In this document: in pieces, positions 1 through 64,000 of the stretch | Position numbering within the stretch: the stretch's first letter is position 1 | How the letters are laid out: each line of letters begins with the position of its first letter | NCBI GenBank assembly: GCA_027452205.1 | Contig: DAIDGV010000017.1 | Coordinates: forward strand, 62,001-126,000 | Length of the DNA: 64,000 bases | Direction: 5' to 3' | From: a candidate division FCPU426 bacterium | GTDB taxonomy: Bacteria; Oederibacteriota; Muellerivitia; Muellerivitales; Muellerivitaceae | Made by a program: the position numbers and the translations under genes | The notes under the pieces: generated by a model | What the model was told of the DNA's origin: nothing | Seen by the model: the letters and a program-made list of their open reading frames with translations, nothing else | Database searches by the model: none

Positions 1-93
1 GACGCAAAAACGGCTTTGGGAAATTTAAATGGTCATGGCGTCAAAACAGAACTGATCCAATTCGCCGATTTTTTGATCGACCGAGACTTCTAA
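1..93 (+). CDS. C-terminal end of a probable polyprenyl diphosphate synthase (partial)
   Basis: The window opens inside a gene: frame 1 reads 30 codons without a stop and ends at TAA 91-93. The residues read as an Ala/Leu-rich helix followed by ELIQFADFLIDRDF. Trans-polyprenyl diphosphate synthases (IspB/HepT type) characteristically end this way, with a Leu-rich helix and then LADFVVERDR or similar. If so, the enzyme makes the isoprenoid tail of the quinone that complex I, encoded just downstream, reduces. The catalytic DDxxD motifs lie outside the window, so the call rests only on this short tail and on the context. Confidence 0.55.
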   Translation, partial: DAKTALGNLNGHGVKTELIQFADFLIDRDF

Positions 94-117
94 CGGGTAA
101 TCGTTTTAAGTTATGCC

Positions 118-146
118 TTGAAATTCATGTTTTATCCGTGTATAGA
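118..146 (+). promoter_or_regulatory. Candidate sigma70-type promoter of the nuo operon
   Basis: TTGAAA at 118-123 and TATAGA at 141-146 are separated by exactly 17 bases. Transcription would start near 153, about 38 bases before the nuoA ATG. It lies in the only non-coding gap between the upstream gene and nuoA. Both boxes are imperfect and there is no experimental support. Confidence 0.5.
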
Positions 147-190
147 TATGCCTGTTTTGCGCAGTAAAACCTTTCGAGAGAGAGAGGCTC

Positions 191-571
191 ATGCTCGAAC
201 AATACGGATATGTACTGGTTTTTCTTCTCGCGGGTATCTTTTTCATCCTGATGGCTTTCATCACCGGTTGGGTCTTCAGCCCCAACGGCCTATTGGGTCT
301 TCGATACAAATATAAAAAAGAAATTTTGGAAGACACCTATGAATGTGGTGTCGAAACCCAAGGTACTTCTTGGTTCCGATTCAACATCAGCTTTTATCTC
401 TATGCCCTTCTTTTTGTCATTTTTGACATTGAAACGGTCTTCTTATATCCCTGGGCTGTTTCTTTTAAAAAGTTAGGCGTGTTCGGGTTCGTGGAAATGG
501 TTGTTTTTATCGCGATCTTGCTGGTCGGTTTCGCTTATGCGTGGAAAAAGGAGGCCTTGAAATGGGAGTAG
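191..571 (+). CDS. nuoA: NADH-quinone oxidoreductase subunit A
   Basis: This is a small membrane subunit of respiratory complex I (126 aa, normal length). Three hydrophobic helices are visible, at about residues 7-30, 65-88 and 95-116. The family motif [16 protein letters not shown] follows the first loop and contains the conserved loop Cys near the quinone site. [18 protein letters not shown], with its acidic FDIE, is the hallmark of the second helix. The start ATG follows a GAGAGAGAGG purine run that serves as the ribosome binding site. It is the first gene of the operon and overlaps nuoB by 10 bases. Confidence 0.96.
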
Positions 572-1104
572 GTTTGAAAGGCTTATCAAACAAAGATGTC
601 GAGTTGATGGAAAGTGAAAGTAATATTCCGGGGTTGTGGACCTTGGAAAAGGCCGTCGAGTTCATCTTCAAGTGGGCCCGTAAAAATTCCTTGTGGCCCC
701 TTCAATTCGGAACGGCTTGTTGCGCCATTGAAATGATGGCTACGGCCGCGGGGCGTTATGACATCGCCCGTTTCGGCGCTGAAGTGTTCCGCCCTTCGCC
801 CCGTCAGGCTGACCTGTTGATCGCCGCAGGTACGATCACTGAAAAAATGGGTTATGCCCTGAAGAAGCTTTATGAGCAAATGCCGAAGCCGAGCTGGGTC
901 ATCGCGATGGGAAGCTGTACGATCGCGGGCGGCCCTTACTATTACGATTCTTATACGGTCGTCAAGGGTATCGATTCTTTCATCCCGGTGGATGTCTATG
1001 TTCCGGGTTGCCCGCCGCGCCCTGAATCGCTGATCCATGGTTTGATGGCCATTCAAAAAAAGATCGATGACGAACCGATCTTCCGCCGTCGCAAGAACGC
1101 TTAA
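562..1104 (+). CDS. nuoB: NADH-quinone oxidoreductase subunit B
   Basis: This is the complex I subunit that holds the terminal iron-sulfur cluster N2, which passes electrons to the quinone (180 aa). Cluster ligands are visible: the adjacent pair in [12 protein letters not shown], one Cys in [12 protein letters not shown], and one in [12 protein letters not shown] place the start at ATG 562 rather than the in-frame GTG 541, because a near-perfect AAAGGAGG lies 9 bases before 562 and the GTG would lie deep inside nuoA. It overlaps the end of nuoA by 10 bases, which suggests coupled translation. Confidence 0.97.
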
Positions 1105-1127
1105 GTCGATCAAGGGAACGGATCCTT

Positions 1128-1601
1128 ATGACCAATGATGAACTAAAATCGAAACTTGAGGCCGATTTTAAAGACCAGGTCCAGTCTGTTGTGGTTACTG
1201 CTCAAAAAGAGCTGGTGATCACGGCAACTGTGGCCCAATATTTGAGCCTGTGCAAGCAACTGCGAGACAAGTCTGGTTATGAAATGAACCATCTTTCCTC
1301 ATTAACTGCGGTTGATTACCCGAAGGAGAACAAGATCACTGTGGTCAGTCATTTGTGGTCCTATAAAAATTGTTTTCAATTGACCGTGAAGGTCGATGTG
1401 GATCGGGGCAACTCGAGTATCCCGACCCTATTTGGGATCTGGGCCAGCGCCAATTGGTTCGAACGTGAAGTTTTCGATCTCTATGGTGTTGTTTTTGAGG
1501 GTCACCCCAATTTGCGCCGCATCATGATGCCGGATGATTACCAGAAATTCCCACTTCGAAAGGATTTCGCCGATGACGGATTTATTGTTAAGCCAAGTTA
1601 A
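1128..1601 (+). CDS. nuoC: NADH-quinone oxidoreductase subunit C
   Basis: This peripheral-arm subunit (30 kDa family, 157 aa) packs against NuoD. The C-terminal half carries the family signature ASANWFEREVFDLYGVVFEGHPNLRRIMMPDDY (abridged here; residues about 107-139), with conserved ERE, DLYG, GHP and LRRI. It is a separate gene, not the NuoCD fusion of gamma-proteobacteria. Its 3' end overlaps the start of nuoD by 29 bases. A GGATCC-like purine stretch precedes the ATG. Confidence 0.96.
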   Translation: MTNDELKSKLEADFKDQVQSVVVTAQKELVITATVAQYLSLCKQLRDKSGYEMNHLSSLTAVDYPKENKITVVSHLWSYKNCFQLTVKVDVDRGNSSIPTLFGIWASANWFEREVFDLYGVVFEGHPNLRRIMMPDDYQKFPLRKDFADDGFIVKPS

Positions 1602-2718
1602 GCTTTCCGGCGAGTCCCAGTTCGGGACAGACGAATATGTGGTCAACATGGGCCCCCAGCATCCGGCTACTCACGGCGTTTTGCGTTTGATCGTGAAGCT
1701 GGACGGGGAAACGGTGAAGGAAACGATCCCGGTCCTAGGCTATTTGCACCGCTCTATTGAAAAGATCAGCGAGAACCGTACCTATCCTCAGTGCATTACT
1801 TATACCGACCGTGTGGATTATGTTTCGGCGATGAGCGTAAATTTGGCCTTTGCTCTGGCCACTGAGCGCTTAATGGGTATCGAGGCTCCGGCCCGGGCAC
1901 AGTGGTTGCGCATGGTTTTTGTTGAGTTGCAACGTTTGGCCAGTCACTTGTTGTGGATGGGGGCTTTCGCGGGGGACATCGGTGCCTTGACCCCGTTCCT
2001 TTATGGGCTGCGTGAACGTGAACGCATCCTTGATCTCTTTGAAATGACCTGCGGCCAACGTTTGACCTACAACTACATCCGCATTGGTGGTGTGATGATC
2101 GATGTGCTTCCGGAATTTGTTCCGAAGTGCCGTGCTTTCTTGGATTATTTTGAACCGAAGATCGCCGAATACGAAGGTCTTTTAACCTATAACCCGATCT
2201 TCTTGGAGCGGACCAAGGGCGTGGGTGTGATCTCGCCTGAAGTTGGTATCAACGCTGGCATCTGTGGTCCTTCCTTGCGCGGCTCGGGCGTTTCTTGTGA
2301 TGTTCGCAAGCAACAACCCTACTTGTTCTATGACCAGGTTAAGTTCAATGAATGCCTGGAAACGGCGGGAGATTGCTGGAGCCGTTATAAAGTCCGGATG
2401 AATGAAATGCGTGAAAGCATCTCCATTATCCGCCAGTCTTTAGATCGTTTGGAGCCAGGCCCGATCGAAGCCAAGATGCCGCCTGTCCTGAAAGCGCCGA
2501 CCAACAGTGAGATCTATTCTCGTATCGAGTCTTCTCGCGGCGAAATGGGCGTGTATTTGGTGGGTGACGGCACTGCCAAGCCTTGGAAAGTCAAATATCG
2601 CTGCGCTTCCTTCAGTAATTTGTACCTTTTGGACGAGTTGACCCGTGGTTGGAAGGTGGCGGATATCATGGCTGTTCTGGGCAGTTTGGACATGATCGTC
2701 CCTGAAGTGGATCGTTAA
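1573..2718 (+). CDS. nuoD: NADH-quinone oxidoreductase subunit D
   Basis: This is the 49 kDa quinone-site subunit of complex I (381 aa), related to the large subunit of NiFe hydrogenases. Visible motifs are MGPQHPATHGVLR near the N-terminus, the quinone-loop region GYLHRSIEKI, and ELQRLASHLLWMG. The C-terminal PEVDR is also typical. I choose ATG 1573, preceded by AAAGGA, over the upstream in-frame ATG at 1534, which would put 13 poorly conserved residues in front. The gene begins inside the last codons of nuoC. Confidence 0.97.
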   Translation: MTDLLLSQVKLSGESQFGTDEYVVNMGPQHPATHGVLRLIVKLDGETVKETIPVLGYLHRSIEKISENRTYPQCITYTDRVDYVSAMSVNLAFALATERLMGIEAPARAQWLRMVFVELQRLASHLLWMGAFAGDIGALTPFLYGLRERERILDLFEMTCGQRLTYNYIRIGGVMIDVLPEFVPKCRAFLDYFEPKIAEYEGLLTYNPIFLERTKGVGVISPEVGINAGICGPSLRGSGVSCDVRKQQPYLFYDQVKFNECLETAGDCWSRYKVRMNEMRESISIIRQSLDRLEPGPIEAKMPPVLKAPTNSEIYSRIESSRGEMGVYLVGDGTAKPWKVKYRCASFSNLYLLDELTRGWKVADIMAVLGSLDMIVPEVDR

Positions 2719-2739
2719 TTCTCATAAGGATTGGGAACT

Positions 2740-3810
2740 ATGTTAACTGGTGAGAACATTGTGCAACTGGTTTCGGGACTACTGCACTGGGCCTATGCGC
2801 AGGCAGGTATTTCCTCTTTGGCGGGCGTTATCGATCCGATCATCTCGGCAGTGGTGATGTTCGGGTTCATCGCGGTTTTCGTCATGTTCCTGGTCTGGAT
2901 GGAACGAAAGGTTTCGGCACATATGCAAAGCCGTATTGGACCGAACCGCGTGGGTCCCTTGGGGCTTTTACAAACGGTCGCGGATGCGATCAAGCTCACT
3001 ATTAAAGAAGATGTGAAACCGGTCAACCGAGATAAGGTGCCTTATTTCATCGCTCCCATCGTCGCGTTCGTGGCAACTTTTATGGGCATGGTCGTCATTC
3101 CCTTCGATAAAGGTGTTGTGGTTCAGGATCTGAACGTGGGAATTCTTTATATCATCGCCATCACCGGCTTTACGGTCATCGCGATCTTGACCGCGGGTTG
3201 GAGCTCAAACAACAAATACGCTTTGTTGGGCGGGTTCCGCTCTGCCGCTCAGATCATCAGCTATGAAGTGTCATTAGTTCTGTCCGTAGTCCCGATCATC
3301 ATGATCACGGGTACCTTGAGCTTGTCGGGTATCGTTGAATACCAGAAACAAGCGGGTTACTGGTTCATCCTTCCGCAGATAGTGGCTTTCCTTATCTTTA
3401 TCACCTCGGCGACCGCTGAGGCGAACCGCGCTCCTTTCGATATCCCCGAAGCTGAATCGGAGCTCATTGGCGGATTCCATACGGAATATTCGGGTGTGAA
3501 GTTCGCAATGTTCTTTCTGGGCGAATACATCGCGGTGGTGGTTTCTTCCGCGGTGGCGGTAACGCTCTTTTTGGGTGGTTGGTTGCCACTGCCTTATTTG
3601 GATTTCTTGCATATCCCCGGTTTTGTATGGTTCTTGGCCAAACTTTTGTTGGTCATTTATTTGATCATGGCCTTTCGTTGGACTTTTCCGCGTTTGCGGG
3701 TCGATCAATTGATGGATTTTGGTTGGAAGGTTTTGATCCCGATTTCGATCATCAATATTTTAGCCACGGCAGTCGTTTGGTTCTGCCTCTACGGGAAGGG
3801 AGCTCAATGA
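2740..3810 (+). CDS. nuoH: NADH-quinone oxidoreductase subunit H
   Basis: This membrane subunit lines the quinone chamber of complex I (356 aa, about eight helices). Conserved loops are visible: [20 protein letters not shown], the acidic [20 protein letters not shown], and [16 protein letters not shown]. The ATG at 2740 sits nine bases after AAGGA; the in-frame TTG at 2731 would overlap that site. The stop overlaps the first ATG of nuoI (ATGA), so translation is probably coupled. Confidence 0.97.
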
Positions 3811-4322
3811 TGGGGATCGTCAGGTACTTTAGGAACATCTTGGCAGGTCTTTGGAATTTGTTGGTCGGGCTATCAGTGACGACCAAATATTTCTTCAAAG
3901 GAACGACCACTCAGCAATATCCGGAAGAGCGACTGCCTTTACCTGTCCGCAGTCGCAGCATGATCAAATTGATCTATGACGATGAAAAGGATCAGTTCAA
4001 CTGTGTGGCTTGCTTGATGTGCATGAAAGCCTGCCCAAACAGTTGTATCAAGCTCGAGGGTGTCCGGCAAGCCGATGGCAAGCGTCGAATGACCACCTTT
4101 AAACTGGATTTTTCCACCTGTATTTTCTGTGGCTATTGTGTTGAGGCCTGCGGTTTCGACGCTTTAACCTTTGTCTCGGAAGAATATGAGAATTCGGTCT
4201 ATAAGCGCGGTAGCTTGTTGCAAGACGAGCAGGCAATGAAATGGGTCCGCCCTCATTCTCCGGCGGCTGAAGCGGCACCGATCGAAAACACGGCTCCAGC
4301 CACGGCGGGAGCGCAATCATGA
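3807..4322 (+). CDS. nuoI: NADH-quinone oxidoreductase subunit I, 2[4Fe-4S] ferredoxin-type
   Basis: This subunit of the peripheral arm carries clusters N6a and N6b (171 aa). Two classical ferredoxin motifs are visible: CVACLMCMKACPNSCI and CIFCGYCVEACGFDA. The N-terminus starts with an amphipathic membrane-associated segment. The start is ATG 3807, overlapping the nuoH stop; the second ATG at 3810 is equally possible. The open frame extends upstream to 3579, but only inside nuoH. The C-terminal 25 residues are Ala/Pro/Glu rich. The gene ends in an ATGA overlap with nuoJ. Confidence 0.96.
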   Translation: MMGIVRYFRNILAGLWNLLVGLSVTTKYFFKGTTTQQYPEERLPLPVRSRSMIKLIYDDEKDQFNCVACLMCMKACPNSCIKLEGVRQADGKRRMTTFKLDFSTCIFCGYCVEACGFDALTFVSEEYENSVYKRGSLLQDEQAMKWVRPHSPAAEAAPIENTAPATAGAQS

Positions 4323-4888
4323 GCAATTTGATCTTCTATGCTATTGCAGGCATTGTGGTCGCTTCGGGGTTGCTTTCTTTAACGGTGCGCAACTTGTTCC
4401 ACTGCGCGCTTTTCCTTGCCATGACCATGTTCGGGGTCTCGGGTGTCTTCCTTTATTTGAACTCGGACTTTTTGGCCAGCGTCCAGGTCCTTATTTATGT
4501 AGGCGCGGTTACGGTCATCATCATTTTCGGTATTAGTTTGACCCGTAACTTAATGGATGACAGGGCCAAGGCGATGAATCGCCAGCTTTTATTCGCGGTT
4601 TTGGCCGCAGCGGTCTTAACGGTCATCCTGTTTGCGGCCATTCATCAATCGTCTTTCGTGACCCAAGAACATCCGATGGCCGTAACCCTAGGGACGGTGA
4701 CATCGGATACTCAATCCATGACAGCGGTTGAGGCGGGAGCCAGCCCGGTTTTCCAATCGGTCGGTTATTTGGCGGATGCCTTGCTTTTGCCGCAGAACGG
4801 TTTTGCTTTCGCTTTTGAGTTCGTTTCCATTCTTCTTTTGTCGGCTTTGGTCGGCGCTATCGTTATCGCCCGAAAGGATCCGTCGTGA
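4319..4888 (+). CDS. nuoJ: NADH-quinone oxidoreductase subunit J
   Basis: This antiporter-linker membrane subunit of complex I (189 aa) has about five helices. The pi-bulge helix region YVGAVTVIIIFGISLTRNLM (residues about 61-80) carries the diagnostic YVGAV motif. A Thr/Ser/Val-rich loop around residues 110-145 is a little longer than in many homologues. It overlaps nuoI by 4 bases and nuoK by 4 bases (GTGA). Confidence 0.94.
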   Translation: MSNLIFYAIAGIVVASGLLSLTVRNLFHCALFLAMTMFGVSGVFLYLNSDFLASVQVLIYVGAVTVIIIFGISLTRNLMDDRAKAMNRQLLFAVLAAAVLTVILFAAIHQSSFVTQEHPMAVTLGTVTSDTQSMTAVEAGASPVFQSVGYLADALLLPQNGFAFAFEFVSILLLSALVGAIVIARKDPS

Positions 4889-5199
4889 ACAGTATTCCAT
4901 TAGTCCACTTCTTATATTTGGCGGCCATGCTTTTTGGTGTCGGCGTTTTTGGTGTTTTGGCCCGCAAGAACGCGATCTCGGTCTTGATGGGGATCGAGTT
5001 GATGTTGAATGCCGTTAACATCAATTTCCTGGCTTTTGCCCGCTATTGGAACTGGAACAGCCTGACCGGACCGGTCTTTGTGGTCTTTGTCATCACTATC
5101 GCTGCGGCGGAAGCGGCCGTGGCCTTGGCTATCATCATCTCGATCTATCGCCACCTTCGGACGGCGAACGTCGATGATGCTCATTATTTGCGTGGTTGA
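4885..5199 (+). CDS. nuoK: NADH-quinone oxidoreductase subunit K
   Basis: This is a three-helix membrane subunit (104 aa) related to MrpC of sodium/proton antiporters. The conserved acidic residues are in the second and third helices: MGIELMLNAVN, and the Glu of AAAEAAVALA. It starts with GTG at 4885, overlapping the nuoJ stop. A 54-base gap separates it from nuoL. Confidence 0.95.
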   Translation: MNSIPLVHFLYLAAMLFGVGVFGVLARKNAISVLMGIELMLNAVNINFLAFARYWNWNSLTGPVFVVFVITIAAAEAAVALAIIISIYRHLRTANVDDAHYLRG

Positions 5200-5253
5200 T
5201 CCGTAAGTCTTTTGCCGTTTGTTGAACAACCTTATCTGTATGAGAGGGAAGTG

Positions 5254-7146
5254 ATGATCCAATACTCGTGGTTGATCCCAGCCATGCCGGCCTTGGCTTA
5301 TGCCTTGATCGCCATTTTTACCAGAAAGTCCAAAACTGTTTCGGCCATTATTTCGATCCTAACGATGGGCGCTTGTTTCGCTATTTCGGTCGGGATCTTC
5401 TTTGAGTTGATAAAGCTGGATCCGGCGAATAGGGTCATCACTTTTGGCGCGACTTGGCTTCAAATCGCTCCTTGGCAGGCTAATGTCGGCGTTTTGATCG
5501 ATCCGCTAAGCGTGAATATGCTGTTGGTTGTTACTTTAATTTCCCTCTTGGTCCAGATCTATTCCTGGGGCTATATGCATGAAGATGAACGTTGCGGCAC
5601 TTACTATGCTTACCTTTCGTTGTTCACCGCTTCCATGCTTCTTCTTGTTGTTTCGAACAATTATCTTCAGATCTTCGTTGGTTGGGAACTGGTCGGCCTT
5701 TGTTCTTACCTGTTGATCGGTTTTTGGTACTTCAAACCTGAGGCGGCGAATGCGGCCAAGAAGGCTTTTGTGGTCAACCGCATCGGGGACATGGGTTTTT
5801 TAATGGGCGTGGTCACTATCGGAATGGTCTTTCAAACTTTTGATTTTGCTCAAGTCAAGGATATGGTCACTCAGGGCATGGCTAATGGCACTTACCAAGG
5901 CGCCTATATCGCCGGTATCGCCTTGCTTCTTTTTTGCGGTGCGATGGGAAAAAGCGCCCAGTTTCCCTTGCACGTCTGGTTGCCGGATGCGATGGAAGGT
6001 CCTACGCCGGTCTCGGCCCTGATCCACGCGGCCACCATGGTTGCCGCGGGTGTTTATATGGTCGCTCGTACCTATGTTTTGTTCTCGGCAGATCCTTTGG
6101 CCATGACCGTGGTGGCTTATATCGGTGGTTTCACCGCCATTTTCGCCGCTACCATCGCCTTGGCACAGGATGACATCAAGCGCATCTTGGCCTACTCGAC
6201 CCTTTCTCAGTTAGGGTACATGGTTCTTTCGTTGGGCGTTGGTGGTTATACCTCGGGGATGTTCCACTTAACGACCCACGCTTGTTTCAAGGCTCTCTTA
6301 TTTCTGGGATCGGGTAGCGTGATCCATGCCGTCCATAACCAAGATATTTGGAAGATGGGCGGTCTTTCGAAAAAGATGAGTATTACGACCCTGACCTTCG
6401 CGATCGGGACTTTAGCGATCGCCGGTATCCCGCCTTTGGCCGGGTTCTTCTCAAAAGACGCGATCTTGGACGCGGTTAAGGACAGCAATATTTGGCACCA
6501 TGAGATCCTTTATTACGCTGCGGTCTTCACTGCCTTTTTGACGGCTTTTTACATGTTCCGCTTGTTCTTTGTGGTGTTCACGGGCGAGGCTCGGGACCAT
6601 CACGCTTATGACCATGCCCACGAATCACCCATTAGCATGACCCTGCCTTTGATGATCTTGGCTGTCCTTTCGGTCGTTGTTGGTTGGCTTAACTGGCCGG
6701 GTGTGGACGCTTACTCGAAGTTCGTTTCCTATGGTGAAGCCCATTTGGAAGGCGCTTCCAATATCTGGCAATTACTGGCTCAATCCTGGCTTTCCATCGT
6801 TATGGCGGTGGCCGGTATCCTTCTTTCCGCGATGTTCTACTACTGGAAGGTGCTCTCGGCGGAAAAGATGGCCGAAACCTTCAAGCCTGTCTACTTGCTT
6901 CTCAAGAACAAATACTACGTTGATGAGTTCTATACCTGGCTCGTCGATAAAGGACTGTTCGGGTTGTCCTCGATCCTGAAGTGGTTCGATGACGAGGTAG
7001 TCGATGATGGAATGGTGGATGGGACCGGTTGGGTGGCCCGCAAAATGGGCGGTTTGTTCAGTCTGACCCAGACGGGTTATGTTCAAAATTACGCCCTAGT
7101 GGTTTTTGGGGCGGTTGCCGTCATTTTCCTGCTGGTCAGTTTCTAA
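5254..7146 (+). CDS. nuoL: NADH-quinone oxidoreductase subunit L
   Basis: This is the distal antiporter-like proton-pumping subunit of complex I (630 aa, about 16 helices), with the long lateral helix expected at the C-terminus. Visible features are VGWELVGLCSYLLIGFW (key Glu of helix 5), the broken-helix segment with KSAQFPLHVWLPDAMEGPTP, and the Lys-bearing SKDAILDA later in the chain. The start is ATG 5254 after GAGAGGGAA; an in-frame TTG at 5212 would add 14 residues unlike the family. A His-rich loop lies near residues 447-455. Confidence 0.97.
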   Translation: MIQYSWLIPAMPALAYALIAIFTRKSKTVSAIISILTMGACFAISVGIFFELIKLDPANRVITFGATWLQIAPWQANVGVLIDPLSVNMLLVVTLISLLVQIYSWGYMHEDERCGTYYAYLSLFTASMLLLVVSNNYLQIFVGWELVGLCSYLLIGFWYFKPEAANAAKKAFVVNRIGDMGFLMGVVTIGMVFQTFDFAQVKDMVTQGMANGTYQGAYIAGIALLLFCGAMGKSAQFPLHVWLPDAMEGPTPVSALIHAATMVAAGVYMVARTYVLFSADPLAMTVVAYIGGFTAIFAATIALAQDDIKRILAYSTLSQLGYMVLSLGVGGYTSGMFHLTTHACFKALLFLGSGSVIHAVHNQDIWKMGGLSKKMSITTLTFAIGTLAIAGIPPLAGFFSKDAILDAVKDSNIWHHEILYYAAVFTAFLTAFYMFRLFFVVFTGEARDHHAYDHAHESPISMTLPLMILAVLSVVVGWLNWPGVDAYSKFVSYGEAHLEGASNIWQLLAQSWLSIVMAVAGILLSAMFYYWKVLSAEKMAETFKPVYLLLKNKYYVDEFYTWLVDKGLFGLSSILKWFDDEVVDDGMVDGTGWVARKMGGLFSLTQTGYVQNYALVVFGAVAVIFLLVSF

Positions 7147-7166
7147 TCGCCCGGGGGGTATAAGTA

Positions 7167-8744
7167 ATGTTCTCAGTGTTAGCCACGATCTTAGCGCCGT
7201 TAGCGATCAGTTTTAACCTGATCCATCCTGTCGCCCAGGGGGCCAATCTTTTGCCCTTGCTGAGCACCATGATCATCGTACCTGTCATCGCCGCGCTGCT
7301 GATCTTGATCTCGCCCGAGCAATGGTCCAAGTGGATTAGCTTGGCTGCCGCTTCTTTTGAACTGGGTTTGGGCATCAAGTTGTTCCTGATCTTTGATCGT
7401 GTCGCTAGCGGGTTCCAATTCGTTGAGGACATCTCCTGGCTCAAGAACCTGGGTATCAGCTACATCCTGGGTGTGGACGGTATGAGCGCCTTGATGGTGC
7501 TTTTGGTGACCTGTGTTTATTTCGCGGGCGCCCTGATCTCTTGGAACATCTCGATGCGCAAAAAAGAATATTTCGTTTACTTCTCGCTGTTGGTTGGCGG
7601 GGTAGCAGGCGCTTATGAAAGCTTGGACCTGTTCTTCTTCTTTTTGTTCTACGAATTCGCCGTCCTTCCTATGTACCTCTTGGTGGGTATCTGGGGGACG
7701 GGCCGCAAAGAATACGCTGCCATGAAATTGACCGTCTATCTTTTGGCTGGTTCGGCTTTCATGTTGGTCGGGTTTTTAGCTATTTACTTCACCTCGAACG
7801 TTCACACTTTCGACATCCGGGCGCTATCCGACGTGGCGACGACGGGTTTAAGCCCCAGCTTCCAAAATACCTGGTTTCCGCTGCTCTTTGTGGGTTTTGG
7901 GGTCATCTCGGCCTTGTTCCCATTCCACACTTGGTCGCCGGATGGATACGGTTCGGCTCCAACCGCCGCTTCCATGCTTCACGCCGGTGTGCTCAAAAGT
8001 TTGGGTGGTTATAGCATCATCCGGGTCGCTCTTCCTTTGTTGCCGGATGGCGCCAAGACCTGGCTGCCTTATTTGGCGATCCTTGCCTTGATCAATATGC
8101 TTTACGCGGCCATCGTGGCCTTGAAACAAAAAGACTTTAAGTACGTCATCGCTTACTCGTCGGTCTCGCATTGCGGTACGATCCTTTTCGGTATCTGTAC
8201 CTTGGAAGCCGCTGGGTTGAATGGCGCGGTCATCCAGACCTTCTCGCACGGTATCGTCGCGGCCATGACCTTCGCTTTGGTCGGTACGGTCTATGGTAAG
8301 GCCCACACCCGTGAATTAGCTAAGTTGGGCGGTCTGGCGGCCTGTATGCCGGTCCTCGGCGCTTTGTTCGTGGCCGCGGCTATGGCCAATGTGGGTTTGC
8401 CGGGCCTGAGCGGTTTCGTGGGCGAGTTCCTCGTCTTTTTGGGTTCCTATCGCAGTGGTTTCCATGGCGGGTTCCCGATCTTCCAAGCTTTGTTCCCGAT
8501 CGGGGTCGTGGCGATCGTGCTGACGGCGATCTATTACCTGCGCCTAGTGCAAATAGTTTTCTTTGGCGGCATCAAGGACCCGCACTTCAAAGAAGAGGTG
8601 AAAGATGGTTCTTTCGTCGAGATCCTGCCGATCGCTTTCCTTTTGATCGTTTCTCTTGCGGTGGGTCTCTATCCCAAGCCGTTCGTTGACATGTCCAATC
8701 TGAGTATCGCGCCGTTGATCGACCATATCGGAGGCTTCAAGTGA
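7167..8744 (+). CDS. nuoM: NADH-quinone oxidoreductase subunit M
   Basis: This is the second antiporter-like pumping subunit (525 aa, about 14 helices). LGVDGMSALMVLL, FYEFAVLPMYLLVGIWG (essential Glu) and LFPFHTWSPDGYGSAPTAASMLHAGV (residues about 246-271, family signature) are visible. The first 60 residues form a hydrophobic lead-in that is slightly longer than in E. coli. It ends in a GTGA overlap with nuoN. Confidence 0.97.
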   Translation: MFSVLATILAPLAISFNLIHPVAQGANLLPLLSTMIIVPVIAALLILISPEQWSKWISLAAASFELGLGIKLFLIFDRVASGFQFVEDISWLKNLGISYILGVDGMSALMVLLVTCVYFAGALISWNISMRKKEYFVYFSLLVGGVAGAYESLDLFFFFLFYEFAVLPMYLLVGIWGTGRKEYAAMKLTVYLLAGSAFMLVGFLAIYFTSNVHTFDIRALSDVATTGLSPSFQNTWFPLLFVGFGVISALFPFHTWSPDGYGSAPTAASMLHAGVLKSLGGYSIIRVALPLLPDGAKTWLPYLAILALINMLYAAIVALKQKDFKYVIAYSSVSHCGTILFGICTLEAAGLNGAVIQTFSHGIVAAMTFALVGTVYGKAHTRELAKLGGLAACMPVLGALFVAAAMANVGLPGLSGFVGEFLVFLGSYRSGFHGGFPIFQALFPIGVVAIVLTAIYYLRLVQIVFFGGIKDPHFKEEVKDGSFVEILPIAFLLIVSLAVGLYPKPFVDMSNLSIAPLIDHIGGFK

Positions 8745-10228
8745 TCCAGTACCAAGCTTTCTTGCCGGAAATTTGGCTGGTCGGGGCCGCCTTTTTGGTC
8801 CTGATCTTCGAGCTTTTCTATAAATCGAACTCGGACCGCGGTCTTTTGAAGGCTGTGGCGGTGGTCGGCGTGGTGGGCGCTTTGCTTTCTTTAGGTTGTG
8901 AATTGGGCTGCGTTAGTGGCGGCTGTCCGGTCCAAGCTTGCTGCTCAATGGGTACCACGGTGCCCACGGCTTTTGGAGGGTTCTTGAAGACCGATGCCTT
9001 GGCGGCATTCTTCAAATTGATCATCCTCTTGGCCACTCTTTTGACCCTTTTGATCTCGTTCCGGTACTTCAAGGCGAATCCTACCTTTTATGTGGCTGAG
9101 TTCATCGCCATCATTCTGTTCTCGGCGGCGGGCGCGTCGGTGCTCACTTCCGCCCAAGAGATCATCACTTTGTATGTCGCTTTGGAAACCCTCACGATCA
9201 GCAGCTATTTGTTGGCTGCCTTCATGAAGAAGGACAAGAGCAGCAATGAAGCAGGTATGAAATATCTCTTGCTCGGCGCCTTTTCCTCGGCCCTTTTGCT
9301 CTTTGGTTTTTCTTATCTCTACGGGTTTACCGGCACCACGGTCATCGCCGATATCGGCAAGGCTCTGGCAACCCAAGTTTCTTCACCCTTGCTGACACTG
9401 GCGGTCATCATGATCGTCGCGGGATTGGCCTTTAAGATCTCTTTGGCACCTTTTCACATGTGGACCCCGGATGTCTATGAAGGCTCGCCGACGCCGGTGA
9501 CGGCTTTTTTGTCCGTGGCTTCCAAAACCGCCGGCTTCGCGGCGTTCGTTCGGCTCTTCTGGGTGGGTCTGAGCGTTCCGGCCTTGCAACCGACCTGGAT
9601 CGGTCTTTTCGCCGTGCTCGCCGTTCTCAGCATCATCTTGGGTAATTTAGAGGCCCTTCCGCAGCGTAACATCAAGCGGCTGATGGCCTATTCATCTATC
9701 GCTCAAGCCGGTTATATCTCGGCGGGTTTTCTGGCTGGGGGGCAGTTGGGCCTGACCGCTGTCCTGTTCTATCTCTTTGTTTATCTGTTCGCCAACATGA
9801 GCGTGTTCTTGGCCATTGCTATCGTGAATGGTAAGACCGGAACTGACCAGATTGAGGATTATGCCGGCATCTGGAAAAGGTCGCCGCTCATTGGGGTAGT
9901 CCTGCTGGTGGGGCTCTTGTCCCTGGCAGGTGTTCCGCCTTTTGCCGGATTCTCGGGGAAGTGGTATCTTTTCGGCGCCGCCATTTCGAAGGGTTACACT
10001 TGGATCGCCCTGGTCGGTATGATCTTCAGCGTGGTCTCACTTTATTATTATTTACAAGTGGCCCGACAAGCATTGGTCTCGGAACCGAAGGATCCCTCGC
10101 CGATCGAGATGAACTGGGTCGAAAGAGCTGTTCTGGTTATTAGCGTTGTTTTTATCGTGACCTTAGGTTTTTGGCCCACTCCGGTCATGCAAATGGCCCA
10201 AACGGCGGCATCTTCTTTGTTTAACTAA
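8741..10228 (+). CDS. nuoN: NADH-quinone oxidoreductase subunit N, with an unusual Cys-rich loop
   Basis: This is the third antiporter-like subunit and last gene of the operon (495 aa, about 14 helices). Core features are YVALETLTISSYLLAAFMKK (Glu of helix 5) and APFHMWTPDVYEGSPTPVTAF (residues about 235-255; abridged motif FHMWTPDVYEG). The oddity is residues 51-70, between the second helix and the next one, with five cysteines at 53, 57, 62, 67 and 68. I do not recall this in NuoN of model organisms. The gene starts with GTG overlapping nuoM and is followed by a terminator. Confidence 0.96.
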   Translation: MIQYQAFLPEIWLVGAAFLVLIFELFYKSNSDRGLLKAVAVVGVVGALLSLGCELGCVSGGCPVQACCSMGTTVPTAFGGFLKTDALAAFFKLIILLATLLTLLISFRYFKANPTFYVAEFIAIILFSAAGASVLTSAQEIITLYVALETLTISSYLLAAFMKKDKSSNEAGMKYLLLGAFSSALLLFGFSYLYGFTGTTVIADIGKALATQVSSPLLTLAVIMIVAGLAFKISLAPFHMWTPDVYEGSPTPVTAFLSVASKTAGFAAFVRLFWVGLSVPALQPTWIGLFAVLAVLSIILGNLEALPQRNIKRLMAYSSIAQAGYISAGFLAGGQLGLTAVLFYLFVYLFANMSVFLAIAIVNGKTGTDQIEDYAGIWKRSPLIGVVLLVGLLSLAGVPPFAGFSGKWYLFGAAISKGYTWIALVGMIFSVVSLYYYLQVARQALVSEPKDPSPIEMNWVERAVLVISVVFIVTLGFWPTPVMQMAQTAASSLFN

Positions 10229-10240
10229 GAAATTACTTTG

Positions 10241-10277
10241 AACCCCTGACCCGCCTCCCGGGTTGGGGGTTTTTTTG
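10241..10277 (+). terminator. Rho-independent terminator of the nuo operon
   Basis: AACCCC and ACCCG (10241-10253) pair with CGGGT and GGGGTT (10259-10270) around a five-base loop, and a run of T follows. It lies 12 bases after the nuoN stop, so it ends the complex I transcript. Confidence 0.88.
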
Positions 10278-10290
10278 TTTTAGGGCTTTG

Positions 10291-10319
10291 TTGTTCCGCC
10301 GGGACCCAAGTTGTAGAGT
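10291..10319 (+). promoter_or_regulatory. Weak candidate promoter of the tetrapyrrole operon
   Basis: TTGTTC (10291-10296) and TAGAGT (10314-10319) are 17 bases apart, directly after the nuo terminator and about 30 bases before the start of the ccsA-like gene. The boxes match consensus only partly. A promoter is expected here because the upstream operon terminates. Confidence 0.35.
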
Positions 10320-10350
10320 AGGGGACCATGCCGCTCCAAAGGAAACATTG

Positions 10351-11169
10351 GTGATAGTCCATTTTCTTTATGCTTTGACCGCGTTGTTCTTGGGAACTGG
10401 TTGTTGGTTCTCAATCCGCTATTACAAGACCCTCGATGCCCTGACAGACCAAAAGGCCTATGGCTGGCTTTTGGCCGGTTTTGCCACCCAGCTCATTGCC
10501 CTCGTCTCCCAAGGATTAGAGACCGGCTCGGCACCCCTGGATCGGGTCGATGGTATTTTAATGACCCTAGCTTTTTCCGTGGCCGCCACACTGGTAGTGA
10601 GCCGCTTCAAATCCGTCGTACCGATCCTCATCTCGCTTTTTTTACCGCTGGTTTTCTTTTTGGGATTCGTCGGGTTCCTCATGAACCTTAAAAGCGAACC
10701 TTTTATGGACCCGCATTTGATGACTTGGGGAATGTCTTCGCACATTTTTTTGACCTTTTTGGGCTTCTCCAACTTTACGGTCAGCTTTGGGGTGGGAATG
10801 GTCTTTTGGATCCAAGAAGGGCAGTTGAAACAGCACCAGATCAAGAGTTGGGGATTCCGTTTGCCATCCCTGGAAATATTGGAAGGACTAACGGTCTTTC
10901 ATTTGGGTTTGGGGTTCGTTTTTTGGAGCGCGGGGTTGGTTTTGGGAACGGAACAAGCCTACCAAGTTTGGAATGGATTCCCGCTTTGGGATCCCAAGAT
11001 ACTGGGGTCTATCTTGGTCTTGGTCATCTACGCGCTTTTCTTCCTGCTGCGCTGGGTCTTGGGTATGAGGGGTAAAAAGACCATGACGTTGGTGATGGTG
11101 GGTTATTTTCTGGCGCTATTCACTTTTCTGGGCGTTCGGCTCTTTTTGACGACCCAGCATAACTTTTGA
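10351..11169 (+). CDS. CcsA/HemX-family integral membrane cytochrome c assembly-type protein
   Basis: This polytopic membrane protein (272 aa, about eight helices) belongs to the CcsA/CcmC/HemX family, which handles haem in the membrane. The C-terminal motif VWNGFPLWDPKILGS corresponds to the family's Trp/WDPKE haem-handling region. Its place immediately before hemA matches HemX, which in Bacillus is linked to glutamyl-tRNA reductase level; a cytochrome c biogenesis role is the alternative. The GTG at 10351 follows AAAGGA by eight bases; the frame itself is open from 10288. It ends in a TTGA overlap with hemA. Confidence 0.8.
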   Translation: MIVHFLYALTALFLGTGCWFSIRYYKTLDALTDQKAYGWLLAGFATQLIALVSQGLETGSAPLDRVDGILMTLAFSVAATLVVSRFKSVVPILISLFLPLVFFLGFVGFLMNLKSEPFMDPHLMTWGMSSHIFLTFLGFSNFTVSFGVGMVFWIQEGQLKQHQIKSWGFRLPSLEILEGLTVFHLGLGFVFWSAGLVLGTEQAYQVWNGFPLWDPKILGSILVLVIYALFFLLRWVLGMRGKKTMTLVMVGYFLALFTFLGVRLFLTTQHNF

Positions 11170-12458
11170 CCGCCGTGCATAGCTCCGTGAAGTTCATCAC
11201 TTGGGGATTGAATCACACCACCGCTCCGGTCGAGGTTCGAGAGAAGTTCGCGTTAGAACCGGACCGCGCCGCGGAGATCCTGCGCGGGTTGAAACCGAAC
11301 GCCGCTGAAGGTGTTTTTCTTTCCACTTGCAACCGGGTGGAGTTCTATCTGGCCACTGAAAATGTCGACGAGGCCGTGGAATCCGCCTTGAAAGCCCTGA
11401 ACGGCATTCATCGACTCAAGGGCGAGAGCAAAAAATACTTCTATCATTACGAAGGCCCTCAAGCTTTCTTACACCTATTCCGGGTAGCCAGCTCGCTGGA
11501 TTCGATGGTCTTGGGCGAGGCCCAGATCCTGGGTCAGGTCAAAGAGGCCTATGAAAGCTCCAAAGAAAAGGGAATGACGGGCGCATTGCTCAACGGCATC
11601 TTCGCAAGGGCTTTCTCGTCCGCGAAAAAAGTGCGCAGTCAAACGGATATTGCCCGTATGCCGACGAACGTGTCCAGCGTGGCGGTGGACCTGGCGCGAA
11701 AGATATTCCGGTCCTTGAGCGAGAACCAGGTCCTCGTTCTGGGGGCCGGGGAAATGAGCGAGTTGACCGCCAAATATCTGGTCGATGGAGGCGTCAAAAA
11801 CTTTTATGTTGCCAATCGGACCATAGAAAAGGCAAAAAGCTTGGCGGCCAAGCTGGGCGGAACCCCCTTGGAACTTGAAGCGGGCCTAAAGAAAATATCG
11901 GAGGTCGATATCGTCCTGACCTCGGTTGGCGGTGGGTTTCTTCTTGAAAAAGAGGATGTAGAGAAGATGGTCAAGGCCCGCGGTGGCCGGTCTTTGTTCA
12001 TCATCGATATCGGCGTGCCGCGTAATGTATCGCCCGAGGTGGGTCAGTTAGAGTCGGTCTTCTTGTACAACATCGATAACCTATCGGCTATCGCCAATGA
12101 AAATAAGAGTGAACGCCAAAAAGCGGTTGCTTCGGCCGAGTTGATCCTCCAAGAGGAGGTGGATGACCTTTGTTCTTGGTTGTCCTCGCTTGAGTTGGTG
12201 CCCACCATTACCCAGCTTAGGGACCGTTACGAGAATGTCCGACAACAAGAACTGAACAGTTTTATGGAACAATTCGCCCACTTGCCCGAAAAAGAAAAGA
12301 AAGCCATCGAGCGTTTGACCAAGAACATCACCAACAAAGTGTTGCATGATCCGACGGTGAATTTGAAAAAGATCGAGAATGAGGTAGACCGCTTCGAATT
12401 CGCGCGCATGTTGCGGCATGTCTTTTCATTAAAAAATGACCAAGGCAAGGAAGAGTAA
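11166..12458 (+). CDS. hemA: Glutamyl-tRNA reductase
   Basis: This enzyme reduces glutamyl-tRNA(Glu) to glutamate-1-semialdehyde with NADPH, the committed step of the C5 route to haem (430 aa). The catalytic Cys lies in FLSTCNRVEFY; SSLDSMVLGEAQILGQVK is the family signature, and VLGAGEMSELTAKYL is the NADPH-binding Rossmann turn. The C-terminal helix forms the dimerisation domain. The TTG start at 11166 overlaps the upstream stop; GTG at 11175 or 11187 could be used instead, since no clear ribosome binding site decides it. Confidence 0.96.
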   Translation: MTAVHSSVKFITWGLNHTTAPVEVREKFALEPDRAAEILRGLKPNAAEGVFLSTCNRVEFYLATENVDEAVESALKALNGIHRLKGESKKYFYHYEGPQAFLHLFRVASSLDSMVLGEAQILGQVKEAYESSKEKGMTGALLNGIFARAFSSAKKVRSQTDIARMPTNVSSVAVDLARKIFRSLSENQVLVLGAGEMSELTAKYLVDGGVKNFYVANRTIEKAKSLAAKLGGTPLELEAGLKKISEVDIVLTSVGGGFLLEKEDVEKMVKARGGRSLFIIDIGVPRNVSPEVGQLESVFLYNIDNLSAIANENKSERQKAVASAELILQEEVDDLCSWLSSLELVPTITQLRDRYENVRQQELNSFMEQFAHLPEKEKKAIERLTKNITNKVLHDPTVNLKKIENEVDRFEFARMLRHVFSLKNDQGKEE

Positions 12459-12459
12459 G

Positions 12460-13398
12460 ATGGCCTTCCTGATCGGGACCCGAGGCAGTCAATTGGCGTT
12501 GGCCCAAGCCGAAATGGTGCGCCAGAAAATAGCGGCCGTTTGGCCGAGCGAAGAAGTCCAGCTTGAAACGGTAAAGACCCTGGGTGACCGTTTGTCCGCC
12601 TCGGAAGCCCAAGAAGAAGCCGGTGCTGAACCGGTCATCGGCCTTTTTACCAAAGAGTTGGACGAGGCCCTTTTGGCGGGTAAGGTTCGAGCCGCCATCC
12701 ATAGCTTAAAAGATGTTCCGACGGTCCTTCATAAAGACATCCAAATAGCCGCTTTCGTGAAAAGAGCCGATTGCCGGGACGCGCTCATTAGCCGTGCCGG
12801 TCAAACCTTTCTTCAACTGCCTACCGGTGCCCGGATAGGCACCAGTTCTCCCCGCCGTGAAGCCCAGATCCGGGCCCGTCGCCCGGACCTCCAAGTGCTT
12901 GCCTTGAGGGGGAATGTCGATACCCGGCTACGTAAACTCAGTGAAGGTGCATATGACGCGGTCATTATCGCCGCTGCGGGACTCGAAAGGCTTGGACGCG
13001 AGACAGAAATCACAGAGCGACTGGACCCGTCGATCCTTCTACCGTCCGCGGCTCAAGGTATCCTCTGTGTGACCGCTCGACGGGATGATGGAGAAGTGAT
13101 CAATGCTCTTCGCTTGTTGAACGATGCCCCGACTTGGTTATGTGCCCGGGCCGAACGATCTTTTTTAAGGGCCCTTCAAGGCGGTTGCCGGGTGCCTGTG
13201 GGGGCTTTGGCGACCATTCATGGGGACGAAATGCACATTGAGGGTGTCATTGCTCATACAAATGGGCAGCAAGTTTTGCGGTATTCGCAAACCGGAGTTT
13301 TTGACCAACCGGAAAAATTAGGCGAAAATTTGGCCGAACATTTCATCAAGAACGGCGCAAAAGAGATATTAAGCGGCTATGGCCGGGGTGGCTGGTAA
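12460..13398 (+). CDS. hemC: Hydroxymethylbilane synthase (porphobilinogen deaminase)
   Basis: This enzyme polymerises four porphobilinogens to hydroxymethylbilane (312 aa). The N-terminal IGTRGSQLALAQAE, the SLKDVP motif, the Arg-rich GTSSPRREAQIRARRP region and the cofactor-attachment Cys in LQGGCRVPVGA are all visible. I choose ATG 12460, one base after the hemA stop and preceded by AAGGAAG. The ATG at 12436 would add eight basic residues before the normal beginning. The stop TAATG overlaps the next start by one base. Confidence 0.96.
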   Translation: MAFLIGTRGSQLALAQAEMVRQKIAAVWPSEEVQLETVKTLGDRLSASEAQEEAGAEPVIGLFTKELDEALLAGKVRAAIHSLKDVPTVLHKDIQIAAFVKRADCRDALISRAGQTFLQLPTGARIGTSSPRREAQIRARRPDLQVLALRGNVDTRLRKLSEGAYDAVIIAAAGLERLGRETEITERLDPSILLPSAAQGILCVTARRDDGEVINALRLLNDAPTWLCARAERSFLRALQGGCRVPVGALATIHGDEMHIEGVIAHTNGQQVLRYSQTGVFDQPEKLGENLAEHFIKNGAKEILSGYGRGGW

Positions 13399-14939
13399 TG
13401 GCAAAAGGTAAAGTCTATCTGGTGGGCGCGGGGCCGGGCGATCCGGGATTGTTGACCCTGAGGGCCAAAGAACTTCTCTCCCGGGCCGACGCGGTGCTCT
13501 ATGACGCCTTGATCCATCCGAAGATACTGGAATTCATTCCCGCGAAAGCCGAAAAAATATTCCGGGGGCATCGGGGCCAAAAGAACGCGTTCAGCCAAGG
13601 GCAGATCAACGATCTTTTAGTGCGCTTGGCCCAAAAAGAAAAAATGACCGTTCGTTTGAAAGGGGGGGACCCCTTCGTGTTCGGGCGCGGCGCCGAGGAG
13701 ATATTGGCGCTCCAAAAGCACAAGATCGCTTTCGAGGTAGTTCCAGGCGTGTCTTCGTCGATCGCGGTGCCGGCTTACGCGGGTATCCCGGTCACCCACC
13801 GGGAAACGAATTCTTCCCTTACTATCGTCACGGGTCATGAAACTCCGTCGAAAGACGGTCCACAAGTTGATTGGAAAAACCTCGCCGAAAATAACGGCAC
13901 TTTGGTCTTTTTGATGGGATTGCATACCCTTCAAGGTGTTTGTAAGAAACTGATGGCGGCGGGAAAAAGTGGCCGGACCTTGGCGGCGGTCATCCAACAA
14001 GGCACCAGGCCCGGCCAAAAGACCGTGACAGGCACGTTATCGACCATCTACGACCTAGTCCAGAAGGCCCGGTTAAAGGCCCCGGCCATCTTAGTGGTAG
14101 GGGATGTGGTATCGATGCGGTCCCAAGTCTATTGGCTTCATCACAAGCCATTGTTCGGTATGCGCATCTTGATCACCCGAACCCGGGACCAGTCCAGCTA
14201 CTTATCAGGGCTCATGGCCGAGCAGGGGGCCGAGATGATCGAGATACCAACGATTGAGATCCAGCCCTTGCCCTTGGACGCGAAGGGCAAGGGATTCCTC
14301 AAAAAGATCGATGGGTATGATTGGGTCATTTTTTCCAGCTCCAACGCGGTCAATCTTTTCATGGAAAATTTGAAAAAGATAGGTGAAAGTTACTTGGACC
14401 TCAATGAGACCCGCATCGCTTGTGTGGGCGAGGCAACGGCCAAGACCCTTGCTGCCTATGGGGCTAAGGCCGATCTAGTGCCCCCGGATTACAAACAAGA
14501 GGGACTGGTCGAAGCTTTCAAGACACGGCCTGTTGAAGGACAAAAGATCCTTTTTGCCCGGGCCAAAGAAGGCCGTGACTTACTGATCGATTTTCTCAAG
14601 AAAAAGGGTGCGCAAGTGGACCTCTGGGCGCTCTATGAAAATAAAATGCCCGCCGGTACCCGGGAACGCTTGGTTGATCTTTTCAAGAACGAAGGCGGTG
14701 TCGATCTGTTGACCTTCGCCTCTTCTTCGTCAGTGGATCACTTTTATGGCGCCTTTACCCCACAAGAACGAAAGAAATGGCTTAAGAACCTGCCGGTCGC
14801 GGTCATTGGGCCAGTGACCGGACAATCGGTCAAAAAATGGGGCGGTAAAGTGACGGTTATGCCCAAAAAACATACGATGCCGGACCTCATTAAGGGTATC
14901 GGGCTTTGGGCAAAGCGCCAAAAACCGATGAAATACTAA
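13398..14939 (+). CDS. cobA-hemD: Fused uroporphyrinogen-III C-methyltransferase / uroporphyrinogen-III synthase
   Basis: This is a two-domain enzyme of 513 aa. Residues about 1-250 are a SAM-dependent uroporphyrinogen-III methyltransferase (sirohaem/corrinoid branch), with GAGPGDPGLLTLRA, RLKGGDPFVFGRGAEE and PVTHRE visible. Residues about 255-510 are uroporphyrinogen-III synthase, with ILITRTRDQ, VIFSSSNAVNLF and TFASSSSVDHF. Such CobA-HemD fusions occur in clostridia and many anaerobes. The fusion places the branch-point substrate maker and user in one chain. A 51-base gap then separates it from hemB. Confidence 0.94.
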   Translation: MAKGKVYLVGAGPGDPGLLTLRAKELLSRADAVLYDALIHPKILEFIPAKAEKIFRGHRGQKNAFSQGQINDLLVRLAQKEKMTVRLKGGDPFVFGRGAEEILALQKHKIAFEVVPGVSSSIAVPAYAGIPVTHRETNSSLTIVTGHETPSKDGPQVDWKNLAENNGTLVFLMGLHTLQGVCKKLMAAGKSGRTLAAVIQQGTRPGQKTVTGTLSTIYDLVQKARLKAPAILVVGDVVSMRSQVYWLHHKPLFGMRILITRTRDQSSYLSGLMAEQGAEMIEIPTIEIQPLPLDAKGKGFLKKIDGYDWVIFSSSNAVNLFMENLKKIGESYLDLNETRIACVGEATAKTLAAYGAKADLVPPDYKQEGLVEAFKTRPVEGQKILFARAKEGRDLLIDFLKKKGAQVDLWALYENKMPAGTRERLVDLFKNEGGVDLLTFASSSSVDHFYGAFTPQERKKWLKNLPVAVIGPVTGQSVKKWGGKVTVMPKKHTMPDLIKGIGLWAKRQKPMKY

Positions 14940-14990
14940 CGAAACGACATTTTTCAGGGATAAAATAAGTCCTCCAGGGGGAACTACACC

Positions 14991-15968
14991 ATGACCTTTC
15001 CGATCCATCGCATGCGGCGTTTGCGCAGTACTCCGGCCCTTCGTGACCTTTTTCAAGAGACCAAACCTCACACCTCGGATTTTATCTTGCCGCTCTTCGT
15101 GGATGAGAACCTCAAAACCCCACAGGCGGTCGGATCCATGCCGGGTGTTTTCCGCCATACGCTTAATTCCTTAACGCACGAAGCCGAGAGGGCTCATTCT
15201 TTGGGTATCCCGGCGGTCCTCTTGTTCGGTATCCCGAAGACCAAGGATGTCCTAGGGAGTGAAGCCTATCGCAAGACGGGTATGCTTCAAAAAGCGGTCC
15301 GCACGCTGAAAAAGGAAGTTCCAAGCCTGGCCGTCATTACGGATGTTTGCGCTTGTGAATACACCTCCCATGGTCATTGCGGCATCTTACAAAAGAACGA
15401 TGTGGCGAATGATCCGACGTTGAAATTGTTACAGAAGATCGCTTTGTCACATGCCGAGGCGGGAGCGGATATGGTCGCCCCGTCGGACATGATGGATGGT
15501 CGGGTCGCGGCGATCCGGGAGGCGTTGGATGGGAACGGGTTCGAGAACACGCCCGTTTTGAGCTATGCGGCCAAATTTTCCTCATCCTATTACGGACCTT
15601 TCCGTGACGCGGCAGACTCGACCCCGGCTTTTGGCGACCGAAAGACCTATCAAATGCCCGCCGCTAACGCCCGGGAAGCCTTGAGAGAGATCGAGCTTGA
15701 TATCGAAGAAGGGGCTGACGCGGTCATGGTCAAGCCCGCTTTGACGGCTTTGGATGTCATCGCGAAAGCCAAAGAAAAGTTCTTGCTCCCTTTATGGGCT
15801 TATCATGTGTCCGGCGAGTATTCCATGGTCAAGGCGGCGGAGAAAATGAACTGGCTTCAAAAGGATGTGGCCATGGCTGAAAGCCTTTTGGCCATCAAAC
15901 GCGCCGGGGCCGACCGCATCATTACCTATTGGGCTAAAGAAGCGGCCCAATTCTTTAAAAGGGGATGA
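14991..15968 (+). CDS. hemB: Delta-aminolevulinic acid dehydratase (porphobilinogen synthase), zinc type
   Basis: This enzyme condenses two 5-aminolevulinates to porphobilinogen (325 aa). Schiff-base lysines are visible in SYAAKFSSSYYGPFRDA and ADAVMVKPALTALDV. DVCACEYTSHGHCG has the three cysteines of the catalytic zinc site, so this is the zinc-dependent form rather than the Asp-rich magnesium form. A good ribosome binding site (CAGGGGGA) precedes the ATG. It ends in an ATGA overlap with hemL. Confidence 0.96.
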   Translation: MTFPIHRMRRLRSTPALRDLFQETKPHTSDFILPLFVDENLKTPQAVGSMPGVFRHTLNSLTHEAERAHSLGIPAVLLFGIPKTKDVLGSEAYRKTGMLQKAVRTLKKEVPSLAVITDVCACEYTSHGHCGILQKNDVANDPTLKLLQKIALSHAEAGADMVAPSDMMDGRVAAIREALDGNGFENTPVLSYAAKFSSSYYGPFRDAADSTPAFGDRKTYQMPAANAREALREIELDIEEGADAVMVKPALTALDVIAKAKEKFLLPLWAYHVSGEYSMVKAAEKMNWLQKDVAMAESLLAIKRAGADRIITYWAKEAAQFFKRG

Positions 15969-17272
15969 GGGTGCGCGCCAAACTCGTTCTCGACCGTTCC
16001 AAAAAACTTTATCAAGAAGCCCAAAAACATTTAGTCGGTGGGGTCAATAGCCCGGTCCGCGCCTTCAAAGGCGTGGGTGGGACTCCCATTTTCATGGCAA
16101 GGGGCAAAGGCGCTTATGTCATCGATGTGGACGGGAACCGTTACATCGACCTAGTCGGCTCCTGGGGGCCCTTGATCCTGGGGCACGTTCCTTTGGATGT
16201 TCTTAACCAGGTTCGACGGGTTCTTCGCAAAGGCTTTACCTTTGGGGCTCCCTCACCGCTCGAAAGTGAATTGGCCCAGGCGGTCAAAAAAGCTTATCCC
16301 TCCATTGAAAAGATCCGGTTCGTTAGTTCCGGCACCGAAGCGACACTCAGCGCATTGCGTTTAGCCCGAGGCGCGACCGGAAAGAAACGGATCATCAAAT
16401 TTGAAGGTTGTTACCATGGTCACGGGGATAGTTTTTTGGTTTCGGCCGGTAGCGGTGCGGCCACCTTAGGCTTGCCGGACAGTCCAGGTGTTCCGGAAGA
16501 GTTCGCTGCTTTGACCATTAACCTGCCCTATAACGACCTTCATGCGGTCGAAGAGGCCTTTAAGCGATTTCAGGATATTTCCGGTGTCATTGTGGAGCCA
16601 GTGGTAGGCAATATGGGAGTTGTTCCCCCGAAACCAGGGTTCTTGAAGGGTCTGAGGGACATTACCCGCCAGCATCAAGCCTTGCTGATCTTTGACGAGG
16701 TCATGACCGGCTTCCGGGTGGCCCATGGTGGTGCCCAGGAACTTTACGGGGTCCAGCCGGACCTGACGACCTTAGGCAAGATCATCGGGGGAGGGATGCC
16801 GGTAGGCGCCTATGGCGGTCGGGCCGATCTGATGTCCCAAGTGGCGCCTGAAGGGCCCATTTACCAAGCGGGAACCCTTTCGGGCAACCCGGTAGCGATG
16901 GCAGCGGGTCTGGCTACATTGAAGGATCTAAGCGAACCTAAGCTCTATCAAGAATTGGAAGAAAAAGCCGCTTATCTTGAGGAGGGGATACGTCGGGCTA
17001 TCCAGAAGACCGGCGTGGACGCGGTTTATCAGCGGGTTGGCAGTATGGCCACCCTCTTTTTCTGCGGTCATGGGGTCGAAAATTACACCCAAGCCAAAGA
17101 CGCGAATCGTCAAAAATATGCTAAATTTTTCTGGGCAATGGCCCAACGGGGCGTTTATTTACCCCCCTCCCAATTCGAGGCCTTCTTCTTGTCGACGGTT
17201 CTGACCCAGGACCACTTGAAGAAGATCGTCCGGGCCGTTCAGGAGAGTTTAAGTGAAACTCAATTGGTTTGA
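15965..17272 (+). CDS. hemL: Glutamate-1-semialdehyde 2,1-aminomutase
   Basis: This PLP enzyme converts glutamate-1-semialdehyde to 5-aminolevulinate (435 aa), completing the C5 pathway started by HemA. Visible are GGVNSPVRAFKGVGG, GTEATLSALRLAR, the cofactor-contacting DEVMTGFRVA, and the PLP-binding Lys in TTLGKIIGGGMPVGAYGG. YQAGTLSGNPVAMAAG is also diagnostic. It overlaps hemB by 4 bases and the next gene by 20 bases. Confidence 0.96.
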   Translation: MRVRAKLVLDRSKKLYQEAQKHLVGGVNSPVRAFKGVGGTPIFMARGKGAYVIDVDGNRYIDLVGSWGPLILGHVPLDVLNQVRRVLRKGFTFGAPSPLESELAQAVKKAYPSIEKIRFVSSGTEATLSALRLARGATGKKRIIKFEGCYHGHGDSFLVSAGSGAATLGLPDSPGVPEEFAALTINLPYNDLHAVEEAFKRFQDISGVIVEPVVGNMGVVPPKPGFLKGLRDITRQHQALLIFDEVMTGFRVAHGGAQELYGVQPDLTTLGKIIGGGMPVGAYGGRADLMSQVAPEGPIYQAGTLSGNPVAMAAGLATLKDLSEPKLYQELEEKAAYLEEGIRRAIQKTGVDAVYQRVGSMATLFFCGHGVENYTQAKDANRQKYAKFFWAMAQRGVYLPPSQFEAFFLSTVLTQDHLKKIVRAVQESLSETQLV

Positions 17273-17798
17273 TCCCAGGGTCCTTGCCCTCTGTTCGATC
17301 TTTTTTGTGCTCGGCCCAAGGGTTTGGGCTACCAGTGAAATGGATATCGACGCGGACCTATTATCGGCTTCCGGCACGGCCACGCCCGTCATTCAATCCG
17401 AGTCCCAACCGACCCCGACGGCCACGGTGGTGATGGCCGCCACGGTCAGTCCTAGTACTGCGGGCGTGGCTAAAGAATTACCCTTAGAAGTGAGCGCTCA
17501 ACCCGGCCAAGGGGTATTGAAGATGCAAACGGTCTATAAAGTGGGGCTTTCTTACTATCAAAAACAGGATTTTGCCAAAGCGATCCGTTATTTGAAAGAA
17601 TCCCTGGATATTCATGACCCCTACACCCCGAAATTTTATTATGCTGAGGCCAACGCGATGTTAGGGGTGATCTACCAGTTTCATATCATCGACCGATCCC
17701 TGGCACATCACTATTACCAGGAAGCATTGGATATCGATCCGACCACGGCTACGGCCAAGAAACATATTGATGAAGTTTCGGATGAGGCGGCGAAATAA
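17253..17798 (+). CDS. Secreted TPR-type protein with a Thr/Pro-rich N-terminal linker
   Basis: The product is unrecognised (181 aa). It has an N-terminal signal segment (LALCSIFFVLGPRVWA), a low-complexity Thr/Ala/Pro/Val linker at about residues 40-75, and a C-terminal TPR-like module at about residues 95-175 containing AEANAMLGVIYQFH. The same module ends the next gene, so the two are paralogous in this part. The GTG start lies inside hemL, five bases after AGGAGAG, so it is expressed with the haem operon. A periplasmic scaffold role is inference only. Confidence 0.75.
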   Translation: MKLNWFDPRVLALCSIFFVLGPRVWATSEMDIDADLLSASGTATPVIQSESQPTPTATVVMAATVSPSTAGVAKELPLEVSAQPGQGVLKMQTVYKVGLSYYQKQDFAKAIRYLKESLDIHDPYTPKFYYAEANAMLGVIYQFHIIDRSLAHHYYQEALDIDPTTATAKKHIDEVSDEAAK

Positions 17799-17815
17799 AT
17801 CGTGAGGAGAAAAGT

Positions 17816-18991
17816 TTGAGAAAGATCCAGATCTTAGCGGCGTTAGTTTTAATGGGATTCATTACCGGTCCGGTTTGGGCGCAGTCCGAATCATCGCCGG
17901 CGCCCTTTGCTTTGACCTATTTTGAGTTCTATGGAACGCCGATCGAACCTCAAGCCTATGCCCAGATCGATACCGATGCCCTGGGTTTGAATGTTTTGGC
18001 CGAGTATAACCCTTCTTTTTACGCTTCCTTTGGGTTGAATTACGAACGGACAACCTTCTATGACGGCTTTAACAGTACGGCTTCTTTCTTGGGGTTGGAG
18101 GCCCGCTTTTTTGGCGCTCCGAATGGCAAGGCCCCTTTTGCCCCTTATATCTATGGCGGGGCGGGCATGGGTTTGAACACGGGAACGGGGAACGAATTAA
18201 AGGCTGGTTTGGGAAGCCGACTTCAGTTGGCCTATCCCTTTTTCCTCGATTTTTCAGCGGGCAGCAACTGGATTGATTCAGGCCTGCAATTCCTGACCTT
18301 CCGGGGCGGTTTGAGCGTTTCGTTCGATCTGCCTAAAGTTGAGCCGTCACCTGCGGCTAAACCAACCAAAGTTGAAACGCCGGTGACGTCGGTTACCCCT
18401 GTCGGCACTTTGGTTGACCTGTTAGCCAGCCCTTCGCCAACCAATACGCCAGCTTACACGGCTACGGTTCAAGCGACCGACACGCCTACTTTGGCTGTGA
18501 CCAGCGTCCAAACGGCCACATTTACCCCGACAGTCGTGGAGTCGCCGGTGGTCACACCTTCCCCAGTGAAGCAGCACTATAAACTGGGGATGGCGGCTTT
18601 CAACGCCCACCATTATTTAACCGCTACGGCGGAGTTCAAGAAAGCGCTCGTGACGGACGATCCGGCGGCGGTGTACTACTTCTACGCCGAATCCGATGCG
18701 ATGTTAGGCGTGATCTATCAGTTCTACTCGAAGGTTCCGGGCCATAACAAGATCGCCATCAAGTATTACAAAAAAGCGTTGAAGGTCGATCCAATGACCA
18801 AGACCGCGAAGAAGTACCTGAAAATGCTACAGAGTGGGAAGCCCTCACCGAAGGCGCCGGACCAGGAAGATATTCAGGCGGGAACGGAAGACGGGGCTGA
18901 TACGACCAATACGGTTAAAGCGAATAGCACCGATGCGGCGAGCACGCCCCAAGCGGTCGTTAGTCCGGCGGCGAAGGCAGACTCGAATTAA
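17816..18991 (+). CDS. Outer-membrane-like barrel protein with Thr/Pro linker and C-terminal TPR module
   Basis: This is a secreted protein of unknown role (391 aa). It has a signal peptide ending near GPVWAQ; a region of alternating aromatic/small residues at about 25-185 (FALTYFEFYG, ASFGLNYERTTFYDG, FAPYIYGGAGMGLNTG) like an eight-strand OmpA-type barrel; a Thr/Pro/Val linker at about 185-255; and a TPR-like module at about 258-345 with AESDAMLGVIYQF. A charged, low-complexity tail follows. It starts with TTG after AGGAGAAAAG. Its 3' end overlaps the convergent ymdB-like gene by four bases. Confidence 0.7.
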   Translation: MRKIQILAALVLMGFITGPVWAQSESSPAPFALTYFEFYGTPIEPQAYAQIDTDALGLNVLAEYNPSFYASFGLNYERTTFYDGFNSTASFLGLEARFFGAPNGKAPFAPYIYGGAGMGLNTGTGNELKAGLGSRLQLAYPFFLDFSAGSNWIDSGLQFLTFRGGLSVSFDLPKVEPSPAAKPTKVETPVTSVTPVGTLVDLLASPSPTNTPAYTATVQATDTPTLAVTSVQTATFTPTVVESPVVTPSPVKQHYKLGMAAFNAHHYLTATAEFKKALVTDDPAAVYYFYAESDAMLGVIYQFYSKVPGHNKIAIKYYKKALKVDPMTKTAKKYLKMLQSGKPSPKAPDQEDIQAGTEDGADTTNTVKANSTDAASTPQAVVSPAAKADSN

Positions 18992-19770
18992 TTGACGATC
19001 TGGCGGATGCGCTGGATCTGGGTGGCTTTTCCGGTCTCTTTATCGACGGACACGACCACGGCCTGGAAGAGGTAGGGAAGTTCCTCGGAAACCTCGAACC
19101 GGGCCGGAGCGCCGGTCAAAAAGCGGGACAGCACTTGTTGTTGTTTCATTCCGATAATGGAATTTGGCGATCCAGACATGCCGATGTCGGTCAAATAAGC
19201 GGTTCCGCCGGGCAAGATCTCCTCGTCGGCGGTCATGATATGGGTATGGGTCCCGGTCACCGAGCTGGCCCGGCCATTCAAGTACCAGCCCATGGCCCTT
19301 TTCTCGCTGGTTGCCTCACAGTGCATGTCCACCATGACGATCTTGGCTTTCCCGCCGATCTGTTCCAAAGCCCTATCAGCGGTCTTGAAGGGACAGTCGA
19401 TCGGGTACATGAAGACCCTTCCCATGAGGTTCAACACCGCAATCGGAGTTCCTTTGCAATCATAAACACCCAGGCCCGTTCCGGGATTCTCGGAAGGGTA
19501 GTTGTGGGGACGGAGCAACCGGGCATCCTTGCCCAAGATCTCCCTGGATTCCCTTTTTGACCAGATGTGATTACCGGTAGTGACAACATCCACGCCCATA
19601 TCGAGCAGCATCTTGAAAGAGTCGGGTTGGATACCGGTCCCGTTCGCGATGTTCTCTCCGTTGGCGATGATGAAATCGATGGCGTGTTCGCCGCGGACTT
19701 TGCCCAGGCAGTTGTGAACGGCGTGCCGTCCGGGTTTGCCAATGATGTCGCCGATCAAAAGAATGTTCAT
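18988..19770 (-). CDS. YmdB-type metallophosphoesterase
   Basis: This 260-aa protein is a calcineurin-like phosphoesterase of the YmdB/TIGR00282 family, which hydrolyses 2',3'-cyclic nucleotides in Bacillus. Metal-site motifs in order are GDIIGKPGR, NGENIANG, TTGNHIWSKRE, DMHCEATSEKRAMGW and GTHTHIMTADE. Family members affect RNA turnover and biofilm/motility decisions; that role here is inference. It is the last gene of a minus-strand group with the cyclo-ligase and rarA, after a 69-base gap. Confidence 0.88.
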   Translation of the reverse strand: MNILLIGDIIGKPGRHAVHNCLGKVRGEHAIDFIIANGENIANGTGIQPDSFKMLLDMGVDVVTTGNHIWSKRESREILGKDARLLRPHNYPSENPGTGLGVYDCKGTPIAVLNLMGRVFMYPIDCPFKTADRALEQIGGKAKIVMVDMHCEATSEKRAMGWYLNGRASSVTGTHTHIMTADEEILPGGTAYLTDIGMSGSPNSIIGMKQQQVLSRFLTGAPARFEVSEELPYLFQAVVVSVDKETGKATQIQRIRQIVN

Positions 19771-19839
19771 GGGTTTCCTATGGGGAATGGGTCGAAAGCA
19801 GGCACGAGATTAAACAAAATGACCCTTAAAAGCAAATGG

Positions 19840-20424
19840 TCAGCAGAGCATGATGAATTTTTCGGTCAAAACCGCGTTGACCGGGGAGTCGTGATCGGCG
19901 TTGGGAACCTTGTCGATCAGCTGGAAAGCGTAAGAAATACCTAAGGTGAAACAGTGGGGGTCGATGACCTTTAAAAAACGGTCATAATGCCCTTGTCCGT
20001 AGCCTAACCGATGTCCACGGTTGTCAAAACCCAAACCAGGGACAAGGATCAGGTCGATCTTGGAGGGGGCTAGGGCCACGCCTACGGCGGGTGGCTCGAG
20101 GATCTCATACTGGCCTGGGGCCAGTTTTTTAAGGTCGGTAACGGGATAGAACTGGATCAAGGTTTGACCCTTTTCGACCCTGGGGAGGTAAAGCTCTTTA
20201 CCGGAAGCAAGGATGCCTTCAAGGACCTTCATGGTGCTGATCTCAGCCTTGAAGGAACAGAAGGCCGCGACGCGTTTGGCGTTGTGGAAGAAGGTTTGCT
20301 CTTTCAATTGGTTCCAAAGGCTCTCAGCGGCCGCTTGGGCTTCTTCGGTTGGGACCTTTTCCCGTTGGGATTTCAAGTTCTGCCGAAAAATCGATTTTAA
20401 TTTATCTACCGAGAGGTCGGTCAT
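19840..20424 (-). CDS. 5-formyltetrahydrofolate cyclo-ligase
   Basis: This is a 194-aa enzyme of the MTHFS/YgfA family, which converts 5-formyl-THF to 5,10-methenyl-THF using ATP. The signature GFDNRGHRLGYGQGHYDRFL occupies residues about 132-151, and the N-terminal basic segment KSIFRQNLKSQREKV is typical. Its start overlaps the rarA stop (ATGA). In many bacteria this gene neighbours the 6S RNA gene; here a 6S candidate is only one gene away. Confidence 0.92.
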   Translation of the reverse strand: MTDLSVDKLKSIFRQNLKSQREKVPTEEAQAAAESLWNQLKEQTFFHNAKRVAAFCSFKAEISTMKVLEGILASGKELYLPRVEKGQTLIQFYPVTDLKKLAPGQYEILEPPAVGVALAPSKIDLILVPGLGFDNRGHRLGYGQGHYDRFLKVIDPHCFTLGISYAFQLIDKVPNADHDSPVNAVLTEKFIMLC

Positions 20425-21758
20425 TTGCTTTCCTTGGACGATGGGTCTTGCAGCAAGCTTTGAAGATGCTCCATCCAGGCACTGATTTTAGCTTCATAGC
20501 CCAGCTGGGTGGGAGTGTAATATTTCGGCAAATGGGGGGCATAGGTCTGCTTAACGTAGTGATCCTGAAAATCATGGGCATATTGGTAATTTTGGCCGTG
20601 TCCCAGGCTTTTGGCGCCGGCGTAATGGCTGTCTTTGAGGGGGTCGGGTACTTGTTTAACGGCTTCGTTTTTGACGTCCTCGGAGGCCTTTTCCAGGCCC
20701 ATGTAAGAAGCGTTGCTCTTGGGGGCGGTAGCTAAATAAACGGTGGCTTGAGCCAAGGTAATGCGGCCTTCGGGCAGACCGATGAATTCAAGGGCTTGCT
20801 GGGCCGAAACGGCCACAAGAAGGGCCTGGGGATCGGCATTGCCTACGTCCTCGGAGGCCAAAATGATGAGCCGCCGGGCGATAAAGCGGATGTCCTCGCC
20901 CGCATAGAGCATTTTGGCCAGCCAGTAAAGGGCGGCGTCGGGGTCCGAGCCCCGGACGCTTTTGATAAAGGCTGAAATGGTGTCGTAATGCTGGTCGCCT
21001 TTGGCGTCGTATTGGATCATGCGTTTTTGGATAGATTCCTGGGCCACGTCCAGGTCAAAAAGGATGGCCCCCGCTTCATTGGGCGGGGTAGTTAAAACGC
21101 CTACCTCAAGCGCGTTCAAGAGGGTACGGGCGTCCCCGGAACAACTCTTGAGAAGATGGGCGCGGGCCTCGGGGGTCAATTCCACTTTGTATTTACCCAG
21201 GCCCCGTTGGTCATCGGTTAAGGCGTTGTCCACGATCTGGGATAAATGCTTTTCTTCCAAGGGTTTTAGTTCACAGACGCGGGACCGGGATAAAAGGGCC
21301 CCGTTCAGGGCGAAGAAGGGGTTCTGGGTCGTGGCTCCGACCAGGATGATGGAACCCTGCTCCAAATGGGGTAATAGGGCATCCTGCTGGCTCTTATTGA
21401 AGTGATGGATCTCGTCCAGAAAAAGGATGGTCGCCTGTTGGTAGAGGCGCTTGTTCTCGGTAGCCTCGTCAAAGACCTTGCGAAGGTCCGCCAGGCCTGA
21501 GGTGACCGCGTTCATCGCGACAAAACGTCCTTTGGTACGGCGAGCCACTAACCGGGCGAAACCGGTCTTGCCCACGCCGGGCGGGCCATAAAGGATGAGA
21601 GAGACGATGCGGTTGGATTCTAAAAGCCTGCGCAGCAGCTTGCCGGGACCTAAAAGATGTTCCTGGCCGATGTATTCGTCCAAGGTGCGGGGAGACATGC
21701 GGATAGCCAGGGGTTTAACCGCGTCTTTTTCTTCGGGTATGGAATCGAACAGGTCCAT
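20421..21758 (-). CDS. rarA: Replication-associated recombination protein A (AAA+ ATPase)
   Basis: This is a 445-aa AAA+ protein of the RarA/MgsA family acting at stalled replication forks, related to clamp-loader subunits. Visible are MSPRTLDEYIGQEHLLG, Walker A GPPGVGKTG, Walker B LFLDEIHHFNKSQQDALLP, sensor GATTQNPFF, and the C-terminal tetramerisation region with ASEDVGNADPQAL and YLATAPKSNASYMG. The start is ATG 21758, preceded by GAGGA. The frame is open 17 codons further upstream, but that part has no family resemblance and runs into the 6S candidate's terminator zone. Confidence 0.94.
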   Translation of the reverse strand: MDLFDSIPEEKDAVKPLAIRMSPRTLDEYIGQEHLLGPGKLLRRLLESNRIVSLILYGPPGVGKTGFARLVARRTKGRFVAMNAVTSGLADLRKVFDEATENKRLYQQATILFLDEIHHFNKSQQDALLPHLEQGSIILVGATTQNPFFALNGALLSRSRVCELKPLEEKHLSQIVDNALTDDQRGLGKYKVELTPEARAHLLKSCSGDARTLLNALEVGVLTTPPNEAGAILFDLDVAQESIQKRMIQYDAKGDQHYDTISAFIKSVRGSDPDAALYWLAKMLYAGEDIRFIARRLIILASEDVGNADPQALLVAVSAQQALEFIGLPEGRITLAQATVYLATAPKSNASYMGLEKASEDVKNEAVKQVPDPLKDSHYAGAKSLGHGQNYQYAHDFQDHYVKQTYAPHLPKYYTPTQLGYEAKISAWMEHLQSLLQDPSSKESK

Positions 21759-21799
21759 CAAGGTCCTCAATTCGCGGGGGAAGGGGGTCGGGAAAAACA

Positions 21800-21984
21800 A
21801 AAAACCCACCGCCTGTGCCGGTCAAAGCAGTACTCTTCTGAGGCCTGACTAAGTCAGGTGGACACCCGATCAGACGGTTCAATCGCTTCCGAAGAAGACT
21901 TTCCCCGTTTGGTTTGAGGGCATCCGTTTTTTTATTTGTGGCTCAGAATTTCCCACCCCGAGGTCGAACACTGCAGTAGGGCTA
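21800..21984 (-). ncRNA. ssrS: Probable 6S RNA
   Basis: The minus strand carries a good promoter (TTGACA, 16 bases, TAGAAT), then about 185 nt ending in a GGTGGG-TTTTTT stretch. The length matches 6S RNA. The 5' part has CUGCAGUGUUCG and UUCUGAGCC, like the E. coli GAUGUUCG and CCUGAGCC segments. A long rod can be drawn: GCAGU with ACUGC, UUCUGAG with CUCAGAA, GGAUGCCC with GGGUGUCC, and an inner CUUC-UUCG-GAAG hairpin, leaving a central open region. A side hairpin CCUGAC-UUA-GUCAGG sits on the 3' arm, as in E. coli. Near neighbours are rarA and the cyclo-ligase. No covariance model was run. Confidence 0.75.
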
Positions 21985-21990
21985 AGGGGT

Positions 21991-22018
21991 ATTCTAAAAG
22001 TCCCCCTGGGATTGTCAA
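21991..22018 (-). promoter_or_regulatory. Promoter of the 6S RNA candidate
   Basis: On the minus strand TTGACA (22013-22018) is a perfect -35 box. TAGAAT (21991-21996) is a five-of-six -10 box after a 16-base spacer. Transcription would start near 21984. Confidence 0.7.
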
Positions 22019-22034
22019 TAAGACCCGCTTTTTC

Positions 22035-22063
22035 TTGATCGGCGGCAAGGTAAAGCTTTAAAT
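22035..22063 (+). promoter_or_regulatory. Weak candidate promoter for the glgP pair
   Basis: TTGATC (22035-22040) and TTAAAT (22058-22063) are 17 bases apart on the plus strand, divergent from the 6S promoter and upstream of the small membrane gene. Both boxes are partial matches. Confidence 0.3.
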
Positions 22064-22138
22064 CCCTAGTTGTGTATTGGGGGCCACTATAAGAAAATGA
22101 CGTCTCTTGGAAAGCTTGCGCCCTCTGGAGCCTTATTG

Positions 22139-22393
22139 ATGCGTATGGAAGTCAGGTCGTTTCAAGTACCTCAGTGGCTGTCGCCTTTGCTGGTCCTGCT
22201 GGCGCTGGCTTTGATCCCCGTTGCTCTGGTGGTCGCGGTTGGTTTTGGCGTGCTGGCCGTTGGGGTCAGTGTGGTCAAGGCGTTCTTGCCCTCGTCTCCC
22301 CGTCCGCCGATCATGTCTTCCCGTTCCGCTTTTTCCGAACCGACTGGCCATTCGGCGATCGACGCCGAATATGAAATAAAGGACGAAAAATGA
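22139..22393 (+). CDS. Small single-span membrane protein coupled to glgP
   Basis: I do not recognise this 84-aa product. It has one long hydrophobic segment at about residues 13-42 (LLVLLALALIPVALVV and onwards), followed by a short Ser/Pro-rich and then acidic tail. The ATG at 22139 follows CTGGAG by eight bases; an upstream in-frame ATG at 22097 is possible. Its stop overlaps the glgP start (ATGA), which supports real translation and co-expression with glycogen phosphorylase. Confidence 0.6.
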   Translation: MRMEVRSFQVPQWLSPLLVLLALALIPVALVVAVGFGVLAVGVSVVKAFLPSSPRPPIMSSRSAFSEPTGHSAIDAEYEIKDEK

Positions 22394-24900
22394 AAAAAGC
22401 CAAAGTGATCACCAAGAAACGTAAAGAGGATGTCCTCAAGGGAGAGTTGAACATCGAGTCCCATCGGGGGATCCGTTTCCAGGATTTCATCGCCTCTTTC
22501 CAGGACAAGCTTCGCTATCAATTGGTCAAAGAGAACACGACCGCCACCGATTATGACCGCTATCTGAGCATTTCTTACGCCATTCGGGACCGGTTGGTGG
22601 AGAACTGGGTGGCCACCCAAAAGACCTACCGGGAAAAGAAGGTCAAACGGGTTTATTACATGTCCTTAGAGTTCCTGATGGGGCGCACGTTGGGCAACTC
22701 GGTCATCAATCTGGAGGTTTATGACAGTGTCGCCAAGGCCCTGGCCGACCTGGGTATCAACCTGGAAGAGCTTCGGGAAGTGGAGACCGACGCGGGCTTG
22801 GGCAACGGAGGCCTGGGTCGCTTGGCCGCTTGTTTCATCGATTCTTTGGCGACCCTGGAGATCCCGGCCTATGGCTATGGCATCCGTTACGACTACGGTA
22901 TTTTCCGCCAAAAGATCGTCCGGGGCTACCAAGTGGAAGAGCCGGATGAGTGGCTGAGCAAGGAAAATCCCTGGGAGATCGCTCGTCCCGAATATACCTA
23001 CCGGATCAAATTCGGCGGCCATGTGACCGAAAGGACCACCCGGGCGGGCAAGCAGATCTTCGATTGGGTCGGGACCGATGACGTTTTAGCCATGGCTTAC
23101 GATACCCCGATACCTGGTTATGGGAATAAGACGGTGAACAACCTCCGGTTGTGGTCCGCTAAGGCCACCGAAGATTTCGACCTGGATTATTTCAATAAGG
23201 GCGATTATTTCGCCGCTACCTCCAAGAAGACCGAATCGGAAAGCATCTCAAAGGTACTTTATCCCAACGATAACAGCCCGGGAGGGCGGGAACTGCGCCT
23301 GAAGCAACAGTATTTCTTCGTGTCAGCGTCCATTCAGGACATCCTGCGCCGTTTCAAGCGGGAGCACCAAGACCTGCGCGAATTGCCTGACGCGGCGGCC
23401 ATCCAATTGAACGACACGCATCCGACCATCGGTATTGCCGAATGGATGCGCATCCTCATCGACGAGGAAGGGGTGGAGTGGGGCCAGGCTTGGGAGATCA
23501 CCCAGGCGGTCTTTGGCTATACCAACCACACCTTGATGCCGGAGGCTTTGGAAAAATGGCCCATCTCCCTGTTCGGCCGATTGTTCCCAAGGCATCTGCA
23601 GATCATCCAGGAGATCAACGCCCGGTTCCTGAGGGAAGTGGCCAACCATTACCCCGGGGACACCGAGAAATTACGCAACATGTCGATCTTCGAGGAAGGG
23701 CCCGATCCCCACGTTCGCATGGCCTACTTGGCCATCATCGGCAGCCATTCGGTGAACGGCGTCTCGGCCTTGCATACCGAGCTTCTGAAAAAGAAAGTAG
23801 TGCCGGACTTTTATGACCTTTTCCCGGAAAAGTTCAACAACAAGACCAACGGTATCACCCAGCGGCGCTGGCTGAAAAAATGCAATCCGGAGCTTTCGGA
23901 CCTCATCACCGAGAAGATCGGGCACAAATGGGCCACGGACCTTTTTGAACTGAAGAAATTGGAGAAGTTCGCCAAAGACAAAAAATTCCAGGCTGACTGG
24001 CGCGAAGTGAAGCGTATCCGAAAAGGGATCATGGCCAAATTGGTCGCACAGGAACAACGCCTAGCGGTGGATCCGGACTCGCTTTTCGACGTTCAGGTCA
24101 AACGCATCCACGAATATAAACGCCAATTGTTGAACGCCCTGCATGTGATCGCGCTGTACCGCCGCATCAAGGACAACCCCAATGGGACCTTCGTGCCGCG
24201 CACGGTATTCTTCGGCGGCAAGGCGGCACCGGGTTACTACATGGCCAAGCTCATCATCAAATTCATCAATTCCATCGCGGACGTGGTCAATCACGACCCG
24301 CAGATCAAAGGCAAGTTGATGGTGGTTTTCCTGCCGAATTACCGTGTCTCCTTGGCCGAGAAGATCATGCCGGCTTCGGACCTTTCGGAGCAGATATCGA
24401 CGGCGGGGAAGGAAGCCTCGGGCACGGGTAACATGAAGTTCGCCTTGAACGGTGCCCTGACCATCGGCACCCTGGACGGCGCCAATATCGAGATAGGCGA
24501 GGAAGTGGGCGACGATAACATCTTCATCTTCGGTTTGAAGGCGGATGAGGTGGATGACCTGAAAAAGTCGGGTTACAACCCCCGTTCTTATTACGAGAAA
24601 TCGCCTGAACTGACGGGCGTTATGGACCTCATTGCCAGCGGGTTCTTCTCGCCGGAAAACCCCGATCTTTTCAAGCCGCTCTATGACAGCTTGATGAACC
24701 ATGACGAGTACATGCTCTTGGCCGACTTCGATGATTATGTGGCCTGTCAGGACCGGGTCTCTGAGGTCTACAAGGATGAGGCAAAATGGACCGAAATGGC
24801 CATCTTGAACGTGGCGCGAATGGGGAAGTTTTCCAGCGACCGGACTATCCAGGAATATTGTAAAGAGATCTGGGATGCCAAACCGGTGAGGATCCAGTAA
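22390..24900 (+). CDS. glgP: Glycogen/starch/alpha-glucan phosphorylase
   Basis: This enzyme releases glucose-1-phosphate from alpha-1,4-glucans (836 aa, normal for the family). MSLEFLMGRTLGNSVINL, DAGLGNGGLGRLAACF, QLNDTHPTI, VQVKRIHEYKRQLLN-type residues (IHEYKRQLLN) and the PLP-lysine segment EASGTGNMKFALNGALTIG are visible. It overlaps the preceding small gene by 4 bases and abuts the convergent zapA-like gene with no spacer, so the shared end has no room for a private terminator. Confidence 0.97.
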   Translation: MKKAKVITKKRKEDVLKGELNIESHRGIRFQDFIASFQDKLRYQLVKENTTATDYDRYLSISYAIRDRLVENWVATQKTYREKKVKRVYYMSLEFLMGRTLGNSVINLEVYDSVAKALADLGINLEELREVETDAGLGNGGLGRLAACFIDSLATLEIPAYGYGIRYDYGIFRQKIVRGYQVEEPDEWLSKENPWEIARPEYTYRIKFGGHVTERTTRAGKQIFDWVGTDDVLAMAYDTPIPGYGNKTVNNLRLWSAKATEDFDLDYFNKGDYFAATSKKTESESISKVLYPNDNSPGGRELRLKQQYFFVSASIQDILRRFKREHQDLRELPDAAAIQLNDTHPTIGIAEWMRILIDEEGVEWGQAWEITQAVFGYTNHTLMPEALEKWPISLFGRLFPRHLQIIQEINARFLREVANHYPGDTEKLRNMSIFEEGPDPHVRMAYLAIIGSHSVNGVSALHTELLKKKVVPDFYDLFPEKFNNKTNGITQRRWLKKCNPELSDLITEKIGHKWATDLFELKKLEKFAKDKKFQADWREVKRIRKGIMAKLVAQEQRLAVDPDSLFDVQVKRIHEYKRQLLNALHVIALYRRIKDNPNGTFVPRTVFFGGKAAPGYYMAKLIIKFINSIADVVNHDPQIKGKLMVVFLPNYRVSLAEKIMPASDLSEQISTAGKEASGTGNMKFALNGALTIGTLDGANIEIGEEVGDDNIFIFGLKADEVDDLKKSGYNPRSYYEKSPELTGVMDLIASGFFSPENPDLFKPLYDSLMNHDEYMLLADFDDYVACQDRVSEVYKDEAKWTEMAILNVARMGKFSSDRTIQEYCKEIWDAKPVRIQ

Positions 24901-25617
24901 TTATTCGAGGACCGTCTCGATCTTCTTGATGAGGAAGTGAAAGCGGTCGTCGGAGATCATCGCGGTCCCGTTGGCGGTGGAAGCTGGCGCTTTGGCGGCG
25001 ATAGCCAAGGCTTCCCGGGCGGCCGCTAATTCCATTTCCAACGATTCCAAGCTCTTTTTCAGCTGGTTACACTGATTTTCGGCATCCTGTGTTTTCTTTC
25101 TCTGTTCTTCCAAGGCACTTTGCAATTCGTGGGTCGTGGTTTGGGTGCTGTTGAAACCGGCCTTGATCTGGTCCAGTTCGGCGGTCAGCGCCGCTACTTG
25201 TTTTTTCATGGCCTCGGCCACGCCATCAGCCTTTATTTTCATGTCCATAGCCGCTTGGTTGCGTTCTTTTTCCTGGGAAAGCTGGATGCGGATCTGGTCC
25301 GCCTGTTCGTTCAAAGCCGCGGCGTTCTTTACGGCGTTATCCGACGAATTTTTGAACTCGTCGAGGGTTTTTTCCAGGTTCTCGATCAGTTTCAGGTTCT
25401 CTTCGTTCTTCTTTTCCTGCCGTTGAAGCTCGTCGGCGATGTTCATCGAGACCAGGATGGCGATCTTGTCGGCGGGGGCGGAGGATTTTTGGCCCATCTC
25501 GGTCATGCGACCATCGACATATTTGGCCAGGTCGATGATGTGCTGGGAGTCGGCATCCCCTTTAAGTGTGTACTCGTTCTTATAGATGGTGACCGTGACG
25601 GCTTTCTTTTCGCTCAT
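24901..25617 (-). CDS. ZapA-like protein with a long C-terminal coiled coil
   Basis: Residues 1-60 (VTVTIYKNEYTLKG, then IIDLAKYVDGRM, ILVSMNIADELQRQ) match ZapA, the small activator that bundles FtsZ filaments at the division ring. The rest, about residues 65-215, is a continuous Glu/Lys/Gln/Leu-rich coiled coil, so the protein (238 aa) is about twice the usual ZapA length. It follows pheT and a second coiled-coil gene; pheT-zapA linkage is common. The C-terminal 20 residues form a short separate motif, MISDDRFHFLIKKI. Confidence 0.75.
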   Translation of the reverse strand: MSEKKAVTVTIYKNEYTLKGDADSQHIIDLAKYVDGRMTEMGQKSSAPADKIAILVSMNIADELQRQEKKNEENLKLIENLEKTLDEFKNSSDNAVKNAAALNEQADQIRIQLSQEKERNQAAMDMKIKADGVAEAMKKQVAALTAELDQIKAGFNSTQTTTHELQSALEEQRKKTQDAENQCNQLKKSLESLEMELAAAREALAIAAKAPASTANGTAMISDDRFHFLIKKIETVLE

Positions 25618-25618
25618 C

Positions 25619-25918
25619 TCAATAGCCCTCCAGGTTCAATTCGTTGGCCAGGGACTCAATGCGCATCAAGTTCGATTTCACTTGTTTCAGGTCGCGGATG
25701 GCCTCGTCGTGCTGGCGGCGCAGGTTGTTCAGCTCTTCTTGAGAAGCGCTTTGGTGGATGTTCTTCAACTCTTCCCGGAGGGATTCATTCTCTTTTTTGA
25801 GTTGGTTGTTGATGTCTTTGAGAAGGAGGATGCTTTCCAGCAGGCGATTGACACGGTTCTCAAGCAATTCCCAGCTGGGTTTGGCCGGCGCGGAAGCGAA
25901 GAGCTCATCGGAGGGCAA
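25619..25918 (-). CDS. Small coiled-coil protein, ZapB-like
   Basis: This 99-aa protein is almost entirely coiled coil. WELLENRVNRLLESILLLK begins a heptad pattern that runs to about residue 90. Size and pattern resemble ZapB and similar division-ring coiled coils, but such sequences resemble each other easily. It starts inside the last codons of pheT (14-base overlap) and ends two bases before the zapA-like start. The context makes a ZapA partner likely; that is inference. Confidence 0.55.
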   Translation of the reverse strand: MPSDELFASAPAKPSWELLENRVNRLLESILLLKDINNQLKKENESLREELKNIHQSASQEELNNLRRQHDEAIRDLKQVKSNLMRIESLANELNLEGY

Positions 25919-28310
25919 TGGCGTACCTCGTTTTTAGGTGTTCGACTATTTGGGTTATCTTATCCGATACTTCTTTGTCTGTCAGGGTTTTATCGTCCGC
26001 CCGGAAGCTCAAACGGTAAGCCAGGCTGCGCATTCCGGCGGGCAAGTTCGGGCCCTTATAAAGGTCGAATAGCTCGACCTGCTTCAAGAGGGGTTTCCCT
26101 TGCTCCTCGACGGCGGCCACGATCTGGGCCGCGGTCACGCCCTCGGGTACCACCAAGGCGATATCCCGCCAAGCCTCTGGGAACTTCGGCAAAGCCATAT
26201 AGCTTTGGCGCTTTTTAGGCGTGGCGGCCAAAACGGCCAGTTCTACTTCCAGGGCGAAACAAGGGGCGTTCACGTCGTATTCCTTGAGAACCTTCGGGTT
26301 CAAGGCCCCGCCGGTCAGGATCACCCGACCGGCGGCATTCTTGACGATAAAGCTTTGGGTGGGCACATAGGGGCTGGCGGCCTGGTTGAACTCCCAAGAG
26401 ATGTTCTCAACCCGGCAGGCGGCCAATAGGTCCTCGGCCAGGCCCTTGATATCGTAAAAGTCCGCTTTGCGGGCGGGGTTGGTCCACCCAGCGTGGGGGG
26501 CTTGTCCGGCCAAAACGGCGGTGGCGTGGAAGCGCTCGGCCACTTGGCCATCGGTGCCCAGCGTGAAGACCTTGTTGATTTCATATAAGGCGACGCTTTC
26601 GCGCTGATGGGAAAGGTTCAATTGGGTATTCGCTAAAAGCGAAGGCAAGAGGGTAGGGCGAAGCACTTTTTGGTCGTCGGCGATCGGGTTGTCGACCTCT
26701 TGCGAACGACGGTAGAGGTGGTCGGCAGCCAGCTTGAGTTTGTCGGCGAAGTTCGGAGGCAAGAAGGTGGAATTAACGGCCTCGAAGTAACCCGCTTGGT
26801 GCAGGGTGGAACGGATCTCTTTTTCGCCGGGAATGCCCGAACGGATATCGGACAAAGCGGCCGAGATGCGAGGCGCGACGACAGGGATATTGTCATATCC
26901 GGTCAAACGGGCGATCTCCTCGATCAGGTCGATCTCGCGGCTCAGGTCCAAGCGGTAAGAAGGACATTCCACTTGGTAAGCGGCCCCGGCTTTTTCCACC
27001 TTACAGCCGAGGTTCTTCAAGATCTGTAATTGGATCTCTTCGGAAAGGTTCGTTCCCAAAATGGCGTTGGTGCGGGCGGTGCGGAACTGGACTTGGGCTG
27101 ACTTGAAGGTGGTCGTCTCGACCGAAATGATGTTCTGGGTCATCAGACCCCCGGCAACTTCCACGATCAAAGCGGCGGCGCGGTCCAAAGCGGCTTGGAC
27201 ACCCAGGGGATCGACGCCTCTTTCGAAGCGGTAAGAAGAATCGGTGGCGATGCCCAATTGACGGGCGGTCTTACGCACGGTGCCAGGTTGGAACAAAGCG
27301 GCTTCTAAAAGGATGGTCTGGGTCTTTTCGGTCACTTGGGAATTGGCGCCGCCCATGATGCCAGCCAGGGCCACGGGACGGTCAGCGTCGGCGATAACCA
27401 GCATTTCTTCTTTTAACTCGCGCTCGGTCTTGTCCAACAGAGGGATCTTCTCGCCCTTCTTGGCTTTGCGGACGATGATCTGAGAGCCATGGATCTGTTC
27501 CAGGTCAAAGGCATGCAGGGGTTGTCCTAGTTCATGCAGGACAAAGTTGGTCACATCCACTACGTTATTGATCGATCTTTGACCGATCTTCTCCAAGGAT
27601 TGCACCAGCCATAAAGGGGAAGGGCCAACCTTGATGCCCTCAATGACACGGCAAGTATAGAGTTGGCATAGGTCTTTCGCTTCGATGGAAACCTTCACTT
27701 TAGAAGCGGTAGCGGCTTTGGATTCGGCCAGTTTGATAGCGACGGGTGTCTTGACCGGCAAGTTGAACAGGGCACCCACTTCCCGGGCAACGCCCACATG
27801 GCTCAGCAGGTCCGCGCGATTCGGGGTGATCTCCAACTCGAAAAGGGTATCGGGCAGGCCCATGTAAGAAAGGAAGTCTTGGCCCAGGGGGGCATCGGAA
27901 GGCAGGATCAAGATGCCTTCGGCATCCTCGGCTAGGCCTAGTTCCTTGGCGGAACAGAGCATCCCAAAGGATTCCACGTCCCGGATCTTAGCTTCTTTGA
28001 TTTTAAAGTCGCCCGGCAAGACCGCGCCCACCTTAGCCAGGGGAATCCTTTGGCCTACAGCGATGTTCTTGGCGCCACAAACCACTTGGAAGGTCTCAGA
28101 ACCCGTGGAAACCTTCGTTAAAGAGAGACGGTCCGCTTTGGGGTGCTTTTCAACAGACAAGAGCTCGGCCACGACCACGTTGGTGATGTTCTGGCCAGGG
28201 TGACGGACATTGGCGACCTCAACCCCCGCGTGAATGATGTGGTTGACGACCTCTTCGGCCGGGGCGGTGACCGCCACGTATTTTTTGAGCCAGTTGAACG
28301 AGATGAGCAT
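25905..28310 (-). CDS. pheT: Phenylalanyl-tRNA synthetase beta subunit
   Basis: This is the large editing and tRNA-binding subunit of PheRS (801 aa). MLISFNWLKKYV begins the protein. An EMAP/OB-like domain (VVVAELLSVEKHPKADRLSL) lies at about residues 46-160, B3/B4 editing follows (DVTNFVLHELGQPLHAFDL, GIMGG, RFERGVDP), then the catalytic-like fold. The C-terminal ferredoxin-like anticodon domain (LPKFPEAWRDIALVVP) ends it. pheS, normally just upstream, is absent; a divergent prfB occupies that place. The gene leads a minus-strand operon with the two coiled-coil genes. Confidence 0.96.
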   Translation of the reverse strand: MLISFNWLKKYVAVTAPAEEVVNHIIHAGVEVANVRHPGQNITNVVVAELLSVEKHPKADRLSLTKVSTGSETFQVVCGAKNIAVGQRIPLAKVGAVLPGDFKIKEAKIRDVESFGMLCSAKELGLAEDAEGILILPSDAPLGQDFLSYMGLPDTLFELEITPNRADLLSHVGVAREVGALFNLPVKTPVAIKLAESKAATASKVKVSIEAKDLCQLYTCRVIEGIKVGPSPLWLVQSLEKIGQRSINNVVDVTNFVLHELGQPLHAFDLEQIHGSQIIVRKAKKGEKIPLLDKTERELKEEMLVIADADRPVALAGIMGGANSQVTEKTQTILLEAALFQPGTVRKTARQLGIATDSSYRFERGVDPLGVQAALDRAAALIVEVAGGLMTQNIISVETTTFKSAQVQFRTARTNAILGTNLSEEIQLQILKNLGCKVEKAGAAYQVECPSYRLDLSREIDLIEEIARLTGYDNIPVVAPRISAALSDIRSGIPGEKEIRSTLHQAGYFEAVNSTFLPPNFADKLKLAADHLYRRSQEVDNPIADDQKVLRPTLLPSLLANTQLNLSHQRESVALYEINKVFTLGTDGQVAERFHATAVLAGQAPHAGWTNPARKADFYDIKGLAEDLLAACRVENISWEFNQAASPYVPTQSFIVKNAAGRVILTGGALNPKVLKEYDVNAPCFALEVELAVLAATPKKRQSYMALPKFPEAWRDIALVVPEGVTAAQIVAAVEEQGKPLLKQVELFDLYKGPNLPAGMRSLAYRLSFRADDKTLTDKEVSDKITQIVEHLKTRYAIALR

Positions 28311-28439
28311 GTTCGATTCCGTGAGTTTGGGATGTTTGGGCGGTTATTTTAATGGATTTTCAATGTTTTCAGGTGATTTTTTGGAGCTGAGTTTATATAA
28401 AGTCTGTCTGAATTGTTCGTTTTCTCCAGAAAGGTGGTA

Positions 28440-29540
28440 GTGAAAGTGGCGTTGTTTGAATTGGATATTAAATCCCTGGAGCGTAAGTTCACCGAGGTTC
28501 GGGATCATTTGGATCCCGCTCAAGTAAAGCGTGACATCGAGCGGCTCGAAGCGCAAACCACCCATCCTGATTTCTGGAACGACCCCAAGGCGGCCCAGTC
28601 CGTCACGTCTGAATTGGCGCGTCTGAAAGATACCCAGGCCCTGATCCAAGACTTTGAAAAGCAGTACAACGATCTCTTGGCCTTTAACGAGTTGTTAAAA
28701 GAAGGCCACGACCAGTCTTTGCTGGATGAGATGCAGCAAAGCTCCAAGAAGTTCGACGCGGATTTCCGCAGTTTCGAACTGAAACGCAACTTCACCGGCA
28801 AATACGACTTCAATAACGCCTATGTATCCATTCATCCGGGCGCGGGCGGTACCGAAAGCCAGGATTGGGCTTCCATGCTGCTGCGTATGTACCTGCGCTG
28901 GATGGAAAAGCACGGCTTTGAGGTGGAAACCCTCGACTACCAACCGGCGGATGACGCAGGTATCAAGTCCGTCTCGCTTTTGGTCAAGGGCCCCTATGCC
29001 TATGGCTTCCTAAAGGTGGAAAAGGGCGTGCATCGCTTGGTTCGCATCTCGCCCTTTGACGCCAACAAACGCCGCCATACGTCTTTCTCGTCGGTCGACG
29101 TCATGCCCGAAGTGGATGATGTGGAATTCGACATGCGTTGGGATGATATCCAGTTCGATACCTTCCGTTCGGGCGGTAAGGGCGGTCAGAACGTTAACAA
29201 GGTCGAAACAGCGGTCCGGTTGACCCATATCCCGACCGGCCTCATCGTGGCCTGCCAAACACAGCGTTCTCAGTTGCAGAACAAAGAGCAAGCTTTACGC
29301 ATGCTCAAGGCCAAGCTCTATACCTATTACCAAGACTTGCACGAACAGGAAATGGCTAAGGTGGCCGGGGCCAAGAAGAAGATCGAGTGGGGCAGTCAGA
29401 TCCGCTCTTATGTATTCCAGCCCTATCAGTTGGTCAAGGACCACCGGACGGATACTGAGGTCAATATGATCGATGGCGTGATGGATGGTGATATTGATGT
29501 GTTTATTGAATCGGCGTTGAAGGCCAAATTGGTCGATTAA
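28440..29540 (+). CDS. prfB: Peptide chain release factor 2, no programmed frameshift
   Basis: This factor terminates translation at UGA/UAA (366 aa). The stop-codon-reading motif SPF is in [17 protein letters not shown] and the catalytic GGQ in [33 protein letters not shown] and [12 protein letters not shown] are RF2-type. The frame is continuous through the N-terminus, so there is no internal UGA frameshift site as in E. coli. Start: GTG 28440 just after AAAGG; GTG 28446 is the alternative. Divergent from pheT, with an AT-rich TTTATATAAA element at about 28391-28400 between them. Confidence 0.95.
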
Positions 29541-29557
29541 GCCAACGTTGGGGCAGG

Positions 29558-29566
29558 TGCTATACT
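29558..29566 (+). promoter_or_regulatory. Extended -10 promoter candidate before lysS
   Basis: TGC directly followed by TATACT makes an extended -10 element, 29 bases before the lysS start. No -35 box is recognisable at the usual distance. Read-through from prfB is also possible because no terminator intervenes. Confidence 0.4.
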
Positions 29567-29594
29567 GACGGTCATTTTTGAGGAGAAGGTGCTC

Positions 29595-31115
29595 ATGACT
29601 GAATTGAACGAGTTCGTTAAGGTCCGTATCGAAAAGCTCAAGGCTCTCCGTGAAAAGGGTATCAATCCCTATCCCTCGGCGGCCTATGAAGTCACGCACC
29701 ACTCTAAAGACATCAAAGATAAGTACCAAGGCTTAGAAGCGGGCCAGCACGACGAAACCCTCAATGCTTCCGTCGCCGGGCGGTTGATGACCATCCGTGA
29801 CATGGGCAAGAGCGCATTCGCCCATCTACAAGATGCCCAAGGCAAGATCCAGATCTACGTCAAGAAAGACGCGGTGGGTGAAGAAGCCTACGCTATTTTC
29901 AAAATGCTCGACCTGGGCGACATCATTGGCGTGAAGGGCTTCCCCTTCAAGACCAAGACCGGGGAAGTGAGCATTCACGCGACTTCTTTTACGGTCCTCA
30001 GCAAGTCCCTGCATCCCTTGCCGGAAAAGTGGCATGGTTTGACCGATGTGGAAGCCCGTTACCGGAATCGCTATGTCGATCTGATCGTCAACGAAGACGT
30101 CCGCGATACCTTTATGGTTCGCTCCAAAGTGGTCCGCGCTATCCGCCAGTATTTAGATAACAGCAACTTCCTCGAAGTCGAAACCCCCATGATGCACAGC
30201 ATCCCCGGCGGGGCGGCGGCTAAGCCTTTTAAGACCCATCACAACGCTCTGGATATGGACATGTTCTTACGCATCGCTCCGGAACTTTATTTGAAGCGCC
30301 TTTTGGTGGGCGGTTTTGAGCGGGTGTACGAGATCAACCGTAACTTCCGTAATGAAGGCATCAGCATCAAGCACAATCCTGAATTCACCATGCTGGAAGC
30401 CTATCAAGCCTATGGCAATATCGATTCCGTGATGGCTTTGACCGAAAACCTTTTGGCGGAAGCCGCCAAAGCGGCGGGCAAGGGATTGAAGTTCATGGTG
30501 GGCCCTGAAGGCGAGCAAGTGGAGGTGGATTTCACCCCGCCCTTTAAGCGATTGCCCCTGCTGCAAGCCCTGAAGGAATTGGGCGGAATTGACTATGACA
30601 AGGTCGATGTTGAAGAACTGAAGCGCCGCGTGAAGGGCACTCAGGCAGTGGTGAAGCATATCGACAGCTTGTCGAAGGCGGAGTTGGCTTACCTTCTCTT
30701 TGGTGAATTGTGTGAATCCAAGTTGGTCCAACCCACCTTTATTACGGACTTCCCGGTGGAAGTGTCGCCTTTGGCTAAGGCCAAGGCGGACAACCCTTCT
30801 TTGACTGAGCGTTTTGAATTGTTCATCTTGGGCCGCGAATTGGCCAATGGCTTTTCTGAACTGAATGACCCGATCGATCAACGCAAGCGTTTTGAAAAGC
30901 AGGTTGATCTGCGCAAGGCGGGCGATGAAGAGGGGATGTACCTGGATGAGGACTTCATTCTTGCCCTTTCTTATGGCATGCCCCCGGCTGGCGGGGTGGG
31001 TATAGGCATTGACCGTCTTTTGATGTTTTTGACCAATAGCCCGTCCATTCGGGATGTGATCTTGTTCCCGCTGCTTCGTCATCGGGACGACGAAGAAAAA
31101 ATGGTTTTTGAGTAA
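29595..31115 (+). CDS. lysS: Lysyl-tRNA synthetase, class II
   Basis: This enzyme charges tRNA(Lys) (506 aa). The N-terminal OB-fold anticodon domain spans about residues 50-150, with VAGRLMTIRDMGKSAFAHLQ. Class II motifs follow: motif 1 EVETPMMHSIPGGAAAKPF, motif 2 FERVYEINRNFRNEGIS with HNPEFTMLEAYQAY, and motif 3 GVGIGIDRLLM. ATG 29595 lies eight bases after GAGGAG; the in-frame GTG 29589 is less likely. The order lysS, lolC/E, lolD is a known neighbourhood in several diderm groups, interrupted here by about 1 kb. Confidence 0.96.
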   Translation: MTELNEFVKVRIEKLKALREKGINPYPSAAYEVTHHSKDIKDKYQGLEAGQHDETLNASVAGRLMTIRDMGKSAFAHLQDAQGKIQIYVKKDAVGEEAYAIFKMLDLGDIIGVKGFPFKTKTGEVSIHATSFTVLSKSLHPLPEKWHGLTDVEARYRNRYVDLIVNEDVRDTFMVRSKVVRAIRQYLDNSNFLEVETPMMHSIPGGAAAKPFKTHHNALDMDMFLRIAPELYLKRLLVGGFERVYEINRNFRNEGISIKHNPEFTMLEAYQAYGNIDSVMALTENLLAEAAKAAGKGLKFMVGPEGEQVEVDFTPPFKRLPLLQALKELGGIDYDKVDVEELKRRVKGTQAVVKHIDSLSKAELAYLLFGELCESKLVQPTFITDFPVEVSPLAKAKADNPSLTERFELFILGRELANGFSELNDPIDQRKRFEKQVDLRKAGDEEGMYLDEDFILALSYGMPPAGGVGIGIDRLLMFLTNSPSIRDVILFPLLRHRDDEEKMVFE

Positions 31116-31604
31116 ATGAAGAGGTATTGCCTTAATCATGCCGATGTTGTTGCTGTGAACTTTTGCTATGTTTGTCGCGATTCGTTTTGTTCGAATTGTT
31201 TGGTAGAAGGAGAGAAGTACTTTTATTGCACTAAGTCGGCTTGTTCTGCGATGGCAGAGTTGGATCGGAAGGTCGTAACATCAATTTCTTCTTCGAATGT
31301 TCGGCTGTCGAGAGAAGTGAAGAAGAACATATGGTTAATGATTTTTTCTTTGGTTTTTTGTTTTTGGACCTTTTCTTCGATTGTTCAAATTAGGCAACTT
31401 GGCGGAGCCATGGGTTTGGGATTTGTCATCGTAGGACTTCCGGCGTTGCTGTTTTCGGTTTGTTTGATCGGTCAGTGTCGAAATTTCTTTATGAATTTTG
31501 CTAGGCGGACCGTCGATGAGAAGTTTATTTTTTTCTCTAACGCTGCGTTCTTTCTTGGGCTTTTTATTTTTGTTTTTTTTGTTCTACCAAAACTGATTTT
31601 TTAG
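31116..31604 (+). CDS. Zinc-finger (B-box-like) membrane protein, unknown function
   Basis: I do not recognise this 162-aa protein. Residues 5-43 hold a Cys/His cluster (CLNH, CYVC, CSNC, then two more Cys) spaced like a B-box-type zinc finger. Three hydrophobic helices follow at about 70-90, 95-117 and 138-160. The ATG directly follows the lysS stop. The DNA is visibly richer in T and in codons such as TTT and TCG/TCT than its neighbours, which suggests a later arrival. It lies in the insertion between lysS and lolC. Confidence 0.65.
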   Translation: MKRYCLNHADVVAVNFCYVCRDSFCSNCLVEGEKYFYCTKSACSAMAELDRKVVTSISSSNVRLSREVKKNIWLMIFSLVFCFWTFSSIVQIRQLGGAMGLGFVIVGLPALLFSVCLIGQCRNFFMNFARRTVDEKFIFFSNAAFFLGLFIFVFFVLPKLIF

Positions 31605-31612
31605 GTGATTTT

Positions 31613-31756
31613 TTGGCCTCTTATTTTGAAATATTCCATAGCCTTCGTTATCTAGGGCCCAAACTGAAGCGTTTGGCCGTTTCGATGCGGGCTTGGGTCG
31701 CGATCACCGGGACAGCTGTTGGCTTTTTGGTTTTGAATGTGAGCTGCTGGTTATGA
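31613..31756 (+). CDS. 47-aa peptide copied from the LolC N-terminus (intact short ORF or lolC remnant)
   Basis: TTG 31613 opens a 47-codon frame that lines up without gaps with the first 46 residues of the LolC-like permease at 32120. I count 22 identities, including FEIF, LRYL, KR, W and LNV, and ttttgaaatattcc is shared at DNA level. It covers the cytoplasmic helix and the first membrane span only, then stops. The stop overlaps the next ATG (ATGA), as in a translated gene. It is either a retained single-span peptide or a decaying 5' duplicate of lolC. Confidence 0.55.
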   Translation: MASYFEIFHSLRYLGPKLKRLAVSMRAWVAITGTAVGFLVLNVSCWL

Positions 31757-32100
31757 AAACGCAAAAGTTGCTTTATGTGGTTGGGTTCCTTTTCGTGGTC
31801 ATTGGTGCCTATATTGGGATCAAGAATGATATCCCCGCCAGCACGAAAGAAGCAGATCTCGAAAGCAAGTTCAAGGCGGCTTTGCTAGTTGGCACAGATA
31901 TCAAGACCGTCATCTCTTATTTGGATGCGAATAAAGTCGAACACGGCGATTTTGATAAAGATAACCATCAACTGATCGCGATGGTGGGTAATGTCGAGAA
32001 GGGTATGTTCGTCGTAACCGATGTTCAGATCACCTTTCACTTCGACAAGGATGACAAGTTACAGAGCCTGCTTTTGAAAGAGTTGCTGACGGGGCTTTAA
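31753..32100 (+). CDS. Membrane-anchored hypothetical protein in the lysS-lolC insertion
   Basis: This 115-aa product is unrecognised. It has one N-terminal hydrophobic segment (LLYVVGFLFVVIGAYIGI, residues 6-23) and a soluble alpha/beta domain of about 90 residues outside it, probably periplasmic. The ATG at 31753 overlaps the stop of the LolC-like short frame. A longer frame from 31693 exists but would run through that copy out of frame, so I reject it. It sits 19 bases before lolC. Confidence 0.6.
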   Translation: MKTQKLLYVVGFLFVVIGAYIGIKNDIPASTKEADLESKFKAALLVGTDIKTVISYLDANKVEHGDFDKDNHQLIAMVGNVEKGMFVVTDVQITFHFDKDDKLQSLLLKELLTGL

Positions 32101-32119
32101 AAAGTTATGCGGGGTTTTT

Positions 32120-33373
32120 TTGAACTCATCTTTTGAAATATTCCTTGGTCTTCGCTACTTACGCTCAAAGCGTAAGCGTTCAGCTATTTCTGTACTCACT
32201 TGGATCTCCGTTATCGGTGTAGCCATCGGGGTGATGGCCTTGAACGTGGTCCTTTCGGTCATGAACGGATTCGATGAAGACCTCAAATCCAAGATCGTGG
32301 GGCTCAACGCCCATATCATTGTCACCGGCTTTGAAAACAAGACTCTTTCGGATTATCAAAAGGTCCTGGATGGGGTCAGCAAGATGGACGATGTAACCGC
32401 TGCCGGACCTTATACCGAAGGCCAAGCTTTGGCCCGTTCCAAGCAAAAGTCCGTGGGGGTCATGGTCTGGGGCGTGGACCCGGATCATCCTCAAGCGGTT
32501 GCCGACCTCAATAAATACCTGTGGGATGCCAAATCGACCGATCTCAAGTCGCCGAACGTCGCTGGTTCGGGCCGCTCGGAACGTATTTTCCTGGGGGCTG
32601 AGTTGGCCCGCCGCCTGCAAGTGATGGTCGGGGACGACATCATCCTCTTCTTGCCCATCTTGCAACAAACCCCGATGGGCATGATGCCGATGAGCAAAAA
32701 GTTCCAAGTGGTGGGTCTGATGTCCACGGGCATGTATGACTACGACTCTTCCTATACCTTTGTTTCACTGGATAACGGCCAGAAGATATATCAACTCGAT
32801 AAAGACATCACAGGTGTTGCCATCAAGCTGGACAATGTGGATCTGGCGCCGAAGATAGCTGCTGAGATCCGAAAGAAATTCAACGGAGAGTATTTCGTTC
32901 AAGACTGGCTACAAATGAACCGCAACCTTTTTGTGGCCCTTCAGACCGAAAAGTGGGTCATGGGTATCATTCTTTTTCTTATCGTGCTCGTGGCGGCGCT
33001 GAATATCGTGAATCCTTTGACCATGATGGTCATTGATAAAACCAAAGAGATCGGCATTTTGAAAGCCATGGGCGCAACCGATAAAAGCGTGACCTTTATC
33101 TTCATCTTCGAGGGAATGTTCATCGGGGTTCTAGGTATTTTGATCGGCATCCTAGGCGGATTCATCCTTTGCCAGATCATTGCCATGGTTCCCATTCCGA
33201 TGCCCGGCGGGGGAATGGTCTATTACATCGACCGTTTGCCGGTCAAAGTAGACCCTCTCGTCTCTTATCTCATCATCCCGGTCTTGTCCGTTGTGCTTTG
33301 CTTCTTAGCCACCCTTTATCCCGCGCGTCAGGCCGCCAAGTTGGAGCCTGTTGATGCCATTCGGTACAGTTGA
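32120..33373 (+). CDS. LolC/LolE-type lipoprotein-releasing permease
   Basis: This is an inner-membrane ABC permease of the FtsX/MacB fold (417 aa) that extracts outer-membrane lipoproteins for release. Helix 1 is at about residues 22-46 and a large periplasmic domain spans about 47-270. Three helices lie at about 276-300, 325-355 and 385-405, with the coupling segment DKTKEIGILKAMGAT between helices 2 and 3. Only one permease gene is present, so it probably forms a homodimer with LolD. The TTG start at 32120 aligns with the family start. Confidence 0.92.
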   Translation: MNSSFEIFLGLRYLRSKRKRSAISVLTWISVIGVAIGVMALNVVLSVMNGFDEDLKSKIVGLNAHIIVTGFENKTLSDYQKVLDGVSKMDDVTAAGPYTEGQALARSKQKSVGVMVWGVDPDHPQAVADLNKYLWDAKSTDLKSPNVAGSGRSERIFLGAELARRLQVMVGDDIILFLPILQQTPMGMMPMSKKFQVVGLMSTGMYDYDSSYTFVSLDNGQKIYQLDKDITGVAIKLDNVDLAPKIAAEIRKKFNGEYFVQDWLQMNRNLFVALQTEKWVMGIILFLIVLVAALNIVNPLTMMVIDKTKEIGILKAMGATDKSVTFIFIFEGMFIGVLGILIGILGGFILCQIIAMVPIPMPGGGMVYYIDRLPVKVDPLVSYLIIPVLSVVLCFLATLYPARQAAKLEPVDAIRYS

Positions 33374-33379
33374 GGACCT

Positions 33380-34060
33380 ATGGAAATCTTAAGAGTTGAG
33401 GACATCTCCAAAGTTTATTCCCTCGAGGGTGAAGAGGTAAAAGCCCTTCGGGACGTGAATTTTCACCTGGATGCCGGGGATATCACGGTCATTTTGGGCC
33501 CCTCGGGATCGGGTAAAAGCACCCTCTTGAGCCTGTTGGGCGGTCTAAGCAGTCCCTCCAAAGGCGAGGTGTTCTGTAAAGATAAGTCCCTTTATAAGAT
33601 GTCAGGCGAGGAACTGGCCCATTTCCGGAACAGGATTTTTGGGTTCGTTTTCCAGTTCCACCACTTGATGCCAGAACTGACCGCGGTCGAAAATGTCATT
33701 ATGCCGGGTTGGATCGGCGGGCGGGACCTGGAAGCAAGCCGCAAGCGGGCTGAAAAGCTTTTGGCCCATGTGGGCTTGTCGAAACGAATGAACCATAAAC
33801 CGGGCGAGCTTTCGGGCGGGGAACAACAAAGGGTGGCAGTGTGCCGGGCCCTAATGAACGAGCCGGAGATCATCCTGGCGGACGAGCCGACAGGCAACTT
33901 GGACAGCAAGACCGCTGAAGGTATCCATGATGTGCTTTGGGAATTGTGCCAAAAAGAAGGGCGCACGCTGATCGTGGTGACCCATTATGAACCGCTAGCC
34001 AAAAGGGCAGACCATGTGCTGACCCTGGATGCTGGCAACGTGACCAAAAAGCGCAATTAG
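33380..34060 (+). CDS. lolD: Lipoprotein-releasing ABC transporter ATPase
   Basis: This is a cytoplasmic ATPase that drives lipoprotein release with the preceding permease (226 aa). Walker A GPSGSGKST, the Q-loop region FVFQFHHLMPELTAVEN (LolD-type), signature LSGGEQQRVAVCRAL, Walker B IILADEPTGNLDS and switch His in VVTHYE are visible. Its start lies six bases after the permease stop. The next gene, mcsA, follows after eight bases. Confidence 0.94.
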   Translation: MEILRVEDISKVYSLEGEEVKALRDVNFHLDAGDITVILGPSGSGKSTLLSLLGGLSSPSKGEVFCKDKSLYKMSGEELAHFRNRIFGFVFQFHHLMPELTAVENVIMPGWIGGRDLEASRKRAEKLLAHVGLSKRMNHKPGELSGGEQQRVAVCRALMNEPEIILADEPTGNLDSKTAEGIHDVLWELCQKEGRTLIVVTHYEPLAKRADHVLTLDAGNVTKKRN

Positions 34061-34068
34061 AGGTTTTT

Positions 34069-34623
34069 ATGCTTTGTCAAAAATGCCAAGAACGTCCCGC
34101 GACGGTTTTCTTTACCCAAACCATCAATAACGAAACCACGCAGATGCATCTGTGCGAAATTTGCGCGAAAGAGCAGAGCCCGATGTATGGCGGATTGAAT
34201 ATCGCCCAATTCAATCCGCTGGCGGCCCTGACCAACATACTCAATTCGGTCATTTCGATGGAAGGGAATCCGATGAGTCCGGTGGGGCTGGGCCGGGAAG
34301 CCCAAGCCCCTGAGCAACAGCTTCAGTGTCCCCATTGTGGTTATCAACTTGCAGCTTTTCGTCAGACTGGCCGTTTGGGCTGTACTCGCTGTTATGAAGC
34401 TTTTCGTAAAGCTTTAGAGCCGGTGATAACAGGTATCCATGGTCCTGTCCTGCATATCGAGGAAACACCAGTAACTTCTGTGACCGAAAGCTCCAAGCCT
34501 GTTCCTGACGCAAAACCCGAAGTGGAACAGATCCGGGAAAAGATCAAAGAAGCCATCCAAAACGAACGCTATGAAGAAGCGGCCCGTCTGCGCGATGAGA
34601 TCAAAAAGATCGAGGGTAAGTAA
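34069..34623 (+). CDS. mcsA: McsA-like zinc-finger activator of the protein arginine kinase
   Basis: This 184-aa protein has two zinc-finger regions: CQKC with CEIC at residues about 3-31, and CPHC with CTRC at about 86-108. A C-terminal UVR motif (IKEAIQNERYEEAARLRDEI) binds UvrB/ClpC-type partners. In Bacillus, McsA activates the arginine kinase McsB. Its stop overlaps the mcsB start by one base (TAATG), so the two are made together. Confidence 0.9.
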   Translation: MLCQKCQERPATVFFTQTINNETTQMHLCEICAKEQSPMYGGLNIAQFNPLAALTNILNSVISMEGNPMSPVGLGREAQAPEQQLQCPHCGYQLAAFRQTGRLGCTRCYEAFRKALEPVITGIHGPVLHIEETPVTSVTESSKPVPDAKPEVEQIREKIKEAIQNERYEEAARLRDEIKKIEGK

Positions 34624-35684
34624 TGGCTTTCGAAGAAATGCTCACTTCCCACAACGATTGGTTCCTTTGCCCTGGCCCATCCTGCGGGGTAGTGGTCTCG
34701 AGTCGGGTGCGGTTGGCCCGCAATTTAGAGGGCAAAAAATTCCCTCATCACGCCAGTTCAACGGAACAAAAAGAAGTCGTGACAGAAGTCGAAAAGGCTA
34801 TCGGGAGTCTGCCGATGACGAAGCACTTGAAGATGGTCCGATTGAACGAGATATCCTCCCTTGACCGGCAATTCCTGACCGAACATCAGATCATTTCCCT
34901 GGAACACGCGGCAGGATTGGGCGAACGGGCGGTAGCCTTTGAACCTGAATCTGGCCTTAGCCTTTTGGTGAACGAAGAGGACCATTTACGCTTGCAGGTT
35001 TACCGTGCCGGACTGAGTTTGAAAGAGGGTTTTCAATTCTTGAACGAAGTGGACGAAGCCCTGGGGAAGCAATTGACCTATGCCAAGGACCCGCAGTTGG
35101 GTTACCTGACGGCCTGCCCAACCAACTTAGGGACAGCCCTCAGGGCTAGTGTGATGCTGCATCTCCCGGCTTTGGCTTACACCAACCGTCTGGCCCAGGT
35201 TTTTAACGGGGTCAACCAGGTAGGTTTGACGGTGCGGGGTATCCAGGGGGAATCCACCCAGGTGGCCAGCGCTTTCTTCCAGATCTCCAACCAATCGTCG
35301 CTAGGCAAGAAGAGCACCGAGGTCATCGAGCATGTGGACCGGGTAGCCCGCCAGATCGTGGAGCTGGAATTGCAGACCCAAAAGGCGGTCTTTCAGCAAG
35401 AGGGGATCAAGATCCAGGACCGGATCTGCCGCGCCTTGGGTACTTTGAAAAATGCCAAAATGATGAGCATTAAAGAGGCCATGGACGGTTTGTCGGCCTT
35501 GCGGGTAGGCGTTGAGCACAAAATTTTGACCGGTATCGACTTGCCAAAGCTGAACCACCTTCTCATCTTAATTCAACCGGCCCATCTGGCTAAGATCGCT
35601 GCCCGGGAATTGAACCCCGAGCAAGAGGCGATGGAAAGAGCCAGGATCCTGGGACTTTACTTAAAGCCTGCCGAGACTGTTTAA
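34623..35684 (+). CDS. mcsB: Protein arginine kinase
   Basis: This 353-aa enzyme is of the phosphagen-kinase fold and phosphorylates arginines on proteins, marking them for ClpCP. Nucleotide-binding arginine motifs are VVVSSRVRLARNL at the N-terminus, RASVMLHLPAL in the middle, and RGIQGESTQVASAFFQISNQ (residues about 207-226). The McsB-type end LGLYLKPAETV is present. Together with McsA and ClpC it forms the arginine-tagging degradation module; the repressor gene ctsR, present in Firmicutes operons, is missing here. Confidence 0.92.
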   Translation: MAFEEMLTSHNDWFLCPGPSCGVVVSSRVRLARNLEGKKFPHHASSTEQKEVVTEVEKAIGSLPMTKHLKMVRLNEISSLDRQFLTEHQIISLEHAAGLGERAVAFEPESGLSLLVNEEDHLRLQVYRAGLSLKEGFQFLNEVDEALGKQLTYAKDPQLGYLTACPTNLGTALRASVMLHLPALAYTNRLAQVFNGVNQVGLTVRGIQGESTQVASAFFQISNQSSLGKKSTEVIEHVDRVARQIVELELQTQKAVFQQEGIKIQDRICRALGTLKNAKMMSIKEAMDGLSALRVGVEHKILTGIDLPKLNHLLILIQPAHLAKIAARELNPEQEAMERARILGLYLKPAETV

Positions 35685-35697
35685 AGTCCTTAGTTCC

Positions 35698-35726
35698 TTG
35701 ATTTATCCCCTTTATTCGGATGAAAT
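35698..35726 (+). promoter_or_regulatory. Candidate promoter of clpC
   Basis: TTGATT (35698-35703), a 17-base spacer and TGAAAT (35721-35726) lie in the 80-base gap before clpC. A short inverted repeat, GCCG-GAAATT-CGGC (35731-35744), follows at the expected transcript start and could be a hairpin or operator. No CIRCE or CtsR-type operator is visible. Confidence 0.4.
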
Positions 35727-35764
35727 AGGGCCGGAAATTCGGCAATTCCCATAAGGAGAATTCC

Positions 35765-38212
35765 ATGTTCGAACGATTCACTGAAAGAGCTAAAAAAGTC
35801 ATCAACCCGTTGGCCAAAGAAGAAGCCCGCCGCTTGAACCATAACTTCATCGGTACCGAGCACTTGTTGCTCGGCCTTATTCGCGAGGGGGGCGGAGTGG
35901 CCGTGGCCGTGCTCGAATCGTTGGGTGTGGACCTGGAATCGGTCCGGGTCGAGGTCGAGAACCTGACCACCCCTTCTTCGGATACCTTGACCATTGGGGA
36001 TCCCCAATTCACCCCGTCCGCCAAGAAGGTGCTGGAACTGGCTGCTGAAGAATCCCAAAAGCTGGGCCACAACTACATCGGCACCGAACATTTGCTCCTG
36101 GGTTTGATCCAAGAAGGGGAAGGCGTCGCCGCCCGTTCCTTGGACAACTTGGGCGTTTCCTATGAAAAGTCCCGCGACATGGTGATCAACCTGTTGGGGG
36201 GAACTTTCCCCAAATTCTCCAAACAAGCCAAGAAGTCGAAGACCCCGGCCTTGGATGCTTTTGGCCGCGACCTGACCCAAATGGCCCGCGACGGCAAGTT
36301 GGACCCGGTCATTGGCCGTGAGGATGAAATTGAACGTGTTATCCAGATCCTTTCCCGCCGCACGAAGAACAATCCGGTCTTGATCGGCGAACCGGGCGTT
36401 GGGAAAACCGCCATCGCCGAAGGTTTGGCGCAACGTATCAAAGAAGGCAATGTTCCGGAACTGCTCTTGGAAAAACGCATTGTTACCTTGGACTTAGCCG
36501 CTTTGGTGGCCGGCACCAAGTACCGCGGTGAGTTCGAAGAACGTTTGAAAGCCGTCATTAACGAGATCCGTCAATCGGGCAAGGTCATTTTGTTCATTGA
36601 TGAATTGCATACCTTGGTTGGCGCGGGCGCGGCTGAAGGCGCGATCGACGCTTCCAATATGCTCAAGCCGGCTTTGGCCCGGGGCGAATTGCAGTGCATT
36701 GGCGCCACGACCTTGAACGAATACCGAAAATACATCGAGAAGGACGGCGCTTTAGAACGCCGCTTCCAAATGATCATGGTGGAAGAGCCCTCGGTGGAGA
36801 ACACCATCCAGATCATCAAGGGTCTGCGCGACCGTTATGAAGCCCATCACCGGGTTCGTATCACGGATGATGCTATCCAAGCAGCGGCCACTTTGTCGCA
36901 TCGCTATATCTCCGGTCGTTTTTTGCCGGACAAGGCCATCGATCTGATCGATGAGGCGGGAAGCCGTACGCGCCTGCGTATCACCACGATCCCGCAAGAG
37001 ATCCGCAACCTCGAAAAGGAAGTGGAGAAGGTGAAGCAGGAGAAGGAAGAGGCCATCAAGACCCAGGAGTTCGAACGGGCGGCCGACCTTCGCGACAAGA
37101 TGAAAAAAATGAAGCAGAAGTTGATGGAGGAAAAGGAAAAGTGGGAAGCTTCCAAGTCCAAGGAAGAAGCAGTCGTGAGTTGGGAAGATATTGCCCACGT
37201 GGCCTCTAAGTGGACAGGCATCCCGATGATCAAACTGGGTGAGAAGGAAAGCGAAAAGCTTTTGCGCATGGAAGAGGAACTGCACAAGCGCATCGTGGGT
37301 CAGGATGAGGCTATTGTCTCGGTCTCGAAAGCTATTCGTCGCAGCCGCGCCGGGATCGGAAATCCCCGCAAGCCCATCGGCAGTTTCATGTTCATGGGTC
37401 CCACGGGTGTCGGCAAAACCGAGTTGGCCCGGGCCTTGAGCGAGTTCTTGTTCGACGACGATGACGCGCTGATCCGTTTCGACATGAGCGAATACATGGA
37501 AAAATTCAACGTCTCCCGTTTGGCCGGGGCCCCTCCGGGCTATGTGGGCCATGACGAGGGCGGACAGTTGACCGAGAAAGTGCGCCGCAAACCTTATAGC
37601 GTGGTGCTGTTTGATGAGATCGAAAAGGCCCATCCGGAGATCTTCAACGTGATGTTGCAGATCCTCGAGGATGGCCGCTTGACCGACAGCATGGGCCGCA
37701 CGGTCGATTTCCGAAATACGGTCATCATCATGACCAGCAACTTGGGCGCCCGTGAGATTGGCGTAGAGAAGAGCCTGGGGTTCACCCCGGAGGGTGTGGA
37801 TTCTTCCTATACCAATATGAAAACCAAGATCCAAGCGGAGCTCAAAAAGGCTTTCAACCCCGAGTTCATCAACCGGGTCGACGACGTCATCATCTTCGAG
37901 CCCTTGGAAAAGGCCCAGATCGAGAAGATCGTCGATATCCAATTGGCGGACGTTCAAAAGCGGTTGGCGGAAAAGCATATCACCATCACCTTGGATCAAT
38001 CGGCCCGGGAATTCCTGGTCGAAAAGGGTTACGACAAGGTCTACGGCGCGCGTTCCATGAAGCGGACCATCCAACGCTATGTGGAAGATTCGCTCGCCGA
38101 GGAGTTGCTTCGCGGCACCATCTCGGAAGGCCAGACGGTCCTTCTGAGGTCGGGCGGCGACAAGCTAGTCTTCGAAAAGGCCGAAAGCTCCGCCGCGCCG
38201 GCCACTGTTTGA
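35765..38212 (+). CDS. clpC: ATP-dependent Clp protease ATP-binding subunit ClpC
   Basis: This Hsp100 unfoldase (815 aa) feeds proteins to ClpP. It has two N-terminal repeats ([17 protein letters not shown] and [17 protein letters not shown]), AAA1 with GEPGVGKTA and [14 protein letters not shown], a middle domain with a UVR-like helical hairpin ([12 protein letters not shown], about residues 437-448), and AAA2 with [14 protein letters not shown]. The middle domain identifies ClpC rather than ClpA/ClpB and is where adaptor/kinase proteins dock. A strong AAGGAG precedes the ATG. It is downstream of mcsA-mcsB. Confidence 0.97.
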
Positions 38213-38237
38213 TCCCGCCGCTTCCAGGTTTTGACCG

Positions 38238-41200
38238 ATGAAACAGCGGGTGGAGAATAAACGTTTTCGTTGGCTTTGGGGCGCCCTGGGACTTTTGGGT
38301 CTCGTGGGCGCCTATTTCATTTTCCAAGACAAAGTCGTGGACGTGAAGTTGCGTCCATTTGTCGAGGAAGAGCTGGCCAAGGCGACCCATTCTCCTGTTA
38401 AGATCAGGACCATCCGCGCCAGTTTGACCGGCCATGTCGTCCTATATGGGGTCGATCTGACCATTCCCGGACAACCTTGGAAAAGCCATCTGCTGGTGGA
38501 CCGTCTTTCGGTCCAACTGGACCTCTTGGGTTTGGTGTTCGCCCATAAGCCGATCGAGAACTGTTTCGAACAGGTCAGTTTCGAAAAACCCCAAGTGACG
38601 CTAATCCACGTCGAAGAAACGGCGACCCCTCCAGTTACGGCACTTAAGGCCCAATTGACTCCCATTGAAGCACAGATGCCTTTGCCGATCATTCCGGCGG
38701 GTAAGCTGTCGGTCATGAACGGCAGTTTCGCCATCCAGGCCGAGAAAAATCCACGGACTATCTTGCGGGCCATTAATTTCGACGCTTCCACCAAAGACGG
38801 AATGGTTTGGGGTGTTTCTTTGGACGCATCCTCGCCCCAAACGGGCAGTCAAGGAAGTCTTTCCTTTAATGGCAGTTTCAATGAACGCAATGTCAAAGTG
38901 CTGGGCAAGATCAGCTTGGTTCAGTGGCCTTTGGTCTCGGGTAGTTCAACCCTGAGGGACCTGTCGGGATGGGAATTACTGGATGGGACCGTGGACCTGG
39001 AAAGCCCATTGGTGTTCCAGCCGGGGCGTATTTGGTTCGACGCGGCCACTACTTTGTCGAATGCTTCCATTAAATCGCCGGATCCGTTGGGTGTTGTTTT
39101 TTCCAAGATAAACGGACGCGCTTTCATCCGGCCGACGGACTTGAATATCCCCGGCATGGTTACCTTCCAAGTGGGAGAAACACCCTGGAAAGCCTCGGGC
39201 CTGATCCCGTTCGATGGCCGTCCGATGGCGGTGCAGACCAGCACGGACCAGTTGTTCCTAGCCAGCGTTTTCAATAGTTTGCTCAAGATGCCCGACCTGA
39301 AGGTGGATGGAACGGGAACCGCTTCTTTCGCGGCCACGGGGCCCCTTTCGGACCCTTCTTTAGAGGGCACGGCCCAGATCGGGTCTTCTCACATCGGCAA
39401 TTTGAAGATCGATTCCTTCTCGGTCAAGGCGGGCTATGGGAAGGGTATCTTCAACCTCTTCGACGTGGCCGGAAAACTTTACAACGGCACCTTTCAATCC
39501 AACGGGTTCATTTCCCTGAAAGGTTCCGCGGACGCACCGATCACCTTGAACGCGGTCCTGACCGATCTGGACGCCAAGACGATGGCCTCTTCTTTCGGCA
39601 TCTCGGGCATGGACGGCCAGGGACACATGGCGATCCATTTAGGGGGCACGGTGGGGGAGCCGGTGCTTTCAGCGGATGGCCAAGTGGACCTGACCCGTAC
39701 CTTGCGGGATACCTTGATGCACTACTCCGTAAAGACCAATATCCAAATGAAGGACCAAAAACTAAAATTCTATGGTCTTTTCAATGACAATACCCGACTG
39801 GACGGCGAAGTGCTGGAAAAGGGCGACAATTGGGTCATTGATCGTCTGTCCTTGAAGACGGGTAAAAAGATCACCAAACTCACAGGTCGGGGGAACTGGC
39901 CTAAAAAGAACGACACGCCAATTGATTTGGACATCACTGGTAACAATGTGGTACTGGAGGACATTCCCCTTCTTAAGGACCAATTCAAGGATATCCACGG
40001 CCAGATCTCGGTAGACCTGCATTTGACGGGCACCCGCGACGAGCCCCAAGCGGCTTTGTTGATCGACTCGGACGAGATCACGCTGGGTTCCCTAGAGCCA
40101 GAGCCAATGTCCGTGTCCCTGGGTTGGAAGCCCGGGATCCTTTCTTTCAACAAGCTAGAAGTGGGGGACATCCTGCAGGTGACCGGTCAATTAGGGTTGG
40201 ATGCCGATTCGCCGCTGGATATGAAGATCAAGGCCAAGGGTGTGCCCATTCAAGTGCTTTCGGAGATCAGCGGCTGGGATAATCCGCCGGAACCTTTTGA
40301 GGGATGGATCACCGGTGACTTGCACGTGGCGGGCGTGCGTCAAAACCCTATCGTCGAAGGTAATGGAACGATCGATTCCCTGAAGGTTGCCGATTGGACT
40401 GCGGATCAAGTGGATGGTCTTTTGAGCCTTGAAAAGGGTCGGCTACAGATCAAAAAATTCAAATTGACCCAGGGCACCCATTACTTGTCCTTGACGGGGT
40501 CCTGGGACACCCAGTCGAAGCCCGGGGTGATGGCGCTCAAGATATCCGCGGATCATTTTCAATTAGCAGGAAAACCCCTCTTGACCGGTGATTTTGCGTG
40601 GAACGCCGAAACGGGTGAAGAGTTCTGGAAGGACTGGAAGGGCACCTTTACCTCGGCGGAATTTTCCTTGGGAGATGGGAAGAACACTGAGTTCCATTTC
40701 AACGATTTTTCGATCAACGCGTCTTTTAGCAAGATGGTCTTGGTAGGAAAAGTGGGATTGGGCAAAAGTGTTTATGGTTCGGCAACCTTGGACTTGTCCG
40801 GTGAAAAGGCGCAAGTCGCGGCAGATCTTCGCGTGGGTCCGATCCTTCTGTCTGACGCGCCGACTTTGACACAGTTCCTGCCTTCCAATCTGCATCTAAA
40901 AGGTCTGATATCCGGGGAGCTGAAACTGAAAAAGGGAACCTTTGACGAGCTGCCCTTGAGTGGTACTTTTACCGTGACAGATGGATCTGTTCAAAAATAC
41001 GACTTTGACCGGGTGGAACTTTCTTTTAACGGGAACAAGAAAAAAATCTCGCCCAAGTTCGTTTTAACGAGGGATAAAGCTAAATACACGTTGGCGGGCA
41101 CTTTGACCGGGGCAAAGACCTTTTGGTCGCCTGAGAGCAAGGTCGATATCAATGGACCGGTGGAGAATGAAAAGTTGGTCAATTTGTTCTCTCTTTTTGG

Positions 41201-44036
41201 GATCAAAGCGGAGAAAAACACCGTTTCGGGAACGGTCAAAGGGAACTTGGGACTAACGGGTACTTTGTCCGATTTGACGGTCGCTTTTTTGATCGTCGGA
41301 CAAAATCTGCAAATGGACGACAACGTCATTCCCTCAGCCTCGCTTAATTTCACTGAAACGGGCGGCAAGATCATCTTGGGCAAAAACCAGATCGACATGG
41401 AGAATGGCGGCGAGATCGATGTCAATCAAGGGACCGTTCAGTTAGATGAAAAGGATCCTAGTTTGGTCTTGATGGACGTTTCGGGTTCGGCCAAGAACTT
41501 GCAAGTGTCCGCTTTCAAGTTGACTGGGGACGCCCGATTGGTTGGTAAACTGGCCTTGGAAGAAAAAACATCCCGGCCGACCTTCAACGGTACGCTTTCA
41601 GTTAGCCAGAATGTGTCGGATAAAAAGGCCGTCAAGAAAAAACCTTTCGCCCTTTCGATCACTTTGAACAAGAACATCCTGACCCTCAATCCTTTTGATA
41701 ATTCAGACCCGCAATTGGTCGGATCCTTGGACCTGTCCCAGGAAAAGAAGGTTGTTTTCAATAATGTCCGGTTGGTGAATTCCACGAAGACCTTTTCGGT
41801 GGATGGAACCCTGGACCTGAACGGTCAAAGCAAACTGGTATCAGACGCCAAGGATGTGCCCATTGAAGAGATCGGGCGTTTGATCATGCCGGGTTTTCCA
41901 TTGAGTGGGACTGCCGGGTATCATTTGGTCTTTGAAGGAAGTCTTGAGGACCCCATCCTGACGGTTTCTTTTTCCGTTCAGAATGGTAATGCCCGGGACA
42001 TGCATTTTGACCTTTTGAACGGTGAGTTGAAGGCCCACGACAATGTGCTTTATTTGGGGACGCCTGATACCCCGATCGAACTGAGCAAAGCCAATGGGTT
42101 CGATTTTACTTTGGATGGCAAGATCCCTCTGGCTTTGACCAAGGAGAGTTGGGCCCAGGTGCGCAATAACGAAATGGATATCAACGCGAAGATGGTCAAA
42201 GGGGATTTTGGGATCATGCTCCTGGCTGGGTTTGCGAAGAAGGCCTCTGGGAAAATGGACTTGGACGCCCATATAACGGGGACTCTGGATAACCCCATTC
42301 TCAACATGGACCTGGACCTGGCCAAGTGCCAATTCGTGCCGCCAATGATCTGCCAATCGGTCAATGACCTGAACGGGCATATCAAGGTCAGGGACAACAA
42401 ATTGGCGATCTATGGCCTGAACGCACAGATCGGCAAGGGCCGAATATTCCTTACTTCGCCCCCGATCGAAGTGTCGAAGATGACGCTGGTCGATTTCATT
42501 CCGCAATATTTGGACTTGAACCTACAAAGCGTGGGGGATCATGGGGTTTGGATCAGCGTGCCGACTATCATGAAAAAAGGCGAGTGGGGGGAGGTTTTCT
42601 TCTATGGGGCTACTCCGGACGAACCGTTACGTATACAGGGTGATATTTCTGAACCACACGTCATTGGAACGGCCAAGATGGAAAGTGGTCATTACACCTT
42701 TCCGCCGGAAGAAGAGAAGGATGAGAACGGAAAGAGCATCTCTTTTCCGGCTTTGGGCCGGGTCTATTTCGAACTTTATCTGTTGGCGGGAAACAATTGC
42801 TGGTATTCCAATGAAAGTTATACTCAGTATCTCGACGTGAAGGTCAATCCGGGAGACCGGATCAAGTTGACTGGTAAAGACCAGGATCGGACGGAAGATC
42901 ACCCGGGCATTTACTCGTCCGGGCAGGCGGGTACCAAAGAAGGCTATTTGCGCTATTTGGGCCACGAATTCAAGGTGGACGAAGCCAGTCTCTATATCCC
43001 CCACGGACGCTTGCCGGTCATGTGGGGGAAAGCGACGGATACCTTAGAGAACGTGGAAATCGTCACGGCGGGCGGTGTGCGAACAACGAACATGGATATT
43101 TGGATCAATTTTAAAGGCAGTTTCGGGAACATCGATTTCACCCTGGATTCGAGTCCTCATTTCACGACGAATGACCCCGATCTGCAACAAAAACTGCTCT
43201 TGTCCTACATCATGTTCGGTAGGGATATGACCGGATACACCAGCCAGCAATTGCAAGCTGTCTATCAACAAAATACCGGTAATGTGGTGAACCAAGCGGT
43301 CTTGGAAACCATTGATCGTGTCGCGTCCAGTAAGTTGACGACCCTGATCCGGGGTCCGGTCCAAAGCGCGTTGAATGTGGATGTGAATATCAAGAGCAGC
43401 CTGATCTCGGGTGGAGGCGCCAATGGTCAGGCAACACCCGGGGCAAATTCCGTCATTGCTGAACCTTCCGGAAATACGGTCGCGGGCGTTTCAGTGCCAC
43501 TGGCCCAAGTCGAGATCAACAAGCCGCTAGATTCTCGACTGACGGTCAAATCGGTGGTGGGGGTAGGTAAGAACCTTTCGACGGATGCGGCCCAAGGCCA
43601 GTTCGAGGTGGGAATGGAATATGGCATCACCAAGAACCTGAAGCTGAATGTCATGACCGGGGGAAATGACTATGGTCAGGACGAGACCAAGTTGGGTTTG
43701 AGCTATAGCGCTCAATTACCCGATGTGATGAGCGCCCGGCCTGACGACAAACAGGTCCCCAAATTCTTGCGGTATGACATCTTAGATATCGGCATGGGGA
43801 AGTACCAACTCAATTGGCAAACCGATCTAGTGACCAAGGGAGAGATCCGGGTCTATGATGCGGATAAGAATGTTGTCCAAGATATCGTCGAGAAAGGCCA
43901 GCATGCTTATGATCACGAAGCTATTGTAGATAAGTTGAACCCGGAAGGGGCCTACCAGGTTCAGATCACTGCCAAATACCTTAATGGCAACGAGGCGGTC
44001 AGCATCAAGGGGATCGAACCCCAAGTCCAGCCCTGA
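38238..44036 (+). CDS. tamB: TamB-like (DUF490) envelope assembly/lipid transport protein with extra C-terminal domain
   Basis: This very large protein (1932 aa; E. coli TamB is about 1260) has one N-terminal membrane anchor (WGALGLLGLVGAYFIF). It then has a long beta-repetitive region with recurrent GTG/GxL-xDPxLxG units, as in the AsmA/TamB lipid-groove family. The conserved DUF490 end (WINFKGSFGNIDFTLDS, LLLSYIMFGRDMTGYT) lies at about residues 1615-1665. Beyond the usual end it adds about 100 residues (from about 1830) resembling a fibronectin-like domain, with KGEIRVYDADKNVV. It directly precedes bamA. Confidence 0.88.
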   Translation: MKQRVENKRFRWLWGALGLLGLVGAYFIFQDKVVDVKLRPFVEEELAKATHSPVKIRTIRASLTGHVVLYGVDLTIPGQPWKSHLLVDRLSVQLDLLGLVFAHKPIENCFEQVSFEKPQVTLIHVEETATPPVTALKAQLTPIEAQMPLPIIPAGKLSVMNGSFAIQAEKNPRTILRAINFDASTKDGMVWGVSLDASSPQTGSQGSLSFNGSFNERNVKVLGKISLVQWPLVSGSSTLRDLSGWELLDGTVDLESPLVFQPGRIWFDAATTLSNASIKSPDPLGVVFSKINGRAFIRPTDLNIPGMVTFQVGETPWKASGLIPFDGRPMAVQTSTDQLFLASVFNSLLKMPDLKVDGTGTASFAATGPLSDPSLEGTAQIGSSHIGNLKIDSFSVKAGYGKGIFNLFDVAGKLYNGTFQSNGFISLKGSADAPITLNAVLTDLDAKTMASSFGISGMDGQGHMAIHLGGTVGEPVLSADGQVDLTRTLRDTLMHYSVKTNIQMKDQKLKFYGLFNDNTRLDGEVLEKGDNWVIDRLSLKTGKKITKLTGRGNWPKKNDTPIDLDITGNNVVLEDIPLLKDQFKDIHGQISVDLHLTGTRDEPQAALLIDSDEITLGSLEPEPMSVSLGWKPGILSFNKLEVGDILQVTGQLGLDADSPLDMKIKAKGVPIQVLSEISGWDNPPEPFEGWITGDLHVAGVRQNPIVEGNGTIDSLKVADWTADQVDGLLSLEKGRLQIKKFKLTQGTHYLSLTGSWDTQSKPGVMALKISADHFQLAGKPLLTGDFAWNAETGEEFWKDWKGTFTSAEFSLGDGKNTEFHFNDFSINASFSKMVLVGKVGLGKSVYGSATLDLSGEKAQVAADLRVGPILLSDAPTLTQFLPSNLHLKGLISGELKLKKGTFDELPLSGTFTVTDGSVQKYDFDRVELSFNGNKKKISPKFVLTRDKAKYTLAGTLTGAKTFWSPESKVDINGPVENEKLVNLFSLFGIKAEKNTVSGTVKGNLGLTGTLSDLTVAFLIVGQNLQMDDNVIPSASLNFTETGGKIILGKNQIDMENGGEIDVNQGTVQLDEKDPSLVLMDVSGSAKNLQVSAFKLTGDARLVGKLALEEKTSRPTFNGTLSVSQNVSDKKAVKKKPFALSITLNKNILTLNPFDNSDPQLVGSLDLSQEKKVVFNNVRLVNSTKTFSVDGTLDLNGQSKLVSDAKDVPIEEIGRLIMPGFPLSGTAGYHLVFEGSLEDPILTVSFSVQNGNARDMHFDLLNGELKAHDNVLYLGTPDTPIELSKANGFDFTLDGKIPLALTKESWAQVRNNEMDINAKMVKGDFGIMLLAGFAKKASGKMDLDAHITGTLDNPILNMDLDLAKCQFVPPMICQSVNDLNGHIKVRDNKLAIYGLNAQIGKGRIFLTSPPIEVSKMTLVDFIPQYLDLNLQSVGDHGVWISVPTIMKKGEWGEVFFYGATPDEPLRIQGDISEPHVIGTAKMESGHYTFPPEEEKDENGKSISFPALGRVYFELYLLAGNNCWYSNESYTQYLDVKVNPGDRIKLTGKDQDRTEDHPGIYSSGQAGTKEGYLRYLGHEFKVDEASLYIPHGRLPVMWGKATDTLENVEIVTAGGVRTTNMDIWINFKGSFGNIDFTLDSSPHFTTNDPDLQQKLLLSYIMFGRDMTGYTSQQLQAVYQQNTGNVVNQAVLETIDRVASSKLTTLIRGPVQSALNVDVNIKSSLISGGGANGQATPGANSVIAEPSGNTVAGVSVPLAQVEINKPLDSRLTVKSVVGVGKNLSTDAAQGQFEVGMEYGITKNLKLNVMTGGNDYGQDETKLGLSYSAQLPDVMSARPDDKQVPKFLRYDILDIGMGKYQLNWQTDLVTKGEIRVYDADKNVVQDIVEKGQHAYDHEAIVDKLNPEGAYQVQITAKYLNGNEAVSIKGIEPQVQP

Positions 44037-44105
44037 CACTGGAACTCGCCAACGCGGACATTTCCCAACCGAATTGGGCTGCTGGAACGTCTTAATCTCA
44101 GGGAA

Positions 44106-44149
44106 TGAGCCGTAATTCATTGATGATTTTTGACGGCTCATGCTAGAAT
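44106..44149 (+). promoter_or_regulatory. bamA promoter overlapped by an inverted repeat
   Basis: TTGATG (44120-44125), an 18-base spacer and TAGAAT (44144-44149) form a plausible promoter in the tamB-bamA gap. A perfect eight-base inverted repeat, TGAGCCGT (44106-44113) and ACGGCTCA (44133-44140), brackets the -35 box and ends next to the -10. This is where a dimeric repressor or activator would bind. Confidence 0.45.
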
Positions 44150-44215
44150 GCGCGGCATTTGACCGCAGTTTTGCTTGGTTTTTTTACAGGGTTAGATCAT
44201 TTGAGAGGACGCCTT

Positions 44216-46540
44216 TTGTTTCCTGTTTTTCGACAACTTCAACACTTATTTGGTCTTCTCTCGTTCATTGCGGCGTTTTTCCTGACCATTTCCGCCCAAG
44301 CCCAAACCACGGCCGATAGCCCGAAGATCTCCAGTATCAAGATCGAAGGGAATAAGAACGTTTCGACCTTGGTCATCTATGGACATATCGAAGAAAAAGA
44401 AAAGGATCCCTTCTCTTTACGTCGCGTACGCCTAGACATCCACAGCCTTTTCTCCATGGGTGATTTCAAGAACGTGACCGTGGACGCCGTTCCGGGGGAG
44501 AAGAACAACCAAATAGGCTTGATTTTCAAGGTTGAGGAACGTCCAATCGTGAAGAAGATCGATTTTGTGGGTAACAAGAAATGGGACGCCAAGAAGTTCA
44601 CCGACGACATCAAGACGGCCTTGAACAAGCCCTTTAATCAAGGCATCGTGAACCAGGATGTGGAGATCATCAAAAAGGACTACCAAGATGAAGGGTATTC
44701 CAATGTAATCGTCACCTCCGAAAACAAGGTGGATGAGTCCAAGAATACCGTGGAGGTCACCTTCCGGATTGCCGAAGGAGCCCAAATCAAGATCGGCGGT
44801 ATCGTTGTCATTGGCGCCCAGGCATTCAGTACCCAAAAGATCATCGGGCAGATGAAAGATAACCATGACGGAGATAAATACAAACCCGAAATGCTGGATT
44901 CGGATATCAAGGCCATCGAGGATTTTTATCATGACGAGGGTTATCTAAAAGCGGTTGTACTCGACTACAAAGAAAAACTTAGCTTAGAGCACAAAAAGGT
45001 TTATATCACCATTACAGTCAAGGAAGGCGTCAAGTACACAACCGGAGATATCCAGTTTCAAGGAAACATTCTTTTTGAGGATGATGAATTGATGAAAGTT
45101 CTGAACCTGAAAAAGGGAACCGTCCTCCGTAAAAAAGACTTGGACGACGGCATCAAACGTGACAAGAACCTTTATGCCGACAAGGGTTACATCTACTGTA
45201 ATGTTACTCCGAACATCCAATATGATGACGACGCCAAGAAAGCCAACATTACGGTGGTGGTCACCGAAGGGCAAATCGCTTACGTTCAGGACATCAAAAT
45301 TGTCGGCAACTACAAGACCCGTGATTATGTCATTCGTCGGGAATTGGCCATTAAGGCCGGAGATAAGTTCGAAGCCAATAAGATCCGCTATTCCTGCCAA
45401 AATCTTTATAACCTCGGTTTCTTTGATGAGGTCAACCCGGACGTTCAACCGGGCGATGCGCCAGGCAAAGAGGTGCTGGTCTTCCGTGTGAAAGAACGTA
45501 AGACAGGTTCCATCAGCGTGGGCGGCGGGTATAGCTCGGTCAATGGTTTTATCGGGGACATCAAACTGGAGGAAGCGAACCTATTCGGAAAAGGCCAAAA
45601 GGTCAATTTGGACCTTCAATTGGGTGCGCTTCAGTCCAGCATATCCGTAGGGTTTACCGAACCTTGGCTGTTCAACACGCCGACCTCTTTCAGTCTTAGT
45701 CTCTTTGATACGACTTCGATCTTTCAAACGGCCGTTCTCAATCCCGATGGAACCAACACCTTCTATAGCGAAACTCAAATCGGGGGAACGATCAGCATCG
45801 GGCGCCGATTGGACCGCTATTGGACGGTTTTTGGTGCTTATACCCTACAGAATGTCGATATCTATGGTGTCGACCCCTATTACGAAATACCGGGTACGCC
45901 CCAATATATCCAAAGCTCGGATAGCACGACCAGTAGTGTTACTCCGCGCATTGTTTATGACAGTCGTGATAACGTGTTCGATCCTAACACGGGTTGGAAA
46001 CATCAATTGTCGGTGGAATTTGCCGGCGGTCCCTTCGCTTTCGACAATAACTTCATTAAGGTCGTTGAGGATTCCAGCCATTTCGTTCCCTTGCCGCTGG
46101 ACTGGGTTTTTGGGGAACACGTGAGATTTGGTGCGGCTCAAGGCTATTCCTATGGTAACAAAGGTTACACCGACCTTCCTATCTATGAGAAATTCTTCGC
46201 GGGCGGAACGGATACGATACGGGGTTACAATGAACGTACGGTGGGCCCTCCTGCGGGTGGTAACGCTTTGTTTGTATCCAATACGGAGTTCAAACACGCC
46301 ATTGTGGGCCCTTTAAAAGGGGTCTTGTTTTTCGATGCTGGCGATGCTTGGAATAGTGTTTGGAGCTTGAACGAATCGCATATTCAATATGGAGCCGGGC
46401 TGGGTGTCCGCTTGACCATTCCAGGAACCATTATGGCCATCCGGTTAGATTATGGTTGGCCCATCGGCTCGGATCTTTCCACCTACTATGCGGCGCCGCC
46501 CGGCGGTGTGCTGCATTTCAACCTGGGGAACCTTTTCTAA
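44216..46540 (+). CDS. bamA: Outer-membrane protein assembly factor BamA (Omp85)
   Basis: This is the core of the machinery that folds barrels into the outer membrane (774 aa). A signal peptide (FGLLSFIAAFFLTISAQA) is followed by five POTRA domains starting at about residues 33, 105, 186, 270 and 350. A 16-strand barrel follows, with IRGYNERTVGPPAGG, the loop-6 RGY motif. I prefer TTG 44216, six bases after AGAGGA and giving a compact signal peptide; TTG 44159 gives 19 extra residues. It follows tamB. Confidence 0.93.
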   Translation: MFPVFRQLQHLFGLLSFIAAFFLTISAQAQTTADSPKISSIKIEGNKNVSTLVIYGHIEEKEKDPFSLRRVRLDIHSLFSMGDFKNVTVDAVPGEKNNQIGLIFKVEERPIVKKIDFVGNKKWDAKKFTDDIKTALNKPFNQGIVNQDVEIIKKDYQDEGYSNVIVTSENKVDESKNTVEVTFRIAEGAQIKIGGIVVIGAQAFSTQKIIGQMKDNHDGDKYKPEMLDSDIKAIEDFYHDEGYLKAVVLDYKEKLSLEHKKVYITITVKEGVKYTTGDIQFQGNILFEDDELMKVLNLKKGTVLRKKDLDDGIKRDKNLYADKGYIYCNVTPNIQYDDDAKKANITVVVTEGQIAYVQDIKIVGNYKTRDYVIRRELAIKAGDKFEANKIRYSCQNLYNLGFFDEVNPDVQPGDAPGKEVLVFRVKERKTGSISVGGGYSSVNGFIGDIKLEEANLFGKGQKVNLDLQLGALQSSISVGFTEPWLFNTPTSFSLSLFDTTSIFQTAVLNPDGTNTFYSETQIGGTISIGRRLDRYWTVFGAYTLQNVDIYGVDPYYEIPGTPQYIQSSDSTTSSVTPRIVYDSRDNVFDPNTGWKHQLSVEFAGGPFAFDNNFIKVVEDSSHFVPLPLDWVFGEHVRFGAAQGYSYGNKGYTDLPIYEKFFAGGTDTIRGYNERTVGPPAGGNALFVSNTEFKHAIVGPLKGVLFFDAGDAWNSVWSLNESHIQYGAGLGVRLTIPGTIMAIRLDYGWPIGSDLSTYYAAPPGGVLHFNLGNLF

Positions 46541-46577
46541 AAGTCCGTGGCTGCCGTTGCGGCCGATCGAAGAACCT

Positions 46578-47354
46578 ATGCGCATTCTCTTAACCAATGA
46601 CGATGGCATTGACGCTCCAGGGTTCAAGGCACTCTATGAGGCCGTGAAACCCTTTGGCGAGGTCGCGGTGTCGGCACCGGATCAACAGGCCAGCGCAACC
46701 GGGCATTCCATTTCCCTCAATGCACCCTTTAAAGTGCAACAAGTCCTATCTTTCGGTACCGAACATGCCTACCGGGTTTCCAGTACACCGGCGGATTGCG
46801 TCCGTATCGCGGTGTTGAAACTACTCCCTTGGACGCCGGATTTGGTCATTTCAGGCATCAATCAAGGCGCCAATTATGGGACGTTGATCCTTTATTCAGG
46901 TACGGTAGCAGCAGCGGCGGAAGCGGTGGTCTTAGGCATTCCGGCAATGGCTATTTCCTTGACCAGTCATGTTTATAAGGATTTCACCACCAGTGCAGCT
47001 TTTGTCGCTCAGTTGACCCAATGGGTCGAGCAAAAAGGCCTGGAACCGGGAATGCTGCTCAATGTAAATGTCCCCCCACTGAGCAAGGCACAGATCAAAG
47101 GGGTTGCCTTGACCCATCAAGGAAAGTTCCGTCATGTGGATGACCTGGAGCCCCATAAAGACATGGCCGGACATTTTGCCTATGTATTGGACAGTCCTAC
47201 AGCCAAAGTGGAAGAACACCCTGATTCGGACGTTGCTAAGGTGCAAGAGGGTTATATTTCGGTCACGCCACTCCATTTGGACCTGACGGCCCGTCATCAC
47301 TGGACGCCGCTGAGCAAATGGCCTTGGAACGATAAAGAATGGACCCGGTCGTGA
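46578..47354 (+). CDS. surE: 5'/3'-nucleotidase SurE
   Basis: This metal-dependent nucleotide/exopolyphosphate phosphatase (258 aa) has LTNDDGIDAPG at the N-terminus, with the metal-binding DD, APDQQASATGHSIS, TPADCVRIA, and SGINQGANYGTLILYSGTVAAA (residues about 93-114). The start is ATG 46578; the longer upstream frame overlaps bamA and is not SurE-like. Its last 16 bases overlap the following gene. Confidence 0.95.
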   Translation: MRILLTNDDGIDAPGFKALYEAVKPFGEVAVSAPDQQASATGHSISLNAPFKVQQVLSFGTEHAYRVSSTPADCVRIAVLKLLPWTPDLVISGINQGANYGTLILYSGTVAAAAEAVVLGIPAMAISLTSHVYKDFTTSAAFVAQLTQWVEQKGLEPGMLLNVNVPPLSKAQIKGVALTHQGKFRHVDDLEPHKDMAGHFAYVLDSPTAKVEEHPDSDVAKVQEGYISVTPLHLDLTARHHWTPLSKWPWNDKEWTRS

Positions 47355-47605
47355 CGGACAACGACCTTGTTCAGAGAAAAGTCGAACAGGCGGTCCTTGA
47401 GATCGACAAGATTTTACGCACGAACGAGATTCATATCGAACTTTTGGGTATAGACCCCGCGGGAGTCGTTCGAGTGCTAGTTTCGGGTGATTGTCCGACT
47501 TGTGGGAACTCGATGATGACCTTGGAACGGGGTATCGAGCGGATGATCCGAGAACAAGTTCCGGAAGTGAAACAAGTCGTCATTTCGCGTCCGCTAGCCT
47601 CGTAA
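47339..47605 (+). CDS. NifU-like C-terminal-domain protein
   Basis: This 88-aa protein matches the NifU C-terminal (Nfu) domain. It has an N-terminal helix (VEQAVLEIDKIL), a strand with VRVLVSGDCPTCGNSMMTLERGIERMI around the CxxC at residues 52 and 55, and the end VPEVKQVV. Nfu domains hold a transient [4Fe-4S] cluster between two protomers for delivery to targets, which here could include complex I and PurF. It overlaps surE by 16 bases, pointing to coupled translation. Confidence 0.82.
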   Translation: MDPVVTDNDLVQRKVEQAVLEIDKILRTNEIHIELLGIDPAGVVRVLVSGDCPTCGNSMMTLERGIERMIREQVPEVKQVVISRPLAS

Positions 47606-47631
47606 AGAGCGGAAATTTCCGGGTTTTTCAT

Positions 47632-47660
47632 TTGTGTAAACTTTCAAATTTTTTTATACT
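47632..47660 (+). promoter_or_regulatory. Candidate promoter of the purine operon
   Basis: TTGTGT (47632-47637), a 17-base T-rich spacer and TATACT (47655-47660) lie in the AT-rich gap before purB. A transcript would have a leader of about 130 nt before the purB start at 47798; I see no recognisable riboswitch in it. Confidence 0.45.
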
Positions 47661-47797
47661 GTTGTCGTTTTCCTCGTTGTTTTCCTTATCTTCGCTCAAA
47701 CAGTTGAACCTCGTTGAATGGTTGCAGTTAGCAAGTGAGCCACTTCGGTTTTGCCCCTGGCAAAGCTGTTGGGACTATATTTTCTTTGGGGGTTTCC

Positions 47798-49093
47798 TTG
47801 ATCGCGCGATACACCTTGAAGTCGATGGGCGACATCTGGTCCGAGCAGGCGAAGTATGACGCCTGGCTCAAGGTGGAAGTGGCCGCATGCGAAGCTTGGG
47901 CCAAGTTGGGCCGTATCCCCAAAAAAGACCTAGCTATCATCAAAAAAAAGGCCAAGTTCTCCGTCAAACGCATCGAAGCCATTGAGGAAAAAACCAATCA
48001 CGATCTGATCGCTTTTTTAACGGCTGTGGCCGAAAACGTGGGTCCCTCGTCCCGTTTCATTCATTTGGGCATGACCTCCACCGATGTGGTGGATACGGCC
48101 CAAGCCATCCAGTTGACCAATAGCGCAGACCTACTTTTGAGCTGCCTGGACCGCTTGGCCCAAGTCATCAAGAAACAAGCAAAGGTTCACCGTTACACCA
48201 TGATGATCGGCCGCACCCATGGGGTGCACGCCGAACCTGTCACCTTTGGCCTCAAGATGGCCCTTTGGTACGACGAGACCCTGCGCAATATTGAACGGTT
48301 AAAACAAGCCCGGGAGCATATCGCGGTGGGGATGATCTCTGGCGCGGTGGGGACCTTCGCTAATATTGACCCTCGGGTCGAACAACATGTCTGCAAATTA
48401 CTGGGGATCAAACCGGCGCCGGTCTCGACCCAAACCCTTCAACGGGACCGTCACGCCTATTTTATGTCGGTCCTAGCGGTCATTGCTTCATCCCTTGAAA
48501 AATTCGGCACGGAATTGCGCAACCTGCAACGCACGGAAATATTGGAAGTTGAGGAGTATTTCGCCGAGGGCCAAAAGGGCTCCTCGGCCATGCCGCACAA
48601 GCGTAACCCCCTAACCAGCGAACGAGTGGTGGGTCTGGCCCGGGTGGTCCGCAGCTATGCCATTGCCGCCCAAGAGAATGTGGCCCTTTGGCATGAGCGG
48701 GATATCACCCATTCTTCCGCCGAACGGGTCATTTTTCCGGATGCGACGATTCTTCTGCACTACATGCTGGAAAAGTTCATCAATGTTGTCGAAAAGATGA
48801 ACGTTTATCCCGCTCGGATGAAACGGAATATTCAATTGACCCGGGGGCTGGTTTCCTCTCAACAGGTGCTTTTGGCCTTGGTGGGGAAGGGTTTTACCCG
48901 GGAACAAGCCTATGCCATTGTCCAAAAAAATGCCCTGAATGCCTGGAAAAATGAACTGAATTTCCGAGAACTGATCCAAGCGGACCCGCAGGTCATTCGT
49001 AGCCTTACGGCCGCTGAAATTGAAAAATGTTTCGATCTTTCTTATCACTTGAAGAACGTGGATTACATCTTTAAACGCGCTGGGATCAACTAA
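47798..49093 (+). CDS. purB: Adenylosuccinate lyase
   Basis: This enzyme cleaves SAICAR and adenylosuccinate, releasing fumarate (431 aa). LIARYTLKSMGDIWSE is the normal beginning. HLGMTSTDVVDTAQA, GRTHGVHAEPVTFG and the catalytic flexible loop GQKGSSAMPHKRNP are visible. I choose TTG 47798, preceded by a G-run, because the in-frame GTG at 47735 would add 21 residues unlike the family. It heads the purine gene group; purS follows after 10 bases. Confidence 0.95.
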   Translation: MIARYTLKSMGDIWSEQAKYDAWLKVEVAACEAWAKLGRIPKKDLAIIKKKAKFSVKRIEAIEEKTNHDLIAFLTAVAENVGPSSRFIHLGMTSTDVVDTAQAIQLTNSADLLLSCLDRLAQVIKKQAKVHRYTMMIGRTHGVHAEPVTFGLKMALWYDETLRNIERLKQAREHIAVGMISGAVGTFANIDPRVEQHVCKLLGIKPAPVSTQTLQRDRHAYFMSVLAVIASSLEKFGTELRNLQRTEILEVEEYFAEGQKGSSAMPHKRNPLTSERVVGLARVVRSYAIAAQENVALWHERDITHSSAERVIFPDATILLHYMLEKFINVVEKMNVYPARMKRNIQLTRGLVSSQQVLLALVGKGFTREQAYAIVQKNALNAWKNELNFRELIQADPQVIRSLTAAEIEKCFDLSYHLKNVDYIFKRAGIN

Positions 49094-49103
49094 AGGAGCG
49101 GCT

Positions 49104-49358
49104 ATGGCTTGGCATGTCAGTGTTTATGTGACGTTGAAACCCTCGGTCATGGATCCCCAAGGCGCCACGGTGCAGCGAGCGCTCAATCAAATGGGATATA
49201 CCCATGTGACAGGCGTAAGGGTGGGCAAGTTCACGGAACTGGAATTCGACGGGTCCTTGTCGGAGATGGACGTGAAGAAGCAGGCGGATGAGATCTGTGA
49301 CAAGTTACTGGCCAATCCAAATACTGAATCCTATCGTTTTACTGTGGAGAAGAAATGA
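49104..49358 (+). CDS. purS: Phosphoribosylformylglycinamidine synthase subunit PurS
   Basis: This is a small structural subunit (84 aa) that bridges PurQ and PurL of the three-part FGAM synthase. [20 protein letters not shown] and [13 protein letters not shown] are family motifs. A near-perfect AAAGGAG precedes the ATG. Its presence shows the Gram-positive/archaeal-type split enzyme rather than the fused large PurL. ATGA overlap with purQ. Confidence 0.95.
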
Positions 49359-50062
49359 GATTTTCCGTCACCGTATTCCCGGGATCCAACTGCGATCACG
49401 ACTGCGAATATGTCCTCCGGGATGTTGAAAAGCAGGATGTTCAGATGATCTGGCATAAGGACACGGATCTTAAGAATCCGGATTGTGTGGTGGTGCCAGG
49501 GGGGTTCTCTTACGGCGACTATCTCCGTACCGGGGCTATCGCCCGGTTTTCGCCGGTCATGAAATCCGTAGCCGACTTTGCCGCCAAAGGCGGCTTGGTC
49601 ATCGGTATCTGCAATGGGTTCCAGATCCTTTGCGAAGCAGGGCTCCTTCCCGGAGCCTTGATCCGTAACAAAGGCCTCAAGTTCATCTGCCAGAATGTCT
49701 ATATCCGAGTCGAGAACAACCAAACGCCCTTCACGAACGCTTGCAAAGTGGGACAAACTCTCAAAATTCCTATTGCCCATGGCGAAGGGAACTATTTTAT
49801 CGACGCCGAAGGGTTGAAGAGTCTCAAGGACAACAACCAAATAATCGTGCGCTATTGCGATGAAAAAGGGAATGTGACCCCGGAAGCGAACCCGAACGGA
49901 TCGCTAGAAAATATCGCGGGTATCTGCAACGTGAACCGCAACGTGTTTGGTCTGATGCCGCATCCGGATCGCTCCGGTGAGGACATTTTGGGTAGCCACG
50001 ACGGCCATTTGATCTGGCAGTCCATCCTTGCGGCTAAAGTAGGTGCCAAGTGTGCCGATTAA
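49355..50062 (+). CDS. purQ: Phosphoribosylformylglycinamidine synthase subunit PurQ (glutaminase)
   Basis: This glutamine amidotransferase subunit (235 aa) supplies ammonia to Pur[19 protein letters not shown] and the nucleophile Cys at residue 86 in GICNGFQIL are visible. The catalytic His/Glu pair is in [10 protein letters not shown]. It overlaps purS by four bases. A 73-base gap with a hairpin separates it from purL. Confidence 0.96.
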
Positions 50063-50094
50063 CCTTTATAAAACAAATCGTGGTAATCGGTACT

Positions 50095-50137
50095 ATGCCG
50101 ACTTCCGTTAAAAAGATTTTAAAAGGAAGGTCGGCAT
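50095..50137 (+). promoter_or_regulatory. Hairpin covering the purL ribosome binding site and start codon
   Basis: ATGCCGACTTCC (50095-50106) is complementary to GGAAGGTCGGCAT (50125-50137) with a single bulged G. The 18-base A/T-rich loop runs from 50107 to 50124. The 3' arm contains the Shine-Dalgarno GGAAGG and the first two bases of the purL ATG at 50136. In the folded form initiation would be blocked, so this may control purL translation. Confidence 0.6.
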
Positions 50138-52367
50138 GAGCTCTTCCATTATGGATGTCGAAGTGACGCCGAAAGTCGTCAAAGAGCACGGCCTTAAGCC
50201 CGAAGAATATGACCATATCGTCAAGATCCTGGGTCGAAAGCCCAATATCACTGAGTTAGGCCTCTATTCGGTCATGTGGAGTGAGCATTGTGGTTATAAG
50301 CATTCCCGTGCCCTGCTTAAGACGCTGCCGACCAAGGGCGACAAGGTGCTGCAAGGCCCCGGTGAGAACGCAGGTATCATGGATATCGGTGAAGGTTGGG
50401 CGGTGGCCTTTAAAGTGGAATCGCACAATCACCCCTCGGCGATCGAGCCTTACCAAGGCGCGGCGACCGGCGTCGGTGGCATTCTGCGTGATATTTTCAC
50501 CATGGGAGCCCGTCCGGTCGCCAATTTGAACTCTCTTCGTTTCGGTCCTTTGACTGATCCCAAAGTGAAACGCCTTTTTGCCGGTGTGGTGCATGGCATC
50601 GCTGATTACGGCAATTGCATGGGAATCCCTACGGTGGCCGGGGAAGTGGTGTTCGATGACAGCTATAGTGAAAATTGCCTCGTCAACGCTATGTCGGTGG
50701 GCCTGCTCAAGCACGATCAGATCATCCGGGGGAAAGCTACCGGTGTTGGGAACGCGGTCATCTACATCGGCGCGACCACAGGCCGCGATGGTATTCATGG
50801 CGCTACTTTCGCCTCGACTGAAATCACGGACGAATCCACTGAAAAACGCAGCGCTGTTCAAGTGGCCGATCCCTTCATGGAAAAGTTGTTGATGGAAGCC
50901 ACGTTGGAGTTGATCCATGGCGACTTATTGGTGGGTATCCAGGATATGGGCGCGGCAGGATTGACCTGCTCGACCTGTGAGATGGCCAGTCGCGGAGGCG
51001 CGGGTATCGAGATCGACGTGGCCAAGGTGCCTCAGCGTGAAAAGGGTATGACGCCCTACGAGATCCTCCTTTCCGAATCGCAAGAACGCATGCTTTTGGT
51101 GGCAAAGCCGGGTTGCGAGCAAAAAGTGCACGATGTTTTGGCCAAGTGGGATTTGCATGCCGCGACCATAGGCGTGGTTACGGACACAGGTAGAATGATC
51201 GTGAAAGAAAATGGGAAGTTGGTTGCTGACGTCCCGGCGGATTCCTTGACCGAGGCTCCGGTCTATCATCCGGCCAAGAGCGAACCGGCCATCTTAAAAG
51301 AATACAAAAAGTTCGACGAAGCCACTGTGGCGGTACCAAAGGACTTGAACGAAGTCCTCGAAAAACTTATGGCGGATCCGACTATTGCCAGTAAACGCTG
51401 GGTCTATCGTCAGTATGACCACATGGTCCGCTCCAATACGCTGATTCGTCCCGGGTCGGATGCTGCGGTCATTCGCGTTAAGGGGACGCAATTGGGCTTG
51501 GCCATGACCATTGATGGATTGGGGTCGTATTGCGCTTTGGATCCTTATGAAGGGGCCAAGATCGTTGTGGCCGAAGCGGCCCGAAACATCGCTTGTTCCG
51601 GTGCCCAAGCCATTGGCATGACCGATTGCCTCAACTTTGGGAATCCGGAAAAGCCCGAGGTTTATTATTACTTTGACCGCGTGATTGCCGGTTTGGGCGA
51701 CGCTTGCCGTGCTTTCGGCATCCCCATTACGGGCGGCAACGTCTCGCTTTACAACGAGAACCCTACGGGCGCCATTGACCCCACTCCTATTGTGGGAATG
51801 ATGGGACTTTTCCAGAATGTGGAAAATCGGGTCACTCAATGGTTCAAGAAGGAAGGGGACTTTATCTATCTTTTAGGCGAGATAGGCCAATCCATTGGGG
51901 GAAGTCGTTACCTCAAGGTGACTCATGGAAAAAAGACGGGGTTGTGTCCTACATTGAATCTCGAAACCGAATTGAAATTACACAAGTCGCTTAAGGCCCT
52001 GGCTGAATCCCATCTGATTCAAAGCGCCCATGATTGCTCCGATGGTGGTTTCGCGGTAGCCCTGGCTGAAAGCTGTTTCACTGGGGTGACCCACGAGGCA
52101 CAGGTCTTGGGGGCTACGGTCACTTTGCTGGGAACCGGGCGGGTGGATGCCAGGTTGTTTGGTGAGGCCCAGTCCCGGGTCATTGTTTCGGTCAAGCCGA
52201 GCGATGCCGTGAAGTTCGAGGAAATAGTGAAGAAAAATGGCGTTCCGGTCGAAAGGATCGGAGTGGTGGGTGGGGCGGAGATGGTGATCGGTTCGGAAGT
52301 GAAGCTGCCGGTCGTGAAGTTGGCGGATCTGTTCTTTACCAGCATTGAAAAGACGATGGCGTTATAA
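50136..52367 (+). CDS. purL: Phosphoribosylformylglycinamidine synthase subunit PurL
   Basis: This is the synthetase subunit (743 aa, small-PurL type) that converts FGAR to FGAM with ATP and ammonia. [15 protein letters not shown], the ATP-site [35 protein letters not shown] and [17 protein letters not shown] are visible. Both halves of the internally duplicated fold are complete. AAAAGGAAGG precedes the ATG but lies in a hairpin. It is followed after 17 bases by purF. Confidence 0.97.
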
Positions 52368-52384
52368 ACGCGGAGGAAGAAAAC

Positions 52385-53797
52385 TTGGAGCATTGGCTCG
52401 ACGACGATAAACCCCATGATCAGTGCGGCGTCTTTGGAATCTATAATCATCCAGAGGCGGCCAAGATCACTTATCTGGGCCTTCATTCGCTCCAACATCG
52501 TGGTCAAGAGTCCGCTGGTATTTGCACGATGGAGAACGGCCACCTCTATAACTATAAACGCATGGGGTTGGTCGCGGACATTTTCAATGAAGAGGCCTTT
52601 AAAGAACTGCCGGGCAAGACCGCTATTGGCCATGTGCGCTATTCGACCACGGGTTCCAGCCAGGTCCGTAACGCCCAGCCGATCGCCGTTGAATATGCCC
52701 AAGGGTCCATGGCTTTGGCCCACAACGGTAACTTGGTCAATGCCCGCCGTATCCGAGACGAACTCGAGGCCCGCGGGTCCATTTTTTCGACCACCATCGA
52801 TTCCGAAGTCATTGTCCATCTGATCGCTCGGTCTTCGGCTCATACCCTCATTGAAGCCATGATCGATTCGCTCAAAAAAGTTCGCGGCGCTTATTCGCTC
52901 CTTATCCTTTCGGACGATGGTCTGTTCGGTATGCGGGATCCCTATGGCTTTCGCCCCCTTTGTTTGGGTAAGTTGGGTGATTCTTGGGTCCTTGCCAGCG
53001 AGACCTGCGCTTTCGATATCGTTGACGCCAAATATATCCGCGATGTGGAACCGGGTGAGATCGTATTGATCAACGAGAATGGCCTGGTTTCGATCAAGCC
53101 ATTCGACAAAACAGCCAGCGCCATGTGCATCTTTGAGCACATCTATTTTGCCCGCCCCGATTCCCGCATCTACAACACCAGTGTCCAGAAGGTTCGAAAA
53201 GAGTTGGGGCGCATCTTGGCGGAAGAACATCCCGTCGACGCGGACGTAGTCGTCCCCATTCCGGATTCGGCCAATATGGCGGCCACGGGTTACGCCGAGA
53301 AGTCCGGTATTCCTTATGAAATGGGACTTATCCGCAATCACTATGTGGGCAGGACGTTCATTGAGCCGGACCAGGCTATCCGTGACTTTGGGGCCAGGCT
53401 CAAGTACAACGCGGTCAAGGAATCGATGGAAGGACAACGGGTCATTTTGATCGACGATTCTATCGTGCGCGGGACCACCATGAGGAAAATTGTGAAGATG
53501 ATCCGTAACGTAGGCGCCAAGGAAGTTCATTTGCGCATCACCTCGCCGCCGATCATCTCCCCATGCTTTTACGGCATGGATTTTCCGAGTCGCAAAGAGT
53601 TGATCGCCGCTACGCATACGTTGGACGAGATCAAAACCTATCTGCGCGTCGATAGTTTGGACTATCTTTCAGTGGATGGCATGATCAAGGCGGTCAAAGG
53701 TAAGTCGAACGAGCATTGCACAGCCTGCTTTACGGCTAATTATCCGGTGCCGTTCGACATGGAAACGGAAAAGTACAGCATGGAGCCGAAGTGCTGA
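52385..53797 (+). CDS. purF: Amidophosphoribosyltransferase, Bacillus-type with iron-sulfur ligands
   Basis: This is the first committed enzyme of purine synthesis: PRPP plus glutamine gives phosphoribosylamine (470 aa). A 13-residue propeptide precedes the nucleophile Cys in DQCGVFGIYNH. The PRPP loop is RVILIDDSIVRGTTM. Four cysteines in MCIFEHIYFARPDS, SPCFYGMDF and HCTACFT match the [4Fe-4S] ligands of Bacillus PurF, so this is the cluster-containing, oxygen-sensitive form. The TTG start follows GAGGAAG. A terminator follows. Confidence 0.96.
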   Translation: MEHWLDDDKPHDQCGVFGIYNHPEAAKITYLGLHSLQHRGQESAGICTMENGHLYNYKRMGLVADIFNEEAFKELPGKTAIGHVRYSTTGSSQVRNAQPIAVEYAQGSMALAHNGNLVNARRIRDELEARGSIFSTTIDSEVIVHLIARSSAHTLIEAMIDSLKKVRGAYSLLILSDDGLFGMRDPYGFRPLCLGKLGDSWVLASETCAFDIVDAKYIRDVEPGEIVLINENGLVSIKPFDKTASAMCIFEHIYFARPDSRIYNTSVQKVRKELGRILAEEHPVDADVVVPIPDSANMAATGYAEKSGIPYEMGLIRNHYVGRTFIEPDQAIRDFGARLKYNAVKESMEGQRVILIDDSIVRGTTMRKIVKMIRNVGAKEVHLRITSPPIISPCFYGMDFPSRKELIAATHTLDEIKTYLRVDSLDYLSVDGMIKAVKGKSNEHCTACFTANYPVPFDMETEKYSMEPKC

Positions 53798-53832
53798 AGC
53801 TGGACCTGAAAATGAACGTTATTTGAGCAATA

Positions 53833-53861
53833 AAGGGGTGCCAAAAGGCGCCCCTTTTTTT
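53833..53861 (+). terminator. Rho-independent terminator after purF
   Basis: AAGGGGTGCC (53833-53842) pairs with GGCGCCCCTT (53847-53856) around an AAAA loop, with one G-U pair, followed by a T-run. It lies 35 bases after the purF stop. Confidence 0.9.
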
Positions 53862-53891
53862 ATTCTATGTTGAGTTATCCAGGGAGGGTTT

Positions 53892-55209
53892 ATGACGACC
53901 AAGCCGGCTGACCGTATCCCGAATTATCAATCGTTGATTTCTCGTAAAACCCTTTTCTTGACGAGTTTGATCCTCGCGTTGGTCATTATTGGCTAGTTTG
54001 GGGATTTTTTGCGCTCCATCCGCTGGCACCACGCAGTATTACCATGGCCTGTGGGCCCGAAGGAAGTTCCTACTATATTTTTGGTAAACGCTACAAACGG
54101 CTTCTCGCCAAGCAGGGCATCGAGCTGAAACTGGTCCAGACCGCAGGGGGTGTGGAGAATCTGAATAAATTGCGTGACCCAAAGTCAGGTATCGATATCG
54201 CTTTTGTTGAAGGCGGCATCGCCACCGAAGAGGATGGACAGAATTTGATGTCGTTGGGCACGGTCAGTTATGAACCGATGTGGTGTTTCACCCGAAAAGC
54301 TTCCTCAGATCGATTATTAGCCCTAAGGGGAAAAAAGGTGTCGGTTGGCCCAGAAGGAAGCGATTCGCGGGCGATCATGGACGAGATTCTTAGGCGCAAT
54401 AGCTTTGACAAAGATCTGTTCCGAAAGTTGAGCCTGGACCCTGAAGAAGCCGTGAAAGCTTTACTGGACGGCCAGATCGACGCGGCGATCTTGGTTTCCT
54501 CTTGGGATTCACGGTTGTCCATCGCTTGATACGAGCCAAAGGCATTCACTTGGTTAGCTTTTCCCGAGCGGACGCTTATGTGGCGCTTTTCCCGTCATTG
54601 AGTAAATTGGTTCTTCCGGAAGGCGTGGCTGACCTGATCAATGATCGTCCGCCTCAAAACACGGTCCTCTTGTCTACCAAGGTCAGTTTGATAACCCGGC
54701 ATGATCTGAACCCCGCTATTCAATATCTTCTGCTGGAAACGGCATCCGAAGCTGATTCTCGGCCGGAAATATTCCAGGGTGCTGGGGAATTTCCGGCGCC
54801 CGAGGAGCACGAGATTCCTTTGAGCGCGGACGCCCGCCATTATTACAAGTCGGGTCGGCCTTTTTTACAACGTTATCTGCCCTTCTGGTTGGCGGCCCTG
54901 GTGGAACAGGCTTTTGTGCTTCTCATCCCGGTCCTGGGGCTGATGTATCCATTGGTGAAAAGTTTGATGTCCCTTTATAGCTGGACAAATCAACGTAAGA
55001 TATTCGTTATCTATGGGGAATTACATTGGCTGGAAGCCCAATTGGATAAAATGGAAGGACAACCGCCCACGGACGAGATGTTAACGCGGATGAAGAGCAT
55101 CGAGAATCGAACCCGGAAGCTTCGGGTTACGGCTAATTTAATCCCGATGGTCTATTCCCTCAAGGAAACCATCCAGTACGTCCGGGGTCGCTTGAACGAA
55201 CAAGGATAA
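53892..55209 (+). pseudogene. TAXI-family solute-binding protein gene broken by two single-base frameshifts
   Basis: Three frames together make one TAXI-type (TRAP-associated extracytoplasmic) binding protein. 53892-53996 gives the N-terminal basic and membrane segment; the next frame (about 53985-54529) carries ITMACGPEGSSYYIFG, TAGGVENLNKL and VGPEGSDSRAIMDEIL; the third (about 54505-55209) carries ADAYVALFPSLSKLVLPEGV and a C-terminal membrane-helix region, FLQRYLPFWLAALVEQ. Each junction is repaired by adding one base, near 53990 and near 54512. Either the gene is decaying or the assembly has two errors; other long genes here are intact. Confidence 0.75.
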
Positions 55210-55215
55210 GCCCTC

Positions 55216-55914
55216 ATGATCAATATTCGAAGATCGGACGAAAGAGGCCACACCCACATAGGTTGGTTGGATAGTTATCATACATTCTCGTTCGGAGACT
55301 ATTTGGATCCGGACCATCACGGTTTCAAAAGCCTTCGAGTCATCAACCAGGATAAGGTCGAACCTGGACAAGGTTTCGGTACCCACGGTCATCGGGATAT
55401 GGAGATCGTTTCTTACGTCCTGGAAGGTGAACTGGAGCATAAGGATAGTTTGGGGACCGGCTCCGTTATTCGACCCGGAGATGTCCAACGGATGAGCGCT
55501 GGCACGGGCGTTATGCACAGCGAACGCAATCCCTCAATGATCAATCCGGTCCGGTTTCTGCAGATATGGATATTTCCCAAAAAAACGGGACTTAAACCAA
55601 GTTATGAACAAAAACGATTCGGGGACGAACAAAAAAGGGGAAAGCTTTTATTGGTCGCGTCGCCGGACGGTCAAAATGGTTCGGTCACGATCCATCAAGA
55701 TGCCTTTATTTACTGCTCTATTCTTGAGTCGGGAATGTCGTTGACCTATTCGAACGACGCTGATCGTAGCGCTTGGGTCCAAATTACGCGAGGAAAGATC
55801 CTGCTCAACGGGAAGGAACTGGAGGCTGGAGACGGGGTTGCCGTAACGGGCAGGGAGACATTGGTCCTCGAAGGAAAAGAGAACAGCGAATTTTTGTTGT
55901 TCGACCTAGCTTGA
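55216..55914 (+). CDS. Pirin-family (YhhW-like) cupin protein
   Basis: This bicupin protein (232 aa) resembles E. coli YhhW, a quercetinase-like member of the pirin family. [13 protein letters not shown], the metal-binding [20 protein letters not shown] (residues about 54-73) and [15 protein letters not shown] provide three His and one Glu ligands. The C-terminal cupin ([16 protein letters not shown] type) is present. The native substrate is unknown. The ATG lies six bases after the broken gene's stop. Confidence 0.88.
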
Positions 55915-55929
55915 TTGAGAGAAATGGTC

Positions 55930-56184
55930 ATGGAAAAGAAGCGCGATATAACCAAACACTACTCGAATGGCGAGGTCACGGTAGTCTGGAAACCAAGCCT
56001 CTGTATCCACGCTGGCGCGTGTTTCATGGGTCTGCCCGATGTTTTCGATCCCAGTCGAAAGCCCTGGATCGATCCAAAGGCGGCGTCCACAGAGGCCATC
56101 AAAGCCCAGGTCGGCAAATGCCCCTCGGGTGCTCTTAGTCTTGGGCCGGGACGGGATATGTCATGGGGGAAGGGGTTGCTTTAA
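55930..56184 (+). CDS. Small single-cluster ferredoxin-like protein (Fer4_19 type)
   Basis: This 84-aa protein matches the divergent mono-cluster 4Fe-4S family, with KHYSNGEVTVVWKPSLCIHAGACFMGLP followed by FDP, WID and VGKCPSGAL. It has only three cysteines at the usual ferredoxin spacing; the CIHAGAC and KCPSGAL blocks hold them. The start could be ATG 55924 or 55930; I prefer 55930, seven bases after GAGAGA. The redox partner is unknown. The 3' end overlaps the convergent diguanylate cyclase by four bases. Confidence 0.8.
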   Translation: MEKKRDITKHYSNGEVTVVWKPSLCIHAGACFMGLPDVFDPSRKPWIDPKAASTEAIKAQVGKCPSGALSLGPGRDMSWGKGLL

Positions 56185-57293
56185 AGCGTCGTGGTCTCTC
56201 GTAGATGGATCGGGCCTAACTGGTTCCGGCCCAGGTTTTTTGCCTCGTAAAGGCTTTTGTCGGCAGCCAATGTCAGTTCGTGAAGGTCCTCGGACGTTTC
56301 GGGAAAACAGGCCGCGCCCAGGCTGATGGTGATGGGCACGGACTGGGGTGAATCGTGGGAAAATGCGACCTCTTGTACAAGACGGTCACCGATCAACCGG
56401 GTCTTATCCATAGCGGTGTCCGGCAGAATGAACGCGAATTCCTCGCCGCCTATCCGGGCAATTATATCGATATTCCTCAGGGATGAGCGCAAAGTAGAAG
56501 CCACCCTGCGTAGTACGTCATCGCCCACAGGGTGCCCCCAACGATCATTGATGGCCTTGAAATGATCCAAGTCGCCGTAAAGTAGGCCCATGGACAAGCC
56601 GTGTCGGACAGACCGTTTGAATTCTATTTTCAAGGTTTCCTCGAAATAACGGCGATTATGAAGTCCGGTCAAGGGATCCGTAATGGTCAAGGCGGTTACC
56701 TTTTCGTACAACCGAAAGGATTCGATAGCTAAACCAACCTGGGCGGCAAAATGGACGAGGTTTTGCATATCGCGGCGATCGATCTGTCGTTGGGTGAAAA
56801 GGTTGTCGGCCGCTAAGACACCAATGGTCTTAAAATAATCCACCTTGATAGGAAGTTGCGCGGAACAGAATGACTTTTCCCTTAAATCCTGGTCACCGAG
56901 TTCTTCATGGACATGTTTTTTATTTTCGTGACCACAACCCCATTGGGCATAGCCGTGAATCAGGTCTGAGAACCAGCGAGCGCTTTTTTTAGAGATGCAG
57001 GGAAAACCCTTGTCGGAAAATTCATAACGGCCTTGGGTATCAACGCCGATCACATGCTCAATGGCGTCACCCTGCTCCGTGAGTAAGATAATGCCCGCAC
57101 GGTCAAAACCGAGCCCATTAATGGCGAGATCGATGACCGAACGAAGCACATCTTCGAATGATTGGTTATAACGGATACTTTCGAGCACTTTGCGGTATAT
57201 CGAGAGCTCGTTCATAAGACGCTTTTTTTGTGATCGAAGTTTTTTCTCTTGGAGTTTCAGTTTTTTTAGATCGTGATCATGGGTGGTCATCAT
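56181..57293 (-). CDS. Diguanylate cyclase with GAF-type sensor domain
   Basis: This is a predicted soluble cyclic-di-GMP synthase (370 aa). A short basic coiled coil (about residues 8-35) leads into a GAF-like domain (about 45-200) with a Cys/His-rich patch (WGCGHENKKHVH, SFCSAQLP). A GGDEF domain (about 208-365) has the active motif RIGGEEFAF. RNID lies five residues before it, the RxxD inhibitory site for product feedback. The start is ATG 57293 after GAGGT; the frame is open further upstream to 57446. Confidence 0.92.
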   Translation of the reverse strand: MMTTHDHDLKKLKLQEKKLRSQKKRLMNELSIYRKVLESIRYNQSFEDVLRSVIDLAINGLGFDRAGIILLTEQGDAIEHVIGVDTQGRYEFSDKGFPCISKKSARWFSDLIHGYAQWGCGHENKKHVHEELGDQDLREKSFCSAQLPIKVDYFKTIGVLAADNLFTQRQIDRRDMQNLVHFAAQVGLAIESFRLYEKVTALTITDPLTGLHNRRYFEETLKIEFKRSVRHGLSMGLLYGDLDHFKAINDRWGHPVGDDVLRRVASTLRSSLRNIDIIARIGGEEFAFILPDTAMDKTRLIGDRLVQEVAFSHDSPQSVPITISLGAACFPETSEDLHELTLAADKSLYEAKNLGRNQLGPIHLRETTTL

Positions 57294-57550
57294 AAACACC
57301 TCAAGAAACATATCCGAATATTCAAACCTCAATAATAGTTTAAATCTATTAACGGAAACGCGGCGCGGAATGAATGCGGCAACATAATTTTGGCGCGCAT
57401 AAAGGTTGCCATGTTCGAATTGAAAACGATCAATTGTTTTTGGCATAGAGTTTCGAGCGGGTTTTGCTCAAGAAAGGTATGAGGTAATCGATTGAGGCGA
57501 ATGGACCTGCTCTTAGGTTACAATGTCCCAATCTTAAATTTGGGGGTAAT
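57294..57550. other. Non-coding gap between diguanylate cyclase and secreted protein gene
   Basis: About 257 bases between divergent genes, A/T-rich near the cyclase start. TACAAT at 57519-57524 could be a -10 box for the plus-strand gene, but no -35 box is at the right distance. I see no RNA gene or repeat in it. Confidence 0.4.
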
Positions 57551-58246
57551 GTGAACAACCTGTTTGTTAAACTTTCCTTGGGTTATGCCTTGTTTTTGTT
57601 TTTGTCGGGAGCCGTGCCAACGCAGGGCGAAACGCTTTCGGTTAATTCACCAGGAACGGTCTTTGTTCGCGAAAAGGTAAAAGAGCTAAAAATATTCCGA
57701 GAAGTATTTCAAGAACAAAAAAGTAACCTGAAGTCCCATGGATTTTCCGCTTATAGTCTTCACCAGGACCTGAAGGATCCGATGATCGTCATCCTCACCA
57801 TGAAATGCTCGAATATGGCCCGTGGCGTCGATTTTGTCCGTTCGCCGGAATATATGGCCGCTTTTGAAAAGGCTGGGGCCCGGATTCCTCAGGTTTGGTG
57901 CGGGGTGGACGTGACCGAACGGCACTACAGTGATCAACCTCAAATGAAGGGTGGTATCGTGATCGCCCGGAATGAGGTGAGGGATTTTGGGTTTTGGAAG
58001 ACCTGTTTCTACAAAGAGGATGGGGGGAAGCACAATCATCCGGGAAGAAAATATAAGAACAGTAATTACAGTATCCACTATTTGGCGGGCGCGCCGGACG
58101 TGGCCATTGTCGTCCATGAGGCGTCGGATGTTTCCAAGGCGCCTGTTTTCATGGATTCGGACCCGATGGTCGGAGAAATGGAATCGACCGGGGTCGTTGG
58201 TTTGGAGATTTGGTATGGCAAGAACCTGGAAGAAGGATCGTTCTGA
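57551..58246 (+). CDS. Secreted protein of two repeated alpha/beta domains (ABM-like), function unknown
   Basis: I do not recognise a named family (231 aa). A signal peptide (LGYALFLFLSGAVPTQG) is followed by two related segments of about 90 residues. One starts at VFVREKVKELKIFREVF and ends at QVWCGVDV; the other starts at IVIARNEVRDFGFWKTCF and ends at GLEIWYG. Each has the beta-alpha-beta-beta rhythm and aromatic ends of dimeric alpha/beta-barrel (antibiotic-monooxygenase-like) domains. The GTG start follows a GGGGGT site. It ends 14 bases before the diiron protein gene, inside whose frame it lies. Confidence 0.65.
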   Translation: MNNLFVKLSLGYALFLFLSGAVPTQGETLSVNSPGTVFVREKVKELKIFREVFQEQKSNLKSHGFSAYSLHQDLKDPMIVILTMKCSNMARGVDFVRSPEYMAAFEKAGARIPQVWCGVDVTERHYSDQPQMKGGIVIARNEVRDFGFWKTCFYKEDGGKHNHPGRKYKNSNYSIHYLAGAPDVAIVVHEASDVSKAPVFMDSDPMVGEMESTGVVGLEIWYGKNLEEGSF

Positions 58247-58260
58247 AAAAAGGGGGGGGC

Positions 58261-59031
58261 GTGGGTGATGTAACGTCTACACATGAAGGTTTAAAAGTAC
58301 CCTCTTACACGAGGTGGACCGATGAGGCGGTGATGAAATTCACGCCGAATGAGTATATGCAAGCGCTTTATCACCGAGCTAAGGATATCGGCGACGACCT
58401 TTATGATTCCAGAAAATATGAATTCATCCGACTCGACCCAGAGGTTTATCGGGAGGCTTTGGTCACTTATATGCGGCGGCGAGCCTGGAGCGAATGGTAT
58501 TTCGGTACGGTTGCCCAAGCCCGGCAAATAATGCTGCTCCCCGAAGATCAAGTGGACCTGAAACTTCGACTGGCACGACAAATCCGGGACGAAGTAAGGC
58601 ATTACGATGTTTTTGCCCAACAGTTAAAGCGTTTCGATGCCGAACCCCGTATCGCCGAGTTCGTCCTGCCCGAGATATTGGTGCGGATGCAAAAGGTACA
58701 AATGGAGGCGGAGACGGCCCCGGAATTAGCCGCGGCCAACCAATTCGCGGGAGAGATCGTGTTGTCCTCTATGACCGACCTGGAAACCAGCATCTTCAAG
58801 GTTCTTTTCGATAAAGAGCTCATGGACGCGGTGATCGACATCGAGAAGGACGAACCGCCGCACATCGCCAATGGAAGGGATATGGTGCTTTTGTTCTGCG
58901 ATACTTTGGACCACCGCCGTCGTTTGGCCGCTTCCCAAGAAAAATACCTGACGGCCATGATGCAGCTTCACTTTACGGAGATCATCAAACTGGGCTGCCG
59001 CAGGGTCGCGCCTTTACCGGTCTTCGAGTAG
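58261..59031 (+). CDS. Ferritin-like diiron-type protein
   Basis: This all-helical 256-aa protein has the ligand order of a carboxylate-bridged diiron four-helix bundle: Glu78 (SEWYFG), Glu111-x-x-His114 (RDEVRHYDVF), Glu165 (FAGEIVLSS) and Glu198-x-x-His201 (KDEPPHIANG). This supports an oxidase, oxygenase or iron-handling role; the substrate is unknown. The GTG start at 58261 is preceded by A6-G8, the longest homopolymer pair I noticed here; the G-run doubles as ribosome binding site. It precedes a small zinc-ribbon gene. Confidence 0.75.
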   Translation: MGDVTSTHEGLKVPSYTRWTDEAVMKFTPNEYMQALYHRAKDIGDDLYDSRKYEFIRLDPEVYREALVTYMRRRAWSEWYFGTVAQARQIMLLPEDQVDLKLRLARQIRDEVRHYDVFAQQLKRFDAEPRIAEFVLPEILVRMQKVQMEAETAPELAAANQFAGEIVLSSMTDLETSIFKVLFDKELMDAVIDIEKDEPPHIANGRDMVLLFCDTLDHRRRLAASQEKYLTAMMQLHFTEIIKLGCRRVAPLPVFE

Positions 59032-59035
59032 TCCT

Positions 59036-59182
59036 GTGTTCTGCAGACGCTGCAAGATCAAAATGCGGGAAATGGCCCATTCGGCCCATAAGAAACGCAA
59101 GTTCGTTTGCCCTCATTGCGGCGGGGTTCGGATGATGGGCGGTAAGGAAAAGGCCAGCGACCGCCGCAGAAAAGGTTACTGA
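59036..59182 (+). CDS. 48-aa zinc-ribbon protein
   Basis: This is a short frame from GTG 59036 to TGA 59182, directly after the diiron gene. It encodes two CxxC knuckles, CRRC at residues 3-6 and CPHC at 25-28, with a strongly basic body and tail (KKRK, DRRRKGY). The product could bind zinc and nucleic acid or act as a metal-site partner. Its end overlaps the convergent haem-oxygenase-like gene by seven bases. Confidence 0.55.
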   Translation: MFCRRCKIKMREMAHSAHKKRKFVCPHCGGVRMMGGKEKASDRRRKGY

Positions 59183-59859
59183 GGTTCGGCCGCCTCTAAA
59201 ACATGTTGGGTGAGATGATCGAAATAGGTCTCCCAAACCGCTAAGCCGAATCGGAATCCTTCCACAACCGCATTCCAGCTGACCTCTGTTCGGGCTTCCC
59301 GGGCGATCGTGACGATGATCTCTTTCACATGCTCTTCTTCCAAAACCAAGTGTTTGGTGAAGTATTCCTGATCCGCTTGGGGATAGTTGGATTCGATGAC
59401 CCGGTAAATACGTGACAAGGCCGGCTGCGCCAAGAATTCGCCCGCAGCCAAAGCCCCTAGAACTGATGAAGTACTTTCGCTCCCGCTGATGTACTCAAAC
59501 AAATGTGACCGCCACTCTTGGGAAAATGGATTTTCTGTTGTACTGGCGGGAGTTAGACCAGCACTGGTTAGGAACTTACGATAAATGGCATGGTGGGTTC
59601 GGGTCACATCGCCTTCACCACATTCTTGGTATAGGTTAACCGCCAGAACGGTGCGTGTTGTCTCGTCCTTCATCCGGGAGGCACCCAGCGCGATCAGGGC
59701 GGGAAAACTTTCGACTAGGGTGTCAAAAGAAAGCAGGAAACGTTCGCAAAGGGCGGGGCCAATCAGGTCGGGTTTCCAGGAACGGAAAAAGGCCGAATGA
59801 TCAATAAAATCATCGATCAAACCTTCCAGGGTACGACGCATTTCGATCTCGTTCCGCAT
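59176..59859 (-). CDS. Haem-oxygenase-like iron-containing redox enzyme (HDO superfamily)
   Basis: This 227-aa all-helical protein resembles the iron-containing redox enzyme family (Haem_oxygenas_2; haem-oxygenase-like diiron oxidases). The expected metal ligands are visible: NLYQECGEG and RTHHAIYRKFL (Glu79, His89 or 90), GEFLAQ (Glu141), and YFTKHLVLEEEHVKE (His170, Glu174, His177). Relatives do oxidative C-C or N chemistry on small molecules; the substrate here is unknown. It is convergent with the diiron/zinc-ribbon pair. Confidence 0.78.
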   Translation of the reverse strand: MRNEIEMRRTLEGLIDDFIDHSAFFRSWKPDLIGPALCERFLLSFDTLVESFPALIALGASRMKDETTRTVLAVNLYQECGEGDVTRTHHAIYRKFLTSAGLTPASTTENPFSQEWRSHLFEYISGSESTSSVLGALAAGEFLAQPALSRIYRVIESNYPQADQEYFTKHLVLEEEHVKEIIVTIAREARTEVSWNAVVEGFRFGLAVWETYFDHLTQHVLEAAEPQ

Positions 59860-59867
59860 TGATGTCC

Positions 59868-61010
59868 TTATTTTGATAATGCTTTCAATTTCTTTTCAAT
59901 GTTGAGGACCTCGGGATGAGTTGGATCGAAGGTTTTTTCGAGGATATTCTTGGCCTTTTTCAAATTTTCTTGGGCTTTGGAAGGTTGTTGATCTTTTTCT
60001 TGGACAGCAGCGAGGTCTTCCAAACACAGGGCCACCAAGGGGTGGTCGGCGCCATAAGTGGCAGTACGTATCTTCAACACCCGATTTAACAAGGCGGCCG
60101 ATTTCTTGTACTGGCCTAAAGCGAAATCGATCTGGGCGGCCAAGTGCAAAGTCCGGACGGACCGATAATCATTCTCGCCCAAGAACTTGGACAAATCCAC
60201 AGCCGCTTGTTGGTAAAGCTGGTTCGCTTCATCGGTCTTTCCGTGAGTCCGATAAAAATCAGCTAGAAGTACCGACGTGCGAGTGATGTCCGGGGACCCG
60301 GTGGGTAGTTTCTTTTGGCGTATGCCAAGAGCCCACTTGAGGTCACTTTCGGCATCATTGGGGTTTGTGCTAGCTTCAGCCTTTGCTCGTAGTTCTAGGC
60401 TTGGAACTAACCGGAGATCCGATCTTCCAAGGATCTTTATTTGGATATCGACCAATCGTTTCAAAAGGGGCAAGGCGTCATTGTCTCTGTTTTCGATCGC
60501 ATAAAGCTGGCCCTGGCCAAATAAACTGGGTACGACCGCCAATGGGTCGTTCTCGGCGGCTTTTTCTTGAATGGATGTTGCGCGGTTATAGTCCAGTTCG
60601 GCGTCCGAATAATGTCCCATGTCGGTCTCGACCCCTGCCAGATCATCCAGCGATTCGGCGACCTTAGGATCGTCGGGTCCAAGGACCTTCTCGAGGATGG
60701 CCAAACCCCACTTGTAATTGGCTAAGGCCTTTTGGTATTGGGCGCAATGCCGCTGAAGTGTGGCCAGATCGTTGAGGACCGGGACAAGGGCAGGGTGTAC
60801 GGGTCCATACTTTTCTTGGGTGATCTTCAGGGCGCGTTCTTCGGTCGCGGCTTCCTTATCGAAAAGACCGTCTTGGACCCCAGCGGCCGCCGCAGTGCGA
60901 GTGATCGAAAGCAGGTCCGTATCCAACATCGGTTCAGCCTGGGCAGGTGCCAAGCTCAACAAGAAGAGAGAGGCGATAATCGGGGTTAGCAGAGAATTGT
61001 ATTTCGTCAT
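59868..61010 (-). CDS. Secreted TPR protein (kinesin-light-chain-type repeats)
   Basis: A signal peptide (IIASLFLLSLAPAQAE) precedes six to seven TPR units of about 42 residues. The recurrent pattern is ALKIxExxxGxxHPxLVPxLxDLA, for example at residues about 60-85, 100-127 and 305-330. Such repeats form protein-binding solenoids in the periplasm (380 aa). No catalytic domain is visible. Its ATG overlaps the stop of the upstream secreted protein (ATGA), so the two are produced together and may interact. Confidence 0.85.
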   Translation of the reverse strand: MTKYNSLLTPIIASLFLLSLAPAQAEPMLDTDLLSITRTAAAAGVQDGLFDKEAATEERALKITQEKYGPVHPALVPVLNDLATLQRHCAQYQKALANYKWGLAILEKVLGPDDPKVAESLDDLAGVETDMGHYSDAELDYNRATSIQEKAAENDPLAVVPSLFGQGQLYAIENRDNDALPLLKRLVDIQIKILGRSDLRLVPSLELRAKAEASTNPNDAESDLKWALGIRQKKLPTGSPDITRTSVLLADFYRTHGKTDEANQLYQQAAVDLSKFLGENDYRSVRTLHLAAQIDFALGQYKKSAALLNRVLKIRTATYGADHPLVALCLEDLAAVQEKDQQPSKAQENLKKAKNILEKTFDPTHPEVLNIEKKLKALSK

Positions 61011-62203
61011 GGCGTAAACCTTGGTTCGTCTTGGATCGGTAAAGGCGTGGGGATCGCCTTGTACTCACGGTCGGGCGGAGCGGGGCAGGGAGAGTTATCG
61101 GCGGTGACGTTGGCGTCCCGTTCGAATTCATCGATCCAGCGGAAAGGATCCTCTCCATTGGTCGAGTAGACGGCTCGGGAAAGGTGAGGGCCGCCATCAA
61201 AGGTCAGGTCAGCCGCGCCAGCCAATCCGCCCGAATTGCCGACATCCGATATCGCGTAACAATCCTCACAGCCGACCGAGTTGTCGGCGATATGACCTGA
61301 ATCGCTTTGGAGCACATAGAACCAACATTCCGCTCGGAAGCTGTTAGAGGTCGGCATGGGAATACCAACCGTTACCCATTGGAAATGGGACGAAACTTCC
61401 TTTGTCGCTTGGACCATTTGGCTGTAATAGGGGATAGCCTTGTGCATATAAAAGTCATTGATGAGCACGTTGAATTTAAGTGGTGTGGTCGGGTTACCTT
61501 GCTTTTTTATCCGAAAAGCGACGGATTGGACCTGGCAAGGACAATGGAAATGAAGACATTCCCCTTGGGTCGTTTTGCCAAATATAGGTTTTATCCCCGG
61601 ATCGTCATAGGGATTGCCTTGGGATTGGTCGCCTTGACCATAGACCGCATAAACAGGTTCTTGGTCCAGTAGAGCCCATTTTTTATCTTTGAAAGCAAGC
61701 GAGTTGGCTTGTGGATCGGGACTGCCGTCGTTCGGATGGATCTTATTCAGTGTATCAGTGGTCAGGAAAGAGGCGTAGTTGGAAACACCGATAACCGCAA
61801 CGGGATGGCCTCCTCCTCGAAGCATGTCCGGCTCTAAGACCAAGTGGTAGACCTTGCCTTTGACGAGGGGAAAGGGGTCCAGGGGTATGGTTGTCCAAGT
61901 TTGACTTTTTGGAACGAAGCTATAAGCGGTCAGGGGTGTTCCGGAAGGTTCGCCATCCTTGTCCTCTTGCAGACTTATCAAATAGGCCGGTGCATGGATG
62001 CTCTCAACGCAGAAGACCGCCGCGGCGTTAGCGGTCATGTCCGCTTGGCAAGTGAATCGATAGGACAATTTTTGTTCTGAATTTTGGAGAGGGGTAGCGA
62101 GTCTCTTGTTCGCAATGAACCGATTTCCGAATTCCGCATGCGAAAGAGGGCAAAACAGGAAAACGGTTACCAATGTTAGGGCTAATCGATAAAAAAGTCT
62201 CAT
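61007..62203 (-). CDS. Secreted protein of unknown function
   Basis: I do not recognise this 398-aa product. A clear signal peptide (LALTLVTVFLFCPLSHAE) is followed by a beta-rich body with many aromatic/Gly/Pro turns. A Cys/His patch lies at ECLHFHCPCQV (residues about 217-227), and CEDC near residue 314 may form a disulfide or metal site. The C-terminus is Pro-rich. It is the first gene of a two-gene operon with the TPR protein. An extracellular carbohydrate- or cell-surface role is only a guess. Confidence 0.7.
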   Translation of the reverse strand: MRLFYRLALTLVTVFLFCPLSHAEFGNRFIANKRLATPLQNSEQKLSYRFTCQADMTANAAAVFCVESIHAPAYLISLQEDKDGEPSGTPLTAYSFVPKSQTWTTIPLDPFPLVKGKVYHLVLEPDMLRGGGHPVAVIGVSNYASFLTTDTLNKIHPNDGSPDPQANSLAFKDKKWALLDQEPVYAVYGQGDQSQGNPYDDPGIKPIFGKTTQGECLHFHCPCQVQSVAFRIKKQGNPTTPLKFNVLINDFYMHKAIPYYSQMVQATKEVSSHFQWVTVGIPMPTSNSFRAECWFYVLQSDSGHIADNSVGCEDCYAISDVGNSGGLAGAADLTFDGGPHLSRAVYSTNGEDPFRWIDEFERDANVTADNSPCPAPPDREYKAIPTPLPIQDEPRFTP

Positions 62204-62485
62204 GGGCTTTATCCTATCCAGAATTCGATTAAATGGCTCAACTTTGAGAAGTCACCTCTGATTTTTTTGAGACTCGAAAGTTAGAAATAGTTGTAAAAAA
62301 ATGACAAGAATCATACAAAGTCAAAGTATAATTATATTGTCGGTTAAATATAAGAAATGAAAATGCCAATCAAATAGCCTGCGATTTGGGACTATTTGTG
62401 TCCTTTGCTTAAAACGATTTCAATAATTTACTAGTATTAAATTTGATCAAAACAACTCCGTTGAATGCCTTCGAGGGAGTTCGTG
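62204..62485. other. AT-rich divergent intergenic region
   Basis: This 282-base A/T-rich gap sits between the divergently read secreted-protein operon and the surface protein. It must hold promoters in both directions; several TATAAT-like boxes (for example TATAAT at about 62327-62332) occur, but none has a convincing partner box. No RNA gene or repeat is visible. Confidence 0.4.
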
Positions 62486-64000
62486 GTGAACATGAACAGA
62501 GTGGGACAATCAAGGTTCCTTTTTTTTTCGGATAGTATCCGCATGTGGACTCTTACGCTCTTTTTGACCCTTGTACCGATATCAGTCTGGGCTGCTAATG
62601 GTACCGAGACGACCTTTGCGGCAAACTGTTCCAATACACCTTCCACTAACCTTAATCAAATGCAGATCAGCCAGTTCGTCAACTACACGGGCTTGGGGTA
62701 TGGTTATGCTACGGCCACCGCACCTTGGCTAAATATAAACACCATCGGCGGCAAAGCAACCCTCAATCTCGCGGGCATTCCTGCGGGAGCCACAATCGTC
62801 GCCGCCTACTTGGAAGAGGTCTATTTAGAACAACCGAGTTGTGATAATTCCCTGAATATCAATGGTACTGCCATTACGGGTACCCAGGTTGGGTTGGCGA
62901 ATCAAGGCCTGATCTGGACCAATACGGCCTACGGAACGACCAGTCTCTCTACGGGGCCTGTTTTTTGCGACGAACGGTACACAGTGACCCCTTACGTCAC
63001 GGGTAATGGTACTTACACCATCACTCAGACCGATGGGAACTGGCCTGGTTCCACCATGTCCCTCATTGTGGTCTATCAGTCACTGCCTTCCACAACTACC
63101 ACATCGGTGCAGATTGCGGACGGTCTTTTCGCTTGGGAGACCGGTGACGGTGCCGCCCCCTATTTGTGGTCGGGAGACGCACCGGAACCGGTGAGCATCA
63201 GCTTTTGCGGCAATAGTTGCGCCACCACGCCCTCAAGCGATAGCTTTACTCGTTTTGGTGGGAACCAGATCGTTACCGATGGTGTGACCATTCTGGAAGG
63301 GGATGACACCTTCGACGTGCCGGGCACCAATTCTCCGACCGTCATTTTGACCGAGCCGGGCGGCCCGGTCCTGGGCGACGCTTCCGATGCGGTCGGGGGT
63401 GGCCCCTCTTGGGCGGATATGTCGACCTATTCGGTCCCCCCGAGTGTGGTGGGAGCCGGAACCACATCTTTGGAATATTGGATGTCCCACGCTTTGGACC
63501 AGAACGCCTCTGATTACAAGGTGAATCTTTGGTTGAACGCCGTGGTCAATTCCATTTCTTGCGCGCCGGCCACAACGCCCACCAGTACCTCGACCAATAC
63601 AAATACGTCTACATCCACCCCCACGAGCACGAATACCTTTACGAATACTCAAACGAACACCAGTACTAGCACGCCTTCAGCCACGAATACCTCAACCAAT
63701 AGCGCGACGAACACCAACACGGTTACCAATACCGAAACGAATACCAATACCAGCACGCCCTCCGCCACGAACACCACCACCAATACTAATACGGTCACCA
63801 ATACCGACACCAATACCGACACCAATACCTCGACCAACACGGCTACAAACACTGTGACGAACACGGTCACCATCATCAACACCAATACCTCGACCAGTAC
63901 CAACACGGCCACCAATACGGCTACCAAGACCAACACTGCCACGAACACCACAACCAACACTAATACGGTCACGAATACTCTAACGAACAGCGCTACCAAT
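62486..64000 (+). CDS. Large secreted/surface protein with Thr-x repeat region (partial, runs off the window)
   Basis: A frame of 505 codons is open to the last base. The GTG at 62486 lies six bases after GAGGGAG; ATG 62492 is the alternative. A signal segment (LTLFLTLVPISVWAA) is followed by a beta-rich domain of about 320 residues with six or more cysteines (NCSNTP, PSCDNSLN, FCDERY, FCGNSCA). From about residue 362 every second residue is Thr, with Asn, Ser, Ala, Val, Asp or Glu between. This looks like an extended stalk carrying a further domain outside the window. The front part faintly recalls DUF3344-type surface domains; I am not sure. Confidence 0.75.
   Translation, partial: MNMNRVGQSRFLFFSDSIRMWTLTLFLTLVPISVWAANGTETTFAANCSNTPSTNLNQMQISQFVNYTGLGYGYATATAPWLNINTIGGKATLNLAGIPAGATIVAAYLEEVYLEQPSCDNSLNINGTAITGTQVGLANQGLIWTNTAYGTTSLSTGPVFCDERYTVTPYVTGNGTYTITQTDGNWPGSTMSLIVVYQSLPSTTTTSVQIADGLFAWETGDGAAPYLWSGDAPEPVSISFCGNSCATTPSSDSFTRFGGNQIVTDGVTILEGDDTFDVPGTNSPTVILTEPGGPVLGDASDAVGGGPSWADMSTYSVPPSVVGAGTTSLEYWMSHALDQNASDYKVNLWLNAVVNSISCAPATTPTSTSTNTNTSTSTPTSTNTFTNTQTNTSTSTPSATNTSTNSATNTNTVTNTETNTNTSTPSATNTTTNTNTVTNTDTNTDTNTSTNTATNTVTNTVTIINTNTSTSTNTATNTATKTNTATNTTTNTNTVTNTLTNSATN
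63571..64000 (+). repeat. Degenerate six-base-periodic repeat coding for Thr-x pairs
   Basis: ACN codons alternate with AAT/AAC, AGT/AGC/TCG, GCC, GTC, GAC and others, giving a six-base period over at least 430 bases. Larger units such as the block around NTSTPSATNT recur at about 63640-63680 and 63740-63775, pointing to growth by tandem duplication. The repeat continues past the window edge. Confidence 0.85.

Follow-up and report, generated by a model that had tools for sequence, protein, structure and literature searches.

In the 64-kb window, the whole stretch of DNA that was analyzed here, a frame of 47 codons between lysS and lolC is, by sequence comparison, homologous to part only of the intact lolC gene that lies nearby. 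The reading that we favor, with about as much doubt as confidence, is that this frame is a relic of a partial duplication of the genome's own lolC, that it is unconstrained as a LolC segment, and that it now most likely persists as a translated leader for the next frame, ORF3. The features of the locus are as follows.

29589 to 31115, + strand: lysS, the upstream neighbor; in relatives it is followed by lolC with no intervening gene
31116 to 31604, + strand: ORF1, 162 aa, beginning directly at the lysS stop; N-terminal B-box-like zinc motif, hydrophobic C-terminal part, AT-rich
31603 to 31608, + strand: Shine-Dalgarno (SD)-like AGGTGA, 4 bases before the fragment TTG; anti-SD duplex of −6.7 kcal/mol
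31603 to 31741, + strand: duplicated segment (translation start region plus codons 1 to 43 of lolC); gapless DNA and protein homology to 32110 to 32248
31613 to 31756, + strand: 47-aa frame containing the lolC fragment; TTG start, TGA stop; last 4 codons unlike LolC
31753 to 31756, + strand: ATGA overlap of the fragment stop and the ORF3 start, seen in the sequence
31753 to 32100, + strand: ORF3, 115 aa; N-terminal hydrophobic stretch; this genome only; local-type codon usage; without an SD of its own
32120 to 33373, + strand: lolC/lolF-type permease gene (intact parent copy); TIGR02212 match above cut-off; LolF the closest solved relatives

The frame matches the first 43 codons of lolC

Translation of positions 31613 to 31756 gives the TTG-started peptide LASYFEIFHSLRYLGPKLKRLAVSMRAWVAITGTAVGFLVLNVSCWL, followed by TGA, with no internal stops. 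The intact lolC starts on the same strand with a TTG at 32120, 507 bases downstream of the TTG of the frame. An initial annotation of this DNA had pointed out the uninterrupted frame, its ATGA overlap with the next gene (ATG at 31753), and the presence of LolC encoded some 500 bases later, and all three were borne out. It had also described an end-to-end alignment over LolC residues 1 to 46 with 22 identities. The gapless alignment and the 22 identities stood, but all identities fell within residues 1 to 43 (22/43), and significant homology stopped at codon 43 (31741/32248) of the 417 in lolC. If the homology continued past codon 43, with one base deleted, as far as the ATGAA at Met48, the fragment and ORF3 would be a former in-frame fusion; random 30-mers scored as well as this extension (P = 0.40), which was rejected. 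Because residues 44 to 47 are unmatched and the extension to ATGA is attributable to chance, "end to end" was a slight overstatement.

The proposed DNA-level match also held, with 31603 to 31741 aligning to 32110 to 32248 at 64% identity over codons 1 to 43. This homology begins about 10 bases before the start codon and includes a T-rich start region. Against random expectation the similarity stood at both levels: the local BLOSUM62 score of fragment and LolC was 111, compared with 51 for the best of 2,000 shuffles, and the local DNA score was 43, whereas 1,000 shuffles reached at most 19. The second-ranked frame of the window scored 41. A genome-wide search with the fragment returned lolC as the sole other good match (E = 1e-8). 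The shuffles, the scores of all remaining frames in the window, and the homology in DNA together rejected a chance likeness of membrane helices. An assembly duplication was rejected because the copies disagree at 36% of their bases. When the window was compared with itself for other gene scraps, the only further matches were between known paralogues (NuoL/M/N-type proteins, TPR proteins, and one weak clpC match).

The intact parent gene encodes a full-length match to TIGR02212 (366.4 bits versus a cut-off of 362.45), and its closest matches in the PDB are LolF chains (E = 4e-69). Because LolF proteins are the closest PDB relatives, the sequence suggests that LolC here forms a homodimeric exporter. 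This LolC/E-type permease gene lies beside lolD and has a TTG start, as it does in several relatives. Downstream of lolCD, positions 34069 to 38212 of this FCPU426-type genome hold mcsA-, mcsB- (arginine kinase), and clpC-like genes, identified by eye. The mcsA-mcsB-clpC arrangement is known from Firmicutes.

The fragment lies in an insert specific to this genome

Here, about 1 kb (31116 to 32100), made up of ORF1, the fragment, and ORF3, separates lysS from lolC. The seven nearest relatives that gave a full match, six from the same family and one from the same order, have lolC as the next gene after lysS, with neither a gene nor the fragment in the gap, which measures a few bases to about 120. 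A search for the peptide in relatives, as the initial annotation had suggested, found the fragment in this genome alone among 39 searched. A second lolC start was absent from every other lolC locus inspected, and each of the nearest relatives has a single LolC N terminus. Among the genomes compared, the host is the sole species of its genus, and its family is represented by seven further genomes. On this comparison of gene order, the approximately 1-kb lysS-lolC insert is specific to this genome. Its AT content is higher than that of its flanks.

ORF1 encodes a divergent zinc-motif protein. Its N terminus is a B-box-like cysteine/histidine motif, CLNHADVVAVNFCYVCRDSFCSNCL, that scores under the Pfam cut-off, and its C-terminal part is hydrophobic. 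Weak family relatives occur at other loci and have only the zinc part in common with it (for example L055, of 214 aa, with a different C-terminal part).

Constraint on the fragment is relaxed

When the fragment branch was given its own omega in a codon model, the estimate was 0.42, compared with 0.05 for the LolC background. The fragment value exceeded that of the background (likelihood ratio test [LRT], 5.4 to 5.8) and was not distinguishable from 1 (LRT, 1.4 to 1.5), and three topologies agreed on both points. With 42 codons, the likelihood profile was broad, from about 0.08 to 2.3 (interpolated), so these data are also compatible with weak purifying selection. Changes in the fragment affected 12 of 26 residues that are invariant across eight LolC proteins, among them L9H, S16P, and L26R, versus 8 of 16 variable residues.

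When neutral drift was simulated to roughly the extent observed, the frame stayed open in 35 to 50% of cases. The hydropathy of the fragment (1.8 in the maximum 19-residue window and 1.6 in the aligned span) was likewise drift-like, since neutral drift of the LolC segment gave 1.5 to 1.8. The open frame is for these reasons weak evidence for function. Most likely, as judged from the codon comparisons, the fragment has lost the constraint of a LolC segment and is now either fully neutral or weakly constrained.

A possible translated leader for ORF3

In the history that we favor, the 5′ end of the genome's own lolC, comprising the ribosome-binding region and 43 codons, would have been duplicated after the split from the nearest sampled relatives. 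The same rearrangement history would have placed the approximately 1 kb containing ORF1, the fragment, and ORF3 between lysS and lolC, and the fragment would have lost its constraint as a LolC segment. Ribosomes may now initiate at the AGGTGA/TTG of the fragment, translate its 47 codons, and terminate at the ATGA, where they could reinitiate on the SD-less ORF3.

The SD duplex energy of the fragment (−6.7 kcal/mol) is in the range of neighboring real genes, compared with −2.7 kcal/mol for ORF3 and a random mean of −3.3 kcal/mol. By itself this energy says little, since energies of −7.1 kcal/mol turn up at about 5% of random positions. ORF3 has a codon score of +0.47 per codon in frame, versus about −1 in each of the remaining frames on that strand, and so matches local genes. 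Searches of 45 genomes of the phylum, of phages, and of plasmids found no relative of ORF3, and Pfam, NCBIfam, PHROGs, and the PDB yielded noise only. Its AlphaFold model (mean pLDDT, 41) was too poor for use. Translation of the fragment, its coupling to ORF3, and a functional ORF3 are each plausible from these features.

Reinitiation after termination at an ATGA overlap is a well-documented way of coupling translation (PMC6728339). The locus resembles such pairs in its ATGA, in the SD-like site on the upstream frame, and in the adjacent downstream frame; it differs in having a short piece of a gene instead of a full gene as its upstream frame, in having no SD at the downstream start, and in that the coupling is putative. 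In E. coli pairs that were tested, deleting the SD of the second gene usually cut reinitiation strongly (PMC6728339), and ORF3 may therefore be poorly translated.

A somewhat less probable but serious alternative is that the same partial lolC duplication left junk that is untranslated or irrelevantly translated, with ORF3 being translated independently or never. Relaxed constraint and occurrence in a single genome agree with this, as does the 35 to 50% chance that a neutral frame would stay open. What favors a leader instead is that the SD-like site is kept at normal spacing in the start region and that the frame ends exactly in an ATGA shared with a frame of coding codon usage. Compared with partial (5′) duplicates and truncated tandem pseudogenes of bacteria, the fragment is alike in being a short segment of a neighboring gene, on the same strand, in one genome, and under relaxed constraint. 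It shows three marks of a decaying partial duplicate, namely, partial homology, absence at the same place in relatives, and loss of the constraint on the parent. It differs from such duplicates in its full-length open frame, its SD-like site, and its ATGA overlap with a downstream ORF.

Origin of the fragment

The fragment most likely arose by partial duplication of lolC within this lineage, judging from its placement and from shared sequence. With nucleotide data, its position as sister to the genome's own lolC had the best likelihood. Several deeper placements were not rejected (for example, that beside L009, with an AU p of 0.31), as expected because the fragment has 42 codons. It is identical to its own LolC at 22/43 residues and to other LolC proteins at 19 to 21/43, and a T-run before the TTG is common to the fragment and its own lolC but absent in relatives. 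The suggestion in the initial annotation that the frame might mark a duplication tied to the insertion fits these results, in that relatives have lysS-lolC without an intervening gene and the fragment groups best with its own lolC. The duplication may have produced a full tandem copy that was later cut down, or it may have copied the 5′ end directly.

We consider it improbable that the fragment instead came from the lolC of another lineage and was transferred horizontally along with ORF1 and ORF3. The placements outside its own lineage that were not rejected, such as that next to L009, would allow a foreign source, as would an insert richer in AT than its flanks, but both the best likelihood and the highest identity are with the lolC of this genome, with which it also shares the T-rich stretch that relatives lack.

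A helix 1 mimic is very unlikely

The initial annotation had also raised the idea that the frame is retained by selection as a single-span mimic of LolC helix 1, able to pair with the permease and modulate it. Here it would be a functional microprotein acting on the LolC/LolF permease dimer. The results did not support this, and we regard it as very unlikely. A TM1 mimic is conceivable, since the two halves of E. coli LolCDE are held together chiefly by TM1-TM2 contacts (PMC9595528). The fragment retains a hydrophobic span with a basic N-terminal flank (maximum 19-residue hydropathy, 1.8), and its omega profile leaves room for some purifying selection. On the other side, the fragment occurs in no relative searched, its hydropathy of 1.6 in the aligned span falls in the neutral-drift range, and L9H, S16P, and L26R alter LolC-invariant sites. 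Residues V44, V47, and M48 in helix 1 of E. coli LolC contact the lipoprotein acyl chain (PMC9595528). The parent LolC here has V44, V47, and M48 at identical numbering, its match to E. coli LolC beginning at residue 6 of both proteins, but the fragment has S44 and L47 and ends before position 48, so that the acyl-contact end of helix 1 is missing. The positive support for a mimic is the hydrophobic span, and the sequence comparisons do not support it, because omega is 0.42 and fits neutrality, 12/26 invariant residues are changed (versus 8/16 variable ones), the acyl-contact end is missing, and the frame would stay open under neutrality in 35 to 50% of cases.

The single-span transporter regulator AcrZ, which acts on AcrB (PMC7267776), is likewise short, with a single hydrophobic span; the fragment shares these traits and lies beside a transporter gene. 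It differs from AcrZ in being derived from the transporter, unconserved, and without a sign of selection, and any interaction would be purely hypothetical. AcrZ-like function would call for a conserved peptide under purifying selection; no other carrier turned up among the genomes searched, and purifying selection was not significant (42 codons, low power). There is similarly little chance that the duplicated LolC start gave rise to a novel membrane peptide of 47 aa and that this peptide and the genome-specific ORF3 jointly regulate the LolF-type exporter encoded just downstream; if true, the peptide would be a newborn small regulator derived from helix 1 of the very protein that it regulates.

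Significance

The fragment leaves what is known of lipoprotein export unchanged, and as an outcome of gene duplication it is minor and ordinary. Should the leader reading be wrong, it is an ordinary duplication scar. Should that reading be right, the locus would illustrate, on a small scale but clearly, how a piece of an established gene, here lolC, can provide a lineage-specific gene within an operon with a ready ribosome-binding site and a stop for coupling.
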